From Phenylobacterium deserti (GTDB taxonomy: Bacteria > Pseudomonadota > Alphaproteobacteria > Caulobacterales > Caulobacteraceae): a stretch of 64,000 nt of DNA. Positions 1 to 64,000 of the stretch are shown piece after piece. Under the pieces are notes generated by a model that searched no databases, was not told the DNA's origin, and saw only the letters and a program-made list of their open reading frames with translations. The stretch is taken from positions 1 through 64,000 of the forward strand of contig CAMCXF010000001.1 in assembly GCA_945883235.1 (NCBI GenBank). Reading direction: 5' to 3'. The stretch's first letter is position 1; each line of letters starts with the position of its first letter. The position numbers were made by a program, and so were the translations under genes.

Positions 1-458
1 ACCTCGGCGGCGATGTCGCCGTCGGGGTTGATTGAGGTAGCGGCGCCTGTGACCGCGTCACCGAGCGCGGCGAGGTGGCGAACCAGGGTGCGCAGCTCAT
101 CCTCCGTATCGCGGGAGGTTTCGCAGTCGGCCTCGTATTCGGCGTAGAAAGTAGCTGCAGTCGTATTGTGGATGTCGTTGATTGCCTTTGCGCGGACCTC
201 CGCCCGAACCTTCTGCGCCTCGGCCTCGATCTCGCGCGAGGTGCTGCGGTGTTCACGGACCACGCGGCTTTCGAAAGCCATGCAGAGACGCACGCCGCGA
301 TAGAGCTTCTCGACGGTCAGCGCGGCGGCCTGCACCGCCTCGGGCTCGACGGCCGTGTCGGCCTGAACAAACACCCGCTCGGCCAGCGCGGTGAGGCGCT
401 CGCTCATATGGCGGGCAGAGGCGGCCTGACGGGCAGCGATTTCGGTGGGATCGAACAT
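1..458 (-). CDS. Hypothetical helical protein, C-terminus cut by window edge (MFDPTEIAARQAASARHMSERLTALAERVF...)
   Basis: Reverse-strand translation from ATG at 458 stays open to position 1 (152 codons, no stop). Missing from the ORF track because it runs off the window. An SOS-box-like motif sits directly upstream. Confidence 0.8.
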   Translation of the reverse strand, partial: MFDPTEIAARQAASARHMSERLTALAERVFVQADTAVEPEAVQAAALTVEKLYRGVRLCMAFESRVVREHRSTSREIEAEAQKVRAEVRAKAINDIHNTTAATFYAEYEADCETSRDTEDELRTLVRHLAALGDAVTGAATSINPDGDIAAE

Positions 459-469
459 CTGGAGAAGGA

Positions 470-484
470 GAACATAAGAAGAAC
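470..484 (-). promoter_or_regulatory. Putative LexA (SOS) box, alphaproteobacterial type GTTC-N7-GTTC
   Basis: Plus strand reads GAACATAAGAAGAAC, i.e. GTTC-TTCTTAT-GTTC on the minus strand, 12 nt upstream of the ATG at 458. Confidence 0.65.
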
Positions 485-939
485 ATTTAGTCAACGCTTT
501 TCTTCGACGCGCACTCTCTCGATGACAGTTGTGACAACCCCCGGATGGGCCGCTTTGGCGGCACCGTCGAACTGAGGGTCATTGCAACAGGCACCGGAAT
601 TCGCTCTACAACCGGCCCGATATATGGCGAGCATGGCTGTCGAGATTTAGGATTACGCTCAGAAAGCGGACGTTGGGAACGGCAGCAGTGGGGGCTGAAC
701 CGACATTGGCTCAAGAGCCGAGAGCCGACGCCCAGAAGGGTCGTTCGATGACAGCTTCCGTGCAGCGAGGCTCGGACCGGAAGACGGGTCGGCAGATATT
801 CGGCGCTGAGCCATTGGCGAGATCGGCGAATTCCCGCCCGTTACTCTATCCTCAAGTCAGGAAACGATGAACGCGACGGTGTTGGCGCTCTGCCTCCCGT
901 ATGGCTAGGCTCCAGAGAAACACATCAGGGAGACCGTCA

Positions 940-1890
940 ATGAACAGCCTCTGGAGCGTGGCGCTCGCGCTCGTCTTGGCTATGGGCGCTGGGGCCGTCA
1001 CCGTGGCGCAGGTTCCACCGCCCGCCGACCCCGGGCCGCCCCTTAGCGGCTATCCCCGCGACGCCCTTCGGGCGCCGACGCCAGCAGAACTGAAGACCTC
1101 CACCTATGTCCGCGACGTCATCTACGGCCACCGTGACGGCATGGCGCTCACCTACGATGTCTTCAGGCCGGTGAAGAACGCCAATGGCGCGCTGGTGGTG
1201 AACATGGTGTCCGCCGGCTGGAGATCGTCATGGGCCCCGCCGGAAGAACGCCAGGCCCGCTATCAGGCGCTGATCGACAAGGGCTTCACCGTCGTCGCGC
1301 TCTACCACGCCTCGGCGCCGCGCTTCCAGGTTCCGGACGCGGTCGCGGACGTCCGGCTCGGGATGCGCCACATCAAGTTGCATGCCGCCGACTACGGCGC
1401 CGATCGTGCGCGAATCGGGGCGTGGGGCGCGAGCGCCGGAGGCCATCTGGCGCTCGTCGCCGGCATGATGGCCGATGACGGAAACCCCACGGCCGCCAAC
1501 CCCCTTGAGCGTTCCGGCAATCGCGTCGCGGCCGTCGTCGCCTACTTCCCGCCCACCGACCTAGCCACTCTCCTGCAAGGCCGCCCCAAGGCCGGCGCCA
1601 TCGCTTTCGATGACAAGCTCTTTGCTTCGGTCTCGCCCATCCTCAGCGTCGATGCCCGCGATCCGCCGACGCTTATTTTGCATGGCGACGCCGACAGGGG
1701 CGTGCCGCCCGCTCAGTCCGAAGCCATGCACACAGCCCTCGAAAGGGCCGGGGTCGAAAACAGGCTGAAGTTTTACTCGGGGGCCGACCACGATTTCTAC
1801 GTCAAGGGCGACCCGGCCAAGACCGACGCGTACGCCACCGATGCCATGAATGCGATGGTCGGCTGGTTCGAAAGCCACCTGAAGAAGTAG
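940..1890 (+). CDS. Secreted alpha/beta hydrolase (esterase/lipase-like)
   Basis: Signal peptide MNSLWSVALALVLAMGAGAVTVAQ; GAWGASAGGHLA nucleophile elbow; LILHGDADRGVP and HDFY motifs. ATG at 940 preceded by AGGGAGA; the ORF opens at 901. Confidence 0.85.
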   Translation: MNSLWSVALALVLAMGAGAVTVAQVPPPADPGPPLSGYPRDALRAPTPAELKTSTYVRDVIYGHRDGMALTYDVFRPVKNANGALVVNMVSAGWRSSWAPPEERQARYQALIDKGFTVVALYHASAPRFQVPDAVADVRLGMRHIKLHAADYGADRARIGAWGASAGGHLALVAGMMADDGNPTAANPLERSGNRVAAVVAYFPPTDLATLLQGRPKAGAIAFDDKLFASVSPILSVDARDPPTLILHGDADRGVPPAQSEAMHTALERAGVENRLKFYSGADHDFYVKGDPAKTDAYATDAMNAMVGWFESHLKK

Positions 1891-2098
1891 TCCGATAGCA
1901 GACCCTTCGAGGGACCGTGAAGGGGGGAAAGCGGATCTTTGTCAGTCCGGATTCCACCTGCACAGCAGTACCCATCAGCACGAAAAGGGCTCCTCCGTCT
2001 CCGATCAGCAGAAGCATCATAAGTGTGAAAGTGGAGGTTTGCTCAAGTGCCGAAAGCAGACCTCGCCAACACTCGCAGGCCGGCGTTATACGCGCTTC

Positions 2099-2475
2099 AT
2101 GGCTGACGAAGATTTGCGGCATATCTCGGGAATGCCTGACATTCCCCGCGTGGAGATAAATCCCGACGCGATTAGAGCTTTCACCACGAACAGCGACTTC
2201 ATGTGGCTGGCAGTGGAATTGCTAAAGGAAGTCGCGGCCTACACGTGCAACGCAGCCGGGCTCACTGACGAAACCGGAACGTGGAGTCGGGACGAGGCCG
2301 TCGTGGGCGGCAACATGATACGCCTCTACAAGCTTATGCACGCGATCTTAGATCAGACAACGCAGAAGCGCGGGGAGATCGCGTTCACGCTTTTCCGGCT
2401 TGCGTTTGAGACCATCGTCAACGTCCGCTACTTGATCAAGCATCACGCGCCCGATCTGGTGACCTCTTACGTCAG
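2099..2475 (+). pseudogene. DUF5677-like protein, 3' end lost at a transposase junction
   Basis: MADEDLRHISGMPDIPRVEINPDAIRAF...FRLAFETIVNVRYLIKHHAPDLVTSYVS, then the frame continues into antisense transposase sequence (ORF 2039..2842). Confidence 0.55.
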
Positions 2476-2793
2476 CCTCGCGCTCCAGTCGGCGGCTCGA
2501 CGGCACGCGGTTCAGGTAGCCGTAGACGTAGAGCTTCAGCAGCGTCGCCGGATGATAGGAAGGCCGGCCGGTCGCGGCTGGCGCCACCGCAAAGCCCAGG
2601 CCTCCCAGATCGAGCTCGTCCACGAAGACGTCGATCACCCGCACCGGGTTGTCCTCCGACACGTAGTCATCAAGGCAGCTGGGAAGCAGCGTCGGCTGCC
2701 GGCGGTCTTCACCTTCGACGAAGCGGGACATCTCATCACCCCCAACCTTGCTACATCACGAGTCTACGGTGCTTCGCGTTTTTACACAGCCTC
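2475..2793 (-). mobile_element. Remnant of an IS1182-family element: N-terminal ~86 aa of transposase plus one end
   Basis: Minus ORF MSRFVEGEDRRQPTLLPSCLDDYVSEDNPVRVIDVFVDELDLGGLGF...GRPSYHPATLLKLYVYGYLNRVPSSRRLEREA is typical of IS1182-type transposase N-termini. Homology stops at ~2475. Possible terminal sequence cgtttttacacagcctc ends at ~2793. Confidence 0.8.
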
Positions 2794-2930
2794 GGTCGTT
2801 TCTCTCCGTTGGCTCGGTGCGCGGAAGCAGACCTTCGGCTAACCGACCTCTAAGCGGAGGCAACAAATGTCTCCGATAAGATGAAGACTCGCGGACGCGG
2901 TACCCATCCCCACAAGCACACTACCAACCC

Positions 2931-3003
2931 GGGCCTACGGCCTGCCCCCTCCACCACGCCCTCTGCGGGGCGCGGTCCCCCTCCCGCCGCTTCGCGGGGG
3001 GAT
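2931..3003. repeat. GC-rich dispersed intergenic repeat, copy 1
   Basis: gcctacggcctgccccctccaccacgccctctgcggggcgcggtccccctcccgccgcttcgcgggggg, near-identical to copy 2 at ~24240-24312. Confidence 0.8.
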
Positions 3004-3055
3004 AAGGGGACGACATTGAGGCGCGAGGAGCTTGGGAAACCTGGGAGATTGAAAC

Positions 3056-3367
3056 ATGACCCTGGCCCTGGGTCCGTTTGATCCCGCCGCGTACCTCGAC
3101 ACGCCCGAGGCGGTCGCCGAGTACCTTGTCGCCGCCTTCGAGAGCGGGGAGCAGGCGGTGATAGCCGATGCCCTGGGGGTCGTCGCCAAGGCGCGCGGGA
3201 TGACCCAGCTTTCACGTGACACCGGTCTGGCCCGCCCGGCCCTCTATCGCGCGCTAAGTCCTGACGGTCGCCCTGAGTTCGCGACTGTCCTGAAGGTGCT
3301 GCACGCCCGTGGTGTGCGGTTGACGCCCGAGGCCGCGTCGAACCGACTGCCAGGCGCCGCAACGTAA
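3056..3367 (+). CDS. HigA/HI1420-type addiction-module antidote protein (XRE-like HTH)
   Basis: MTLALGPFDPAAYLDTPEAVAEYLVAAFESGEQAVIADALGVVAKARGMTQLSRDTGLARPALYRALSPDGRPEFATVLKVLHARGVRL matches the family pattern. Confidence 0.85.
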   Translation: MTLALGPFDPAAYLDTPEAVAEYLVAAFESGEQAVIADALGVVAKARGMTQLSRDTGLARPALYRALSPDGRPEFATVLKVLHARGVRLTPEAASNRLPGAAT

Positions 3368-3520
3368 CCTTTGGCCCCTCGGTTGCGGCGCACAAGAACG
3401 CATGCTAGTAGGCGCGCGGCTTTGGGACAGGGGCGATTTCGAGCTCCAGGACCGAGGTGCTTTTTTCAAGCGCTTTCAAGCCTTTAGTCGCGGCGGACTG
3501 CTCCGTCCGCGGCTCGTGAA

Positions 3521-5634
<2,114 letters not shown>

Positions 5635-5665
5635 ACTAACCGTCGCAGGGAGCGAGTAGCCGGCG

Positions 5666-6538
5666 ATGGCCAGCGTCAAGGAAATGCGCAATCGGATCGG
5701 AAGCGTGAAAGCCACGCAGAAGATCACGAAAGCGATGCAGATGGTGGCAGCTGCAAAGCTGCGCCGCGCGCAGAGCGCTGCCCAGAATTCACGGCCCTAT
5801 GCCCAGCGCATGGCCGCCGTGATCGCCAATCTGGCGGCGGGCGTGTCCGGCGACGGCGCCCCGAAGCTGCTGGTCGGCACGGGGTCGGATCAACGCCATC
5901 TGGTGGTGATCGCCACGTCGGATCGGGGTCTGGCGGGCGGTTTCAACACCATCATCGTGCGCGCCGCGCGTCAGAAGATCGACGCGCTGCTGGCCGCCGG
6001 CAAGGACGTCAAGGTGCTGACCGTCGGTCGCAAGGCCCGCGACCAGCTGCGCCGCATCCATGCCAGCCGCATCGTCGGTGACTTTGAGGTGGGTGGAAGC
6101 CCGTCCCTGGCCGTCGCAGCCGAGGTCTCCACCCGCATCCGCGAGATGTTCGAGGCCGGGGAGGTGGATGTCGTCCACATGGTGTTCAGCCAGTTCAAGT
6201 CGGTGGTCACCCAGATCCCGACGGTGACGCAGCTGATCCCCGCTGAAGTGGCTACCGGCGCGCCGACTATCGACCTGAAGGGCGCGTCCTATGAGTACGA
6301 GCCGGACGAGGAAACCATCCTCGCCGACTTGCTGCCGCGCAACATCACCACCCAGTTGTTCTCGGCCATGCTCGAGAACCAGGCCGGATTCTTCGCCGCC
6401 CAGATGACGGCGATGGACAACGCCACCCGCAACGCCGGCGACATGATCGCCAGTCTTACCCTGCAGATGAACCGTGCACGCCAGGCGCAGATTACCAAGG
6501 AGCTGATCGAGATCATCTCCGGTGCCGAAGCGCTCTAA
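5666..6538 (+). CDS. atpG: ATP synthase F1 subunit gamma
   Basis: [37 protein letters not shown]-terminal [15 protein letters not shown]. Confidence 0.98.
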
Positions 6539-8113
<1,575 letters not shown>

Positions 8114-8120
8114 GAAGCCG

Positions 8121-8387
8121 ATGGCCGAAAAGCTGCACTTCTCCCTGGTCTCACCGGAACGCGAGCTGTTCTCAGGGCTGGTGGACCAGGTGGACGCGCC
8201 GGGCTCCGAAGGGGGTTTCGGCGTCCTGGCCGGCCATGCGCCGTTCATGACCGCGCTGAAAGAAGGCCCCGTGAGCGTACACAACGACGGTTCGGTCACG
8301 GTCTATGATGTTCGCGGCGGATTTGCCGACGTTACGCCCGACGGCCTGACGATCCTGGCGGAACACGCCGCTGAAGCTGCAAAGTAG
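8121..8387 (+). CDS. atpC: ATP synthase F1 subunit epsilon (short form)
   Basis: MAEKLHFSLVSPERELFSGLVDQVDAPGSEGGFGVLAGHAPFMTAL; only 88 aa. Confidence 0.95.
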   Translation: MAEKLHFSLVSPERELFSGLVDQVDAPGSEGGFGVLAGHAPFMTALKEGPVSVHNDGSVTVYDVRGGFADVTPDGLTILAEHAAEAAK

Positions 8388-8483
8388 GCAAATAATATTA
8401 TTGCCGTAATTTCGTCGCCAAGAGGCCTTGCCTAGGCCGCTAACCTCAAGTTTTATGCCGTGCCGAAGTTAGGGAACCTTGAA

Positions 8484-9149
8484 ATGCGTCTCGCCGTCTC
8501 CAGCCTGATCCTCGCCGCCGGCCTCGCTACGGCCGTGCATGCTCAGCCGGAAACGGCGGCACAGCCGGCACCCGCGCCGGCTGCAGCGCCTGCACCCGCT
8601 GCTGAAGCCCCGGCTGTCGTCGTGCCGCCTGCGATGCCAGCCGAGCCCGCGCCGCCGCCGCCGACGGTGCCGACGACTGGCAACGGAGCCGAGGCGATCG
8701 CGATCCTGGAAAGGATCTGCAAGCCCTCCGTGCGTGGCGAAAAGCTGGACGTACTGGCCAAGGCCAATGGATTCAAACTGAACCGCCGTGAACAAACCTG
8801 GAGCCGCCAGTTTGGTCCTGACAAGGGGTACTCCGTGATCCTGTTCCCGGCCGGTTCCAACAAGGGCGTCTGCCTGACCGAACTGCGCTATCCGATGGGC
8901 CAGGACGCTGAAGTCGCCAAGGCGCTCAACGTCTGGGCTTTTGTGCACCAGCCGCCGCTGGACCCGACCGCCAACTACACTCAGGCTCAGGATCCGGACG
9001 GCCTGAAGCGCGTGCGGCGGTCTTGGGAAAACCTGACGGCCACCGACAGCATCGGCCTCAATTTCTCGACGGTTCGCAAGGCGGACGACACCCCGCTGAG
9101 CCCCAAGTACGACACGGCAACGATGCAGTATCAGGAACGCAAGTTCTGA
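8484..9149 (+). CDS. Hypothetical secreted protein with Pro/Ala-rich linker
   Basis: Signal peptide MRLAVSSLILAAGLATAVHAQ, low-complexity APAP linker, then a globular part. ATG at 8484; the ORF opens at 8460. Confidence 0.75.
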   Translation: MRLAVSSLILAAGLATAVHAQPETAAQPAPAPAAAPAPAAEAPAVVVPPAMPAEPAPPPPTVPTTGNGAEAIAILERICKPSVRGEKLDVLAKANGFKLNRREQTWSRQFGPDKGYSVILFPAGSNKGVCLTELRYPMGQDAEVAKALNVWAFVHQPPLDPTANYTQAQDPDGLKRVRRSWENLTATDSIGLNFSTVRKADDTPLSPKYDTATMQYQERKF

Positions 9150-9406
9150 TAGCTCTGGCCGACGTCGCCGGCCTCCTCGGCGTCTTCGTTATCCTGATCG
9201 CCTATGCTGGTGCTGCCATGGGACGGCTGGACCCCCGGCGTCCGGCGTCGCTGCTGGCCAATTTGCTGGGCGCGACGGCGATCCTCTATTCGCTGTTCAC
9301 CGAGGCGTTCAATCTGTCGGCTGTGGCCATGGAGGGCGCGTGGGTTCTGGTGTCGGGCATTGGCTTGATCCGGTGGGCCGTCGAGGCGCGCAAGGCCCGC
9401 AAGTAA
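9146..9406 (+). CDS. Small membrane protein (CBU_0592-like)
   Basis: ALADVAGLLGVFVILIAYAGAAMGRLDPRRPASLLANLLGATAILYSLFTEAFNLSAVAMEGAWVLVSGIGLIRWAVEARKARK. Frame open from 9023; start uncertain and probably overlaps the upstream stop. Confidence 0.65.
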   Translation: MIALADVAGLLGVFVILIAYAGAAMGRLDPRRPASLLANLLGATAILYSLFTEAFNLSAVAMEGAWVLVSGIGLIRWAVEARKARK

Positions 9407-9416
9407 CAGACCCTTT

Positions 9417-10169
9417 TCAGGCGGCGGGCACCCGGACCTCCGCCAGCCAGCTCAGCGTCGCCTCGGCAACCGCTTCCCAGCCGGTTTCACCGATCAGCCA
9501 GTGGCTCATGCCCGGCATCATCGCATAGGCGGCCCCGATGCGCTCTGCGGTCTGGCGGACCGTGTTGATCGGATGAACCACGTCACGTTCGCCGGCCAGC
9601 ACCAAGGTCGGCATGGGCAAGGCACCGGTACCGACGCTGGTGGTCATGAACGGATCAAGCCACCAGTTCAGAACCTCCCGAACCGCGCGACCGCTCTCGG
9701 GGCACAGGCGGTCAAGGATGGCCTGCTGTTCGGACTTCGGCACCCGGTCCAGGCCATGGGAGCGCATGAGACCACGGTCTGGCGTCACCGACCCCATCCA
9801 GAACGGATCGGCCAGCTGAACCCCTAACGCAGTGGCCGCTTCTTCCATGCTGGAACCATGGACCCCCCAGGGCGCTGAAGGGGCCAGCAGGGCGACCGCA
9901 GCCGCGTTGGCCCGGCGGGCCGCAAGCTGGCAGACCAGGCCGCCCATGGAGTGGCCCAACAGAACCGGCCGCTCCGGAAGCGTGGTGCACAGGTCGACGA
10001 TGCTGGTGACAAAGTCACTGATCGAGCGCCCAGCAGCCGAGCCGGCCTTGTCGCGCCCCGGAAGGTCGGGTGCCAGTACGGTCCAGCCCTGCGCTTCGAA
10101 GGGTTCGCGGAAACGTTCAAACGCCCATCCGCCACAGAAGGCACCGTGCACCATAATAACGGTCGGCAT
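9417..10169 (-). CDS. Alpha/beta hydrolase
   Basis: MPTVIMVHGAFCGGWAFERF, GHSMGG elbow, GERDVVHP, GMSHWL. Confidence 0.88.
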   Translation of the reverse strand: MPTVIMVHGAFCGGWAFERFREPFEAQGWTVLAPDLPGRDKAGSAAGRSISDFVTSIVDLCTTLPERPVLLGHSMGGLVCQLAARRANAAAVALLAPSAPWGVHGSSMEEAATALGVQLADPFWMGSVTPDRGLMRSHGLDRVPKSEQQAILDRLCPESGRAVREVLNWWLDPFMTTSVGTGALPMPTLVLAGERDVVHPINTVRQTAERIGAAYAMMPGMSHWLIGETGWEAVAEATLSWLAEVRVPAA

Positions 10170-10247
10170 GGCTCTTCCCCAATCTGAACCCAAGGAACGA
10201 CCCTAGAGGGTGGCGGCCCTGAGGGGAAACCCGTTCGCGTCTCTGGA

Positions 10248-10736
10248 TCAGCCAACAGCGCTTCGGGTCGCCGCAAAGGGTGCGAACGCCAGGGCCACCG
10301 TCTCGTAGACGGCGCGCTTGAACGGTACGATCAGCTTCGGCGCTTCCGCCAGATAGCCCCAGCGCCATAGATCAAACTCGGGCTCGTCATGACTGGCCAG
10401 GTCGAACTCGGCGTCCTCCCCGTCAAACCGGAACGCAAACCAGACCTGCCGTTGACCCCGGAAGCCCCGCACCGATTTCGGACCGGAGAAGCTGGCCGGG
10501 AAATCATAGACGATCCAGTCATCGGTGCGGCCCAGATAGGTCGCGCTGACGGCCCCGGTCTCTTCGGCCAGCTCTCGACGCGCAGCGGCCTCAAGGTCTT
10601 CGCCGGGATCGACGCCACCTTGCGGAAACTGCCAGCCGGCAGGGGTGGTGTGGGCACGTCGGCCCAGCCAGACCCGCCCATCGGGATGAAAAAGCACGAC
10701 CCCCACATTGGGGCGATACTGCGTTAGATCGGTCAT
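10248..10736 (-). CDS. rppH: RNA pyrophosphohydrolase (NUDIX)
   Basis: YRPNVGVVLFHPDGRVWLGRRA; Nudix box GGVDPGEDLEAAARRELAEETG. Confidence 0.92.
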   Translation of the reverse strand: MTDLTQYRPNVGVVLFHPDGRVWLGRRAHTTPAGWQFPQGGVDPGEDLEAAARRELAEETGAVSATYLGRTDDWIVYDFPASFSGPKSVRGFRGQRQVWFAFRFDGEDAEFDLASHDEPEFDLWRWGYLAEAPKLIVPFKRAVYETVALAFAPFAATRSAVG

Positions 10737-11887
10737 CGCTTGATAGTCAGAGCCGATACCGGGGCCAGCTGATAGCCCTTTTCTTCCACTGCGTTGGCCC
10801 AGGCTACAACCTTCTGCAGGGTGACGGGATAGGCAAAACCGGAGCCCAAAGCCTGTCCGCGCTGCAGGGCGCCGGCCTCCAGGGCGGCAAGTTGCTGGTC
10901 GATAGCCGGACCGGAGAGTTTGTCGTCAATCACGCGTTCGGCGGACGCGCGCGGAAGGCCCCCGCCCTTTCCCGCCGCCGAGCCATCGTCGACGAAGGCG
11001 AGCCCACGGGCCTTCATCGAACTGGCCAGCGCAGCATAGGCCGGGGCGCTCGTGAGGAACCGCCCGCCCTGATAGTTGGTCAGACCGAAGTAGCCGGTCG
11101 CCCGCGACAGAATCCACTCCAGCTTTTTGGTGATTTCGCCCGGCTGGGCGTCTGTCATCAGGGTGTAGGGGCCAGTGTCGTTGTCCGGATAGTTTTCAGG
11201 CTCCATGGGCGCTTCGATCAGCACCTCGTGCCCATAGTTGCGCGCCAGATCGATCCAGCCCTGAAGGCCGTCAGCATAGACCACGAATGAGAGGGTTATT
11301 TCTGGCCGCAGCGTCTCGATCGCCTGTCGGGTCGCACGGGCATTGAGGCCGAGACCGCCGATGACCAGGGCCACCTTTGGACGGCCGTTCGACTGGAATG
11401 GTCGGGCGTAGATCTGCGCCGGCGTGCGGCCATCCTGGGCGATGATCGGCAGCGGGCCGCCGGGACCCTGCGCGTAGAACCCGACGATCGGGGCGACTGC
11501 AAGGGCACCGCCGGCGAAGGGTTGTGCGACGGGCGGCGAATTGGCCGCGCGAACGGCCTGCGGAGACAGCGGACGCTCCGAGAGCCGGATGACATCGGCA
11601 TAGACATGAGCCTTGCCGTGAGCGGGTTTCAACGCGGCGCGCCACCCTACGGGCGCGGCCTTGAAGACGGGAGCCAAGGCCTTTCGGGCGGGGTCCTGGC
11701 CGCCCAGGGGGCCCAGCAGGCTGATCAGCGCCGCCACCGTCGCCACGAACCCTGCACCCGCCAGACCCAGCCCGACCAATGGGTTCTTCGCAAAAGCACG
11801 CAGATCGACGGCTGGCAGCTTCAACGCCGGTAGCTTTAGCTTGGGCAGGGCGATAGCGGCCAAGATGCAGGTCTCCTCAACCCGCAT
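10733..11887 (-). CDS. Divergent polysaccharide deacetylase family protein
   Basis: PKVALVIGGLGLNARATRQAIETLRPEITLSFVVYADGLQGWIDLARNYGHEVLIEAPMEPENYPDNDTGPYTL; overlaps rppH by ATGA. Confidence 0.88.
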   Translation of the reverse strand: MRVEETCILAAIALPKLKLPALKLPAVDLRAFAKNPLVGLGLAGAGFVATVAALISLLGPLGGQDPARKALAPVFKAAPVGWRAALKPAHGKAHVYADVIRLSERPLSPQAVRAANSPPVAQPFAGGALAVAPIVGFYAQGPGGPLPIIAQDGRTPAQIYARPFQSNGRPKVALVIGGLGLNARATRQAIETLRPEITLSFVVYADGLQGWIDLARNYGHEVLIEAPMEPENYPDNDTGPYTLMTDAQPGEITKKLEWILSRATGYFGLTNYQGGRFLTSAPAYAALASSMKARGLAFVDDGSAAGKGGGLPRASAERVIDDKLSGPAIDQQLAALEAGALQRGQALGSGFAYPVTLQKVVAWANAVEEKGYQLAPVSALTIKR

Positions 11888-11952
11888 CCTCGCCGAACAT
11901 GGTTAACGGGCGCTTTCGCTCGCGGCGAATTGCTGGATCTGGATGGCGCGCC

Positions 11953-13374
11953 CTACTTCTGCGTTGTCGCCGGCTTGGCTTCGGCGATCCGGGCCTTGCC
12001 GACAATCTCGGCCAGGCGTGCGGTAGGCTTGGGCAGCTTCGGTGTGGCCGCGACGGACCCGTAGCGAAGCACATCCATCGCGCGGGACACCTGGAAGTCC
12101 TTTTTGACGTCAAAGGTTTCAGGCGGTGCCTCGGCGGGCTCATGTGCGCCGCGGCGGACCTTGCCCTCGTCGCCGTTGAGCGCATTCTTGAATGAGGCTT
12201 CCGAGAACTGGTACGCGCGGTTGGCGATGAACTGCGCCTCTTCGCGGGTCGAGGCGACTTCGAGATCCGGCTCGATGCCGGTCTTCTGGATCGAGCGACC
12301 GGACGGTGTGAAATACTTGGCCGTGGTCAACTTCAACGCCCCGTCCACGCCGCCCCGCAGGGGTATCACAGTCTGGACCGAACCCTTGCCGAAGCTGGTG
12401 GTGCCGACCAGTTCGGCGCGTTTGCGATCCTGCAGCGCCCCTGCGACGATCTCTGAGGCCGACGCGGAGCCCGAATTGACCAGAACGACAATAGGCAAGC
12501 CGCCGGTCATGTCGCCCGCACGCGCGTTGTAACGCTCGACGTCGCGCGGATCGCGGCCGCGCTGGGAGACAATCTCGCCGCCTTCAAGGAAAAGATCCGA
12601 GACGCCGACAGCCTGGTCCAGCAAACCGCCGGGGTTGTTCCGCAGATCCAGCACCAGTCCCTTCAGGTTGGGGTTCTTGGCCTTGAGATCGGCGAACGCG
12701 GCCTCGGCCTCGTCCGTGGTCTTTTCGTTGAAACTGCCAATCCGCAGGATGCCGTAATCGCCTTCAAGGCGCGCGGTCGCGGACTTGGGCTTGATGACCT
12801 CGCGGATCAGCTTGACGTCGAAGGGATCGGTCTTTTCGCGTGCAATGGTCAGCGCCACGGTCTCGCCGGGCTTGCCGCGCATCTGCTTGACCGCCTCAGT
12901 GACCGTCAGGCCCAGCACGCTCTCGCCGTTGACGGCCGTGATGTAATCGCCGGCCTTGATCCCGGCCCGAGAGGCAGGGGTGCCGTCCATTGGCGAGATC
13001 ACTCTGACCACACCGTCCTCGCTGGTGACCTCTATGCCAAGGCCACCGTATTCACCGCGGGTCTGGTCGCGCATGTCGTCAAAGGATTCAGGGTCGAGGT
13101 ACCCGGAGTGGGGATCGAGCGAGGTCAGCATGCCGTCAATAGCCGACTGGATCAGCTTGGTTTGATCAACTTCGCTGACATACTGGCTCTCGATGGTTTT
13201 CAGCACATCGCCGAACAGGCCCAGCATGCGGTAAGTCTTGGCCTGAGGCTGGGCCGCCGCCAGCGCTGCCTGGCTCACATAGGCCATAGAGCCTGCTCCG
13301 AGGACAAAGGCCGATGCGCCGATCAAGAGATACTTCTTCATAGCCTGCCTCAAACTCCCTCTGGCGGAATTCAC
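11953..13374 (-). CDS. ctpA: S41 family C-terminal processing peptidase
   Basis: PDZ region, LVLDLRNNPGGLLDQAV, VLVNSGSASASEIVAGALQD, TSFGKGSVQT. Confidence 0.93.
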   Translation of the reverse strand: MNSARGSLRQAMKKYLLIGASAFVLGAGSMAYVSQAALAAAQPQAKTYRMLGLFGDVLKTIESQYVSEVDQTKLIQSAIDGMLTSLDPHSGYLDPESFDDMRDQTRGEYGGLGIEVTSEDGVVRVISPMDGTPASRAGIKAGDYITAVNGESVLGLTVTEAVKQMRGKPGETVALTIAREKTDPFDVKLIREVIKPKSATARLEGDYGILRIGSFNEKTTDEAEAAFADLKAKNPNLKGLVLDLRNNPGGLLDQAVGVSDLFLEGGEIVSQRGRDPRDVERYNARAGDMTGGLPIVVLVNSGSASASEIVAGALQDRKRAELVGTTSFGKGSVQTVIPLRGGVDGALKLTTAKYFTPSGRSIQKTGIEPDLEVASTREEAQFIANRAYQFSEASFKNALNGDEGKVRRGAHEPAEAPPETFDVKKDFQVSRAMDVLRYGSVAATPKLPKPTARLAEIVGKARIAEAKPATTQK

Positions 13375-13445
13375 CGCTCATTCAACAGACTGAAGCGACG
13401 CCTTTGTGGCCGCATTCCGTCCATTTTGCTTCCAGCCCCTCGACC

Positions 13446-14279
13446 CTAGCCAAGCCATCTGGCCGGGTCGACCGGAGAACCCTGCTCACGGACCTCGAGA
13501 TAGAGTTCCGGGGCCGATTGCCGTCCGTCCGAGGCCCAACCCACTGGCTGCCCCTCGACAACGGACTGTCCGATCTGAACCGAGGTTCTGTCGAGACCAG
13601 CAAGCACGAGATGATATCCACCGGCTAGTCTTAATATCACGATGACGCCCCAGCCCTTTACAGGGCCCACATACTGCACAAGTCCCGCCGACGGGCTGAC
13701 GGCGCGTGCGCCCTTAGTCGCCTTCAGGGTCATGCCATTCGAGTAGCCGCCACCGGCGATGGGCGCGCCAAAGCGTCGAATGACCGCACCCTGGACCGGC
13801 AGGATCAGGCGGGTCGGCGGCGTCAGCTGTTCACCCGCGCCGTTGGCGTCGTAGCGCTTCAGCAAGGCCCCGGAACCGTCCGGTTCAGGCAGCGCCTCGG
13901 CTGTCCGGCTGTCGCGTTCGAACAGCGCCTCGCTTTGCACGGCCGCCAGACGGCGCTGGCGCATCACTTCTGTAGCACTCTTGGCATAGCCCTGGGCACG
14001 GGCCTGCAGGTCTGGCGTCATGGCCTTGACCAGAATGGCGGCGCGCACCGCGTCTCTGGCGTCCTGCGGCGAGACCAGCAGTGCCGGAGGGGGGTCGCGC
14101 CGCAGCTGTTCCAGAACCGACAAAAGCCGCGAGAGACGGTGCATATTGACGCCCTGGTCGACGGACAGCTCGGTCTCGGCGACGTTCAACCGCGCCAGCC
14201 GGCCGGTGGTCGCCGCCACGGCCGCCACGCTGACCAGTGCCGCGCCGAACGCGCCAAGGATGAGAATCCGCTGCATCAA
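13446..14279 (-). CDS. Murein hydrolase activator EnvC-like / M23 family protein
   Basis: LILPVQGAVIRRFGAP...GWGVIVILRLAGGYHLVLAGLDRTSVQIGQSVVEGQPVGWASDGRQSAPELYLEVREQGSPVDPARWLG. Confidence 0.88.
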   Translation of the reverse strand: MMQRILILGAFGAALVSVAAVAATTGRLARLNVAETELSVDQGVNMHRLSRLLSVLEQLRRDPPPALLVSPQDARDAVRAAILVKAMTPDLQARAQGYAKSATEVMRQRRLAAVQSEALFERDSRTAEALPEPDGSGALLKRYDANGAGEQLTPPTRLILPVQGAVIRRFGAPIAGGGYSNGMTLKATKGARAVSPSAGLVQYVGPVKGWGVIVILRLAGGYHLVLAGLDRTSVQIGQSVVEGQPVGWASDGRQSAPELYLEVREQGSPVDPARWLG

Positions 14280-14740
14280 TCGCGATGATAGGGTGAACCG
14301 GCCAGAATGGAGACCGATCGATAGATCTGTTCACAAAGCATCGCCCGCGCCATGGCGTGCGGCCAGGTCTGGGGCCCGAACGCCAGAGTCCCTTGCGCGG
14401 CCGCGACCAGATCGGGATCGAGGCCGTCGGCACCGCCGATGAGGAATACCAGCCGACGCACGCCGCGGTCGCGCAAGACCCCGATTTCGTCAGCGAAGGC
14501 GCGCGACGCCCGGGCCTTGCCGCGCTCGTCACAGGCAATGACGTGGCTGTCGGCGAGGTGAAGGCGCAGCGCCTCGGCCTCGGCGATCTTGCCCGGCTTG
14601 CGGCTCTCGACCTCGGCAACCTCGACCGGCCCAAGCCCCAGCGACCGCCCCGCAGCCGTGGCGCGGTCGATGTAGAGCTTCACCAGCTCGGTTTCGGGCG
14701 AGCGGGCCAGGCGACCAATGGCGACGATAGCGATCTTCAC
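14276..14740 (-). CDS. rlmH: 23S rRNA (pseudouridine1915-N3)-methyltransferase
   Basis: MKIAIVAIGRLARSPETELVKLYIDR; FLIGGADGL; MARAMLCEQIYRSVSILAGSPYHRD. Confidence 0.95.
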   Translation of the reverse strand: MKIAIVAIGRLARSPETELVKLYIDRATAAGRSLGLGPVEVAEVESRKPGKIAEAEALRLHLADSHVIACDERGKARASRAFADEIGVLRDRGVRRLVFLIGGADGLDPDLVAAAQGTLAFGPQTWPHAMARAMLCEQIYRSVSILAGSPYHRD

Positions 14741-14750
14741 AGGTCCCTGA

Positions 14751-15791
14751 CTACGCGATCAGAAGCTGTTCGGCGATCTGAACCGCGTTGAGTGCCGCGC
14801 CTTTCAGCAGTTGATCGCCCGCCAGGAAAAGAGCCACGGATCGGCCCGAGGGGTCACCCAGATCGCGCCGGATGCGTCCGACCAATACATCGCCCTGCCC
14901 CTCAGCCTCCACCGGCATCGGGAAGTGGTTGTTGTCGCGATCATCAACGATGCGCACGCCCGCGGCCTCGGCCAGCACCTCGCGGATTGAGGCAGGCGCA
15001 ACTGGCGCATCGAGTTCAAGGCTGAGCGCCATGGCGTGGGCACGCAGCACGGGTACGCGCACGCAGGTGACGCCGATGGGCAGGTTGAAACTGCCCAACA
15101 TGCGGCGGGTTTCCGCCATCACCTTCAGTTCCTCGCCGTTGTAGCCGCTCTGGGGATCGATATCAGCGTCGTGGCTGAACAGGTTGAAGGCGTAGGGGTG
15201 GCGCAGCACCTTCGGCGGATAGGTCTCGCCGACCAGATGCGCCTGGGTGGCAGCCGCCAGTTCCGCCATGGCCGGCGCGCCGGCCCCGGAGGCGGCCTGA
15301 TAGGTGGCGATCTGCAGCCGTCGCAGGCCAAAGCGGCGCTGCAGGGGTGCCACCGCCACGCAGGCCAGGATGGCCACGCAGTTGGGATTGGCGATGATAC
15401 CGCGATGGCCGACCAGGGTTTCCAGGTTCACTTCCGGGGTCACCAGCGGACAGTCAAGGTCCATGCGAAACGCGGAGGAATTGTCGATCACGATCGCGCC
15501 GGCCGCCGTCGCGTGGGGCGCGTAGGCCAGGGCCGTTTCGGCGTCTGCCGCGAAGAAGGCCAGGTCAATGCCGGCGAAGCTGCCTTCACTCAGGATTTCA
15601 ACAGGCAGGTCTTCGCCCCGAAAGGCGACCGTGCGACCGGCGGAGCGTGCGGAGGCCAGCAGCCGGACCGAGGCGGCCGGGAAATCACGCGCTACCAGAC
15701 ACTGGATCAGTTCGGCACCGACCGCGCCGGTGCCACCGACGATGGCGACGGCGGGATTGCGCAGGGATCGGTAGGACGGTTGGGTCAACAT
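14751..15791 (-). CDS. asd: Aspartate-semialdehyde dehydrogenase
   Basis: VAIVGGTGAVGAELIQCL; IDNSSAFRMD; PNCVAI; ATYQAASGAGAPAMAEL. Confidence 0.9.
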   Translation of the reverse strand: MLTQPSYRSLRNPAVAIVGGTGAVGAELIQCLVARDFPAASVRLLASARSAGRTVAFRGEDLPVEILSEGSFAGIDLAFFAADAETALAYAPHATAAGAIVIDNSSAFRMDLDCPLVTPEVNLETLVGHRGIIANPNCVAILACVAVAPLQRRFGLRRLQIATYQAASGAGAPAMAELAAATQAHLVGETYPPKVLRHPYAFNLFSHDADIDPQSGYNGEELKVMAETRRMLGSFNLPIGVTCVRVPVLRAHAMALSLELDAPVAPASIREVLAEAAGVRIVDDRDNNHFPMPVEAEGQGDVLVGRIRRDLGDPSGRSVALFLAGDQLLKGAALNAVQIAEQLLIA

Positions 15792-15919
15792 AGGAGCCTC
15801 TTTTTGGGTGAGACCCGTGTGCGTGGTGTTCGGCTTTGGAAATACGCCGCGCCCCGCACATCGGGCGGAGCGCTTTGACGGTTATGTTGCGATCAGAAGC
15901 CGCACACAGCCGCAAACGC

Positions 15920-15933
15920 CCCGCCGGAGCGGG
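15920..15933. terminator. Possible terminator hairpin downstream of rsfS
   Basis: CCCGC-CGGA-GCGGG, followed by CGTTTG on the minus strand and TCATTTT on the plus strand. Confidence 0.4.
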
Positions 15934-16046
15934 TCATTTTGCGGCTAATTTTCTGCGCAGTCGCGAACATGGTCGCGGCAAGTACAGGCGCGGGCTCAGC
16001 CTGTAAACAGAAATCAAAACCCGGGCGGTCGCTGGAACCTGCCGAT

Positions 16047-16475
16047 CTAGCTGGCAGCCAGGCCCCTGTGCGCCGAATCCACCGACCAGATTTTCTCGAT
16101 ATTGTAGAAGCTGCGGACTTCGGGCCGGAACAGGTGGACGATGACATCGCCGGTGTCGATCAGCACCCAGTCAGCACTGGGCATGCCTTCGATGCGGCAC
16201 TTGCCGTAACCGGCCTCCTTCAGCGCCCGCAGCAGATGATCGGCCATGGCACCGACATGACGCTGCGACCGGCCTGACGCGACGATCAGGCCGTCGGCGA
16301 TCGGTGACTTGCCTTTGAGGTCAATGAAAACGACATCCTGGGCTTTGTCGTCATCCAGCCGGGCGAGGATCAGGTCCTGGACGGCGGTGATGCGGTTGTC
16401 GATGTCCTGAGGGGCGTCGGCTCTCGCCGCAGCCATTTGCGCACGTGACGCAGGTTTGGGGTCCAGCGGGGTAAC
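16047..16475 (-). CDS. rsfS: Ribosome silencing factor
   Basis: DDDKAQDVVFIDLKGKSPIADGLIVASGRSQRHVGAMADHL...DWVLIDTGDVIVHLFRPEVRSFYNIEKIW. Start chosen inside ORF 16047..16634. Confidence 0.93.
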   Translation of the reverse strand, partial: VTPLDPKPASRAQMAAARADAPQDIDNRITAVQDLILARLDDDKAQDVVFIDLKGKSPIADGLIVASGRSQRHVGAMADHLLRALKEAGYGKCRIEGMPSADWVLIDTGDVIVHLFRPEVRSFYNIEKIWSVDSAHRGLAAS

Positions 16476-16548
16476 TCCTTTTGTCCTCGCAGGATCATCT
16501 TTAACACAGAACCCGGGCCGGGTCAGCCACCGGATGCAGCGATCTGAA

Positions 16549-17205
16549 TCAACCCTTTCGACGCGCCCGAAGGGCCGAGGACGACTGGAAATTGAAGCGG
16601 CCGAACAGGAACGTCCAGGCTGGAGTCTTCGCATAGGCCAACCTTGGCCCGCTTTGTGGCGAGCGACGAAAGCGGGCGAAGCGTATCGCCGCGGGCGAGA
16701 ACCGGCTTTTCAGCGAAATCCAGGGGCGGGAGATCACCGCGACGGGCACTTCATGCATGATCTGCGTCCAGCCCCGCCAGCGGTGGAATGACGCCAGGCT
16801 GTCGGCACCCATGATCCAGACGAACTTCACGCCCGGAAACCGCGCTTTGAGGCCTCGGATAGTGTCGATGGTATAGTTGGAGCCGAGGTGGGTCTCCACC
16901 GCCGCTACAACCATTGCGTAGCCGTGGGCGAGTGCCTTGGCGCCGGCGACACGCTCCTCCAGATCGGCGGTTTCGTGGCGCGACTTCAGCGGATTTTGCG
17001 GAGACACTAGCCAGATGACGCGGTCCAGGCCCAGCTTGCGCCTGGCGGTCTCGGCCACATGGGCGTGACCATCGTGCGCCGGGTTGAAGGACCCCCCATA
17101 CAACCCGACCTTCATCCCCCGCTTCAGGTCAAACCCCAGGCGCAGCGCCTGAGGTCGACCGGCGAGCGGCGCGCGGCGCGCCGGACCTGCGAACCACATC
17201 GGCAC
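16549..17205 (-). CDS. nadD: Nicotinate-nucleotide adenylyltransferase
   Basis: VGLYGGSFNPAHDGHAHVAETARRKLGLDRVIWLVSPQNPLK; FVWIMGADSLASFHRWRGW. Confidence 0.94.
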   Translation of the reverse strand: MPMWFAGPARRAPLAGRPQALRLGFDLKRGMKVGLYGGSFNPAHDGHAHVAETARRKLGLDRVIWLVSPQNPLKSRHETADLEERVAGAKALAHGYAMVVAAVETHLGSNYTIDTIRGLKARFPGVKFVWIMGADSLASFHRWRGWTQIMHEVPVAVISRPWISLKSRFSPAAIRFARFRRSPQSGPRLAYAKTPAWTFLFGRFNFQSSSALRARRKG

Positions 17206-17210
17206 CGCCC

Positions 17211-18788
17211 TCAGCTGACGCGGGGCGGCGTGGGCGCGCCACCCCGATCAAGGTTGAGGTCTGTCTGACGGACCCGCGTGCGGACCGTGAACACGCCGTC
17301 GCCAGCCAACACGCCGCCACGGGCGAACAGCCGGCCATTCTGCCAGTTGGAAAGGCCCAGCTCCGGACGATCCAGCGCGTACTGGCCATCCACCCAGCGG
17401 GTGAACCCGTCCCCAACGAAGGGCGCGTCGATCTTTTCGTAGAACCGGGCATGCGCGGCGGCGGCGTCCGAAATCAGGCTGGCGGCGAACCTCGGGCTGT
17501 ACGTATTGAACAGGGCCACGGCCTCTTCGACATCAGCGACGATCCTGAGGCTGAGTTCCGGGGTCTCTTCCCATTCCCATTCGTGAGCCAGGTCGGCATC
17601 GGAGATAGGTTCGACAAGGGCCTCCTCCACGGGTCCGTCAGCCCGGACCACCGTCCCGCGCCCGGTGCGCCAGGCTTCTGGCAATCGGACCGTGTCGGTG
17701 GGCGTCATGTGAAGCTTGCAGCCCTGGCGTCGCGCGCCGGCGGCCTGAAGCGCGTCAAGGAACACAGGCAGCAGGTCGTGCACCCGCGCCTCGACGATGC
17801 AGCAGACGTTCAGGGTGTTGCAGACCTTGCGGTCCAGCGAATGGAACACCGCGGCGTAGAAGCGTTCGGCGTCAGCCGTGGCATCGGCCACCAACCAGGC
17901 GCCGCCCGTACCGTGCAGGCTGACCGGCGTGCCGGCCTGTCGCGCTATAGCGCCTAGCTGGGCGACCGCAGGTCCAGACCCTCGCGCCACCGCCAGCGCC
18001 AGCCGGTTGTCGGAGAACATGGCCCAGCCCGCGGCATGCGCCGGGCTGTCGACCAGAACAGCGGACCCTTCGGGCAATCCGGCTTCGGCCAGAGCCGGGT
18101 CGAGCGCATGTGACACAATGGCCCGCGCCGTGCCCAGTGCATCCGAACCGATGCGGAAGACCACGGTATTTCCGGCGCGAATGACCCCCGTCGCGTCGGC
18201 GAACACATTGGGGCGACCCTCGAATACGAAACCGACCACGCCCAGCGGGGCCATCAGCTGGTCCACCGTCCAGCCCGCGTGCGCCACCTGCTCCAGCACG
18301 CGACCACGGGACGGCTCAGCGTCGCGCCAGACCCGCAAGCCCGCCACCATGTCGCGGCGCATCCCGGCGGTTAACGCCAACCGGGTGGTGGACCGGCCGC
18401 GCGACCTGGCGCTCTCGACGTCAGCGGCATTGGCGCGCGCGATGGCGGCCCAGACCGTGTCGTCCTCCAGACGGCGCGCGAAGGCCTCGAAGAATGCGGT
18501 GATCGCAACGTCGCTGACATCCCCCATCTGCGCGAAAGCCGCTGCGGCGCGAGCGACCGCGCTGCCGGCGGCGTGGGCTTCGGAAGCGGGAATGCGCAGC
18601 AGGTCACCGCTGTCCTGCACCACTACCAGCCGATCTCCGGAACGGAACGCAGCCGCCAGTTCCTGCGTCACAAAAGCGACGTGGTCACCTGCGAAAGGTA
18701 TGGCTTGACCCAGGGCGAGCGCATCCAGCGGGCCCGTGCGGGCGGCGTTCGCAGCTCTGCTTGACGTAACGTCGTCCACGGCGGCGAC
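17211..18788 (-). CDS. proA: Glutamate-5-semialdehyde dehydrogenase
   Basis: PLGVVGFVFEGRPNVFADATG; RKVCNTLNVCCI; APFVGDGFTRWVDGQYALDRPELGLSNW. GTG at 18788 preferred over the ORF start at 18914, which would overlap proB. Confidence 0.93.
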   Translation of the reverse strand, partial: VAAVDDVTSSRAANAARTGPLDALALGQAIPFAGDHVAFVTQELAAAFRSGDRLVVVQDSGDLLRIPASEAHAAGSAVARAAAAFAQMGDVSDVAITAFFEAFARRLEDDTVWAAIARANAADVESARSRGRSTTRLALTAGMRRDMVAGLRVWRDAEPSRGRVLEQVAHAGWTVDQLMAPLGVVGFVFEGRPNVFADATGVIRAGNTVVFRIGSDALGTARAIVSHALDPALAEAGLPEGSAVLVDSPAHAAGWAMFSDNRLALAVARGSGPAVAQLGAIARQAGTPVSLHGTGGAWLVADATADAERFYAAVFHSLDRKVCNTLNVCCIVEARVHDLLPVFLDALQAAGARRQGCKLHMTPTDTVRLPEAWRTGRGTVVRADGPVEEALVEPISDADLAHEWEWEETPELSLRIVADVEEAVALFNTYSPRFAASLISDAAAAHARFYEKIDAPFVGDGFTRWVDGQYALDRPELGLSNWQNGRLFARGGVLAGDGVFTVRTRVRQTDLNLDRGGAPTPPRVS

Positions 18789-18808
18789 CCTTTTGCTCTG
18801 TTTGAGCC

Positions 18809-21524
<2,716 letters not shown>

Positions 21525-21525
21525 G

Positions 21526-21936
21526 TCAGGCCAACCAGACCATCATCCGGGTGGCCACGGCCTCGCCGCCGCGCGCCGCCGACACCTTGCGCACCACGTC
21601 GCCAGTGTAGAGGAACCCAGCCTTGCACAGCGCCTGCCCCGCCGCCGGATCATCGGCCGCATGGCCCGACCAGACCGCGCCGCGCCGCCAGTCCTGGCCC
21701 GCCCAACGCAGCGCCGCGGTCATCGCCTCGGTGCCATACCCCCGCCCGCGGAACGGTTGATCCAGCCAGACGTCCAGTTCGGGGCGCCGGGGCGCGGCCT
21801 CGTGAAAGTCCAGCCGGCCGATGGGGCCGAACTGGCGGTGCTCGATGTCGAACGCCACGACAGCGCGGCCGCTCGCCGGCGCGCGCAGGATCAGACGCGC
21901 GGTGGCGACCGGCGGCTGGAGGGACTGAATGCACAT
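21526..21936 (-). CDS. GNAT family N-acetyltransferase (short)
   Basis: VATARLILRAP...VWLDQPFRGRGYGTEAMTAALRWA. ATG at 21936 inside ORF 21526..22038. Confidence 0.72.
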   Translation of the reverse strand: MCIQSLQPPVATARLILRAPASGRAVVAFDIEHRQFGPIGRLDFHEAAPRRPELDVWLDQPFRGRGYGTEAMTAALRWAGQDWRRGAVWSGHAADDPAAGQALCKAGFLYTGDVVRKVSAARGGEAVATRMMVWLA

Positions 21937-21970
21937 GGTCTTACCTCCCGACCCCTCTTTGCGGGGGTCC

Positions 21971-22013
21971 AAAACGAAACGAAAACGGGGAGCCCGGCTG
22001 ACCGTACTCCCCG
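21971..22013 (-). terminator. Intrinsic terminator of the rplU-rpmA operon
   Basis: Minus strand CGGGGAG-tacggtcagccggg-CTCCCCG followed by TTTTCGTTTCGTTTT. Confidence 0.75.
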
Positions 22014-22077
22014 CTGGGTCGTCTTGCCGGTCCGCCATCTGATGAGAGAGGGCGGAACCGGAGAGAAGGGGTTCCGC

Positions 22078-22356
22078 CTATTCGGCCGCCATAACCTTGG
22101 CTTCGACCGGGATCACGGTCGCGTAGCAGCGGTCATTGGCTTTGGTCACAAACTTCACCGCGCCAGTAATCAGCGCGAAGAGGGTGTGGTCCTTGCCCAT
22201 GCCGACATTGGTGCCCGGGAAGAACTTGGTGCCGCGCTGGCGTACGATGATCGAGCCGGCGTTGATCGCCTCGCCACCGAACTTCTTGACGCCGAGACGG
22301 CGGCCGGCGCTGTCGCGACCGTTGCGGGATGAACCGCCTGATTTCTTGTGAGCCAT
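22078..22356 (-). CDS. rpmA: 50S ribosomal protein L27
   Basis: [62 protein letters not shown]. Confidence 0.97.
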
Positions 22357-22387
22357 CGTGCTCTCCTAACTCGTAAGGTCCGCCCGA

Positions 22388-22978
22388 TTACTCGGCGGAC
22401 GTATCCTTCTTGGAAGCTGCGGCCTTCTTCGCCGCAGCGGCTTTCTTCGGGGCAGCCTCGGCAGCAGCTTCCACCGCCGGGGCGGCATCCACGACCTTCG
22501 CAGGCTTGGCCTTGGCGGCAGGGGCTTCCAGCTTGGCGGCGGCGGCCTTCTGGGCCTTGCTCTGCCAGGGCAGGTTCAAGGTCGCGAAGTCCAGGCCACG
22601 GGCCCGGGCGTCCAGCTCGGCCTTGGTGGTCATGTCGACCACGCCGTCCCACTTGGTCTCGGCGCCATTGGCCGTGATGCCGACCACGCGCAGCACGCTC
22701 TCGTGCTGGCGATGACCGCGGGTGCGGCGGTAGCCCTGACGGCGGATCTTCTTGAAGATCTTCACCTTCTCGCCCTTGCGGGTTTCCACCAGGGTCGCAG
22801 CCACCGAGGCGCCATCCACCAGCGGCGCGCCGATCGTCACGGCCTCGCCATCGCCCAACATCAGCACGTCGCCAAACGCCACGGCCGCGCCGGGTTCGCC
22901 TTCGAGCTTTTCAACCACCAGCAGGTCGCCGGGGCTAACCCGGTACTGCTTGCCGCCGGTCTTGATCACCGCGTACAT
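22388..22978 (-). CDS. rplU: 50S ribosomal protein L21 with Ala/Lys-rich C-terminal extension
   Basis: MYAVIKTGGKQYRVSPGDLLVVEKLEGEPGAAVAFGDVLM; extension ...AKPAKVVDAAPAVEAAAEAAPKKAAAAKKAAASKKDTSAE. Confidence 0.97.
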   Translation of the reverse strand: MYAVIKTGGKQYRVSPGDLLVVEKLEGEPGAAVAFGDVLMLGDGEAVTIGAPLVDGASVAATLVETRKGEKVKIFKKIRRQGYRRTRGHRQHESVLRVVGITANGAETKWDGVVDMTTKAELDARARGLDFATLNLPWQSKAQKAAAAKLEAPAAKAKPAKVVDAAPAVEAAAEAAPKKAAAAKKAAASKKDTSAE

Positions 22979-23024
22979 CGTTCGCGCCTTCGGTACTAAA
23001 GTTATGCATTTGCAATAGGAAACG

Positions 23025-23048
23025 CGCCCGAGAGATGGCTCACGGGCG
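23025..23048 (-). promoter_or_regulatory. Hairpin in the rplU 5' leader
   Basis: CGCCCG-tgagccatctct-CGGGCG on the minus strand, about 45 nt upstream of the rplU start. Confidence 0.35.
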
Positions 23049-23101
23049 AGAGGTGGGCGGTTATACAGCCGGATCGTTGTGAGTCAACGGCGGGGGTGGG
23101 C

Positions 23102-23230
23102 CTAAGTCGGGGCTAAGGTCCAGGGATTGACTACGGTGAAGCCTGCGGCCGCGAAGGCGCTGGTGTCGCGCGAGCCCGCCGCGAAGATGTGCGCGGCGGC
23201 GATGGCGGCGAACTCGAGTGTGTGATGGGA
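23102..23230 (-). pseudogene. Remnant of a VapC-type PIN-domain toxin (C-terminal part)
   Basis: Minus translation ...HHTLEFAAIAAAHIFAAGSRDTSAFAAAGFTVVNPWTLAPT* resembles PIN/VapC C-termini; no intact upstream part or vapB seen. Confidence 0.55.
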
Positions 23231-23341
23231 ATGATGGCATCGTGGCGGTTGCGATATCGGCTAGCACGGGTTGCACGATGGACTGTGGTCGGCGGTTGGG
23301 CAGGATTGGGTACCGTGTCGCCTAAATTTGTCCGTACCCCC

Positions 23342-24172
23342 TCACGAAAACCTTGCCTGATAGGTATGCGTCGATAGCCGCACCGCCTCGCCCAGCGGCG
23401 GGGTCAGTTCGAACATCCGGGGTTCGCGGGCGAAGGCGTAGAGGCGCATCAGTTTGAAGGCGTCGGTGCGTTCTTCGGACAGGGCGTGTTCGTTGCGGGT
23501 GAGGAAGAAGGGCGTGGTTTGGTTGCCGCGTTTGGTTTTCACCTCCACCAGGCGTTCGCCGCCCTCGCGGTCGAATGAGAGGATGTCGTGCCCGGCACCG
23601 TCGCCGTCCTCCTCGGCGACCCAGCGGACCTTCCGGGCGAGGTCGGGGCGATCCTCGTCCAGCAGGCGTTGGCGTTCGAAGTGGAACACCATTTCTTCGC
23701 CGGCCTTGCCCAGTTCGCGGTTGCGGAAGTCGCGGGCGCCAGCGTCGAATTTGCGAACGAAGCGTTCGAGGATGGCCGGGCGTTCACGGGGTGGTTGCAG
23801 CAAGGGCGCGGCTTCGAGGAAGGGGGTGACGGGCGCGGCCACTTGGTCGAGCGCGGCCGGAACCCACAGCGGGGGCTGGACTACTAGGCGGCGCTCAATG
23901 GCGTCGAGGATGGCACCTTGGTAATTGGCCATGGGCCGGTAGCCGCGAATGATGGGCTCGCCGATCTCGGCCAGCACGGCGGAGATGTTCATGTGCTTGA
24001 ACTCGATGGACCCGTCTGATCGGCCGGTCTTCTCGATCAACTGCGCTCGATGTCGGGCCTTCACATAGGGCTGGCCTGCCTGTTCGAGGGCAGGCATGGC
24101 GAAGTAGTCCGCCACGATAAGGTCGAGCTCGGCGTCCGTCCAGTCCGGCCGATTTGTATCGATGTCGGACAA
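23342..24172 (-). CDS. DUF3883 domain-containing protein (putative nuclease-fold)
   Basis: C-terminal LGKAGEEMVFHFERQRL...GHDILSFDREGGERLVEVKTKRGNQTTPFFLTRNE is DUF3883-like. N-terminal WTDAELDLIVADYFAM...FKHMNISAVLAEIGEPIIRGYRPMANYQ is a region often linked to HNH/DUF3883 proteins. Confidence 0.8.
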   Translation of the reverse strand: MSDIDTNRPDWTDAELDLIVADYFAMPALEQAGQPYVKARHRAQLIEKTGRSDGSIEFKHMNISAVLAEIGEPIIRGYRPMANYQGAILDAIERRLVVQPPLWVPAALDQVAAPVTPFLEAAPLLQPPRERPAILERFVRKFDAGARDFRNRELGKAGEEMVFHFERQRLLDEDRPDLARKVRWVAEEDGDGAGHDILSFDREGGERLVEVKTKRGNQTTPFFLTRNEHALSEERTDAFKLMRLYAFAREPRMFELTPPLGEAVRLSTHTYQARFS

Positions 24173-24239
24173 TGATGCCTCCGAGGCGGGAGGATGGCGG
24201 CTCGGCGCGCGCCGTCAAGGGGCCTCAACAGAAACGCCC

Positions 24240-24312
24240 AGCCTACGGCCTGCCCCCTCCCCCACCCGCTCTTTGGCGGGCGGTCCCCCTCCCGCCGCTT
24301 TGCGGGGGAGGT
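24240..24312. repeat. GC-rich dispersed intergenic repeat, copy 2
   Basis: agcctacggcctgccccctcccccacccgctctttggcgggcggtccccctcccgccgctttgcgggggag matches copy 1 at 2931-3003. Confidence 0.8.
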
Positions 24313-24316
24313 AACC

Positions 24317-24662
24317 TCACCGCTCCCGCCGTTCGCCCGGATAGGGGTTTAACTGGCCCAGGCGCTTGGTGATGGCGTGGATCTCGGGTTCGGCGGCGAG
24401 GCCGATGGTCATGGCGAGGTCGCCGACCTGGTCGACGTAGAGGTCGTCGCGGAACTGGCAGGCGCTTGGTGATGGCAGCGGCGAAGGCGGGGCGGGTGCG
24501 GACCCATTTGTAGAGGGTGAAGGTGCCGGGCATGTCGGGCTCTCTCGAGAGGCTGCAGAGCGAGGCACCGTCCAGGATGCGGTGTTCGATGCGCCAGGTC
24601 AGCTCAGGCGTGCAGTAGCGGGCGACGCGGGCTGGTGTGCGGGCGCGGGCGGCGGATTTCAC
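24317..24662 (-). pseudogene. Frameshifted terminase small subunit-like protein
   Basis: Frame 1 KSAARARTPARVARYCTPELTWRIEHRILDGASLCSLSREPDMPGTFTLYKWVRTRPAFAAAI continues in frame 2 as ACQFRDDLYVDQVGDLAMTIGLAAEPEIHAITKRLGQLNPYPGERRER*. Confidence 0.6.
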
Positions 24663-24789
24663 AGGTTCCGGGCATCGGAACTTAATGGGAACATTTGTCC
24701 TGAATTGAAAGGCCTCGGGTGTCGCGCGGCTTGACGGCGGCGGTCCGGCGTGGCCCCTACGCGCACCGGGCCCTGGCCCTGTTCTGAGG

Positions 24790-25323
24790 GTGTTTCAGAT
24801 GGCAACGATGATCCTGAGCGTGGTCGGTAGTGACCGGCCGGGGCTGACGCAGGCGTTGGCGGATGCGGTGCTGGCGGCGGGCGGCAACTGGCTGGAGAGC
24901 CATCTGAGCCGGTTGGGCGGGCTCTATGTCGGCTCGGTGCGGGTCGAGGTGGCACCGGACCAGGTCGAGGCGCTGCGCGCCACCGTGCGGGCGGTGGACG
25001 CCCAGGGGCTGGAGGTGCGGATCGCCCCGGCCATCGAAGAGCCGGGCCTGACGGGCGAGGCGGTGGCGTTCAGCCTGGTCGGTCAGGACCGGCCGGGGAT
25101 CGTGCGCCAGGTGACGGCGGCCCTGAGCGTGCTGGGCGTCAACATCGAAACGTTTGAGACCCGCATCAGCGCCGAGCCCTATTCCGGAGCCGCGCTATTC
25201 CAACTGCAGGCGCGGCTGCGGTTGCCCACCGGTGTGACGGCGCAGGGAGTTCAGGCGGCGCTGGAGGCGATCTCGGGCGAGATCATGGTCGACATTTCGC
25301 TCACGCCGAGCGAGGCGGGCTGA
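24790..25323 (+). CDS. gcvR: Glycine cleavage system regulator-like protein, two ACT domains
   Basis: MATMILSVVGSDRPGLTQALADAVLAAGGNWLESHLSRLGGLYVG and a second ACT repeat AFSLVGQDRPGIVRQVTAALSVLGVNIETFETR. Confidence 0.85.
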   Translation: MFQMATMILSVVGSDRPGLTQALADAVLAAGGNWLESHLSRLGGLYVGSVRVEVAPDQVEALRATVRAVDAQGLEVRIAPAIEEPGLTGEAVAFSLVGQDRPGIVRQVTAALSVLGVNIETFETRISAEPYSGAALFQLQARLRLPTGVTAQGVQAALEAISGEIMVDISLTPSEAG

Positions 25324-25357
25324 GCAGCACCGGCGTTCGTATGAGCTGAAAGAAGAA

Positions 25358-25392
25358 GCCCCGACCGAGGTGTGACGTCCTCTGGCCGGGGC
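25358..25392 (+). terminator. Hairpin downstream of gcvR
   Basis: gccccgACCgaggtgtgacgtcctcTggccggggc: long GC stem with inner GAGG/CCTC; no U-tract. Confidence 0.5.
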
Positions 25393-25530
25393 GATAGATC
25401 TTGGCGCGCGCACCGTGACTGGAGATCCAGCGCGTGGCCTGGCGCGGCCCGAGCAGCCGCGTCAACCGGTGCACCATAGCACCCTGAGCGTTGCTGGCCA
25501 ATTAACTTTTGCACGAGACATGACGGAAGC

Positions 25531-25562
25531 GCGGTCCTGACGCTCTCCTTCGTCAGGACCGC
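25531..25562. terminator. Perfect 12-bp hairpin between gcvR and the TonB receptor gene
   Basis: GCGGTCCTGACG-ctctcctt-CGTCAGGACCGC. Confidence 0.45.
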
Positions 25563-25718
25563 TCAGTCCTCCACAGCGCAACCGGGGCTCGGAACGTGCG
25601 CTGCATCCGACTTTTGCGCCCGGATCACAGGCGCGATATCCGACCTGAACATCTCCAGAAGTCCAGGATCGAGGGGGAGACGTCACGCGGCCAGGCTTTC
25701 CCTAGGTCGCAGGGCAAA

Positions 25719-28058
25719 TTAAATTGCAGCCGAAAGGGTGATGCCGACCGTCACCGGCCGCTGGGGCGTGATCTGGCGGGCCTGACCGGGGTTGAAGGGG
25801 TTACCGAACGCGAAGGTGTCGCTGAAGGAATCCAGTGGGTTGAGGGCGTAGACCTGCAGACCCACAGGCCGGTTATAAAGGGTCCCGAAGACTTCGGCAG
25901 ACAGCCGTGTGCGGACAAAGCCACCGGTTTTGGCCTGGCTGGCGTCAAAGGTGACGCGGGAACGGCCGACATAGGTGGCTTGCCCCGTGAGGCGTACGGT
26001 CCAATCCCCGGCGATCGTGCGCTCGTAACTCAGCAGTCCGCCCCCGGAGACGGCCGGCGCACCCGGCAGGCCGTTGACCAGTCTGGCGGTGAAATCGGAG
26101 TTGGCGTCCGAGGTTTTGACATCTGCAAAACGGCCGTTGATCTGGGCCGTGAAGCCGCCGGTGCGCATCGCGACCTCGGTCTCCAGGCCCAGCACCCGGG
26201 CGTCGCCGGCATTGATGGTGTAGGGGATGCCGGAGGGGCGGTACTGGTCGGTCTGGATGTCCTTCCAGAGGTCATAGAAGATGGCCGAATTCAGCGACAG
26301 GCGCCGCGAGAGGCCCTCAAGCTTCAGGCCTGTCTCGAAATTGACCAGCCGGTCGGGCCTGAATGTCGATCGCTGGACCGCGAGCGGCACCGCGCCACCC
26401 GAGTTGATGCCCCCCGAGCGATAGCCTTCCGAGGCCACGGCATAGAGCAGATTGCCAGGACTGAACTTCCATTGCAGCGAGAGCTTGGGAGAAATGCCCT
26501 GGAAATCGACCGTGCGATCCAGCGTGCGCGGCGCGAAGTTTTCGGAGTTGACGTTGGACATGGTCCGGGTGTGGAGGCTGAACACCCGCGCGCCGACGGC
26601 CACGCTAACATCGGGCGCAAGTTCGTAAGACGCCTCACCATAGGCGGCCAGCTCGCGGACCCGATCACGGCGGTCGTCGCTGTAGACCGGGATCAGCGGG
26701 GCGCGGGGCACCTGGACCGAGAACTCGGTGGGGGCCTCGACAGCGGTGTAGGATCCGTACACCCCGACCAGCCACTCCAGCCGCTCGGCCCCCCGGGAGG
26801 TCAGGTAGAGATCCTGGACCAGCATCCGCGTCCGGGTGCGCTCGAAATAGGCCGAGGTGAGGCCGGTGCGCGTGTAGAGGTCTTTGGTCGCCGTGGAGTC
26901 GAAGACACTGCTGTAGCGATGGCGGACCACGCCGGTGGACGAGACCACGTCGCCCCATCCCAGCGCCCCCCGCACGGTCGCCGTCACCAGCTCGATGTCG
27001 TTGACGTGCGGCTCGCGGATCCGCACGGCGCGCGTCAGGCCCATGCCGGGAGCGGTGTAGTGGGTGTCCTTTGAGCGCAGATGCTGGCCCGCCGCGGTCA
27101 GGCTCAACGACCAGGCGTCGCTGGGTCGGAAGGCGAGCATTACCCGCGCGCCGCGCCGGACGGTCTGGTCGACATTGCTGCGCTGCTGGATGACGTCGTC
27201 CAGATAGCCGCCCTGGACCTCGTCGTAGGCCGAGACCCGAATACCCAGATCCAATTGCGGCAGCGGAATGTTGATATGGCCCTCCACCGCGCCGCTGGGT
27301 TCGCCGCCCCGGGTGATGGCACCCGTAGCGCGAAGCTCGGCGGAATAGTCGACAAGGTCCGGCTTGCGGGTGACGATCCGGTAGACCCCGCTCAGCGAAC
27401 CCGCGCCGAACAGCGCGCCCTGGGGCCCACGGGCGACCTCCAGCCGCTCCACATCGACCAGCCGCAGGTCCGGGTCAGGGGCGTTGTAGTTGACGGGGAT
27501 CTCGTCGAGATAGGTGGCGACCGTCGAGCGGGTGCGGCCGGTGTGCGCGCCGTCCGACAGGCCGCGCAGCAGTAGTTTGTTACGGCCGGGACCGAGGTTT
27601 GTCACAAGTACGCCTGCAAACTGGCTGGCCGCCTCGCCCGCGTCCGAGGCACCCGTCGCCTCCAGTCCCTCACGCGGAATAGTTGTGATCGCCACGGCCA
27701 GCTCTCGGGCATTGCGCACGCGCTTGGTGGCCGTGACCAGTACGCCGGACACCGTCACCGGTGCCTCGGCCTTTGGAGGCTCGACGCGGGGGATCGGCGA
27801 GATGGCCACCGCACCCGGCGCGATCAGCCGCCAGGCGCACTGGGCCTCCGCCAGGGTCTGGTCGAGGGCCTGCTCAAGGGTCAGCGTCGCCGCGAGACGT
27901 TTGGCCGAGTAGCCGCTGCAGGACCCGGCACCAATCAGGGTGACATTGGCCTGCTGGGCGATATCCAGCAGCGCCTCAGCATAGGTCTGGGGTTCGACGT
28001 GAAAGCGGATACGTGCAGACGCAGCTCTGGCGGGTTCGCCGATCCCGCACACCGCCAC
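25719..28058 (-). CDS. TonB-dependent receptor with N-terminal STN signalling domain (FecA-type)
   Basis: STN region IRFHVEPQTYAEALLDIAQQANVTLIG...; plug LLLRGLSDGAHTGRTRSTVATYLDEIPV; terminal beta-strand PVTVGITLSAAI. Confidence 0.9.
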   Translation of the reverse strand: MAVCGIGEPARAASARIRFHVEPQTYAEALLDIAQQANVTLIGAGSCSGYSAKRLAATLTLEQALDQTLAEAQCAWRLIAPGAVAISPIPRVEPPKAEAPVTVSGVLVTATKRVRNARELAVAITTIPREGLEATGASDAGEAASQFAGVLVTNLGPGRNKLLLRGLSDGAHTGRTRSTVATYLDEIPVNYNAPDPDLRLVDVERLEVARGPQGALFGAGSLSGVYRIVTRKPDLVDYSAELRATGAITRGGEPSGAVEGHINIPLPQLDLGIRVSAYDEVQGGYLDDVIQQRSNVDQTVRRGARVMLAFRPSDAWSLSLTAAGQHLRSKDTHYTAPGMGLTRAVRIREPHVNDIELVTATVRGALGWGDVVSSTGVVRHRYSSVFDSTATKDLYTRTGLTSAYFERTRTRMLVQDLYLTSRGAERLEWLVGVYGSYTAVEAPTEFSVQVPRAPLIPVYSDDRRDRVRELAAYGEASYELAPDVSVAVGARVFSLHTRTMSNVNSENFAPRTLDRTVDFQGISPKLSLQWKFSPGNLLYAVASEGYRSGGINSGGAVPLAVQRSTFRPDRLVNFETGLKLEGLSRRLSLNSAIFYDLWKDIQTDQYRPSGIPYTINAGDARVLGLETEVAMRTGGFTAQINGRFADVKTSDANSDFTARLVNGLPGAPAVSGGGLLSYERTIAGDWTVRLTGQATYVGRSRVTFDASQAKTGGFVRTRLSAEVFGTLYNRPVGLQVYALNPLDSFSDTFAFGNPFNPGQARQITPQRPVTVGITLSAAI

Positions 28059-28126
28059 CCCAACGGTGACAGCGGCGACCAGTACCCGATGTCCAGAAAT
28101 AGTCAGCTCCGACGCAACCTTCGGCC

Positions 28127-29104
28127 CTACTTCCGAAGCAGCAGCAGCCCTTCCGCGGAAGGTACCGATCTTATGGGCAGCATCAAGCTCAAGCGCGTAA
28201 TAACCGCAGCCTGACCGTCCAGCACGATGACACCGGTGATCGGCATCTTGCCAAGCTGCGGGTCCGAGACCTCGATCTGCTGCACATACTGACGGTTCAG
28301 ATCGGCCACGACATTGGCCAGCGGCTCGGCGCGATAGACGAGGCGGCCGGAGCGCCAGCCGAAGGCTTCCTGTGGGTCGACAGCGCTCAGGGACCCGGTG
28401 CCGGATCGGTTGACGTCCAGTCGCTGGCCCGGGGTCAGCAGGAATGTGCGGCCCGATGACGCGGTCGGTCGCACCTCAACCTTGCCGCGCGCGACGGTGA
28501 CACTCAGGTCGTCGCCACGGTTGCGGACGTCGAACTGGGTGCCGACCACGCGAACCGTGTGGCTGGAAGCGGCGACGGTGAACGGACGGGCCGCGTCGTG
28601 CACCACGTCAAAGATCGCCTCGCCATCGCCCAGCGTGACCTGGCGCGCCTTGCCACTGAAACTGACGCTGAGCCGGGTCTCAGCATTGAGGTCGACCACC
28701 GAACCGTCGGCCAGGGTGACCCGCTGGTGCTGCCCCTTGCCGGTGGCGTAGGTCTGGACCGAGGGTTCGGACACCATGGGGCCAACCACCGCAACCGCCA
28801 GCCCCGCCGCAATGGCAAAGCCCCCGGCTCCCGCCAGCCAGCGCCGCGTCGGGCCGCGCCGGACCTCGGCGCGCAGTTTCCGGCCGTCATCAGCCAGGGT
28901 GGCCAGCACCGCGTCGGCCGAGGCTTCGAACTCATGCCAGAGCGCCAGCGCGCGGCGGTAGGCCACGGCATTGCCCGCATCCGCTGCCAGCCAGATTTCG
29001 AAGTCGAGGGCGTCGTCACCGGACACATCGTCACGCTGCAGGCGCACAAGCCAGGCGTTGGCGTCCGCCATCGTCCGATCCTGGTCACTTACGAGATTTG
29101 TCAT
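28127..29104 (-). CDS. FecR-domain transmembrane anti-sigma regulator
   Basis: FEIWLAADAGNAVAYRRALALWHEFE; TATGKGQHQRVTLADGSVVDLNAETRLSVSF; FTVAASSHTVRVVGTQFDVRNRGDDLSVTVARGKVEV. Confidence 0.9.
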   Translation of the reverse strand: MTNLVSDQDRTMADANAWLVRLQRDDVSGDDALDFEIWLAADAGNAVAYRRALALWHEFEASADAVLATLADDGRKLRAEVRRGPTRRWLAGAGGFAIAAGLAVAVVGPMVSEPSVQTYATGKGQHQRVTLADGSVVDLNAETRLSVSFSGKARQVTLGDGEAIFDVVHDAARPFTVAASSHTVRVVGTQFDVRNRGDDLSVTVARGKVEVRPTASSGRTFLLTPGQRLDVNRSGTGSLSAVDPQEAFGWRSGRLVYRAEPLANVVADLNRQYVQQIEVSDPQLGKMPITGVIVLDGQAAVITRLSLMLPIRSVPSAEGLLLLRK

Positions 29105-29201
29105 CGACGGGCCTGCCTGATCTGCGCAGACCGCGCCGAACAGCAAAGGAGACGGCGCCGCATCGCCATACCCCTAGGTCGTGCGCCAGATTCATTGCGC
29201 C

Positions 29202-29747
29202 TCATGACCGCAACCTCTGGGACAGGTTCGCCATGGCGGCCTGGATATGCTGTTCGATCATCTTGACGGACACCCCCATGGCCCGCGCCGTCTCGGCCTG
29301 GCTTTGCCCTTCCAGCTTATGCAGACGGAACGCCTGGCCCATCTTGGGCGGCAGGGCGGCGACCGCGTCGGCCAGCTGGCGGATGCGTTCCCTGGCCACG
29401 ACCACCTCGTCGGCCGGCAGGTCGCCCGCCACGTCCTCGCCGCCCAGCGACGTGGCCGTCTCCATCCGCCACTGCCCGTTGCGCCGCGAGGCCCGCTGGG
29501 CGCTGCGGACATGGTCGACCATCAGGTTCGCCGCCATGCGATAGAGCAACGCCACAGGGGCCCGCACCTCAGCCTCCGCATCGATGGCGGCGACCTTGAG
29601 ATAGAGGTCCTGGATCAGGTCCTCGGCCGTCGCCATGCAGCGGGTCCGCGCGGCCAGGAACAACAGCAGGCTCTCCCGCTTCTCGATGAGGGCATCGAGC
29701 AGCGGGCCGTGCGGCTCTACCTGTCCGGACGACCCCGCCGGTACCAA
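29202..29747 (-). CDS. ECF RNA polymerase sigma factor (FecI-like)
   Basis: AEDLIQDLYLKVAAID; LYRMAANLMVDHVRSA; LPPKMGQAFRLHKLEGQSQAETARAMGVSVKMIEQHI. Confidence 0.92.
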   Translation of the reverse strand: MVPAGSSGQVEPHGPLLDALIEKRESLLLFLAARTRCMATAEDLIQDLYLKVAAIDAEAEVRAPVALLYRMAANLMVDHVRSAQRASRRNGQWRMETATSLGGEDVAGDLPADEVVVARERIRQLADAVAALPPKMGQAFRLHKLEGQSQAETARAMGVSVKMIEQHIQAAMANLSQRLRS

Positions 29748-29943
29748 GGCTTCCTCCCGACTATCGCGCGGTCACGCGAGCTGTTGCTTGGTGCTGCATG
29801 GCGAGAGACGGGGGCGTTGCCAAGCGGTTTCGTGCGTGAGCGGCGAACGGGGCGGCGGGCAAGGCGCGGGCTTCAGAACCCCGCCAGCATGCGCTCCACG
29901 CTGCATCGCGGTTTCTTGAGGTCCTTGTCGGGCACCACCGGCT

Positions 29944-31435
29944 CTAACGCCCGATCTGCAGCCAGGGCGGCGTGTAGGGATCCGGGGCGCCGGGGGCGAC
30001 GGGGGGGTAGGCCGCCAGGCTGGCCATGACCTCGTCGCGCAGGCTCCTGAGCTTTGGCAGCACCCAGGCGTCTTCCATTTCCACGTTGCGGGGGGTTTCC
30101 TCCTTCGGGTCCCACTGGACGTTATAGAGGATCGGCTTGTCGAGCCGGACCGGCGGTGTGTCCGAGTTTTCCCTCAGAACGAAGTAGTACTTCCAGTTTC
30201 GCCATTTGACCGCCGTGGGCTCACCCACCTGGAATATGGGGAAGCCTTCACGGTTGGACCCGGGCTGCTTGCCGAGGAAGAAGTCGAGCTGATCGACCCC
30301 GTCGATGGGCCGGTCGGTGGGCATGGCGGCACCTGCGATCCTGGCCAGGGTCGGGGCGACGTCGATGATATGGACGATCTCGTTGTTGACCCCCGGCGCG
30401 ATCCGGCCGGGCCAGCGGATGAGGAACGGGGTCCGCAGCGACCCCTCGCGGGCGCTGCGGTAGTAGCCGCTCCACACACCCGATGACCCCTGCCAGGGAC
30501 GCCGGCTTTCCGCCCCGTTGTCGCTACAGAAAACGACGATGGTATTGCGGACCACGCCGGCCTGATCGATCGCGTCCAGGATCTCGCCCACATGGTGGTC
30601 GGTCTCGGCCACGGCGTCGGCAAAACTGCCGTTGCCCGTGCGACCGTCGAAGGCGCGGCCGGGCAGGGTGGGATAGTGCACCTGGGTCAGAGGCACATAG
30701 GCGTAGAAAGGACGTTTGGCGGCGGCCTGCCGCTTGATGAAGCCCACGGTGCGGCGGGTGAGCTCGGTGTCGATTTCGCGGCGCGCTTCGAGATCGAATT
30801 CCTTGACGATCCGGGTTGGCTCACCCTTGCGACCTTCCAGGATTTGCTCCAGCTGCGTCACGGCAGGATCGTATCCTGGCGACTGGCGGTTCATCGCCTC
30901 GTTGCTGGAGCGGGGGATGCCGTACCATTCGTCGAAGCCACGGTCGTTGGGGTAGCGGCCCGGCTCGTCGCCCAGGTCCCACTTGCCATAGAGGGCGGTG
31001 GCGTAACCCTGCTGTGACATCAATTGTGCGGTCGTGACCTCCCAGCGGACCAGACCATGGCGTTTGCCGGTCTCACCGGAACGGTTGTTGCCGGTGCGGA
31101 CCCCGAAGCGGCCCGTCATCAGGGCGGCGCGGGAGGGAGCGCACGAGACTTCAACGTTGAAGTTCTGCAGCCGCATACCCTGGGCGGCAAAGGCATCGAG
31201 ACGGGGCGTTGGCGCGCCCCCGGAGCGCACCGCCCCCATAGACGCCAAGCTCTCCCCACCCGAGATTGTCGGCCATGATGAAGACGATGTTGGGTCGTTC
31301 AGACGGCACGGCCGGGGTCGCGGCGGCGGCGGCCTGCGCGCCGAGGATGAGGCTCGCGCCGGTCATGAGCAGACGCCGCCGCGTGGCAGCAAAGCCTCGG
31401 CCAGGAGAGGCCAAGCCGTTGAGCTTGCGGGTCAC
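29944..31435 (-). pseudogene. Tat-exported type I sulfatase, split by a +1 frameshift
   Basis: N-terminal frame [32 protein letters not shown]...NIVFIMADNLGWGELGVYGGGALRG. C-terminal frame APTPRLDAFAAQGMRLQNFNVEVSCAPSRAALMTGRFG (CxPxR intact). Frame change in the C5 run at 31217-31221. Confidence 0.85.
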
Positions 31436-32370
31436 GCCGCGCGGCGCCTCAGCCGCCATATCACCGGGCGCAGCAGTGCCGCGCCGACGATCACTGGCGA
31501 GAGCAGCCAGGCCGCCAGGTGCTGGCCGACGCTGGTGGCGCGGCGGCGGAAGAAACGGGCGAGGCCGATGCCCTTGTGGAATTCGACTTTCAGCGGGCTG
31601 GTCTGGCTGGTGCCGCCAATGTGGATGACTTCGGCACCCGGGTGAAACAGCACCACGCCGCCTTGCCGGCGAACCCGCCAGCAGAGGTCCACGTCCTCGA
31701 CGTGCAGGAAGTAGCCTTCGTCAAATCCCTGCACGGCCTCGAAATCCTCGCGGCGCATACAGAAGCAGGCACCCGAGATCGTGGGCACCTCCACCACCTG
31801 GTCGGGCGTGGTTTCGTCCTCCCAGTGCACCTCAAATCGGTGCCAGCCCGGCACGCGACGGGCGAGGCTGGTGAGTGACAGCATCGCGCTCAGGGGCGTG
31901 ATGTCGCCGCGCCGACCACCGCGTTGCTCGGTACGATCAGCATTCAGCACGCGTCCGCCGATGACGCAGGGGACCGGGCGATCGTCGATAGCCTGAACCA
32001 GTTCGGCGATGCAGCCGGTCTGCAGGAAGGCGTCGGGATTGAGGAACACCAGCCGCTCGCCCACGGCCTTGCGCGCGCCCAGATTGGCGGCCCGGGCAAA
32101 GCCGATATTGCCATGGCCGGACAGCAGGACGACACGGCGGTCGCTGGCCGCCAGGGCGCGCAGATACGCCGCCTCGTCCGCGCTGGACCCGTTGTCCACC
32201 ACCACCAGCTCACTCACCATCAGGTCGGCAAGGACGCAGGCGAGGCTCCGCTTGAGGGCCTCGCCTGTCATATATACCACCATGACAACGGAGACGGTGC
32301 GGGGGTCAGCACCGACGGCCGTCATCGCCAGGTCATCAAAGGACAGCCGCGAGACGGCAACGCTGTTCAT
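31432..32370 (-). CDS. Family 2 glycosyltransferase
   Basis: [22 protein letters not shown]...[70 protein letters not shown]. Confidence 0.92.
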
Positions 32371-34349
32371 CCCGTCTGTCCCTCCCCGGCCAGCGAAACC
32401 GAAGCGATTCCTGCAACCGCTGCTTGCCGGGCAACATCCGGCGCTTGAGCCTGGATGGCAAGCAGGTTCGCGGCCTCGCCCAGCTCAAGAATTTCCTGCC
32501 CGTCGGACCCCAGACGTCGAAGGGCCAGCTTGCCTTCCTCCGCCTCGCGGCGGCCGATCACGGCGATCACCGGGACCTTGGCCAGGCTGTGTTCGCGTAT
32601 CTTGTAGTTGATCTTTTCATTCCTCAGATCGACTTCCACCCTAAGCCCCTGAGCTCGCAGCGTCGCCGCAGCCTTGAGTGCGAAATCATCGGCGTCGGAC
32701 GTGATGGTCGCCACAACCACCTGGACCGGCGACAGCCATAAGGGGAATGCGCCGGCGAAGTTTTCAATCATCACCCCGATGAAACGCTCCATCGATCCGC
32801 AGATTGCCCGGTGAAGCATCACCGGACGATGCTTCAGCCCATCTTCTCCAACGTATTCGGCATCCAGTCGTTCCGGCAGGACGTAGTCGAGCTGCAACGT
32901 GCCGCACTGCCACGTCCGGCCAATGGCGTCTTTCAGATGGAACTCCAGCTTCGGGCCGTAGAAGGCACCTTCGCCGGGTAGGGAGTCCACCGGCATGTTC
33001 ACCGCCTGGCGAGCGGCGCGGTCCAGTTTCTGCTCGGCCACATCCCAGACGGCATCCGTGCCAAACCGCTCTTCCGGCCGCAGCGCCAGCTTCACGCTGT
33101 CGAGCTGCATCTCGAAGTCGGAGTAGATTGAGTTCAGCAGCCGCACGAACTTCGTGGACTCCGCCTCGATCTGGTCTTCGCGGCAGAAAATGTGCGCGTC
33201 GTCCTGGGTGAAGGCCCGTACCCGGAAAATGCCGTGCAGGGCCCCTGAGGGTTCATAGCGGTGACAGGCCCCGAACTCAGACATCCGCAGCGGCAGGTCG
33301 CGGTAGCTCTTCTGGCCGTGGTTGAAGATCTGCACATGGCCGGGGCAATTCATCGGCTTTACGGCCAGGCTTTCGCCCTCCTCCGTCTCGCAGGTGAACA
33401 TGTTCTTGCCGAATTTCTGCCAGTGACCGGACTTCTCCCACATCGCCCGGTCCATGATCTGCGGTGCCTTGACCTCGACATAGCCGTCAGCGTCCAGTCG
33501 GCGGCGCATGTAAGCCTCCACTGTCCGATAGAGCGTCCAGCCCTTGGGGTGCCAGAAGATCATCCCCTTGGCTTCTTCCTGCATGTGGAAGAGGTCCATG
33601 GCCTTGCCGATCTTGCGGTGGTCGCGCTTCTCGGCCTCCTCAAGGCGGTGCAGGTAAGCGGCCAGATCGGCGTCGCTGGCCCAGGCCGTGCCGTAGATCC
33701 GCTGCAGCATCGGGTTGCGGTGATCGCCGCGCCAGTAGGCACCCGCCAACTTCGTCAGCTTGAACGCCTTGCCGATGAACTTCGTCGACGGCAGGTGCGG
33801 CCCCCGGCACAGGTCCTTCCACGCACCCTGACGATAGATGCTGACGTCCTCGCCGGCCGGAATACCTTCGATGATCTCGGCCTTGTAGGCCTCGCCGATG
33901 GAGATGAAGTGGGCGATGGCGTCGTCGCGTTTCCAGACCTCGCGCACGAAGGCGGCGTCACGGTCGACGATCTCCTTCATTCGGCCCTCGATTTTCGCCA
34001 GGTCGTCCAGGCTGAACGGCTCGTCGCGGGCGAAGTCGTAGTAGAAGCCGTCCTCGATCGCTGGTCCGATCGTCACCTGCGTGCCGGGGAACAGCTCCTG
34101 AACCGCCTCGGCCATGATGTGGGAGGCGTCGTGGCGGATGGTCTCCAGCACCTCGGGCGCATCGCGGGCCAGGATCTCGAACTTGCCGCCGTGGTCCAGC
34201 GCGCGGTCCACGTCCAGCAGCTCGCCGTCCAGCTTGATCAGGGCAGCGCGTTTGGCCAGGGAAATGGCGATGGAGGCGGCAACCTCCCTGCCCGTGACAC
34301 CGGCCTCGAATTCGCGCTTCGAGCCGTCGGGAAAAATCAGATCAATCAT
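32367..34349 (-). CDS. thrS: Threonyl-tRNA synthetase
   Basis: TGS domain at N-terminus; [57 protein letters not shown]; 660 aa. Confidence 0.97.
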
Positions 34350-34366
34350 GGTTCAAACTTCCAGTC

Positions 34367-34615
34367 TCACGTCCGGCGCTCGGCCTTGCGACGCGGGGGC
34401 GGTGGTGGGTCATATCCCGCACCGCCCCAGGGATGGCAACGACACAGACGTTTCACGGTGAGCAGGCTCCCGCGCCACGGTCCGTGGCCGATCAGGGCTT
34501 CGCAGGCATACTCCGAACAGGTCGGCGCAAACCGGCATTGCCGCCCGATCAGCGGCGAAAGCGTCAGTTTGTAGGTGCGTAACGCGCCCCTGACGCAGCT
34601 CTCGTAGAGGTTCAT
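34367..34615 (-). CDS. yidD: Membrane protein insertion efficiency factor
   Basis: [64 protein letters not shown]. Confidence 0.95.
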
Positions 34616-34907
34616 GCCGACTGCGGACTGTTGAATCAGACCCGGTGCCTACGCCCGGGGTCCCACGTGATCAAGCCGCGTCGGCGGGGATAGTTCGGGT
34701 GACACGCTCAGGCGTCATCGCCGCCCTGACCGCCGAGGTGGCGGGGGCACGAAAGGCGCAGGCGTTGCGAACGATCATCAACATGGTGGGCGGTGGGTAG
34801 CACAGCCGGTGCAAAAACGGAACCTGCCGGATGGCACATGACCTGCGCGCCGGCTTGATGTCCGCCGGGACAGTCTGCGACAACACCGTCAACGGGGGAT
34901 CAGGCGA

Positions 34908-35129
34908 ATGGAACCACTGAAGGGCTACGATGCCGCGTTCGCCCTGCGCGGCTGGCGTGACGCGAGCAAGCCGGCGGCGCCGCACGAGATCGCCGGCGAT
35001 GACCCTGCGGTGCTACGGGCCAGGGTGGACGTGTTCATGGCTGAGGGCGGCCATGGCTATGTCGAGCTGGCGGCGTGGAGTTTCGAGCTCAATGACTGGG
35101 TACGGATGGAGGGGTTTGAGGCGGGCTGA
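34908..35129 (+). CDS. Small hypothetical protein
   Basis: 73 aa MEPLKGYDAAFALRGWRDASKPAAPHEIAGDDPAVLRARVDVFMAEGGHGYVELAAWSFELNDWVRMEGFEAG; plausible composition, no family recognised. Confidence 0.5.
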   Translation: MEPLKGYDAAFALRGWRDASKPAAPHEIAGDDPAVLRARVDVFMAEGGHGYVELAAWSFELNDWVRMEGFEAG

Positions 35130-35151
35130 GACGCCGTCGGCTCGTTCGCTG

Positions 35152-35925
35152 TCAGGACCGGGTAAACTTTGGCTCGCGCTTTTCACGGAAGGCCACCAGG
35201 GCTTCGCGATGGTCCTGGCTGCGAGTGAGAATGGCCAGCTCTGTGGCCGCCAATTCGTCGGCCTGCGCGGACGATAGGTGCATCGCCGCATCGATCGTGC
35301 GCTTGCTGGCCTCGACCGAGAGCGGGGCGCGGCTCGCGATGCGCGCGGCGAGGTCCAACGCCGCGCCGGCCAGGTCTTCAGGCGGGTGAAGGGCCGTAAC
35401 CAGACCCCACTGCTCGGCCTGAACGGCGTCGCTGGGCAACCCGGTCAGGAGCAACGCCTTGGCGCGGGCCACGCCGATCAGGCGTGGCAGACGATAGGTC
35501 GAGGCCATCAGACCGACATTTACCCCGGCTCCGGCAAAGCGGGCGTTGGTCGAGGCGATCCGCAGGTCGCAGGCCAGGGCCAGTTCGAACCCCCCGCCAA
35601 TGCTGTGGCCATTGACCGCGGCAAGGGTCGGCAGACGCATGGCGCCGAGACGCGCCAGCACCCGCCCGAACCCACCCACACCAACGGGCGAACCGGCGGC
35701 TCCATCGGAAGGATTGCCGCGCTCCTTTAGGTCAGCACCCGCGCAAAACGCCGGGCCGCGGCCGGTGATCACCACGACCCGAGCCTCGGTTCCCGCTTCG
35801 GCCACCTCGAGCGCCTCCAGCATGTTGGCGCACATGGCCCGCCCAAGGGCGTTCATCGGCGGACTGTCGATCTCCAGATGGACGATATGCTCGCGGGGGC
35901 GTGTGACGTGGACGGTGCCGGTCAT
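35152..35925 (-). CDS. Enoyl-CoA hydratase/isomerase family protein
   Basis: GRGPAFCAGADLKER; AAVNGHSIGGGFELALACDLRIAS. Confidence 0.92.
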   Translation of the reverse strand: MTGTVHVTRPREHIVHLEIDSPPMNALGRAMCANMLEALEVAEAGTEARVVVITGRGPAFCAGADLKERGNPSDGAAGSPVGVGGFGRVLARLGAMRLPTLAAVNGHSIGGGFELALACDLRIASTNARFAGAGVNVGLMASTYRLPRLIGVARAKALLLTGLPSDAVQAEQWGLVTALHPPEDLAGAALDLAARIASRAPLSVEASKRTIDAAMHLSSAQADELAATELAILTRSQDHREALVAFREKREPKFTRS

Positions 35926-35937
35926 GCTCTGGGGTTC

Positions 35938-37116
35938 CTAGACGATATTGCGGTGGCGCAGGTCTGCGATCTCGGCCTCGGAATAACCGACGTAAGCCAG
36001 AACGGCTGCGGTGTGCTGACCGGCGCGGGGGGCGCGGGTCTTGTAGGCCGGTTCGAGCCCATCGATCTCGATCGCCTGGCCGACCACATCTATCGGCCCG
36101 ACGTCCGGATCATCGACGGTGCGTGACATCTTCAGATGCTGGACCTGGGGATCGGCGAATACCTCATCAATCGAATTGACAGGTCCACACGCCACGCCGC
36201 CGGCGTTGAGACGCTCAATCCAGTCGGCGGTCGTCCGGGCAAGCATGATCGCGTCGATCGCGTCGTTCAACGCAACACGGTTGCGATGGCGAGCGCCCGG
36301 CGTTGCAAATCGCTCGTCTGCCAACAGGTGATCCGCCGCGGCCAGGGCGCAGAACTGAGCGAACATGGCATGCCCCAGCACCGCCAGATTCACATGCCCG
36401 TCCGCCGTCGCATAGAGCCCCATGGGCGGCAGCGCCGTGGGGTGGTGATTGCCGTCCTGCAGCGGAACGACCCCGTCGATCAGCCAGCGGGCGGCCTGAA
36501 AGTCCAGCAGCGCGACCTGGGCCTGCAGCAGCGACGTCTTTACCCAGCGCCCTTCGCCGGTGATCTGGCGCTCCAGCAGCGCCGTCATGATGCCGATGGT
36601 GCAGAACAGCCCTGCGGCGGTGTCGGCCACCGCTATGCCTGCGCGCACCGGCCCCTGTCCCGGGATGCCGGTGATGGACATCAACCCGCCCATGCCCTGG
36701 GCGATTTGGTCAAGGCCGGGCCGGTCGCGATAGGGGCCGTCCTGGCCGAACCCAGAAATGCTGGCGTAGACCAGCCCGGGATTGATCTGCCGCAGGGTCG
36801 CATAGTCGATACCGAGACGATGTTTCACGTCAGGCCGGAAGTTCTCGAGCAGCACATCGGCGTTGCGAACCAGTCGATTCAGCACGTCCCGGCCCGCGGG
36901 ATCGCGCAGGTCCAGAGTGAGGCTTCGCTTGTTGCGATGCAGGTTCTGAAAGTCCGATCCATGTCGTGACCCCACACTGTCGCCGCGGTCGGTGACCGGC
37001 TCGATCATGATCACGTCGGCCCCCCAGTCGGCGAACTGGCGCGCCGCGGTCGGGCCTGCCCTGACCCTTGTCAGATCTATGACTTTCAGGTGGGCGAGCG
37101 GTGGACGATCGCCCAT
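35938..37116 (-). CDS. CaiB/BaiF family CoA-transferase
   Basis: LKVIDLTRVRAGPTAARQFADWGADVIMIEP; HRNKRSLTLDLRDPAGRDVLNRLVRNADVLLENFRPDV; PGLVYASISGFGQDGPYRDRPGLDQIAQGMGGLM. Confidence 0.93.
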   Translation of the reverse strand: MGDRPPLAHLKVIDLTRVRAGPTAARQFADWGADVIMIEPVTDRGDSVGSRHGSDFQNLHRNKRSLTLDLRDPAGRDVLNRLVRNADVLLENFRPDVKHRLGIDYATLRQINPGLVYASISGFGQDGPYRDRPGLDQIAQGMGGLMSITGIPGQGPVRAGIAVADTAAGLFCTIGIMTALLERQITGEGRWVKTSLLQAQVALLDFQAARWLIDGVVPLQDGNHHPTALPPMGLYATADGHVNLAVLGHAMFAQFCALAAADHLLADERFATPGARHRNRVALNDAIDAIMLARTTADWIERLNAGGVACGPVNSIDEVFADPQVQHLKMSRTVDDPDVGPIDVVGQAIEIDGLEPAYKTRAPRAGQHTAAVLAYVGYSEAEIADLRHRNIV

Positions 37117-37467
37117 GGCGTGGTCTCCAGACAGGATCGCTAACCTAGTCCCGAAACGGGTGCGAGCAAGTATGGCCCTTCGAGGCGCTGCGCAAACGAC
37201 CGAACGCCATGGCAAGGGGTCACGTCTCTGACCGGGCGACTTGTGGCAAATGGAACGGATCGGGGTCGGCCGAAGCCTGTACGCTGCAACTTCAGCGCGG
37301 GGCTTTCAGGCCCTCGTCAAGCCTAGGTCCCCGAGAGCGTGATCGGGACAGTGGCATCTGCAAGAGCAGTGCGTCGTCGCCAATCGAAGATCTCACTGGC
37401 GAGGTAGCAGACTCGCCCTCCTCGGCCTGGATGTCGGGAGCCAAGGGCGGGGGCAGAGGTCGCGCAC

Positions 37468-38262
37468 CTAAACCTTGGCCAGAAACGCCCGCACGGCCGC
37501 CAGATAGGCCTCGAAGTTCTCACGCCGCGTGTTGTGCCCAGCGCTCGGGATCTGAACGGTGCGGGTGTTGAGGTTGAGCCGCCTGGCCTCTTCGGCAAGT
37601 TCAGGCGTGACGATCCCACCCCTTGCCGGGTCGGCGTGGATCAGCAGGGTCGGGGCGATGATGGCGGACAGGGTCTCCTGCCAGGGTGTGCGGTAGTCGG
37701 GCATTGCTTCCAGGTCGACCTGTTGCTTTGACGCCGTCCAGGCGGGGAAGTCGTCGTCATGCCAGGTGGGGGAGTTGGCCTTGCCCATGGCGGTGATCGC
37801 GGCGGGCGTCATCGACCGGAACGTCTCGACCTGGTCTCGAAAACGGCTTCGGCGTCGCATCGTAGCGGCTGGGTCGATCAGCGGCATCAAGGGCGGGTCT
37901 TCGAGGATCACCTTTGACACCCGATCGGGATAGGCGGCGGCGTGCATGGCCGTGGCACGGGCGCCGACCGAGTGGCCCATCACTATCGGCGCGGTCAGGC
38001 CCAGCTTCCGGATGGCCTCGGCGATGTCTTCGCCAGGATCATGGGGTTGGTCAGGGATCATGCGTGAGCTGTCCCCGTGGCCGCGGGCATCCAGCATGAT
38101 GACATCGAAGTCGGGGGCGAACGCCGTGGCCAAGCGGCTCCAGCAGAGGCCGTTGTCGGTCAGGCCGTGGGAGAGCAGCAGCGCAGGACCACCGCCGCCA
38201 GTGCGGTGATAGCCGAGATACCCGCCCGTGATCGCCAGGGTTCCGGACAGCCAGGATGTCAT
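37468..38262 (-). CDS. Alpha/beta hydrolase
   Basis: LLLSHGLTDNGLCWSRLATAFAPDFDVIMLDARGHGDS; GHSVGA; SAGHNTRRENFE. Confidence 0.88.
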   Translation of the reverse strand: MTSWLSGTLAITGGYLGYHRTGGGGPALLLSHGLTDNGLCWSRLATAFAPDFDVIMLDARGHGDSSRMIPDQPHDPGEDIAEAIRKLGLTAPIVMGHSVGARATAMHAAAYPDRVSKVILEDPPLMPLIDPAATMRRRSRFRDQVETFRSMTPAAITAMGKANSPTWHDDDFPAWTASKQQVDLEAMPDYRTPWQETLSAIIAPTLLIHADPARGGIVTPELAEEARRLNLNTRTVQIPSAGHNTRRENFEAYLAAVRAFLAKV

Positions 38263-38398
38263 GGGCGGGCCTCTATTGCAGCCAGCCCCAGTAACATCAG
38301 TTTGAGGCGTCGGGATATCGCGTCTAGAGTCAGCCTCGGCAACGCACCGGATCAACCGGGCCCACACATTCAACGGCCGCGCAGGGGAGCGCCTGACC

Positions 38399-39115
38399 AT
38401 GATGAAGCTCTATTCCGGGGACTTGAGCCCTTATTCGGCGCGCGTGCGCCTGCAGATCTACGCAAAGGGCATCACGGACATTCCCTTCGAGCGGCCGCCG
38501 AATTTCGGCATGCCCAAGTTCCGTGAGGATCACCCGATCGGGCGCATCCCGGTGCTGGATATCGACGGCGACATGATGCCGGAATCCGACGTGATCGCGG
38601 AGTATCTGGAGGAAATCTATCCCGAGCCCTCGATGCTGGGGGCCACACCGCGTGAGACCGCCCACATCCGCATCCTGGCCCGGATCGGCGACATCTATTT
38701 GATGAACAACATGTTTATGCTGTCGGCCCAGAGCCGGGTGGCGACGCGCAACCAGGGCATTGTTGATCTGCTGGGCGGCCAGGTGGTGCGCAACATCAAG
38801 GCGCTGGACAAGATGATCGGCAAGGACGGCTTCGCCTGTTCAGGTCGCCTCACCATGGCGGACTGCGCGTTGGTGCCCGGCCTGTTCATGGTCGAGAACG
38901 TGCTGCCGGCCACGGGCATGGACAACCCTATCCCGGCCAATGCCAATGTGGCGGCCTACTGGGCGGCCATCCAGAAAAACGAACACGCAGCCAGGGTACT
39001 GGTGGAACTGCACCGGGGTCTCGAAGAACGTCGCGAGATGATCCGAAACGGCACCTTCGAGAAGATGATGGCGGCAGCAGCGGCGGCGCATGCGGCCGCC
39101 GAGGCGGCGGGCTAG
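38399..39115 (+). CDS. Glutathione S-transferase family protein
   Basis: MKLYSGDLSPYSARVRLQIYAKGI...GRIPVLDIDGDMMPESDVIAEYLEEIYPEP. Confidence 0.9.
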   Translation: MMKLYSGDLSPYSARVRLQIYAKGITDIPFERPPNFGMPKFREDHPIGRIPVLDIDGDMMPESDVIAEYLEEIYPEPSMLGATPRETAHIRILARIGDIYLMNNMFMLSAQSRVATRNQGIVDLLGGQVVRNIKALDKMIGKDGFACSGRLTMADCALVPGLFMVENVLPATGMDNPIPANANVAAYWAAIQKNEHAARVLVELHRGLEERREMIRNGTFEKMMAAAAAAHAAAEAAG

Positions 39116-39136
39116 CCCCGGCAATCGCAGACGAGA

Positions 39137-39161
39137 GGCCCCGGCCTGATGGACCGGGGCC
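39137..39161 (+). terminator. Terminator-like hairpin after the GST gene
   Basis: GGCCCCGG-cctgatgga-CCGGGGCC, perfect 8-bp stem 22 nt after the stop; no U-tract. Confidence 0.5.
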
Positions 39162-39227
39162 ACGGTGCCGTCAGGCCGGGATGACCCAATGCCGTCACGG
39201 TTACGAGATGGTCATGGGACCGGGCGT

Positions 39228-39611
39228 TCAGCCCGTCGGCAGTTGTCCGACGATCGTCGCGTAGTCGAAATAGTCGCGCCAGTAGGTGATGACGCCGTCA
39301 TGAACTTCGTAGACGCCGGTGACTGGCAGCTCGACCCACTTGTCCCCGAGCAGGTGGCGGTCCAGTCGCTCCAGCAGAACAGCCTGGCCTGAGGCAGCCG
39401 CCCGCAGCACGCGGAATTCATTCTCCTTGAAAGGCTTGAAGAACGGCTCAAGCACGGCCCGGATACCGGCGGCGCCGCGCACTGCGCCGATCGGGGGCGG
39501 ATTGATGTATTCACAGTCGGCCGCGACGAGCTTCAGCGCCTCGTCATAGTTCAAGGTCTCCATAAGCTTCATGAATTGGTGGACAACGTCGATGGGGGAT
39601 GGGGCAGCCAT
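39228..39611 (-). CDS. SnoaL/NTF2-like protein (limonene-1,2-epoxide hydrolase-type)
   Basis: VHQFMKLMETLNYDEALKLVAADCEYINPPPIGAVRGAAGIRAVLEPFF...GVYEVHDGVITYWRDYFDYA. Confidence 0.85.
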   Translation of the reverse strand: MAAPSPIDVVHQFMKLMETLNYDEALKLVAADCEYINPPPIGAVRGAAGIRAVLEPFFKPFKENEFRVLRAAASGQAVLLERLDRHLLGDKWVELPVTGVYEVHDGVITYWRDYFDYATIVGQLPTG

Positions 39612-39714
39612 GAGAAATCTCCTTCGTTCGTGTAAGTCTCAACAGTCCGGTTTCACCCCGTGACAGGCAATTACCTCGGGGGTCATCATCGGCATTCAGC
39701 CTGGATCAGGGACC

Positions 39715-40140
39715 TCAGGCCGTCCGCCTGAGCGCGCCGCTGCCGATAAGGCCAACCAGATACATTCCGGCAAGCCCGATGTTGGGGACGACGTTCATTG
39801 CGAAACCGGTGGCGACCGAGAGGAAGCTGTCGATGATGAACCACGCGGCCATGCCGGCCGAAACAGCGTTCCAGAGCGGACGACCTGCCTCGCCGGCGTC
39901 GATCGCAGCGCGGACCACGAGCGTGAGCATTACCGCCCATCCAATCGATACGCCGCCCATCACCGCGAGGCTGAATCGCATGGGCGCATTCCATACGATT
40001 TCACTGGGGCCCTGCAAGCCTGAGAACACCAGACTGACCGGTCCGCTGGTGGCCTCGAACGCTCCGCCAGCCAGGACAATTCCGAAGATCCCTATCGAAA
40101 GACACCAAACGAAAAACCAGGTGCGCCAGAAACCGGACAT
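39715..40140 (-). CDS. Small integral membrane protein, unknown function
   Basis: MSGFWRTWFFVWCLSIGIFGIVLAGGAFEATSGPVSLVFSGLQGP..., several hydrophobic segments. Confidence 0.7.
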   Translation of the reverse strand: MSGFWRTWFFVWCLSIGIFGIVLAGGAFEATSGPVSLVFSGLQGPSEIVWNAPMRFSLAVMGGVSIGWAVMLTLVVRAAIDAGEAGRPLWNAVSAGMAAWFIIDSFLSVATGFAMNVVPNIGLAGMYLVGLIGSGALRRTA

Positions 40141-40216
40141 GTTGCTCTCCCTTGTTGGCGACATGTCTAGAAGGCCTGCTATGCGGACTCCATTACCCTT
40201 GAGGTCATGGTTTCAG

Positions 40217-41029
40217 TCAGGACGGCTGGCCCGCCATCCTCGCTTTGAACACCCCGTCGGGCAGGCGGGCGGCGCGGGAAGGGTGGATGAAGAAATAGTC
40301 CTTCCACGGCAGGTCTTCGACCAGGGTAGTGCGTTCCTCAAGACGGACGCCGTCGAGGGCGAACATGCGGTAGCCGCGCCTCAGAAACAGGTCGACCACC
40401 GCCTCACCTGAGCCGCCGAACCGGGACTGCAGCATCGGCGGATGGATTTCCAGCAGCACGTGGGGGTGGTCGCGGTCGAGAATCGTGGCGGCACCTTCCA
40501 GAGCTTTCTGTTCTGCACCCTCGATATCCATGCGGATGAAGTCGACGCGGTCGATGGCGTGTTCGGCGCAGAAGGCATCAAGCGTGACCACCGGAGTCAT
40601 CTGGGTTTCCATGCCGGTGTCTTCGAGATCCGGCCGTGCCGGTCCATTGGGCCGCGTCTCGGCGACAAAGGCGTAGGCGCGACCCATACGGCCCGAGGAT
40701 TTCTTGGGCGTCACCAGCATCAACTCGCCCGGCTTGTCTGCCACAGCGGCGTGGATGGCAGTCACCTGTTTGCCCATGCGATGCCAGGCGATGCCAAGGG
40801 TCAAGACCTCGAACGCAAACGCCGAGGGCTCAAAGGCGTAGATGGTGGCCCTGGGTGCCACGCGGGTCATGACATAGGAATGGCGACCGTCACTGGCCCC
40901 CACATGCAGGCAGGTGGGGGCACCGGACAACAGATCGGCCAGGTAGGGGGTCTCCGGCTCATGCTTGGCCCAGCTACGATTGCGGCGCCAGGCGCGGAAA
41001 GCGTGGTTGAGCACGCGCAGGGATGGCAT
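40217..41029 (-). CDS. FkbM family methyltransferase
   Basis: TCLHVGASDGRHSYVMTRVAPRATIYAFEPS; IDRVDFIRMDIEGAEQKALEGA. Confidence 0.88.
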   Translation of the reverse strand: MPSLRVLNHAFRAWRRNRSWAKHEPETPYLADLLSGAPTCLHVGASDGRHSYVMTRVAPRATIYAFEPSAFAFEVLTLGIAWHRMGKQVTAIHAAVADKPGELMLVTPKKSSGRMGRAYAFVAETRPNGPARPDLEDTGMETQMTPVVTLDAFCAEHAIDRVDFIRMDIEGAEQKALEGAATILDRDHPHVLLEIHPPMLQSRFGGSGEAVVDLFLRRGYRMFALDGVRLEERTTLVEDLPWKDYFFIHPSRAARLPDGVFKARMAGQPS

Positions 41030-41053
41030 CGGAACTCCTCGTCGACCACAGAC

Positions 41054-41812
41054 CTAGGCCGCGTCGCGCACCACAGTCATCATGTAGTTCACGCCGACAT
41101 CGCTGGATTCCGTCCATTTCCCGGCGAGCGGGTTGAAGACGACGCCGAAGGGACCGTCCACGGTGACCGGCTGGCCCGAGAGAAAGCCACGCAGCTCGTC
41201 GGGCGTCAGGAACTTGTTCCAGTCGTGGGTGCCGATGGGCAGCCAGCGCAACACATATTCGGCCCCCAACTTGGCAAGGGCGAAAGCCTTCAGCGTGCGG
41301 TTGAGAGTGGCGACGATCATCAGGCCACCGGGCTTGAGGAGTTGGGCGCAGGACCGAAGGTACTCTCCCGGGTCGGCGACATGCTCGATCACCTCCATGT
41401 TGAGGATCACATCAAATGCTGGCTCGCCAGCCTCGATCAACGCTTCGGCGGTCGAGGCACGGTAGTCGATGTCGAGACCCTGTTCCGCCGCATGGGCGGA
41501 GGCGGTGCCGATGTTGCGCTCCGACGCATCAACGCCGGTCACCTGGAAGCCCAGCCGGGTCATGGGTTCGCTCAGCAGCCCACCGCCACAGCCGATATCC
41601 AGCAGGCGCAGACCCTCGAACGGGCGGCGTGCGGTGGAATCGCGTCGAAAGCGGTAAAGCCCCTGATCGCGGATAAAGGCCAGCCGGACGGGATTGAACT
41701 TGTGCAAGGGCGCGAACTTGCCACGTGGGTCCCACCACTCGGCGGCGATGCGTGAGAAGCGCTCGACCTCGGCAGGATCGATGCTGGAACGTGCGGCGGC
41801 GGGCGAACTCAT
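41054..41812 (-). CDS. ubiG: Bifunctional 3-demethylubiquinol 3-O-methyltransferase / 2-polyprenyl-6-hydroxyphenol methylase
   Basis: [67 protein letters not shown]. Confidence 0.95.
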
Positions 41813-41934
41813 TCCCCCTTCTAGCAACCCCGCAGCGCATGTCCAAAGGCCGGAGACGTTGCAGCACAGCCTAGCCGTCGCTAGAAGGCACCGCCCTTCG
41901 CCGGCAAAGCAATGATGGTAGGTAGCCAGAGCCC

Positions 41935-43182
41935 ATGTCACGGCTGGTCATGAAATTCGGCGGCACCTCGGTGGCCGATCTGGAACGCATCCGACGCGTA
42001 GCGCGTCTGGTGAACGCTGAAGTGCTGGCCGGCCATCAGGTGGCGGTTGTCGTATCCGCCATGTCAGGCAAGACCAACGAGCTGGTGGCCTGGACCGATG
42101 GCTCCGGTGCGGCGGCGGCGGGGCTACCGCCCTCGGACGATGAGTACGACGTGGTGGTGGCATCCGGTGAGCAAGTCACCGCCGGCCTGCTGGCCATGAC
42201 ACTGCGCAACATGGGTGTGTCCGCCCGCTCCTGGATGGGCTGGCAGATCCCGATCATCGCCGACGACGCGCATGGTCGCGCCCGCATCGACGACATTTCG
42301 CCCGAGAAACTGGGCGGAGCGATGGATGCCGGCGAAGTCGCGGTGATTGCCGGATTCCAGGGGGTCACCCGCGACGGTCGCATCGCCACGCTGGGCCGGG
42401 GCGGATCGGATACGAGCGCCGTGGCCATCGCGGCCGCTCTGGGCGCACCCTGTGACATCTACACCGACGTGGACGGAGTCTACACCACCGACCCCAGGAT
42501 TGAATCCAAGGCCCGCAAGCTGGCGCGGATTTCGTACGAAGAAATGCTGGAAATGGCCTCGCTGGGGGCCAAGGTACTGCAGACCCGCTCGGTCGAGCTG
42601 GCCATGGCCTACAAGGTGCCCTTGCGGGTGCTGTCGAGTTTTGTCGAGCCGGGTGAAGCGCCCGGCCAGGGCACCATCGTTTGCGACGAGGAGGATATCG
42701 TGGAGAAGCGGATCGTGAGCGGCGTGGCCTACAGCCGCGACGAGGCGAAGATCAGCCTCTTCGGCCTGCCCGACCATCCGGGCGTGTCGTCGGCGATCTT
42801 TGGCGCGCTGGCCGACGCCAACGTCAACGTGGACATGATCGTCCAGTCCAAGGCCCGCACCGCTGACACGGCCAACATGGAGTTCACCGTCGGCAAGCGC
42901 GACGCCCAGCGTGCCGTCGAGATCGTTCGGGCCGCCCAACCGCAGATCGGCTTCCTGGACATCGCCGTGAACGACGATGTGGCCAAGGTCTCGGTGATCG
43001 GGGTCGGCATGCGCAGCCACACCGGCGTGGCCAAGTCGATGTTCCAGGCCCTCGCCGAGAAGGGCGTCAACATCCAGGTGATCTCGACATCCGAGATCAA
43101 GATCAGCGTGCTGATCGATGCAGCCTATACCGAGCTGGCGGTGCGCGCGCTCCATGCGGCTTACGGGCTGGATCAGCTTTAG
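41935..43182 (+). CDS. lysC: Aspartate kinase
   Basis: [58 protein letters not shown]; two ACT domains. Confidence 0.96.
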
Positions 43183-43239
43183 ACGGCCAGCCTGACGGCG
43201 ACCCGGCAACGCTTCACGCGTTTAAATTGAAGCCCCGCC

Positions 43240-43491
43240 CTACCTCGTCGGGAGGTCGCGTATCTCGACGGTGCCGCCCGCTTCGAACACCGGGTTGCCG
43301 GCCAGCAGCAGCCGTGCGTGGGCTGTAGGGGCTGGGGTCGCGCCTGATTTGCGCTCGCACTGACCGTCACCAATGGCGCTGCCGCCTTGAAAGACACCGG
43401 CCTCGCGCAGCCGCGAGAGATAGGGCTCCCAGTCCTGTCCCGCGCCGCCCGCCGGGTCGTCATCGTGCATCAGGAAGATATAGTCTGCCAT
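43240..43491 (-). CDS. YciI/DGPF-like small protein
   Basis: MADYIFLMHDDDPAGGAGQDWEPYLSRLREAGVFQGGSAIGDGQ. Confidence 0.7.
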   Translation of the reverse strand: MADYIFLMHDDDPAGGAGQDWEPYLSRLREAGVFQGGSAIGDGQCERKSGATPAPTAHARLLLAGNPVFEAGGTVEIRDLPTR

Positions 43492-43997
43492 CAGGTTTCC
43501 TTTCCGACAGCCTCACGCACGGCCTCGGTCACGGCGTCAAACGCCAGCATCGTCGAGGTGTGGCGTGCCGGGTAGTCCTTGACCGGTGCCAGGAGCGCCA
43601 GATCTGCAAAACGGCCCTCCGGTGCCGGCCCGTCCGCCTTGAGCATGGCGCGAAAGGCATCGCGCGTGGTTTCGAGCTCGGCAAGGCTGGCCCCGATGAC
43701 ATGGGCCCCCAGCACCGAAGCCGAGGCCTGGCCCAGCGCACAGGCGCTGACATCCTGTGCGAAATCGGTGACCTGGCCACCCTTGACCATCACGTCGACG
43801 ATGATGCGGCTGCCACACAGCTTGGACACTTTTTCAGCGCTGGCGTCTGGCGCGGCCAGCCGCCCGGCCCGCGGCATCTCGGCCGCCAGTCGTAGCAGTT
43901 TCGCCGAGTAGAGAGCGTCTATCATCGCCCCTACGTCGGGGTTCGCGGCGCGGAAGTCAAACGAGGGTCGGCGACGGGGCGCCGGTCCGGAGGTCAA
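43491..43997 (-). CDS. Iron-sulfur cluster assembly scaffold protein (IscU/NifU-like)
   Basis: KLCGSRIIVDVMVKGGQVTDFAQDVSACALGQASASVLGAHVIG...FADLALLAPVKDYPARHTSTMLAFDAV. Confidence 0.8.
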   Translation of the reverse strand: MTSGPAPRRRPSFDFRAANPDVGAMIDALYSAKLLRLAAEMPRAGRLAAPDASAEKVSKLCGSRIIVDVMVKGGQVTDFAQDVSACALGQASASVLGAHVIGASLAELETTRDAFRAMLKADGPAPEGRFADLALLAPVKDYPARHTSTMLAFDAVTEAVREAVGKET

Positions 43998-44000
43998 GTA

Positions 44001-45248
44001 TCATGACGCGATCACCTTCAGCGCGGCGACCAGCGCGTCCATCTGGTCGGCAGAATTCACAAAGGACGGTGAGACACGGATGCACGCGCCCTTGGCCACA
44101 CCGCCGCGTTCGATGGTGAAGATGCGATGCCGATCAAGCAGCAGCGTCTTGAGCGCCTGAGCCTGGGCCAGGGTCGTCTGGCCCGCGATTCGGAAGGACG
44201 TCATCCCCGCATGGAGCGTGGGGTCGGGCGGCGTCAGCACCTGCACGCGCGGATGGTCCCGAAGCGTTTCGGCCCAGCGATCCCGCAGAAAGAGCAGGCG
44301 CCGCGCCTTGGCGGCAGGGCCAACGGCCGCATGCGCGTCGAGCGCGTCGGAGACGGTCAGTACGCTGGCATAGCTGACCGTGCCCAGGTGGGCCCGCGCC
44401 TCTATCCGGTCGCTGGGTCCCTCCAGAATCGAGACTTCGATGTCCGGGATGCGGTCCTTGCGAATGTAGACCAGCCCGACGCCCAACGGACTGCCGATCC
44501 ATTTGTGCAGGTTCAGGCCCGCAAACTCGACGCCCATCTCACGCAGCGAGAACTCGGTCTGTCCCAGCGCATGGCCGCAATCCAACAGGACATCGACGCC
44601 GCGCGACTTGGCCAGCGCCGTGATTTCCTTGACCGGCGGGATCAGGCCGGTGCGGTGACTGAGGTGGGTCAACAGCATCATCCGGACATCCGGATTGGCT
44701 TTCAGCGCTCGGTCATAGGCGTCGATCAGTGCCTGCTTGGTGGCGGGCTCCGGCAGGTCGAACTTCACCACGCGCACACCCCGGAGCCTGGCCAGAGAGT
44801 CCATGCCCACCTGCATGCTGTCGTAGTCGAGATCGGCATAGAGCAAGGCGTCGCCCGGCTTCAGCCGATTATAGCCGGCGATCAGCACCAGCATGGATTC
44901 AGTGCCGCCGCGCGTGAAAGCGATCTCGTCCACGCCGACGCCCAGAAAGGCCGCTGCCTTGGCCCGGACCGCCTGAACCTCTCCCAATGCCGCGCGGCGC
45001 GTGTAGAGGGAAGTCTCGCGGTTCACCTTGGCCAGCTTCTGCTCGTAGATGGCACGCACGGCGCGGGTCATCGCGCCGAACTGGCCGTTCTCCAGCTGGA
45101 TCACACCCGGCGGCGGTATGTCGTAAAGTGCGGCGACCCTGGCCCAGTGCGCCTCGTCGCGAGCCAGCGCGGAGGGGTCGGCGGCCTTGGCTGGAACGGC
45201 CAGCGCCGTCGCTCCGGCGGAGAGAACAGCGCGGCGTGAGGGCGTCAT
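44001..45248 (-). CDS. Exported class V aminotransferase-like protein
   Basis: Signal MTPSRRAVLSAGATALAVPAKA; FTRGGTESMLVLIAGYNRLKPGD; VDVLLDCGHALGQTEFSLREMGVEFAGLNLHKWIGSPLGVGLVYIRKDRI. Confidence 0.88.
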   Translation of the reverse strand: MTPSRRAVLSAGATALAVPAKAADPSALARDEAHWARVAALYDIPPPGVIQLENGQFGAMTRAVRAIYEQKLAKVNRETSLYTRRAALGEVQAVRAKAAAFLGVGVDEIAFTRGGTESMLVLIAGYNRLKPGDALLYADLDYDSMQVGMDSLARLRGVRVVKFDLPEPATKQALIDAYDRALKANPDVRMMLLTHLSHRTGLIPPVKEITALAKSRGVDVLLDCGHALGQTEFSLREMGVEFAGLNLHKWIGSPLGVGLVYIRKDRIPDIEVSILEGPSDRIEARAHLGTVSYASVLTVSDALDAHAAVGPAAKARRLLFLRDRWAETLRDHPRVQVLTPPDPTLHAGMTSFRIAGQTTLAQAQALKTLLLDRHRIFTIERGGVAKGACIRVSPSFVNSADQMDALVAALKVIAS

Positions 45249-45264
45249 CGGCGTGAGCTCCGGA

Positions 45265-47496
45265 TTACTGTCGCGCCATTTCCGCCGCCCCGACGGCCTC
45301 ACCGTCAAGTGTCTGATCGTCGCCCATGGTCACGGTGACCTTGCGAAGGGTCCCGGTGAACGCAAATGGGGCAGCATAGCCTGCGACGGGACTTCCACGG
45401 TCAAGGCCGATGTCCAGACCTGACCACGATATGAAGTTGCCGAAACCGGTGGTGGCGACCACCTCTCCGGCCGCTGCGCCGTCGATAATCAGGGTGAAGG
45501 TGCGGGGTCCAGTATCGGGACGATATGCGACCACTCCGAGCCGCGCCGCGGTGGGCGGAATCGGTGCCGAGGTAACGGTGGTCTTTTCGCCACCGATGTT
45601 GAGCGTATGGTGCAGCCGCCCATCCTGCAGATACAGACTGTAGCCGCTGGTGGCGTCGCCATGGGCGATCAGCACACCCTCAGCGCCAGGTTTGAGCACC
45701 ACATCCGCCTCGATCCGATAGCTGCGGGCGCGGACGTCGGGGGCGACGTCCGTCGGCAGGTGTCCCATGCCAGCGTGCAGCACGAACTTGCGTCGTGCGC
45801 CATGGAAGCGGGCCGAGTTCTCGGCGAAGCGCGGACCGAAGCGGTCATCCAGCGGCAGCACCTTGTGGACTTCGGCCGCAGCCCACCACGCGTCGACCAG
45901 GGTCTTGAGCCGTTCGGGATCCTGTTCGGCGAGGTCGCGGGTTTCCGCGAAGTCGTGGTCCAGGTGATAGAGTTCCCAGCGGTCATCGTCGAAGGGCGTC
46001 CCTGGGGGATGGAACGCCACGGCCTTCCAGCCGTCGTTCCACAGACCACGGTGCCCGAACATTTCAAAGTACTGGGATTTAATGCGCGGCGGCGCGCCGG
46101 GATTGTGCAGACTGGCGGCGAAACTCTCGCCCTCCAGCGGCCATTGGGGAACGCCCGCGATGGTGTCCGGCAACGCATCGATCCCGATCATCTCCAGCAA
46201 GGTGGGCACCACGTCACAAGCGTGCGCGAAACGGGTGCGGACCTCGCCCCGCGCCGCCACCTTTGCCGGCCAGGAGATGACCAGCGGATCGCGGATGCCC
46301 CCGCCGTGGGTGTTCTGCTTGTAACGCCGCAGCGGGGTGTTGGACGCCATCGCCCAGCCCTGCGGAAAGTTGGAGTGGGTATCAGGCCCGCCGATGTCGT
46401 CGATGCGGGCGATCTTCTCAGCCATGGATTCGGGCCGCATGTTGAAGGGGCCCATGGCGTTGACGAAGCCCTGCGGGCCGCCTTCCTGACTGGCACCATT
46501 GTCCGACATCACCAGGATCAGGGTGTCGTCGCGCAGGCCCGCGCGCTCCAGGAAGTCGACCAGCCTGGCCAGATGCTGATCGGCGTGATCCAGCATGGCC
46601 GCAAACGCGCTCTGCAGACGGGTGAACAGCCGACGCTCTTCGGCGGGATAACTGTCCCAGGCCCGGACCCCGTCGTTGCGATCCGGCACCTGCGTGTCCG
46701 CCGGGACCAGGCCCATGGCGATCTGGCGCGACAGGCGCTGCTCGCGCTCCACGTCCCAGCCGTGCTCGAAGACGGCGTCATAGCTGCGGATCAGGTCGGC
46801 GGGAGCCTGGTGCGGTGCATGACACGCGCCCAGAGCAAGCCAGGTCAACCAGGGTTTGTCAGGCGCATCGGCGGTATGATCGGCGATGAAGCGGATCGCC
46901 TCGTCCACCAGGTCTGACGTCAGATGGTAGCCGTCCGCGAACATTCCCGGCGGGGCCACCGGCGTGTTGTCGCGCACCAGTTCCGGCGCGTACTGGTCGG
47001 TCTCGGCGTCCATGAAGCCGTAGAAGCGGTCGAACCCGCGCCCCAGCGGCCAGCCGTCGAAGGGTCCGGATGGCCCGGTCTCGGTCAGCGGCGTCACATG
47101 CCACTTGCCCAACATGTAGTTGCGGTAGCCGTGAGGTCTCAGCAGTTCGGGCAGGATCCCCGCCTCCCGGGCGATCTTGCCGCGATAGCCGGGGTAGCCG
47201 CTGTCGAAATTGGCCAGGCAGCCCACGCCCACCGAATGGTGGTTGCGCCCGCTGAGTAGCGCCGCCCGCGTCGTCGAGCACATGGCGGTGGTGTGAAAGC
47301 CCGAGTATCTCAAGCCCTCGGCGGCCAGCCGGTCGATGGTCGGTGTGCGGATGGGCGAGCCATAACAGCCGAAGTCCGAGAACCCTACGTCGTCGAACAG
47401 CACGACCAGAATGTTCGGCGCGCCCTTGGGTGGCTTTGGGGATTCCGGCCAATGCGGCGTCGACTCCGCCACGGTGCGACCGATCTTTGCCGCCAT
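45265..47496 (-). CDS. Type I arylsulfatase
   Basis: KGAPNILVVLFDDVGFSDFGCYGSPIRTPTIDRLAAEGLRYSGFHTTAMCSTTRAALLSGRNHHSVG; LILVMSDNGASQEGG. Confidence 0.92.
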   Translation of the reverse strand: MAAKIGRTVAESTPHWPESPKPPKGAPNILVVLFDDVGFSDFGCYGSPIRTPTIDRLAAEGLRYSGFHTTAMCSTTRAALLSGRNHHSVGVGCLANFDSGYPGYRGKIAREAGILPELLRPHGYRNYMLGKWHVTPLTETGPSGPFDGWPLGRGFDRFYGFMDAETDQYAPELVRDNTPVAPPGMFADGYHLTSDLVDEAIRFIADHTADAPDKPWLTWLALGACHAPHQAPADLIRSYDAVFEHGWDVEREQRLSRQIAMGLVPADTQVPDRNDGVRAWDSYPAEERRLFTRLQSAFAAMLDHADQHLARLVDFLERAGLRDDTLILVMSDNGASQEGGPQGFVNAMGPFNMRPESMAEKIARIDDIGGPDTHSNFPQGWAMASNTPLRRYKQNTHGGGIRDPLVISWPAKVAARGEVRTRFAHACDVVPTLLEMIGIDALPDTIAGVPQWPLEGESFAASLHNPGAPPRIKSQYFEMFGHRGLWNDGWKAVAFHPPGTPFDDDRWELYHLDHDFAETRDLAEQDPERLKTLVDAWWAAAEVHKVLPLDDRFGPRFAENSARFHGARRKFVLHAGMGHLPTDVAPDVRARSYRIEADVVLKPGAEGVLIAHGDATSGYSLYLQDGRLHHTLNIGGEKTTVTSAPIPPTAARLGVVAYRPDTGPRTFTLIIDGAAAGEVVATTGFGNFISWSGLDIGLDRGSPVAGYAAPFAFTGTLRKVTVTMGDDQTLDGEAVGAAEMARQ

Positions 47497-47498
47497 GG

Positions 47499-48065
47499 TT
47501 ATCGTCCCCCCGCCCATTCCGCCTCGGCGCGAGCCTTCAGAGCCTCGTTCATGGCCATGAACCCGCGTTGCACAGCGCGACCCATGCGGTTGCCAAGCGA
47601 TGGCCCCATGAGGCCGCCGAAGATTTCGCCGTTGTCGACGACGCAGGCCTGGTTCGCGAGAGGCTCGATCTCGATGTAGCGAAGGGTGCGGATCAGGCCG
47701 CCCATCATCCGCAGTTCCCAGTGCAACTGCGCGTTGGGCACCCATTCCAGCACCTTGGGCTTCAGCGCCTGCGGCGGCTGGCCGGGCAACGCCAAGGTCA
47801 CCGACAGCACCTCGCCCAGTCGGATCTGGCCTGTGGCACTGGGGTAAGTCGGGTTCCACTCGGCCCAGCGGTCCAGGTCATAGAGGATATCCCAGATGAC
47901 CTCGGCCGGCGCCTGAATGCCGATCCGGGCCTCAACCCTCAGGCCGGCATGCGTCTTCGGTGGCGGCAGTTTTCCAGCGTCTTCCATGGCCGTCATGCGC
48001 GGCCCGAGGGTTCCACGCTTGGCGAACGGGCCTGCCAGCAGGTCAGGTTCGGGCTTGATCGGCAT
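47499..48065 (-). CDS. SRPBCC/START-like family protein
   Basis: EARIGIQAPAEVIWDILYDLDRWAEWNPTYPSATGQIRLGEVLSVTLALPGQPPQALKPKVLEWVPNAQLHWELRM. Confidence 0.82.
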   Translation of the reverse strand: MPIKPEPDLLAGPFAKRGTLGPRMTAMEDAGKLPPPKTHAGLRVEARIGIQAPAEVIWDILYDLDRWAEWNPTYPSATGQIRLGEVLSVTLALPGQPPQALKPKVLEWVPNAQLHWELRMMGGLIRTLRYIEIEPLANQACVVDNGEIFGGLMGPSLGNRMGRAVQRGFMAMNEALKARAEAEWAGGR

Positions 48066-49501
48066 CAGGCTTGCTCCTTGATCCGCCAGGTGGCACCGGT
48101 CGGGCCATCCATGACCTCGACCTTCAACGCCGAAAGTTCGTCACGAATACGGTCGGCGGCGGGCCAGTCCCTTGCCCCGCGCGCCTCGCCCCGGGCGGTG
48201 ATCAGCGCCTCGACCTTTGCCTTGAGGTCGTCGTCCGCGCCCCCCTGGAACCACGCTTGAGGGTCTGCCGTCAGCAGGCCCATCAGTTGACCCGCCTCCA
48301 GCAACAGGCCGCGTCCACGCTCGACGCCCGCCACATCCTTGCCCATGGTCGAGGCGCGAACATGGTCCGCCAACTGAAACAGCCCAGCGAAAGCCAGCGG
48401 TGTGTTCAGGTCGTCACGAAGCGCGGCCAGCACGGCATCAAACGCCTGGGTCGCTCCCGTATGCTCGCCGCCCGTCGCCCGCTGCGAGGTGGGAACACCT
48501 TCGAGGAACCGGGCCGAGTCATCCAGCACCCGATAGAGACGGTCGAGTGCGCTCTTGGCCTGTTCGATCAATTCGCCCGTCCACTCCAGCGGCTGGCGGT
48601 AGTGGCCGGCCAGCAGCGCCCAGCGCAGCGCCTCGCCCGGCCAGGTTTTCAACAGGTCGTGGGCCAGCGCGACGTTGCCGACGCTCTTGGACATCTTCTC
48701 GTCGCCCATGTTCAGAAAGCCGTTGTGCATCCAGACGTCGGCGTACTCATGGCCATGCCCGGCGCAGACCCCTTGGGCCAGCTCGTTCTCGTGGTGCGGG
48801 AACACCAGGTCGATACCGCCGCCGTGGATATCGATGGGCAGGCCCAGGGCTTGCTCGATCATGGCCGTGCACTCGATGTGCCAGCCGGGGCGTCCCGGTC
48901 CAAAGTCACTCTCCCATGACGGCTCGCCGGGCTTTGACGGCTTCCACAGCACGAAGTCGGCGGGATGGCGCTTGTAGGGAGCCACCTCCACCCGCGCGCC
49001 TGCGATCATCTCGTCCATCGGCCGGCCAGAGAGCTTGCCGTAGTCGGGGAAGGCCTGGGTGTCGAACAGGACATGTCCGTCCGCCGCATAGGCCGCCGAC
49101 TGGCCGACCAGATCGGCGATGAACTTGACGATCGCGTCCATGGTCTCGGTGACGCGCGGCTGGAACGTCGGCGGCAAGGCCCCCAGCGCCGCCGCATCGG
49201 CGTTGTACGCGGCCAGATAGCGATCCGAGATCGTGCTGATGGGCACACCCTCATCGGCGGCCTTGCCATTGATCTTGTCGTCCACGTCGGTGACGTTGGC
49301 GGCGTAGAGAACCGCGTCATCGCCATATGTGTCGCGCAGCACCCGGAACAGCAGATCGAACACCACCACGGGCCGGAAATTGCCAATGTGAGCATAGTTG
49401 TAGACCGTCGGCCCGCAGACATAGAGCGTCACCCGGCGGGGGTCGCGGGGGGTAAACACCCGCTTCTTGCGGGTCATGGTGTCGTAGAGACTTAGGGTCA
49501 T
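48065..49501 (-). CDS. cysS: Cysteinyl-tRNA synthetase
   Basis: VTLYVCGPTVYNYAHIGNFRPVVVFDLLFRVLRDTYG; WHIECTAMIEQALGLPIDIHGGGIDLVFPHHENELAQ; KMSKSVGN. Confidence 0.97.
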   Translation of the reverse strand: MTLSLYDTMTRKKRVFTPRDPRRVTLYVCGPTVYNYAHIGNFRPVVVFDLLFRVLRDTYGDDAVLYAANVTDVDDKINGKAADEGVPISTISDRYLAAYNADAAALGALPPTFQPRVTETMDAIVKFIADLVGQSAAYAADGHVLFDTQAFPDYGKLSGRPMDEMIAGARVEVAPYKRHPADFVLWKPSKPGEPSWESDFGPGRPGWHIECTAMIEQALGLPIDIHGGGIDLVFPHHENELAQGVCAGHGHEYADVWMHNGFLNMGDEKMSKSVGNVALAHDLLKTWPGEALRWALLAGHYRQPLEWTGELIEQAKSALDRLYRVLDDSARFLEGVPTSQRATGGEHTGATQAFDAVLAALRDDLNTPLAFAGLFQLADHVRASTMGKDVAGVERGRGLLLEAGQLMGLLTADPQAWFQGGADDDLKAKVEALITARGEARGARDWPAADRIRDELSALKVEVMDGPTGATWRIKEQA

Positions 49502-49670
49502 GGTCTGGGTTTACGCTGCGAAACGGTTGCCGGGATAAGGCTTCGCCCCATATACAGGCGGACCGGACCCGAGGCCAACCGCGCCTTCGTCTGAAGTGAA
49601 GGGGTGGCACGCGTCATTTCCGGGACCTTCGTCCCGGCGCAACTCAGGCCCTGGAAAGAACCGATCTCTG

Positions 49671-50303
49671 ATGGATGCCCCCTCTCGTGACCGTGCCCTG
49701 ATCGGGTCCGATGACAGCTCGCTGGAGCCTTTCAAGCGCCCGACGCGTGAGGAAGCCATGGAGGCTGTACGCACCCTGATCGCGTGGGCCGGAGATGATC
49801 CGCGCCGCGAAGGCGTGATCGACACGCCCAAGCGCGTGGTCGACGCCTATGGCGAGTGGTTTGTGGGCTACACGCTGGATCCCGCCAAGGAGCTTTCGCG
49901 CACCTTCGAGGACGTGCAGGGCTACGACGATATCGTCATGCTGCGCGAGATCGAGGTGGAGAGCCACTGCGAGCACCACATGGCCCCGTTCCTGGGCAAA
50001 GCCTATGTGGCCTACATGCCCACCAACCGGGTCGTCGGCATCTCCAAGCTGGCCAAGGTGGTCGAGATCTTCGCGCGCCGCCTCCAGACGCAGGAGACCA
50101 TGACCCAGCAGATCTGCGACGCCATCACCGACAGCCTGCGCCCGGCAGGCGTCGCCGTGCTGATCGACGCCGCCCACCAGTGCATGACCACGCGCGGCGT
50201 CCACCATCGCCACGTAACCACCATCACCACCCAGTTCACTGGCGTGTTCAAAACGGACCCGACGCTCAGGCAGCGGTTCCTGGATTTCGTGAACAAGCGG
50301 TAG
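49671..50303 (+). CDS. folE: GTP cyclohydrolase I
   Basis: EVESHCEHHMAPFLGKAYVAYMPTNRVVGISKLAKVVEIFARRLQTQETMTQQICDAI; VLIDAAHQCMTTRGVHH. ATG at 49671. Confidence 0.97.
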   Translation: MDAPSRDRALIGSDDSSLEPFKRPTREEAMEAVRTLIAWAGDDPRREGVIDTPKRVVDAYGEWFVGYTLDPAKELSRTFEDVQGYDDIVMLREIEVESHCEHHMAPFLGKAYVAYMPTNRVVGISKLAKVVEIFARRLQTQETMTQQICDAITDSLRPAGVAVLIDAAHQCMTTRGVHHRHVTTITTQFTGVFKTDPTLRQRFLDFVNKR

Positions 50304-50321
50304 ACGTTAAGTAGGAGAAGC

Positions 50322-50717
50322 ATGGCAAACAACCGCTTCCCCACCGCACCTGCCAACGCGGCCGTCGAACAGGGCGACGCCCTGACCCCCCGCTTCGACG
50401 CAAACGGCCTGATCGCGGCGGTGACGACCCACGCCGTCACCGGCGAGGTTCTCATGCTGGCGTGGATGAATGCCGAGGCGCTGGAGGCCACGCTGGCGAC
50501 CGGCGAGGCGCACTATTTCAGCCGGTCGCGAAACGAGCTCTGGCACAAGGGCGCCACCTCGGGTCAGGTCCAGATCGTCGACGAGATCCGCATCGACTGC
50601 GATCAGGACGCCGTCTGGATGAAGGTGCGCCCCCAGGGCGACGGCGGGGCCTGCCACACCGGCGCGGTCTCGTGCTTCTACCGGGCTATCGAGGGCGGCA
50701 AGCTGGTGCGAAGATAG
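50322..50717 (+). CDS. hisI: Phosphoribosyl-AMP cyclohydrolase
   Basis: [59 protein letters not shown]...[13 protein letters not shown]. Confidence 0.96.
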
Positions 50718-50723
50718 CGCCGC

Positions 50724-51160
50724 CTACCGAAACGTAGCGACCAGATTGCCCATCCAGGCCCGCAGTTCGTCCTTCTTGTCCAGCGGCGTCGCTCCGTTGC
50801 GCACCACCACAAGGTCCAGGTCGGGTACGACCACAATAAACTGGCCGTCGTAGCCGTTGGCCGAAAACGAGCCGGGACCGCCGATGTCGAGCCACCATTG
50901 GGCACCGTAGGGACCATCGGTCACGCCAGCCTGCTGGAATGTCGGCGTGCGCGCATAGTCGACCCAGCCTGGCGGCAGGAGCCGTCGCCCGTCCCAGACC
51001 CCGTCGCGCAGGTAGAGCAGGCCGAACCGGGCAAAATCCCGGGACATGCAGAAGCAATAGGACGAACCGATGTTGGTGGTGCCACTGGCATAGTTCCAGA
51101 ACGATCCCGCAGGATGGGCCAAGGCCAGGTCCCACGCCGGCCTCATTGCTTCGGCCATGG
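50724..51160 (-). pseudogene. Degraded serine hydrolase (beta-lactamase-fold)
   Basis: HPAGSFWNYASGTTNIGSSYCFCMSRDFARFGLLYLRDGVWDGRRLLPPGWVDYARTPTFQ...YGAQWWLDIGG; no SxxK half, abrupt SGTTN-IGSSYCF join. Confidence 0.75.
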
Positions 51161-51204
51161 CATTTCTCAAGGCTATGCGGCGGTTTCCGACATACGCTGT
51201 CTGC

Positions 51205-52473
51205 ATGGAAAAGCCCAAGACGTCAGGTGTCCGCCGGTTTTTCGCCCAGCTCGGCCCCGGCCTGGTCACCGGCGCGGCGGACGACGATCCCAGCGGCATC
51301 GGGACGCACAGCCAGGTCGGTGCCGAGTTCGGCTACGGTCTGGCCTGGACCTTCGTCTTCAGCTTTCCCCTGATGGTGGTGATCCAGGAGGTCGCGGCCC
51401 GGATCGGGCGGGTCACCGGGGCCGGGATAGCTCGCAACCTTCGCCGGCACTATCCCAGGCCGCTGCTATGGAGCGTCGTGCTGCTGCTGCTGGTCGCCAA
51501 CATCGTCAACCTGGGGGCTGACCTCGGTGCCATGGGTGCGACGCTGGCCTTGCTGCTGGGCGGCAACGGGGCGCTCTACACCCTGATGTTCGGCGCGATC
51601 TGCGTGGTGATCGAGGTCGCCCTCAACTACGCCCGCTATGCGTCCCTGCTGAAGTGGACGACCCTGTCGCTGTTTTCCTACGTCGCGGTGGTGATGGTGG
51701 CCGGGGTGCCCTGGGGCCGTGCGCTGACGGCACTGGTGATTCCGGAAATCCAGTGGACCGCCGCTTATGCCACAGCCGTGGTGGCGATCCTGGGCACCAC
51801 AATCAGTCCCTATCTTTTCTTCTGGCAGGCCGCGCAGGAGGTCGAGGAACAGCACCGCCATCACGCCAAGCCGCTCTGCATCACCCCTCGGGAGGCCGGT
51901 CCGGAGCTCAAACGCATCCGCCTGGATACTCTAATCGGCATGGGTTTCTCCTCGCTGGTTTCGCTGGCCATTGTGTTCGCCACCGCCGCGACGCTCAACG
52001 CCAACGGGATTACGGACATTACGACCTCGGCTCAGGCCGCTGAGGCGCTGCGACCGATCGCAGGGCCGTTCGCCTTCGCGGTGTTCGCCCTCGGGATCAT
52101 CGGTACCGGCATGCTGGCCGTTCCCGTGCTGGCGGGGTCGGCGGCCTATGCAGTCACGGAAATGGTCGGAGTGGCGGGCAGCCTGGACGCCAAGCCGCTG
52201 CGGGCCAAACTGTTCTACGCCACCATCGCTGTGACGACGCTGCTGGGCGCGTCGCTCAACTTCATCGGGATTGATCCGGCCAAGGCCCTCTATTGGGCAG
52301 CCGTCGTCAACGGCGTGCTCGCCGCTCCCCTTATGGCCACCATGATGCTGATCGTCCGAAATCCCTTGGCGATGGGCCGCCTGACCCTGTCGCGTGGCGC
52401 CACCATCCTTGGCTGGGGTGCAACCGCAGTGATGGCGATCGCGACCGTGGTGTTCTTCGTGAGCCTCGTCTAG
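51205..52473 (+). CDS. Nramp-family divalent metal transporter
   Basis: QLGPGLVTGAADDDPSGIGTHSQVGAEFGYGLAW (DPxG-type motif) with many TM segments; ATG at 51205. Confidence 0.9.
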   Translation: MEKPKTSGVRRFFAQLGPGLVTGAADDDPSGIGTHSQVGAEFGYGLAWTFVFSFPLMVVIQEVAARIGRVTGAGIARNLRRHYPRPLLWSVVLLLLVANIVNLGADLGAMGATLALLLGGNGALYTLMFGAICVVIEVALNYARYASLLKWTTLSLFSYVAVVMVAGVPWGRALTALVIPEIQWTAAYATAVVAILGTTISPYLFFWQAAQEVEEQHRHHAKPLCITPREAGPELKRIRLDTLIGMGFSSLVSLAIVFATAATLNANGITDITTSAQAAEALRPIAGPFAFAVFALGIIGTGMLAVPVLAGSAAYAVTEMVGVAGSLDAKPLRAKLFYATIAVTTLLGASLNFIGIDPAKALYWAAVVNGVLAAPLMATMMLIVRNPLAMGRLTLSRGATILGWGATAVMAIATVVFFVSLV

Positions 52474-52520
52474 ACCTCATTTAATGCGCTGCGGCGCGTC
52501 CCTCCGATCCGAAGACGACG

Positions 52521-53057
52521 ATGACCGTCACGATCCGCCGCATTCAGCCTGATGACCTGGCCCAGATCGTCCGCTTCCCGTTCACGGTCTCGATCCGCGA
52601 TCCGATGACCGACGCCACGGCACTGCGCTCCGCCTTCCAGGCCACCGGCTTCTGGACCGACGAGGCCGGTGCTGTCGCCATTGTCGAGGACGGCCGAATG
52701 GTGGGTACCTGCCAGTTCTACCGCGCCGCACCCTGCATCCACGGGTTCGAGCTGGGCTACATCGTCCATGACCCGGCCAACCGCGGACGAGGTTTGGCAC
52801 CGCCGGCGGTGCGGGCGTTTTCCGACCTGCTGTTTGCCGAGCGATCGGCGATCTACCGCCAGCAACTGATCATTGAGGCCTGGAACACCGCATCGTGGAA
52901 ACTGGCTGAACGCTGCGGGTTCACCCGCGAGGGCCTGTTGCGCAGTTCCGGGTTCGGCGACGGCGACCCCGCCGACTGCCTGCTCTACGCCCGCACCCGC
53001 AAAGACTGGCACGAGGAAGCCACGACAATGATGGGCGTCGCGGTCAGTCCGGCTTAA
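52521..53057 (+). CDS. GNAT family N-acetyltransferase (RimJ/RimL-like)
   Basis: ELGYIVHDPANRGRGLAPPAVRAFSDLLF...EAWNTASWKLAERCGFTREGLLR. Confidence 0.88.
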   Translation: MTVTIRRIQPDDLAQIVRFPFTVSIRDPMTDATALRSAFQATGFWTDEAGAVAIVEDGRMVGTCQFYRAAPCIHGFELGYIVHDPANRGRGLAPPAVRAFSDLLFAERSAIYRQQLIIEAWNTASWKLAERCGFTREGLLRSSGFGDGDPADCLLYARTRKDWHEEATTMMGVAVSPA

Positions 53058-53131
53058 GTACGATCAATCCACCCACCCCCGCACGACCGGTTCAACGGCG
53101 GCGGACAGGGTAAGTCGCGAGGAACGCCGCC

Positions 53132-54436
53132 ATGAACACCCATCTATCGTCCGCACTTGAAGCGGCCCGGTTCATCCGCGCCCAGAAGATCGACGGTCGC
53201 GCCAAGTGGCGGCGGAACGACGCGCCCGATGCTGGGTCGGACTACAGCCTCTACCATGGCTCCTGCGGCATCATTCTGTTGTTGCTGGAGCTGCATGCTG
53301 CCGGGCAGGACGCCGATGCGCTGGCCGAGGCCGTTGCTGCCGGTGAAGAGGTTCAGACCTATCTGCAGCGCAAGGACTGGCTGTCCGTCAGTCCCTCGAC
53401 CGGCTGGCCGGGCTATGCCTTCGCGCTGAACGAGCTGGCGCGCGCCAGTGGTCGGGACGACTTCCGCGCCACCGCCGCCATGTGCCTCGACCGGCTGCAC
53501 AGCCAGGCCACGAAACTGGGTGCCGGGATCGGCTGGATCGAGCCGATGCCGTTTTCTGAAATCACCGGCCTGAAGGGCGACCGGGAAATCTATGACCAGT
53601 CGGTGGGGGCTGCCGGGGCGGGGCTGATCCTGCTCTACGCCCACGAGCAGGCGCTGCATCCCTCAGCTCTCGACCACGCCATCGCCGTCGGCGAGCGGTT
53701 ACTGGAGGTCTCAGAGACCGATCCGGACGGCTTGCGCTGGCGGATGATGAGCGACATGCCGTTTGAGTTCACCGCGCCGAACTTTGCCCATGGCGGCGCT
53801 GGTGTCGGCTATTTCCTGCTGCAACTGCACCGCGCCACCGGCGAGGCCCGCTATCTGGACGCGGCGCGCGAGGCGGCCCGCTACACGATGAGCCGCGCGA
53901 CGGCGGCAGGACCATCAGGCCGCCTCATCTGCCACACCGAGGAAGCCCGGAAACCGATCTTCTATCTGGGAGCCTGTCATGGGCCCGCCGGCACCGGTCG
54001 GCTTTTGCTGGAACTTCACGACGTGACCGGTGAAAGCCAGTGGCTCGACGCCGCACGCTCCCTGGTCGACGGCCTGATCTCTACGGGCGCACCCGAGACC
54101 CGGTCAAAGGGCTTCTGGAACAACCACGGCCAGTGCTGCGGCGACGCGGGCGTCGGCGATTTCGCTCTGCTGATGGCCGCTCGCACCGGCGAGGCCGCCT
54201 ATCGCGACCTCGCGGCCCGCTGCGCCGACGTGATCGTCGCCAACTCCGAACTGAAAGACGCCGGACGACACTGGCGGCACGCCGAACACCGCGACCGGCC
54301 TGAGTTCCTGCAGGCCCAGACCGGCTACATGCAGGGTGCCGCCGGCATCGCCAGCTTCCTGCTGCATCTAGCCACGACGGATGCCGGGACGCCGGTGAAG
54401 ATTGCCATGCCGGACTGGCCGAGGGCGAAGGTCTAG
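53132..54436 (+). CDS. Stand-alone LanC-like (lanthionine synthetase C-like) protein
   Basis: Repeated toroid motifs YHGSCGI, FAHGGAGVGYFLLQLHRATG, YLGACHGPAGTGRLLLELHDVTG, HGQCCGDAGVGDFALLMAARTG, MQGAAGIASFLLHL. Confidence 0.85.
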   Translation: MNTHLSSALEAARFIRAQKIDGRAKWRRNDAPDAGSDYSLYHGSCGIILLLLELHAAGQDADALAEAVAAGEEVQTYLQRKDWLSVSPSTGWPGYAFALNELARASGRDDFRATAAMCLDRLHSQATKLGAGIGWIEPMPFSEITGLKGDREIYDQSVGAAGAGLILLYAHEQALHPSALDHAIAVGERLLEVSETDPDGLRWRMMSDMPFEFTAPNFAHGGAGVGYFLLQLHRATGEARYLDAAREAARYTMSRATAAGPSGRLICHTEEARKPIFYLGACHGPAGTGRLLLELHDVTGESQWLDAARSLVDGLISTGAPETRSKGFWNNHGQCCGDAGVGDFALLMAARTGEAAYRDLAARCADVIVANSELKDAGRHWRHAEHRDRPEFLQAQTGYMQGAAGIASFLLHLATTDAGTPVKIAMPDWPRAKV

Positions 54437-54520
54437 AATCGCCAAGCTCATCCCCAATCGAAACGTCATAGGCGGGCTTGACCCGTCTACCCAACGGCGG
54501 TCTCAGCATGGGTCGGTGGA

Positions 54521-54880
54521 TCAAGTCCGCCGATGACGATCCTGGAGGTTTGGTGCGGAGCTGCCTTTTGCGGGATCTACAATTATCCGGACAGGTCTTC
54601 CATCAAGCGGCCAGCAAAATACCCCTCGCGCGTCCTTGGTGCGCCAAGTGTAAGCATAACCACGATTGTCGATCTGCCCGACCTTACATCGGTACATTTG
54701 GCTCGGCATTTGGCTGCGCTGAACGTTCGCGTCGGGATGTCCCGCGTCAGCCAATGCTCTGCGGACAGCAGCCAATCGGTTTTCGCTCGGCCGGTTGAAT
54801 ACGCCAACCATGATCGAAAGTGTGGAGATTACGAAGAGCCACCCCAGCAAACTCAGCGGTCGGTTAGGTGTCAGGTTCAT
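54521..54880 (-). CDS. Small hypothetical protein with one TM/signal segment
   Basis: MNLTPNRPLSLLGWLFVISTLSIMVGVFNRP...GQIDNRGYAYTWRTKDARGVFCWPLDGRPVRIIVDPAKG. Confidence 0.6.
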   Translation of the reverse strand: MNLTPNRPLSLLGWLFVISTLSIMVGVFNRPSENRLAAVRRALADAGHPDANVQRSQMPSQMYRCKVGQIDNRGYAYTWRTKDARGVFCWPLDGRPVRIIVDPAKGSSAPNLQDRHRRT

Positions 54881-54925
54881 CGGCGGGTGAGCCTATTTGA
54901 GCTGGTGACAAACTGTGTCCGTTCC

Positions 54926-55750
54926 CTACTCCGGCGAGCTGCGGGGTGCGGACCGGTACCAGGCCAGCTGTTCGCTGGTGGCCAGCAGGCGGCCGTCGCG
55001 GCTCCAGTAGCTGGAGCGTTCGTCCGAGGCGCCGCCGCCGCCGACCCGGCCCTCGCACTCCACCAGGATAAAGTCGTCGCCCACGGCGGCCAGTTCCTCG
55101 GTCGTCGCGTGCAGATAGGCCGTCAGCGTCAACGTGGTGGTCATGATGGTGCGGCCCAGCGCGTACATGGCGCGCGGTGCGGAGTTGTCGGTGACCATGC
55201 CCAGCATGGCCTTGTCCATCGGCCCGGCGCGCGAGCGCACCCAGGCCAGGGTGCGGGAATTGCCGCTGACCTGTGGCGGAAACTCTTCCAGCGTCCGGCG
55301 TTCAAACGCCGATGCTCCGTAGTGTTGCGAGGCTCCCTCCATGACCGGACTGGGCAGGGTCTGCGGGTCAGGGGCATCGGGCATGGCCGCAAACGCAAAA
55401 GGTGGGGTCATGGGCCTCCGGGCCAGGGTGACAATGCCGTGCACGCCCACCTGATCCGACCCCGCAGGCAGCAGTTCCACCTCCCACACGCCGATGGATC
55501 CGCCCTGACGCAACCGCCGCGTCCGGATGTCGAGCGCGCCAGAGGGCAGGCCGGCGGCATAGGTCAGGGTCAGGGACAACGCCTCGCCGACGGCCTCGGG
55601 TTCGGCTTCCAGCACCCGGATAAAGAGCCCAATGGCGTAGCCGCCCCACAGACCCCCGCCGGGATTGCTCCACTCGGGTCCGGCGAGGGTGCTCCATCGT
55701 CCGGGTGCGATGGGGGTCAGGGGCATGGCGTGGGTGGTCAGCGCGTTCAT
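54926..55750 (-). CDS. Thioesterase family protein (TesB-like double hotdog)
   Basis: GPEWSNPGGGLWGGYAIGLFIRVLEAEPEAVGEALSLTLTYAAGLPSGALDIRTRRLRQGGSIGVWEVEL. Confidence 0.8.
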   Translation of the reverse strand: MNALTTHAMPLTPIAPGRWSTLAGPEWSNPGGGLWGGYAIGLFIRVLEAEPEAVGEALSLTLTYAAGLPSGALDIRTRRLRQGGSIGVWEVELLPAGSDQVGVHGIVTLARRPMTPPFAFAAMPDAPDPQTLPSPVMEGASQHYGASAFERRTLEEFPPQVSGNSRTLAWVRSRAGPMDKAMLGMVTDNSAPRAMYALGRTIMTTTLTLTAYLHATTEELAAVGDDFILVECEGRVGGGGASDERSSYWSRDGRLLATSEQLAWYRSAPRSSPE

Positions 55751-55790
55751 GGCGTCTCCTTACCCAATCGCCGCAGGGTCACGGAAGCCT

Positions 55791-57314
55791 CTAGTCAGGC
55801 ACCACCTCATGGTCTGCCTTCTGCGGCGGCGGTGACTTCATGATCAAGACCATCGGCAACATCAACAGCGCCGCTACCGCCATCCAGCCGAAGATATTGT
55901 CATAGCCGACCATCGCGCCCTGCCGGGTCACCTCGGCATTGAGCATTTGCAGGCCAATGCTGGTCGAGGGGTCCATCATCGACGGCAGCACATCGGTGAT
56001 CAGGAGGTCACCGGGAATGATGCGCTCGGTCAACCGGGCGTGAGCCAGGGCACTGTTGTTGATCAGCAGGGCCTGAATGACAGAGATGCCCACACTGGAC
56101 CCCAGGGTCCTGGCCATGGTGGCGATGATCGTACCTTCGGTACGGTGTTGCGGGGCAAGGGTTGCGTACCCCAGCGTGCTCAGCGGGGCGAACATCAGCC
56201 CGGTGCCGACCCCCTGCAGAAAGCCGGTGACCTTGATCGGGCCCGCCGTCATCGTCAGGTCGAAGTGGCTCATCTCCCAAAGCGAATAGGCCGAGATCAG
56301 GACGCCAACGGCCAGCACCTGCCTCGCACCGAACCTCGAAACCAGAAAGGGCACAGCAAGGAATGCAAGCAGCGATCCGAGGCCACGGGGCATGCTGGCC
56401 CAGCCGCTCTCAAGCGCGGAATAGCCCAACAGGTTCTGCATCAGCAGGGGTAGAAGCGCGCTGGACGAGAACAGAACGATGCCAATGAAGAACCCGAACA
56501 CGGCCGAGCCAACGAAGTTCGCATCCCGGCTGAGGTCGCGATGGAAGAATGGGTTCCTCGTAGTGACACTGTGGGTGATGAACACATAGAGGCCGGCGAG
56601 CATCACCGCGCCCTCGATGAGGATCTCGCGAGAGTCCAGCCAGTCCTGGCTGGGGCCCCGATCCAGCATCAACTGGAAACTGCCGACGAAGAGCACCAGG
56701 GATCCGAACCCCAGAAAGTCGAACGGCCTCTGTCGCCCACCCGCGTCGTCGGCCATGAAGGCCTGGATGCCGAGGAAGGCGAGAATGCCGATGGGCAGGT
56801 TGATGTAGAACACCCAGCGCCAGTTCAGGGTCTCGGTCAGCCAGCCGCCGAGGGTTGGGCCAAGCACCGGTCCCAGGATCACCGCGGCGCTCCAGAGGCT
56901 CATGACTCTGGGGATAAGCCTTTGGGGATAGAGGTCCAGCATCACCGCCTGGGACAGGGGCATCAGGGACGCCCCGGCGATTCCCTGGATCAACCTGTAG
57001 ATGACGATCTCCGGCAAGCTGGTCGCCATGCCACAGAGCATCGAGGCCACGGTGAAGCCGACTATCGAGAACTGGAACATCCGTTTCCGGCCGATGCGCT
57101 GCGACAGCCAGCCGGACAACGGGATCATGATCGCGGTGGCGATAATGTAAGACGTCAGGACCCAGGTGATCTGGTCCTGCGCCGCCGAGACACTGCCCTG
57201 GATATGCGGCAGGGCCACATTGGCGATCGTGGAATCCAGGGTGTTCATGAGCGTCGCCAGCATCAGGGCGCCGGTGATCGGAATCCGGTTCTTGATGTCC
57301 TGCGCCGTGGCCAC
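55791..57314 (-). CDS. DHA2-family MFS drug transporter (EmrB-type)
   Basis: MLATLMNTLDSTIANVALPHIQGSVSAAQDQITWVLTSYIIATAIMIPLSGWLSQRIGRKRMF; GPVLGPTLGGWLTETLNWRWVFYINLPIG. Confidence 0.95.
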   Translation of the reverse strand: MATAQDIKNRIPITGALMLATLMNTLDSTIANVALPHIQGSVSAAQDQITWVLTSYIIATAIMIPLSGWLSQRIGRKRMFQFSIVGFTVASMLCGMATSLPEIVIYRLIQGIAGASLMPLSQAVMLDLYPQRLIPRVMSLWSAAVILGPVLGPTLGGWLTETLNWRWVFYINLPIGILAFLGIQAFMADDAGGRQRPFDFLGFGSLVLFVGSFQLMLDRGPSQDWLDSREILIEGAVMLAGLYVFITHSVTTRNPFFHRDLSRDANFVGSAVFGFFIGIVLFSSSALLPLLMQNLLGYSALESGWASMPRGLGSLLAFLAVPFLVSRFGARQVLAVGVLISAYSLWEMSHFDLTMTAGPIKVTGFLQGVGTGLMFAPLSTLGYATLAPQHRTEGTIIATMARTLGSSVGISVIQALLINNSALAHARLTERIIPGDLLITDVLPSMMDPSTSIGLQMLNAEVTRQGAMVGYDNIFGWMAVAALLMLPMVLIMKSPPPQKADHEVVPD

Positions 57315-57387
57315 GGACTGTCCTCATTGCGTCGTCACGTGCTCGTACCCAGCATCGGATGAGTTCCGGCAAGCACTTGACGATAAG

Positions 57388-57402
57388 GTGCATTACATTC
57401 AC
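57388..57402. promoter_or_regulatory. Candidate MarR-type operator between the divergent MFS and marR genes
   Basis: GTGCATTACATTCAC, imperfect dyad GTGnATnnnnnATnCAC. Confidence 0.35.
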
Positions 57403-57435
57403 TGGCTATGGGGTCCAGACGAAAAGCCGGCAGAA

Positions 57436-57927
57436 ATGAGCGATCCACCCGCCGCGATGCCCGAAGGGGCCGATACCCGCATCGAGATCGGGTACGGCCT
57501 GGCCGACGTCTCCCACCTTATGCGCGTGGCCTTTGACCAGCGTATGCGGAACATGGGTCTGACCACCGCGACCTGGCGGGTAATCGTCTGGCTCTCACGT
57601 CAGGACGGCCAGACCCAGGCGGCCCTGGCGCAACGCCTAGAGATCAGCCGCGTGGCACTGGGCGAAACCATCGACCGGCTGGAGAAGAGCGGCCATGTCG
57701 AGCGCCGCGCCGACCCGGCCGACCGACGCAAGTGGCGGGTCCATTTGACAGACCTGTCGCGTGACCTGTTGCCACGCATGTTCGAGACCTCTGCGGAGCT
57801 GCAAGACGCGTACTTCCAGGACTTCTCGGAGGCGGAACTTAAGCAGCTCCAGTCGAGCCTCACCCGTCTGCGGGCCCGGCTGGTCGGGATGAAAATCGAA
57901 ACACCGGACGAAGAGTCGGGAAAATGA
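57436..57927 (+). CDS. MarR family transcriptional regulator
   Basis: LTTATWRVIVWLSRQDGQTQAALAQRLEISRVALGETIDRLEKSGHVERRADPADRRKWRVHLT. ATG at 57436. Confidence 0.93.
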   Translation: MSDPPAAMPEGADTRIEIGYGLADVSHLMRVAFDQRMRNMGLTTATWRVIVWLSRQDGQTQAALAQRLEISRVALGETIDRLEKSGHVERRADPADRRKWRVHLTDLSRDLLPRMFETSAELQDAYFQDFSEAELKQLQSSLTRLRARLVGMKIETPDEESGK

Positions 57928-58985
57928 ACGCAGCTGTCGACGCCGCCAATGTGCAAAGCCCGGTTAAGCCCAGACCTCGCCGCTGGCGCTGGATCCTGAT
58001 CCTTGCCGGTCCGCTGCTGATTGCCGCGGTGGTGGCTTACGTGATCCTCACCAGCGGGCGCTTCGAGACCACCGACGACGCCTATGTCCAGATCGCCAAG
58101 GCACCGGTTGCGCCCGCGATCAACGGCCGGGTCATCGAGATCTATGTCACGGAAAATCAGGTCGTGCGGCGCGGTCAGGTGCTGTTCCGCCTCGATGCGC
58201 GGGACAATCAGGCCAACGCCCAGGCCGCAGCCGCCGCGCTGACTGCCGCGCGGTTGCAGATCGGGGCCCAGCGCGCCGCCTACCGGCTGCAGGTCGCCAA
58301 CGTCGCCGCCGCGCGCGAGACCCTGACCTATTCACGCAATGAGGCCGAGCGCCTGCGCAGACTGTTTGTGGTCGGGGTGATCTCCCGGCAGCAAGTCGAT
58401 CAAGCGACTCACACGGCAACACTCGCCATCCAGCAGTTGGCCGCTGCGGAACAGGCCGTCGCACAGGCGCTGGCCGCTCTCGGAGGCGATCCTGAACTGG
58501 GCGCGGACGCAGCGCCGTCTGTCATGCAGGCCAGAGCCCAGCTGGACCGCGCGCAGAACGCGGTGTCCGACGCGACCATCGTGGCCCCCGCCGACGGTGT
58601 GGTCGCACGCGTCCAGCAGATGCCGATCGGCACCTATCTCAACGCCTCACAGACTGCGTTCTGGCTGCTGTCCGGCCAGCCGTGGATCGAGGCGAACTTC
58701 AAGGAAGATCAGCTGGCGGCGATGAGGGTTGGCCAGCCGGTCGATATCACCATCGATGCCCGGCCAGACGCCGATCTGACGGGCCGCGTCGCCAGCTTCT
58801 CGCCCGGCACCGGATCTGCCTTCTCGGCGCTGCCCGCCCAGAACGCCACCGGCAACTGGGTCAAGGTCTCGCAGCGCTTGCCGGTGCGCATCGAGTTTGA
58901 CCAACCCCCGAAGGACCTGGCCGCCGGTCTGTCCGTGCAGGTGAAGGTTGCCCTGCACGCGACCTCCGCCAAGCCGGCTCGCTAA
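57924..58985 (+). CDS. HlyD/EmrA-type membrane fusion protein
   Basis: GRFETTDDAYVQIAKAPVAPAINGRVIEIYVTENQVVRRGQVLFRLDARD; ATIVAPADGVVARVQQMPIGTYL. Confidence 0.95.
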   Translation: MNAAVDAANVQSPVKPRPRRWRWILILAGPLLIAAVVAYVILTSGRFETTDDAYVQIAKAPVAPAINGRVIEIYVTENQVVRRGQVLFRLDARDNQANAQAAAAALTAARLQIGAQRAAYRLQVANVAAARETLTYSRNEAERLRRLFVVGVISRQQVDQATHTATLAIQQLAAAEQAVAQALAALGGDPELGADAAPSVMQARAQLDRAQNAVSDATIVAPADGVVARVQQMPIGTYLNASQTAFWLLSGQPWIEANFKEDQLAAMRVGQPVDITIDARPDADLTGRVASFSPGTGSAFSALPAQNATGNWVKVSQRLPVRIEFDQPPKDLAAGLSVQVKVALHATSAKPAR

Positions 58986-58986
58986 C

Positions 58987-60423
58987 GTGGCCCGCCTCCC
59001 GCCTCCGATCATCTTGCTGGCGTTTATCATGGGTGCCTGCACCACGGTTGGGCCCGACTTCAAGTCGCCATCAGCTCCCGCCGATGAGGCAAGTGGCTAT
59101 GCCGCGCCTGGCGACCCCACCCCGGCCAACGTCCGGCTGGAGGCCCAGGCGAGGGTCGCGGGTCCCTGGTGGCTGGCCTTTCAATCGCCGGAGCTGAATG
59201 AGGTGATCAGCCTGGCGCTCGCCACCAGCCCCACCGTCGCGGAAGCCACCGCAACGCTGGAACGCGCGCAAGCCGAGCTGAACATGGCGCGGGGAGAGCA
59301 GCGGGCCCAGGCGGACCTGACCGCCAGCGCCCGTCGCACGCGCATCAATTCCAGACTGTTCGGCTTCTCGAATTTCACGCCACCGACCATCAATCTCTAT
59401 TCGATAGGCAGCAGTGTCAGCTATGACCTTGATCTGTTCGGCGGCGGTCGGCGCGCGACGGAGCGGGCCGCCGCCATGGCCGAGGTCGCCCGGCAAGAGG
59501 CTGACGCCGCCTACCTGACCCTCTCCGGCAATGTCGCACGACAAGCCATGATGATCGCCGCCCTGCAGGCCGAGATCGCCGCCATCGAGGCGGTCATCGC
59601 CGACGACCGCAGGATCTTCGAGATGGTCAAGCGGGCCTATGCCGAGGGAGGCGCGCCTCTGTCCGACGCGGCAGCCGCCTACAAGTTGATGACAGACAGC
59701 GAAGCCTCGTTGCCGCGCGTGCAGAGAGATCTGGCCACCGCCCGACACCAGCTGGCCCTCCTGGTCGGTCGCGCACCGGGAACGTGGAGCGCGCCGGATT
59801 TCGATCTGCAGAAAATCAGCGCACCATCGGAGATTCCGGTGGCCTTGCCGTCCGTCCTGCTACGCCAGAGGCCTGACATCCTGGCGGCTGAAGCCGAACT
59901 GCATGCCGCTACCGCCGCCATCGGCGTCGCCGAGGCCAGCCGGTATCCCGACATCCAGCTCACCGCCACCCTCACCCAGACCGCAACCACGCCGGAGAGC
60001 CTGTTCGGCTACAGCGGTAGCGGCTGGAACCTGTTCTCGGGCCTGACCGCGCCGATCCTCAACGGCGGCGTCCTGAAGGCACGCCAGCGCGCCGCCGAGG
60101 CCGAAGCCCGCGTAGCTCTGGCGCGCTATCAGCACGCTGTGCTGCGCGCCTTCGTCCAGGTCAGTGACGGATTGTCCGACCTGGGTGCCGACAGCCAGAC
60201 CCACGCGGCGGACCTGCGGTCGCTTGCGGCCTCTGAGGCCACGCTACGTACGGCCCACGCTGCCTATGCTCAGGGTGGGGCCAACATGCGGCAGGTGATC
60301 GAAGTCCAGCAGGAGGTCAGCCGCGCCCGGCAGGTCGCCGCCCGGTCCCGGGGGCAGCAACTGGTCGATCTCGTCGCCCTCTACGCTGCCACCGCAACCG
60401 ACTGGGCGACGCCTAAACCCTGA
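58987..60423 (+). CDS. Efflux RND/MFS outer membrane lipoprotein (NodT/TolC family)
   Basis: Lipobox-like IMGACTTVGPDFKSP; ALPSVLLRQRPDILAAEAELHAATAAIGVAEASRYPDIQLTATLT. Confidence 0.93.
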   Translation: MARLPPPIILLAFIMGACTTVGPDFKSPSAPADEASGYAAPGDPTPANVRLEAQARVAGPWWLAFQSPELNEVISLALATSPTVAEATATLERAQAELNMARGEQRAQADLTASARRTRINSRLFGFSNFTPPTINLYSIGSSVSYDLDLFGGGRRATERAAAMAEVARQEADAAYLTLSGNVARQAMMIAALQAEIAAIEAVIADDRRIFEMVKRAYAEGGAPLSDAAAAYKLMTDSEASLPRVQRDLATARHQLALLVGRAPGTWSAPDFDLQKISAPSEIPVALPSVLLRQRPDILAAEAELHAATAAIGVAEASRYPDIQLTATLTQTATTPESLFGYSGSGWNLFSGLTAPILNGGVLKARQRAAEAEARVALARYQHAVLRAFVQVSDGLSDLGADSQTHAADLRSLAASEATLRTAHAAYAQGGANMRQVIEVQQEVSRARQVAARSRGQQLVDLVALYAATATDWATPKP

Positions 60424-62110
60424 ACCCGCTGATCTCGAAGCAGGCCAGCGCGGTCCGCACCGCTTCAGCGTCGCCTTCGATGACTGCGGTCCCTGCCGAC
60501 AGGGTTGCCGACAAGGTCGACGTCCCCGCGATCACCTGGACAAGCTCGGCATAGGGCATGGCGATCACCGACGTCGCGGCCACGCCATCGGTCGCCACGG
60601 AGACACAGTTGCGGATATGAATGCCCGCCATTGGCCCGTCTCGGAACCGGAAGCCGATGTGGTGATCGATTCCCGCCGCAGGGTCGGGATCCAACACCAC
60701 GCGGATCAGGTTCAGGCATTCGCGCGGCGTCAACCGGGCCAGCTGGGCGGCTCGGAAACGGTGCTCGCGCAGGCGTGACAAGTTGGTTGTGCCATCGACG
60801 TCACGGGCCTTTGTCAGGCACCAGTTGCGGATGTTGGCCGCAGTCGTGCGGCTGGCGATGTCGCGCAGGACGTCGGCCAGTCGTTGACGATCCTCGTCTT
60901 CAGCCCCGGTCCAGGTCGCCAGCCAGCTGGATAGTTCCAGAGCCCAGCGCAGGTCGTTTTCCGTCCGCGCCTCGTCGACAAGTCGGCGTACAACTGGCGC
61001 GCCGCCGAAGCCTTTGATCATCCGCCCGACGCGTTCGACGGGCTCCACGATGAACAGTTTCCCCGGATCGCCATCGAACCAGCCGCGCACACCAGCGGCG
61101 ATCTGGCGCACATGGTGTTCCGCCACGCCATAGAACTCGGTGGTCAGGTAGTCGTCATCGCAGGCGTCCGGCAGCACCACCGATTGCGCCAGATGATCGG
61201 TGGTCAGGCCCTTGTTCATCCCGCGCACGGTCTGGTCCCAGAGGAACTGGATAGAGTCGCGGTAGCGCGTGGTCCGGGCCTTGATCTCGGCCTTGCCGGA
61301 CAGCGGCGGCCCGTGCGCGCCCAACATGTGTTCCGCGTTCAGGCTCAGCACATGGTCAATGCCCGGCAACAACACCTGGGGGTCGCGGTATTCCTCGCCC
61401 CGGATCGCGAAGACGTTGAACAGGGTCGGCCAGACAATGTTCTGCACGCAGACTCCCAGGTCCGGAAACCAGAAGGTGACGGAATCATCGGCGTCGGACG
61501 GCGCGTGGGCGACCTCCACCGTCAGGCCGGCGATGCGCAGGGTCTCTCCGCCCCGAAACGTCGAGGTAGGTGTCACATGGCCCGGTGTGAACGGTGCGTG
61601 GCCAGGGTCGCGGAAGAAAAGGCCCAGCCCCATGTTGACCGTGCCGTCGGGCCCATCGGTTGGCAGCCTTAGGCCGAACTGATGGATCAGGCCGCTGGAA
61701 TAGGCCGGCGCGATCTCGGTGGAGACCCGCGCCAGGTTGAGGGGGATACGCTCATGGCCGTAGACCGGCAGCTCACGCCCGGCCTCCGCGAAGATTGCCT
61801 GCGTTCCGCTGACGTAGTGGAAGTGGGTGTACATTACGGCCACCACTGGCATTTGAGTCCGAGTGCGGAGCTCTCGCAGCGCCGAGGCCATCTCCTCATT
61901 GCTCTCGCCGGTGTCGATGGCGATGACGCCCTCAGGGCCCTCGATGAAAGACTGGTTCGACAGACCGTTGCCCACCAGGGTCCAGACCCCCGGCGCGACA
62001 TCGTAGAATGTGCGCACCATCCGCGCCGATTGCTCAAGGGCGCGGCGGTGGACCTTTTGTCCGTGGACGTCTTCGACCGTCACTGATGGGTCAGCGTCAA
62101 AACTGCGCAT
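60413..62110 (-). CDS. Alkylsulfatase-like MBL-fold protein with dimerisation and SCP2-like domains
   Basis: GVWTLVGNGLSNQSFIEGPEGVIAIDTGESNEEM; VAVMYTHFHYVSGTQAIF; SLNAEHMLGAHGPPLSG; C-terminal sterol-carrier-like domain. Confidence 0.88.
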   Translation of the reverse strand: MRSFDADPSVTVEDVHGQKVHRRALEQSARMVRTFYDVAPGVWTLVGNGLSNQSFIEGPEGVIAIDTGESNEEMASALRELRTRTQMPVVAVMYTHFHYVSGTQAIFAEAGRELPVYGHERIPLNLARVSTEIAPAYSSGLIHQFGLRLPTDGPDGTVNMGLGLFFRDPGHAPFTPGHVTPTSTFRGGETLRIAGLTVEVAHAPSDADDSVTFWFPDLGVCVQNIVWPTLFNVFAIRGEEYRDPQVLLPGIDHVLSLNAEHMLGAHGPPLSGKAEIKARTTRYRDSIQFLWDQTVRGMNKGLTTDHLAQSVVLPDACDDDYLTTEFYGVAEHHVRQIAAGVRGWFDGDPGKLFIVEPVERVGRMIKGFGGAPVVRRLVDEARTENDLRWALELSSWLATWTGAEDEDRQRLADVLRDIASRTTAANIRNWCLTKARDVDGTTNLSRLREHRFRAAQLARLTPRECLNLIRVVLDPDPAAGIDHHIGFRFRDGPMAGIHIRNCVSVATDGVAATSVIAMPYAELVQVIAGTSTLSATLSAGTAVIEGDAEAVRTALACFEISGFRV

Positions 62111-62158
62111 GTCTTCTCCCCTTGCGTCTGTTGTGAATCCGGAGCCGTGCAGGCCTCC

Positions 62159-63142
62159 CTAGCTCGTAACGCGGATCAGCATCTTGCCGTTATTCAGTCC
62201 CGAGAACAGGCCGATCAGGCCCTCGGGCGCGCGTTCGAAGCCGTCCAGGATGGTCTCCTGATACTTGACGCGTCCGTCCTTCAGCCAGCCGGTCATGTCC
62301 GATACGAATGCCGCCTGGAGATGCGGGAAGTCGCTGGCCACGAATCCCTCCATGCGCACCCGACCATAGATCAGGTTGAACAGGTTCCGCACCCCGTCGC
62401 CGCCGCCGTTGTAGGTGGAAATCATGCCGCAGACCGGGATGCGGCCGCGCACGTTCATACGCGGCATGGCTGCGTCCAGATGGCCGCCACCGACGTTTTC
62501 GAAATAGACGTCGATGCCCTTGGGCGTGGCCTCTTTGAGCGCCTCGGCGAGAGGCTGGGTTTTGTAGTTGATGACGGCGTCGATCCCGACCTCGTCCTTC
62601 AGCCAGGCAGCCTTGTCGTCCGTACCCGTGGACCCCACCACATAGCAGCCCTTGATCTTGGCGATCTGGGCGACCACCGAGCCCACGGCACCGCCGGCGG
62701 TGGAGACGAATACCTGCTCGCCGTCCTTAAGCGCGCCTGTCTCCAGCAGACCGCCATAGGCCGTGATCCCGGTGCCGCCCAAGGCGTGCATATAGACGGT
62801 AAGCGAAAGCCCCGGATCGGGCGTCAGCACCTGCATCCCCTTGCCGTCGTTCGTGAACAGCTCCTGCATCCCGGCCCCGTGCCGAACCAGATCACCTTCC
62901 TTGAAGCGCGGGTTGAGTGACTGGACCACGCGGCCGATGCCGCCGCCGATCATAGGCACGTCCAGCGGCTGGTCAGCGGTCAATCGCGGCCGCATATAGG
63001 GGTCGACCGACATCAGGACGTTCTGGACCTGGACCTCACCTTCGCCCGCGTCGGGTGTATCGACCTCGACGACTGCAAAGTCGGACGGAACGGGCACGCC
63101 ATTCGGGCGACGGACGAGGTGAATCTGGCGGCTGGCGCTCAT
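62159..63142 (-). CDS. NADP-dependent oxidoreductase (MDR, leukotriene B4 dehydrogenase-like)
   Basis: MSVDPYMRPRL; VFVSTAGGAVGSVVAQIAKIKGCYVVGSTGTDDKAAWL; YFENVGGGHLDAAM. Confidence 0.94.
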   Translation of the reverse strand: MSASRQIHLVRRPNGVPVPSDFAVVEVDTPDAGEGEVQVQNVLMSVDPYMRPRLTADQPLDVPMIGGGIGRVVQSLNPRFKEGDLVRHGAGMQELFTNDGKGMQVLTPDPGLSLTVYMHALGGTGITAYGGLLETGALKDGEQVFVSTAGGAVGSVVAQIAKIKGCYVVGSTGTDDKAAWLKDEVGIDAVINYKTQPLAEALKEATPKGIDVYFENVGGGHLDAAMPRMNVRGRIPVCGMISTYNGGGDGVRNLFNLIYGRVRMEGFVASDFPHLQAAFVSDMTGWLKDGRVKYQETILDGFERAPEGLIGLFSGLNNGKMLIRVTS

Positions 63143-63201
63143 GTCAGAGTTTCCCTTGGCGCACGTCTGTCGCGCGCGTTGAACGAAACCCTCTAGCGGC
63201 T

Positions 63202-64000
63202 TTATCGAACAGCAGCGAGTTGGCTTTCGACCTCGTTGTGGTGCGAGGCGTCCGGGGACCATCGGGCCAGCACCTCCAGCAGACGCTCAGGGCTGATCGG
63301 CTTGCCCAGGTGGTCATCCATGCCCGACTCCAGGCACCGCCCGATCTGGTCGGGCAGCACATTGGCCGTCAGGGCGATGATGGGAATCCTGGGCGCTTCA
63401 GTCGGGGCGATGGCGCGTATCCGGCGGGTGGCCGTCAGCCCATCCATATTGGGCATCTGAACATCCATGAGGATCAGATCGAACACGCCACGGGCGTACG
63501 CTTCGATGGCTTCGACACCGTCGTTCGCGGTTTCGACCTCGACGTCGAAGGGCGCGAGCAATGCGCAGACCAGTTCGCGATTGACGGCGTTGTCGTCCAC
63601 GACCAGCAGGCGCAACGGTACGTCGGGCGCTATCGGCGGCGCGGCGGACACATCGTCAATCGTTCTCTCGGTCGCAGGCGGGAGCACCGCCTCAAACCAG
63701 AAGGTCGAGCCGCGACCAGGTTCGCTCTCGACGCCGACCTCGCCGCCCATCGCTGTGATAATCCGCTTTGAGATCGCAAGACCCAGGCCTGTGCCGCCGA
63801 ATTGGCGCGAGACCGACGCGTCCGCCTGGGTGAAGCGCCCGAAGATCCCTGCGATCTGGTCCGCAGGCACGCCGATGCCGCTATCCTGAACCGACACCCG
63901 CAGCTTGCGTTGATCCCCGAGCATGGACTGGCGAACCCGGACCTCGACGCCACCCGTCGCGGTGAATTTCACAGCGTTTGACACCAGATTGGTCAGGACT
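63202..64000 (-). CDS. Hybrid sensor histidine kinase, C-terminal HATPase plus receiver domain; N-terminus cut by window edge
   Basis: Frame stays open to 64000 (VLTNLVSNAVKFTATGGVEV); GGTGLGLAISKRII; receiver LLVVDDNAVNRELV...FDLILMDVQMPNMDGLTATRRIR...PIIALTAN. Confidence 0.93.
   Translation of the reverse strand, partial: VLTNLVSNAVKFTATGGVEVRVRQSMLGDQRKLRVSVQDSGIGVPADQIAGIFGRFTQADASVSRQFGGTGLGLAISKRIITAMGGEVGVESEPGRGSTFWFEAVLPPATERTIDDVSAAPPIAPDVPLRLLVVDDNAVNRELVCALLAPFDVEVETANDGVEAIEAYARGVFDLILMDVQMPNMDGLTATRRIRAIAPTEAPRIPIIALTANVLPDQIGRCLESGMDDHLGKPISPERLLEVLARWSPDASHHNEVESQLAAVR

What the first reader, a model, noticed from the sequence alone, without database searches (positions are those of the whole stretch)
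53132..54436. Stand-alone LanC-like protein with a Cys-Cys-Gly zinc motif and no visible partners
Seen: LanC-type repeats with GACHGPAG and GQCCGDAG. In canonical LanC/LanCL the second site is Cys-His-Gly; here His is replaced by Cys, giving a likely three-Cys zinc site. Established: a CCG-type three-Cys site is known in the ProcM group of LanM enzymes, linked to broad substrate use. No LanB/LanM dehydratase and no convincing precursor peptide lie nearby. Inference: an orphan cyclase or glutathione-adding enzyme acting on unknown substrates, possibly dehydroamino-acid-damaged proteins as proposed for eukaryotic LANCL.
Basis: partly seen in the sequence, partly recalled or inferred. Interest (0 to 1): 0.6.

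Follow-up and report, generated by a model that had tools for sequence, protein, structure and literature searches.

The report
Stand-alone three-cysteine LanC-like zinc enzyme
This gene encodes a conserved, free-standing relative of the enzymes that stitch sulfur bridges into peptide antibiotics; it keeps their predicted metal site and key catalytic residues but has no partner genes and no peptide to work on, so a whole bacterial branch of this enzyme fold has an unknown job.

Summary
ORF 53132-54436 is a LanC-fold protein (PF05147, 122 bits; AlphaFold pLDDT 91; best PDB folds are lanthipeptide cyclases and LanCL1/2) with predicted zinc ligands Cys282, Cys335, Cys336. It is under strong purifying selection (dN/dS 0.043). 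It occurs in 24 of 101 genomes of its genus (Phenylobacterium by named relatives) and in marine gammaproteobacteria, nearly always as the only LanC domain. No LanM/L/KC synthetase, HopA1 dehydratase, conserved neighbour or conserved small ORF accompanies it; the LanB negative lacks a positive control. A tree places it in a well-supported stand-alone Cys3 clade (98/99) with Streptomyces, Nonomuraea, Mesobacillus and Lachnospiraceae proteins, apart from ProcM-type LanM. It keeps general-acid His220 and Asp155 but not three testable LanCL1 glutathione contacts, so the LANCL analogy is weak; other bacterial stand-alone CHG proteins fit it better. In all six Lachnospiraceae loci read, relatives sit beside cysteine-synthase-like genes, hinting at small-molecule sulfur chemistry there. 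Best reading: a zinc-thiolate addition enzyme with an unknown, non-lanthipeptide substrate. New variant of a known kind; biochemistry untested.

The parts
53132..54436 (+). stand-alone LanC-like protein, 434 aa (P0001)
   Evidence: PF05147 122 bits; AF2 pLDDT 91.2, pTM 0.92; PDB fold matches led by lanthipeptide cyclases; dN/dS 0.043
53119..53124 (+). GAGGAA, ribosome-binding-site-like sequence 7 nt before the ATG
   Evidence: read from sequence
53594..53596 (+). Asp155, in the YDQSVGAAG motif; proposed equivalent of NisC Asp141
   Evidence: invariant in 28/28 orthologs; lost together with His220 in the four His-less relatives; equivalence inferred from the D-x3-G register
53789..53791 (+). 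His220 in NFAHGGAG; equivalent of the general acid NisC His212 / LanCL1 His219
   Evidence: 28/28 orthologs, 20/24 of the wider clade; role from PMC9934072
53975..53977 (+). Cys282, predicted zinc ligand 1
   Evidence: 24/24 conserved; in register with CuvL, PDB 8CAR
53978..53980 (+). His283, equivalent of LanCL1 His277 / NisC Tyr285
54092..54124 (+). clade-specific loop P321..G327-x-W329-N-N just before the CC motif
   Evidence: P321, G327, W329 24/24 in the clade; W329 column empty in LanM, LanL and CHG stand-alones
54134..54139 (+). Cys335-Cys336, predicted zinc ligands 2 and 3 (Cys-Cys-Gly)
   Evidence: 24/24 conserved; in register with the QCCG of CuvL

Best explanation
A free-standing, catalytically intact LanC-fold enzyme with a Cys3 zinc site. 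Zinc held by Cys282, Cys335 and Cys336 binds a substrate thiol and makes it a thiolate; the thiolate adds to an electrophilic C=C (dehydroamino acid or similar unsaturated carbonyl); His220, helped by Asp155, protonates the enolate, and His283 contacts the carbonyl. It does not serve a clustered lanthipeptide and does not use the LanCL glutathione pocket; the thiol and acceptor are unknown. Shown by sequence and model: fold, conservation of these residues, stand-alone status, absence of LanM/L/KC partners. Inferred: zinc binding, thiolate chemistry, substrate class.
For: PF05147 match; LanC fold by AF2 and Foldseek; Cys ligands 24/24 and in register with solved CuvL; Asp155, His220, His283 invariant across alpha and gamma orthologs; roles of these residues from PMC9934072 and PMC10604976; dN/dS 0.043; the only LanC domain in its own genome, in 23 of 24 genus genomes that carry it (the other has two fragments) and in 12 of 13 gamma genomes; no DUF4135, no HopA1; no conserved neighbour or small ORF; glutathione contacts not kept.
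Against: No biochemistry and no zinc shown. In the sister group (Mesobacillus, Nonomuraea, part of the Lachnospiraceae, L097) the Cys3 site stays while His220 and Asp155 are both gone, so the chemistry of the clade may not be classical thia-Michael addition throughout. NisC Arg280 and the Trp before the first Cys are not kept in this family (Tyr278, Ala281; the Arg280 comparison rests on my own knowledge of NisC). The loop next to the site has low model confidence (residues 325-328).
Confidence: 0.52

Rival explanations
1. Bacterial LANCL: adds glutathione to Dha/Dhb formed in damaged proteins.
For: Stand-alone, housekeeping-like selection, His283 equals LanCL1 His277 as in eukaryotic LanCL; LanCL1/2 among the best fold matches.
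Against: LanCL1 His274, Lys317 and His323, all glutathione contacts, are Gly280, Asn330 and Cys336. The same clade is found in Streptomyces, Bacillaceae and Lachnospiraceae, which generally do not make glutathione (general knowledge). Present in only about a quarter of the genus, odd for proteome repair. Other bacterial stand-alone proteins (L106, L110-L112) fit LANCL better.
Confidence: 0.14
2. Orphan cyclase acting in trans on lanthipeptide precursors dehydrated by an unlinked enzyme, as ProcM acts on unclustered precursors.
For: Cys3 site is linked to a more active enzyme with many unclustered substrates in Prochlorococcus (PMC11251773); catalytic residues intact.
Against: No LanM, LanL or LanKC in the genome, no HopA1, no LanB found (control silent), no conserved small ORF beside the gene; clade separate from LanM-CCC.
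Confidence: 0.1
3. A carbohydrate-active (alpha/alpha) barrel enzyme such as a GH127-type glycosidase, which also uses a three-Cys zinc site.
For: Weak PF07944 match, 27.7 bits; further GH88/GH76/GH127 cross-matches in the Lachnospiraceae relatives.
Against: The PF07944 stretch (227-253) does not cover the Cys motifs; GH127 is not in the 50 best fold matches, which are led by LanC proteins; the Glu-x-Cys of GH127 (from my own knowledge) is absent; PF05147 scores 122 bits.
Confidence: 0.06

Closest known systems
CuvL cyclase domain (PDB 8CAR/8CAV, lanthipeptide synthetase)
   Same: best PDB fold match, same Cys ... QCCG motif in register
   Different: CuvL has further synthetase domains; here the cyclase is alone, with an extra W329 loop; in the tree CuvL (partial sequence) groups with LanL
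ProcM-type (Type IIa, D-CCC) LanM cyclase domains
   Same: Cys-Cys-Cys triad (PMC11251773)
   Different: no DUF4135 domain, no precursor, separate clade with 98/99 support
Eukaryotic LanCL1/LanCL2 (glutathione addition)
   Same: stand-alone LanC fold; His219 and His277 equivalents kept
   Different: Cys-Cys-His triad in LanCL; glutathione contacts His274, Lys317, His323 not kept here
Class I LanC (NisC, MadC)
   Same: stand-alone LanC fold, His212 equivalent
   Different: no LanB or precursor found; Cys3 instead of Cys2His
Proteins annotated 'lanthionine synthetase LanC family protein' on Streptomyces, Georgenia and Mesobacillus plasmids
   Same: same Cys3 clade and the same W loop
   Different: 28-39% identity; some lack His220 and Asp155; equally uncharacterised

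Membership tests
LanC-like superfamily (PF05147) | profile score over curated cut-off | tested here: met
   122.4 bits against 23.2
LanC-like superfamily (PF05147) | LanC double alpha-barrel fold | tested here: met
   pLDDT 91.2; CuvL, MadC, LanCL2, LanCL1 top the PDB list, query-normalised TM-score 0.61-0.68
LanC-like superfamily (PF05147) | zinc triad positions filled by possible ligands | tested here: met
   C282, C335, C336, in sequence register with CuvL; metal geometry in the model could not be inspected
LanC-like superfamily (PF05147) | zinc actually bound | not testable with these tools
   needs purified protein
Class I lanthipeptide cyclase LanC | partner dehydratase LanB | tested here: inconclusive
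   PF04738 not found in own genome or 21 orphan-bearing genus genomes, but no searched genome gave a match over the cut-off
Class I lanthipeptide cyclase LanC | precursor peptide gene nearby | tested here: not met
   no flanking small ORF conserved in L031; the stretch between LanC and the next gene does not align; no shared small ORF over genus loci
Class II-IV synthetases (LanM, LanL, LanKC) | cyclase fused to a dehydratase | tested here: not met
   434-aa stand-alone ORF; only one LanC domain in the genome; DUF4135 absent, control rings
ProcM-type LanM (D-CCC) | Cys3 triad | tested here: met
ProcM-type LanM (D-CCC) | falls in the LanM-CCC clade | tested here: not met
   stand-alone CCC clade apart, 98/99
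LANCL glutathione transferase | His219 and His277 equivalents | tested here: met
   H220, H283
LANCL glutathione transferase | glutathione contacts His274, Lys317, His323 | tested here: not met
   G280, N330, C336; Arg4, Arg364, Asp367 and Glu374 could not be placed
LANCL glutathione transferase | adds glutathione to Dha/Dhb | not testable with these tools
   needs assay
GH127 zinc glycosidase | profile match over the Cys zinc motifs | tested here: not met
   PF07944 best stretch is 227-253 only; not among the top folds

The most novel reading that the evidence does not exclude
The stand-alone Cys3 LanC clade is a family of small-molecule sulfur enzymes: zinc-activated thiols are added to unsaturated amino-acid-like acceptors (for example those made by PLP enzymes), not to peptides. 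The hint is that every Lachnospiraceae locus examined carries the LanC gene beside or one gene from a cysteine-synthase-like gene, twice also with a cystathionine-gamma-synthase/lyase-like gene, and one member of the window's own family overlaps a cystathionine gamma-synthase ORF.
Probability: 0.22. Interest if true: 0.75.

Novelty: new variant of a known kind. Interest (0 to 1): 0.5.

Why it matters
LanC chemistry is known in two settings: peptide cyclisation and glutathione addition to damaged proteins. A coherent bacterial clade with Cys3 zinc ligands, near-invariant active sites and no dehydratase, precursor or LanCL glutathione pocket would be a third setting. PMC11251773 lists Cys3 cyclases only with dehydratases (three clades), so a dehydratase-free Cys3 clade would add a fourth. 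The link to cysteine-synthase-like genes in Lachnospiraceae makes the substrate question directly testable. It also warns annotators: 'lanthionine synthetase' is probably the wrong name for these proteins.

Tried and rejected
Conserved operon partner in alpha and gamma: none; recurring neighbours (IlvD/Asp-Glu racemase; lipoprotein plus TylF methyltransferase; MFS) follow local synteny of related genomes, not LanC. The 118-138 aa upstream protein looked like a possible substrate but carries a lipobox (LSAC) and stays with its own lineage. Spread by viruses: none found. Plasmid hits gave relatives but no shared neighbour. GH127 idea rejected. The PNAS 2012 tree of lanthipeptide synthetases is not held. 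No paper on stand-alone Cys3 LanC proteins, or on LanC beside cysteine synthase, was found.

Full report
OBSERVATION. The window holds a 434-aa ORF at 53132-54436 (+) with GACHGPAG and GQCCGDAG exactly as described. Pfam gives LANC_like at 2e-35, 122 bits. NCBIfam's nearest models are LanL, LanM and LanKC, all far below their curated cut-offs, so it is none of those named enzymes. Selection is strong: dN/dS 0.043 against the closest relative, like the neighbouring Nramp gene at 0.053.

GENOME CONTEXT. The genome holds no other LanC domain. This by itself excludes LanM, LanL and LanKC, which all carry one. DUF4135 is absent from the own genome and 21 further orphan-bearing genomes of the genus, while the same search rings in four LanM genomes. 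HopA1, the class V-type dehydratase relative, is absent with a ringing control. LanB PF04738 is not found, but no genome tried gave a match over the cut-off, so this negative is uncontrolled. Of nine small ORFs in the unoccupied DNA around the gene, none is conserved in L031, whose LanC is 93.5% identical, and the stretch between LanC and the next gene does not align there. No small ORF is shared beside LanC across genus loci; the flanking matches seen follow synteny groups.

DISTRIBUTION. In the genus (Phenylobacterium by the names of matching records) 25 of 101 genomes have a LanC match. One (G025) is a LanM; the other 24 carry this family, with measured identities between 62 and 94%. The gene sits in several unrelated places. 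In a scan of GTDB contigs the family also occurs in marine gammaproteobacteria at 46-55% identity, with distant relatives in Lachnospiraceae. In 12 of 13 gamma genomes it is the sole LanC domain. Neighbours in gamma are diverse and unshared. The presence is patchy, and the gene appears to move or be lost alone (inference).

STRUCTURE AND ACTIVE SITE. AlphaFold gives pLDDT 91.2 and pTM 0.92. Foldseek ranks CuvL, MadC, LanCL2, LanCL1, plant GCR2 and LicM2 first. CuvL has the same Cys ... QCCG pattern, aligned in register. Over 28 alpha and gamma orthologs C282, C335, C336, H220, H283 and D155 are invariant. PMC9934072 assigns the H220 equivalent (LanCL1 His219, NisC His212) to enolate protonation and the H283 equivalent (His277) to the substrate carbonyl. 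PMC10604976 names Asp141 and His212 of NisC as acid-base residues; D155 as the Asp141 equivalent is my inference from the D-x3-G register.

NOT A LANCL. PMC9934072 lists LanCL1 glutathione contacts Arg4, Lys317, His274, His323, Arg364, Asp367 and Glu374. The three that lie at fixed distance from the Cys motifs are not kept here: Gly280 for His274, Asn330 for Lys317, Cys336 for His323. Proteobacterial CHG stand-alone proteins L106, L110, L111 and L112 do keep the Lys (KGS-x2-CHG), so LANCL-like bacterial proteins exist, but they are another group.

A SEPARATE CLADE. A tree of 43 LanC domains puts 24 stand-alone Cys3 proteins from alpha, gamma, Actinomycetota and Bacillota in one clade with 98/99 support, apart from LanM-CCC, LanL and CHG stand-alones. 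The members were found by homology to this protein, so sampling of other stand-alone LanC groups is limited, and some branches are long. The clade signature is P321, G327 and W329 in an extra loop before the CC motif, with W381 and (23 of 24) R387. In four members His220 and the acidic residue at 155 are lost together while all three Cys stay; one of these (L097) begins with a twin-arginine signal (RRQFLRG). PMC11251773 describes Cys3 triads in three bacterial clades, each with a dehydratase; this clade has none. Among proteobacterial LanM in my sample CCG is common, but the other stand-alone proteins from the same sample of 399 genomes are not Cys3.

A LEAD ON FUNCTION. Two Lachnospiraceae genomes hold several Cys3 stand-alone LanC genes. 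All six loci read (L094, L095, L135, L138, L139, L140) have a cysteine-synthase-like gene (PF00291; NCBIfam cysKM, below cut-off) next to or one gene away from LanC on the same strand; L138 and L140 also have a Cys/Met PLP gene of the cystathionine gamma-synthase/lyase type. The two genomes look related, so this is perhaps four independent arrangements. In the window's own family one locus (L045) has a cystathionine gamma-synthase ORF (TIGR02080, over its cut-off) overlapping the LanC stop. Streptomyces, Georgenia, Nonomuraea and Mesobacillus loci and the window show no such gene beside LanC. This suggests sulfur amino-acid chemistry on small molecules in at least one branch; whether the window protein shares it is unknown.

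MECHANISM. Most likely: zinc on three Cys binds a thiol as thiolate, which adds to an unsaturated acceptor; His220 and Asp155 protonate. Three Cys should make a more negative, more reactive site than Cys2His (an established idea for the ProcM type). Shown: fold, residues, conservation, orphan state. Inferred: zinc, chemistry, substrate.

VERDICT. The finding is real, and the orphan status is real and family-wide. The LANCL/glutathione reading is disfavoured. It is a new variant of a known kind with an open substrate question.

Noticed in passing
L138 6090-13345; L139 3362-5842; L135 755-3207; L140 1976-6383; L094 7299-10478; L095 7308-10470: In Lachnospiraceae, Cys3 stand-alone LanC genes lie beside cysteine-synthase-like genes, often with SDR, LysR and cystathionine gamma-synthase/lyase-like genes.
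   Followed up: partly
L045 8969-11480: LanC ORF overlapped by a cystathionine gamma-synthase ORF on the same strand in a Caulobacteraceae MAG.
   Followed up: partly
L143 33-1535 (same gene as L097): Relative with a twin-arginine signal and no general-acid His: an apparently exported Cys3 LanC-like protein.
   Followed up: no
L106, L110, L111, L112: Proteobacterial stand-alone CHG LanC proteins that keep the LanCL1 Lys317 position: better candidates for a bacterial LANCL. L112 has lost the first zinc Cys (QHYHG).
   Followed up: partly
L002 (genome G025): One genome of the same genus carries a class II LanM with DUF4135 and a CCG triad instead of the orphan protein.
   Followed up: no
L069; L073: Records titled Klebsiella pneumoniae and Acidimicrobiales MAGs hold family members 68% and 56% identical to the window protein; probably misnamed or contaminated bins.
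   Followed up: no
window 54521-54880 (-): 119-aa ORF with no Pfam match between LanC and a thioesterase gene, not conserved in the nearest relative.
   Followed up: partly
L138 7400-8788: Tandem second LanC-like gene whose first motif is CGGP instead of CHGP.
   Followed up: no
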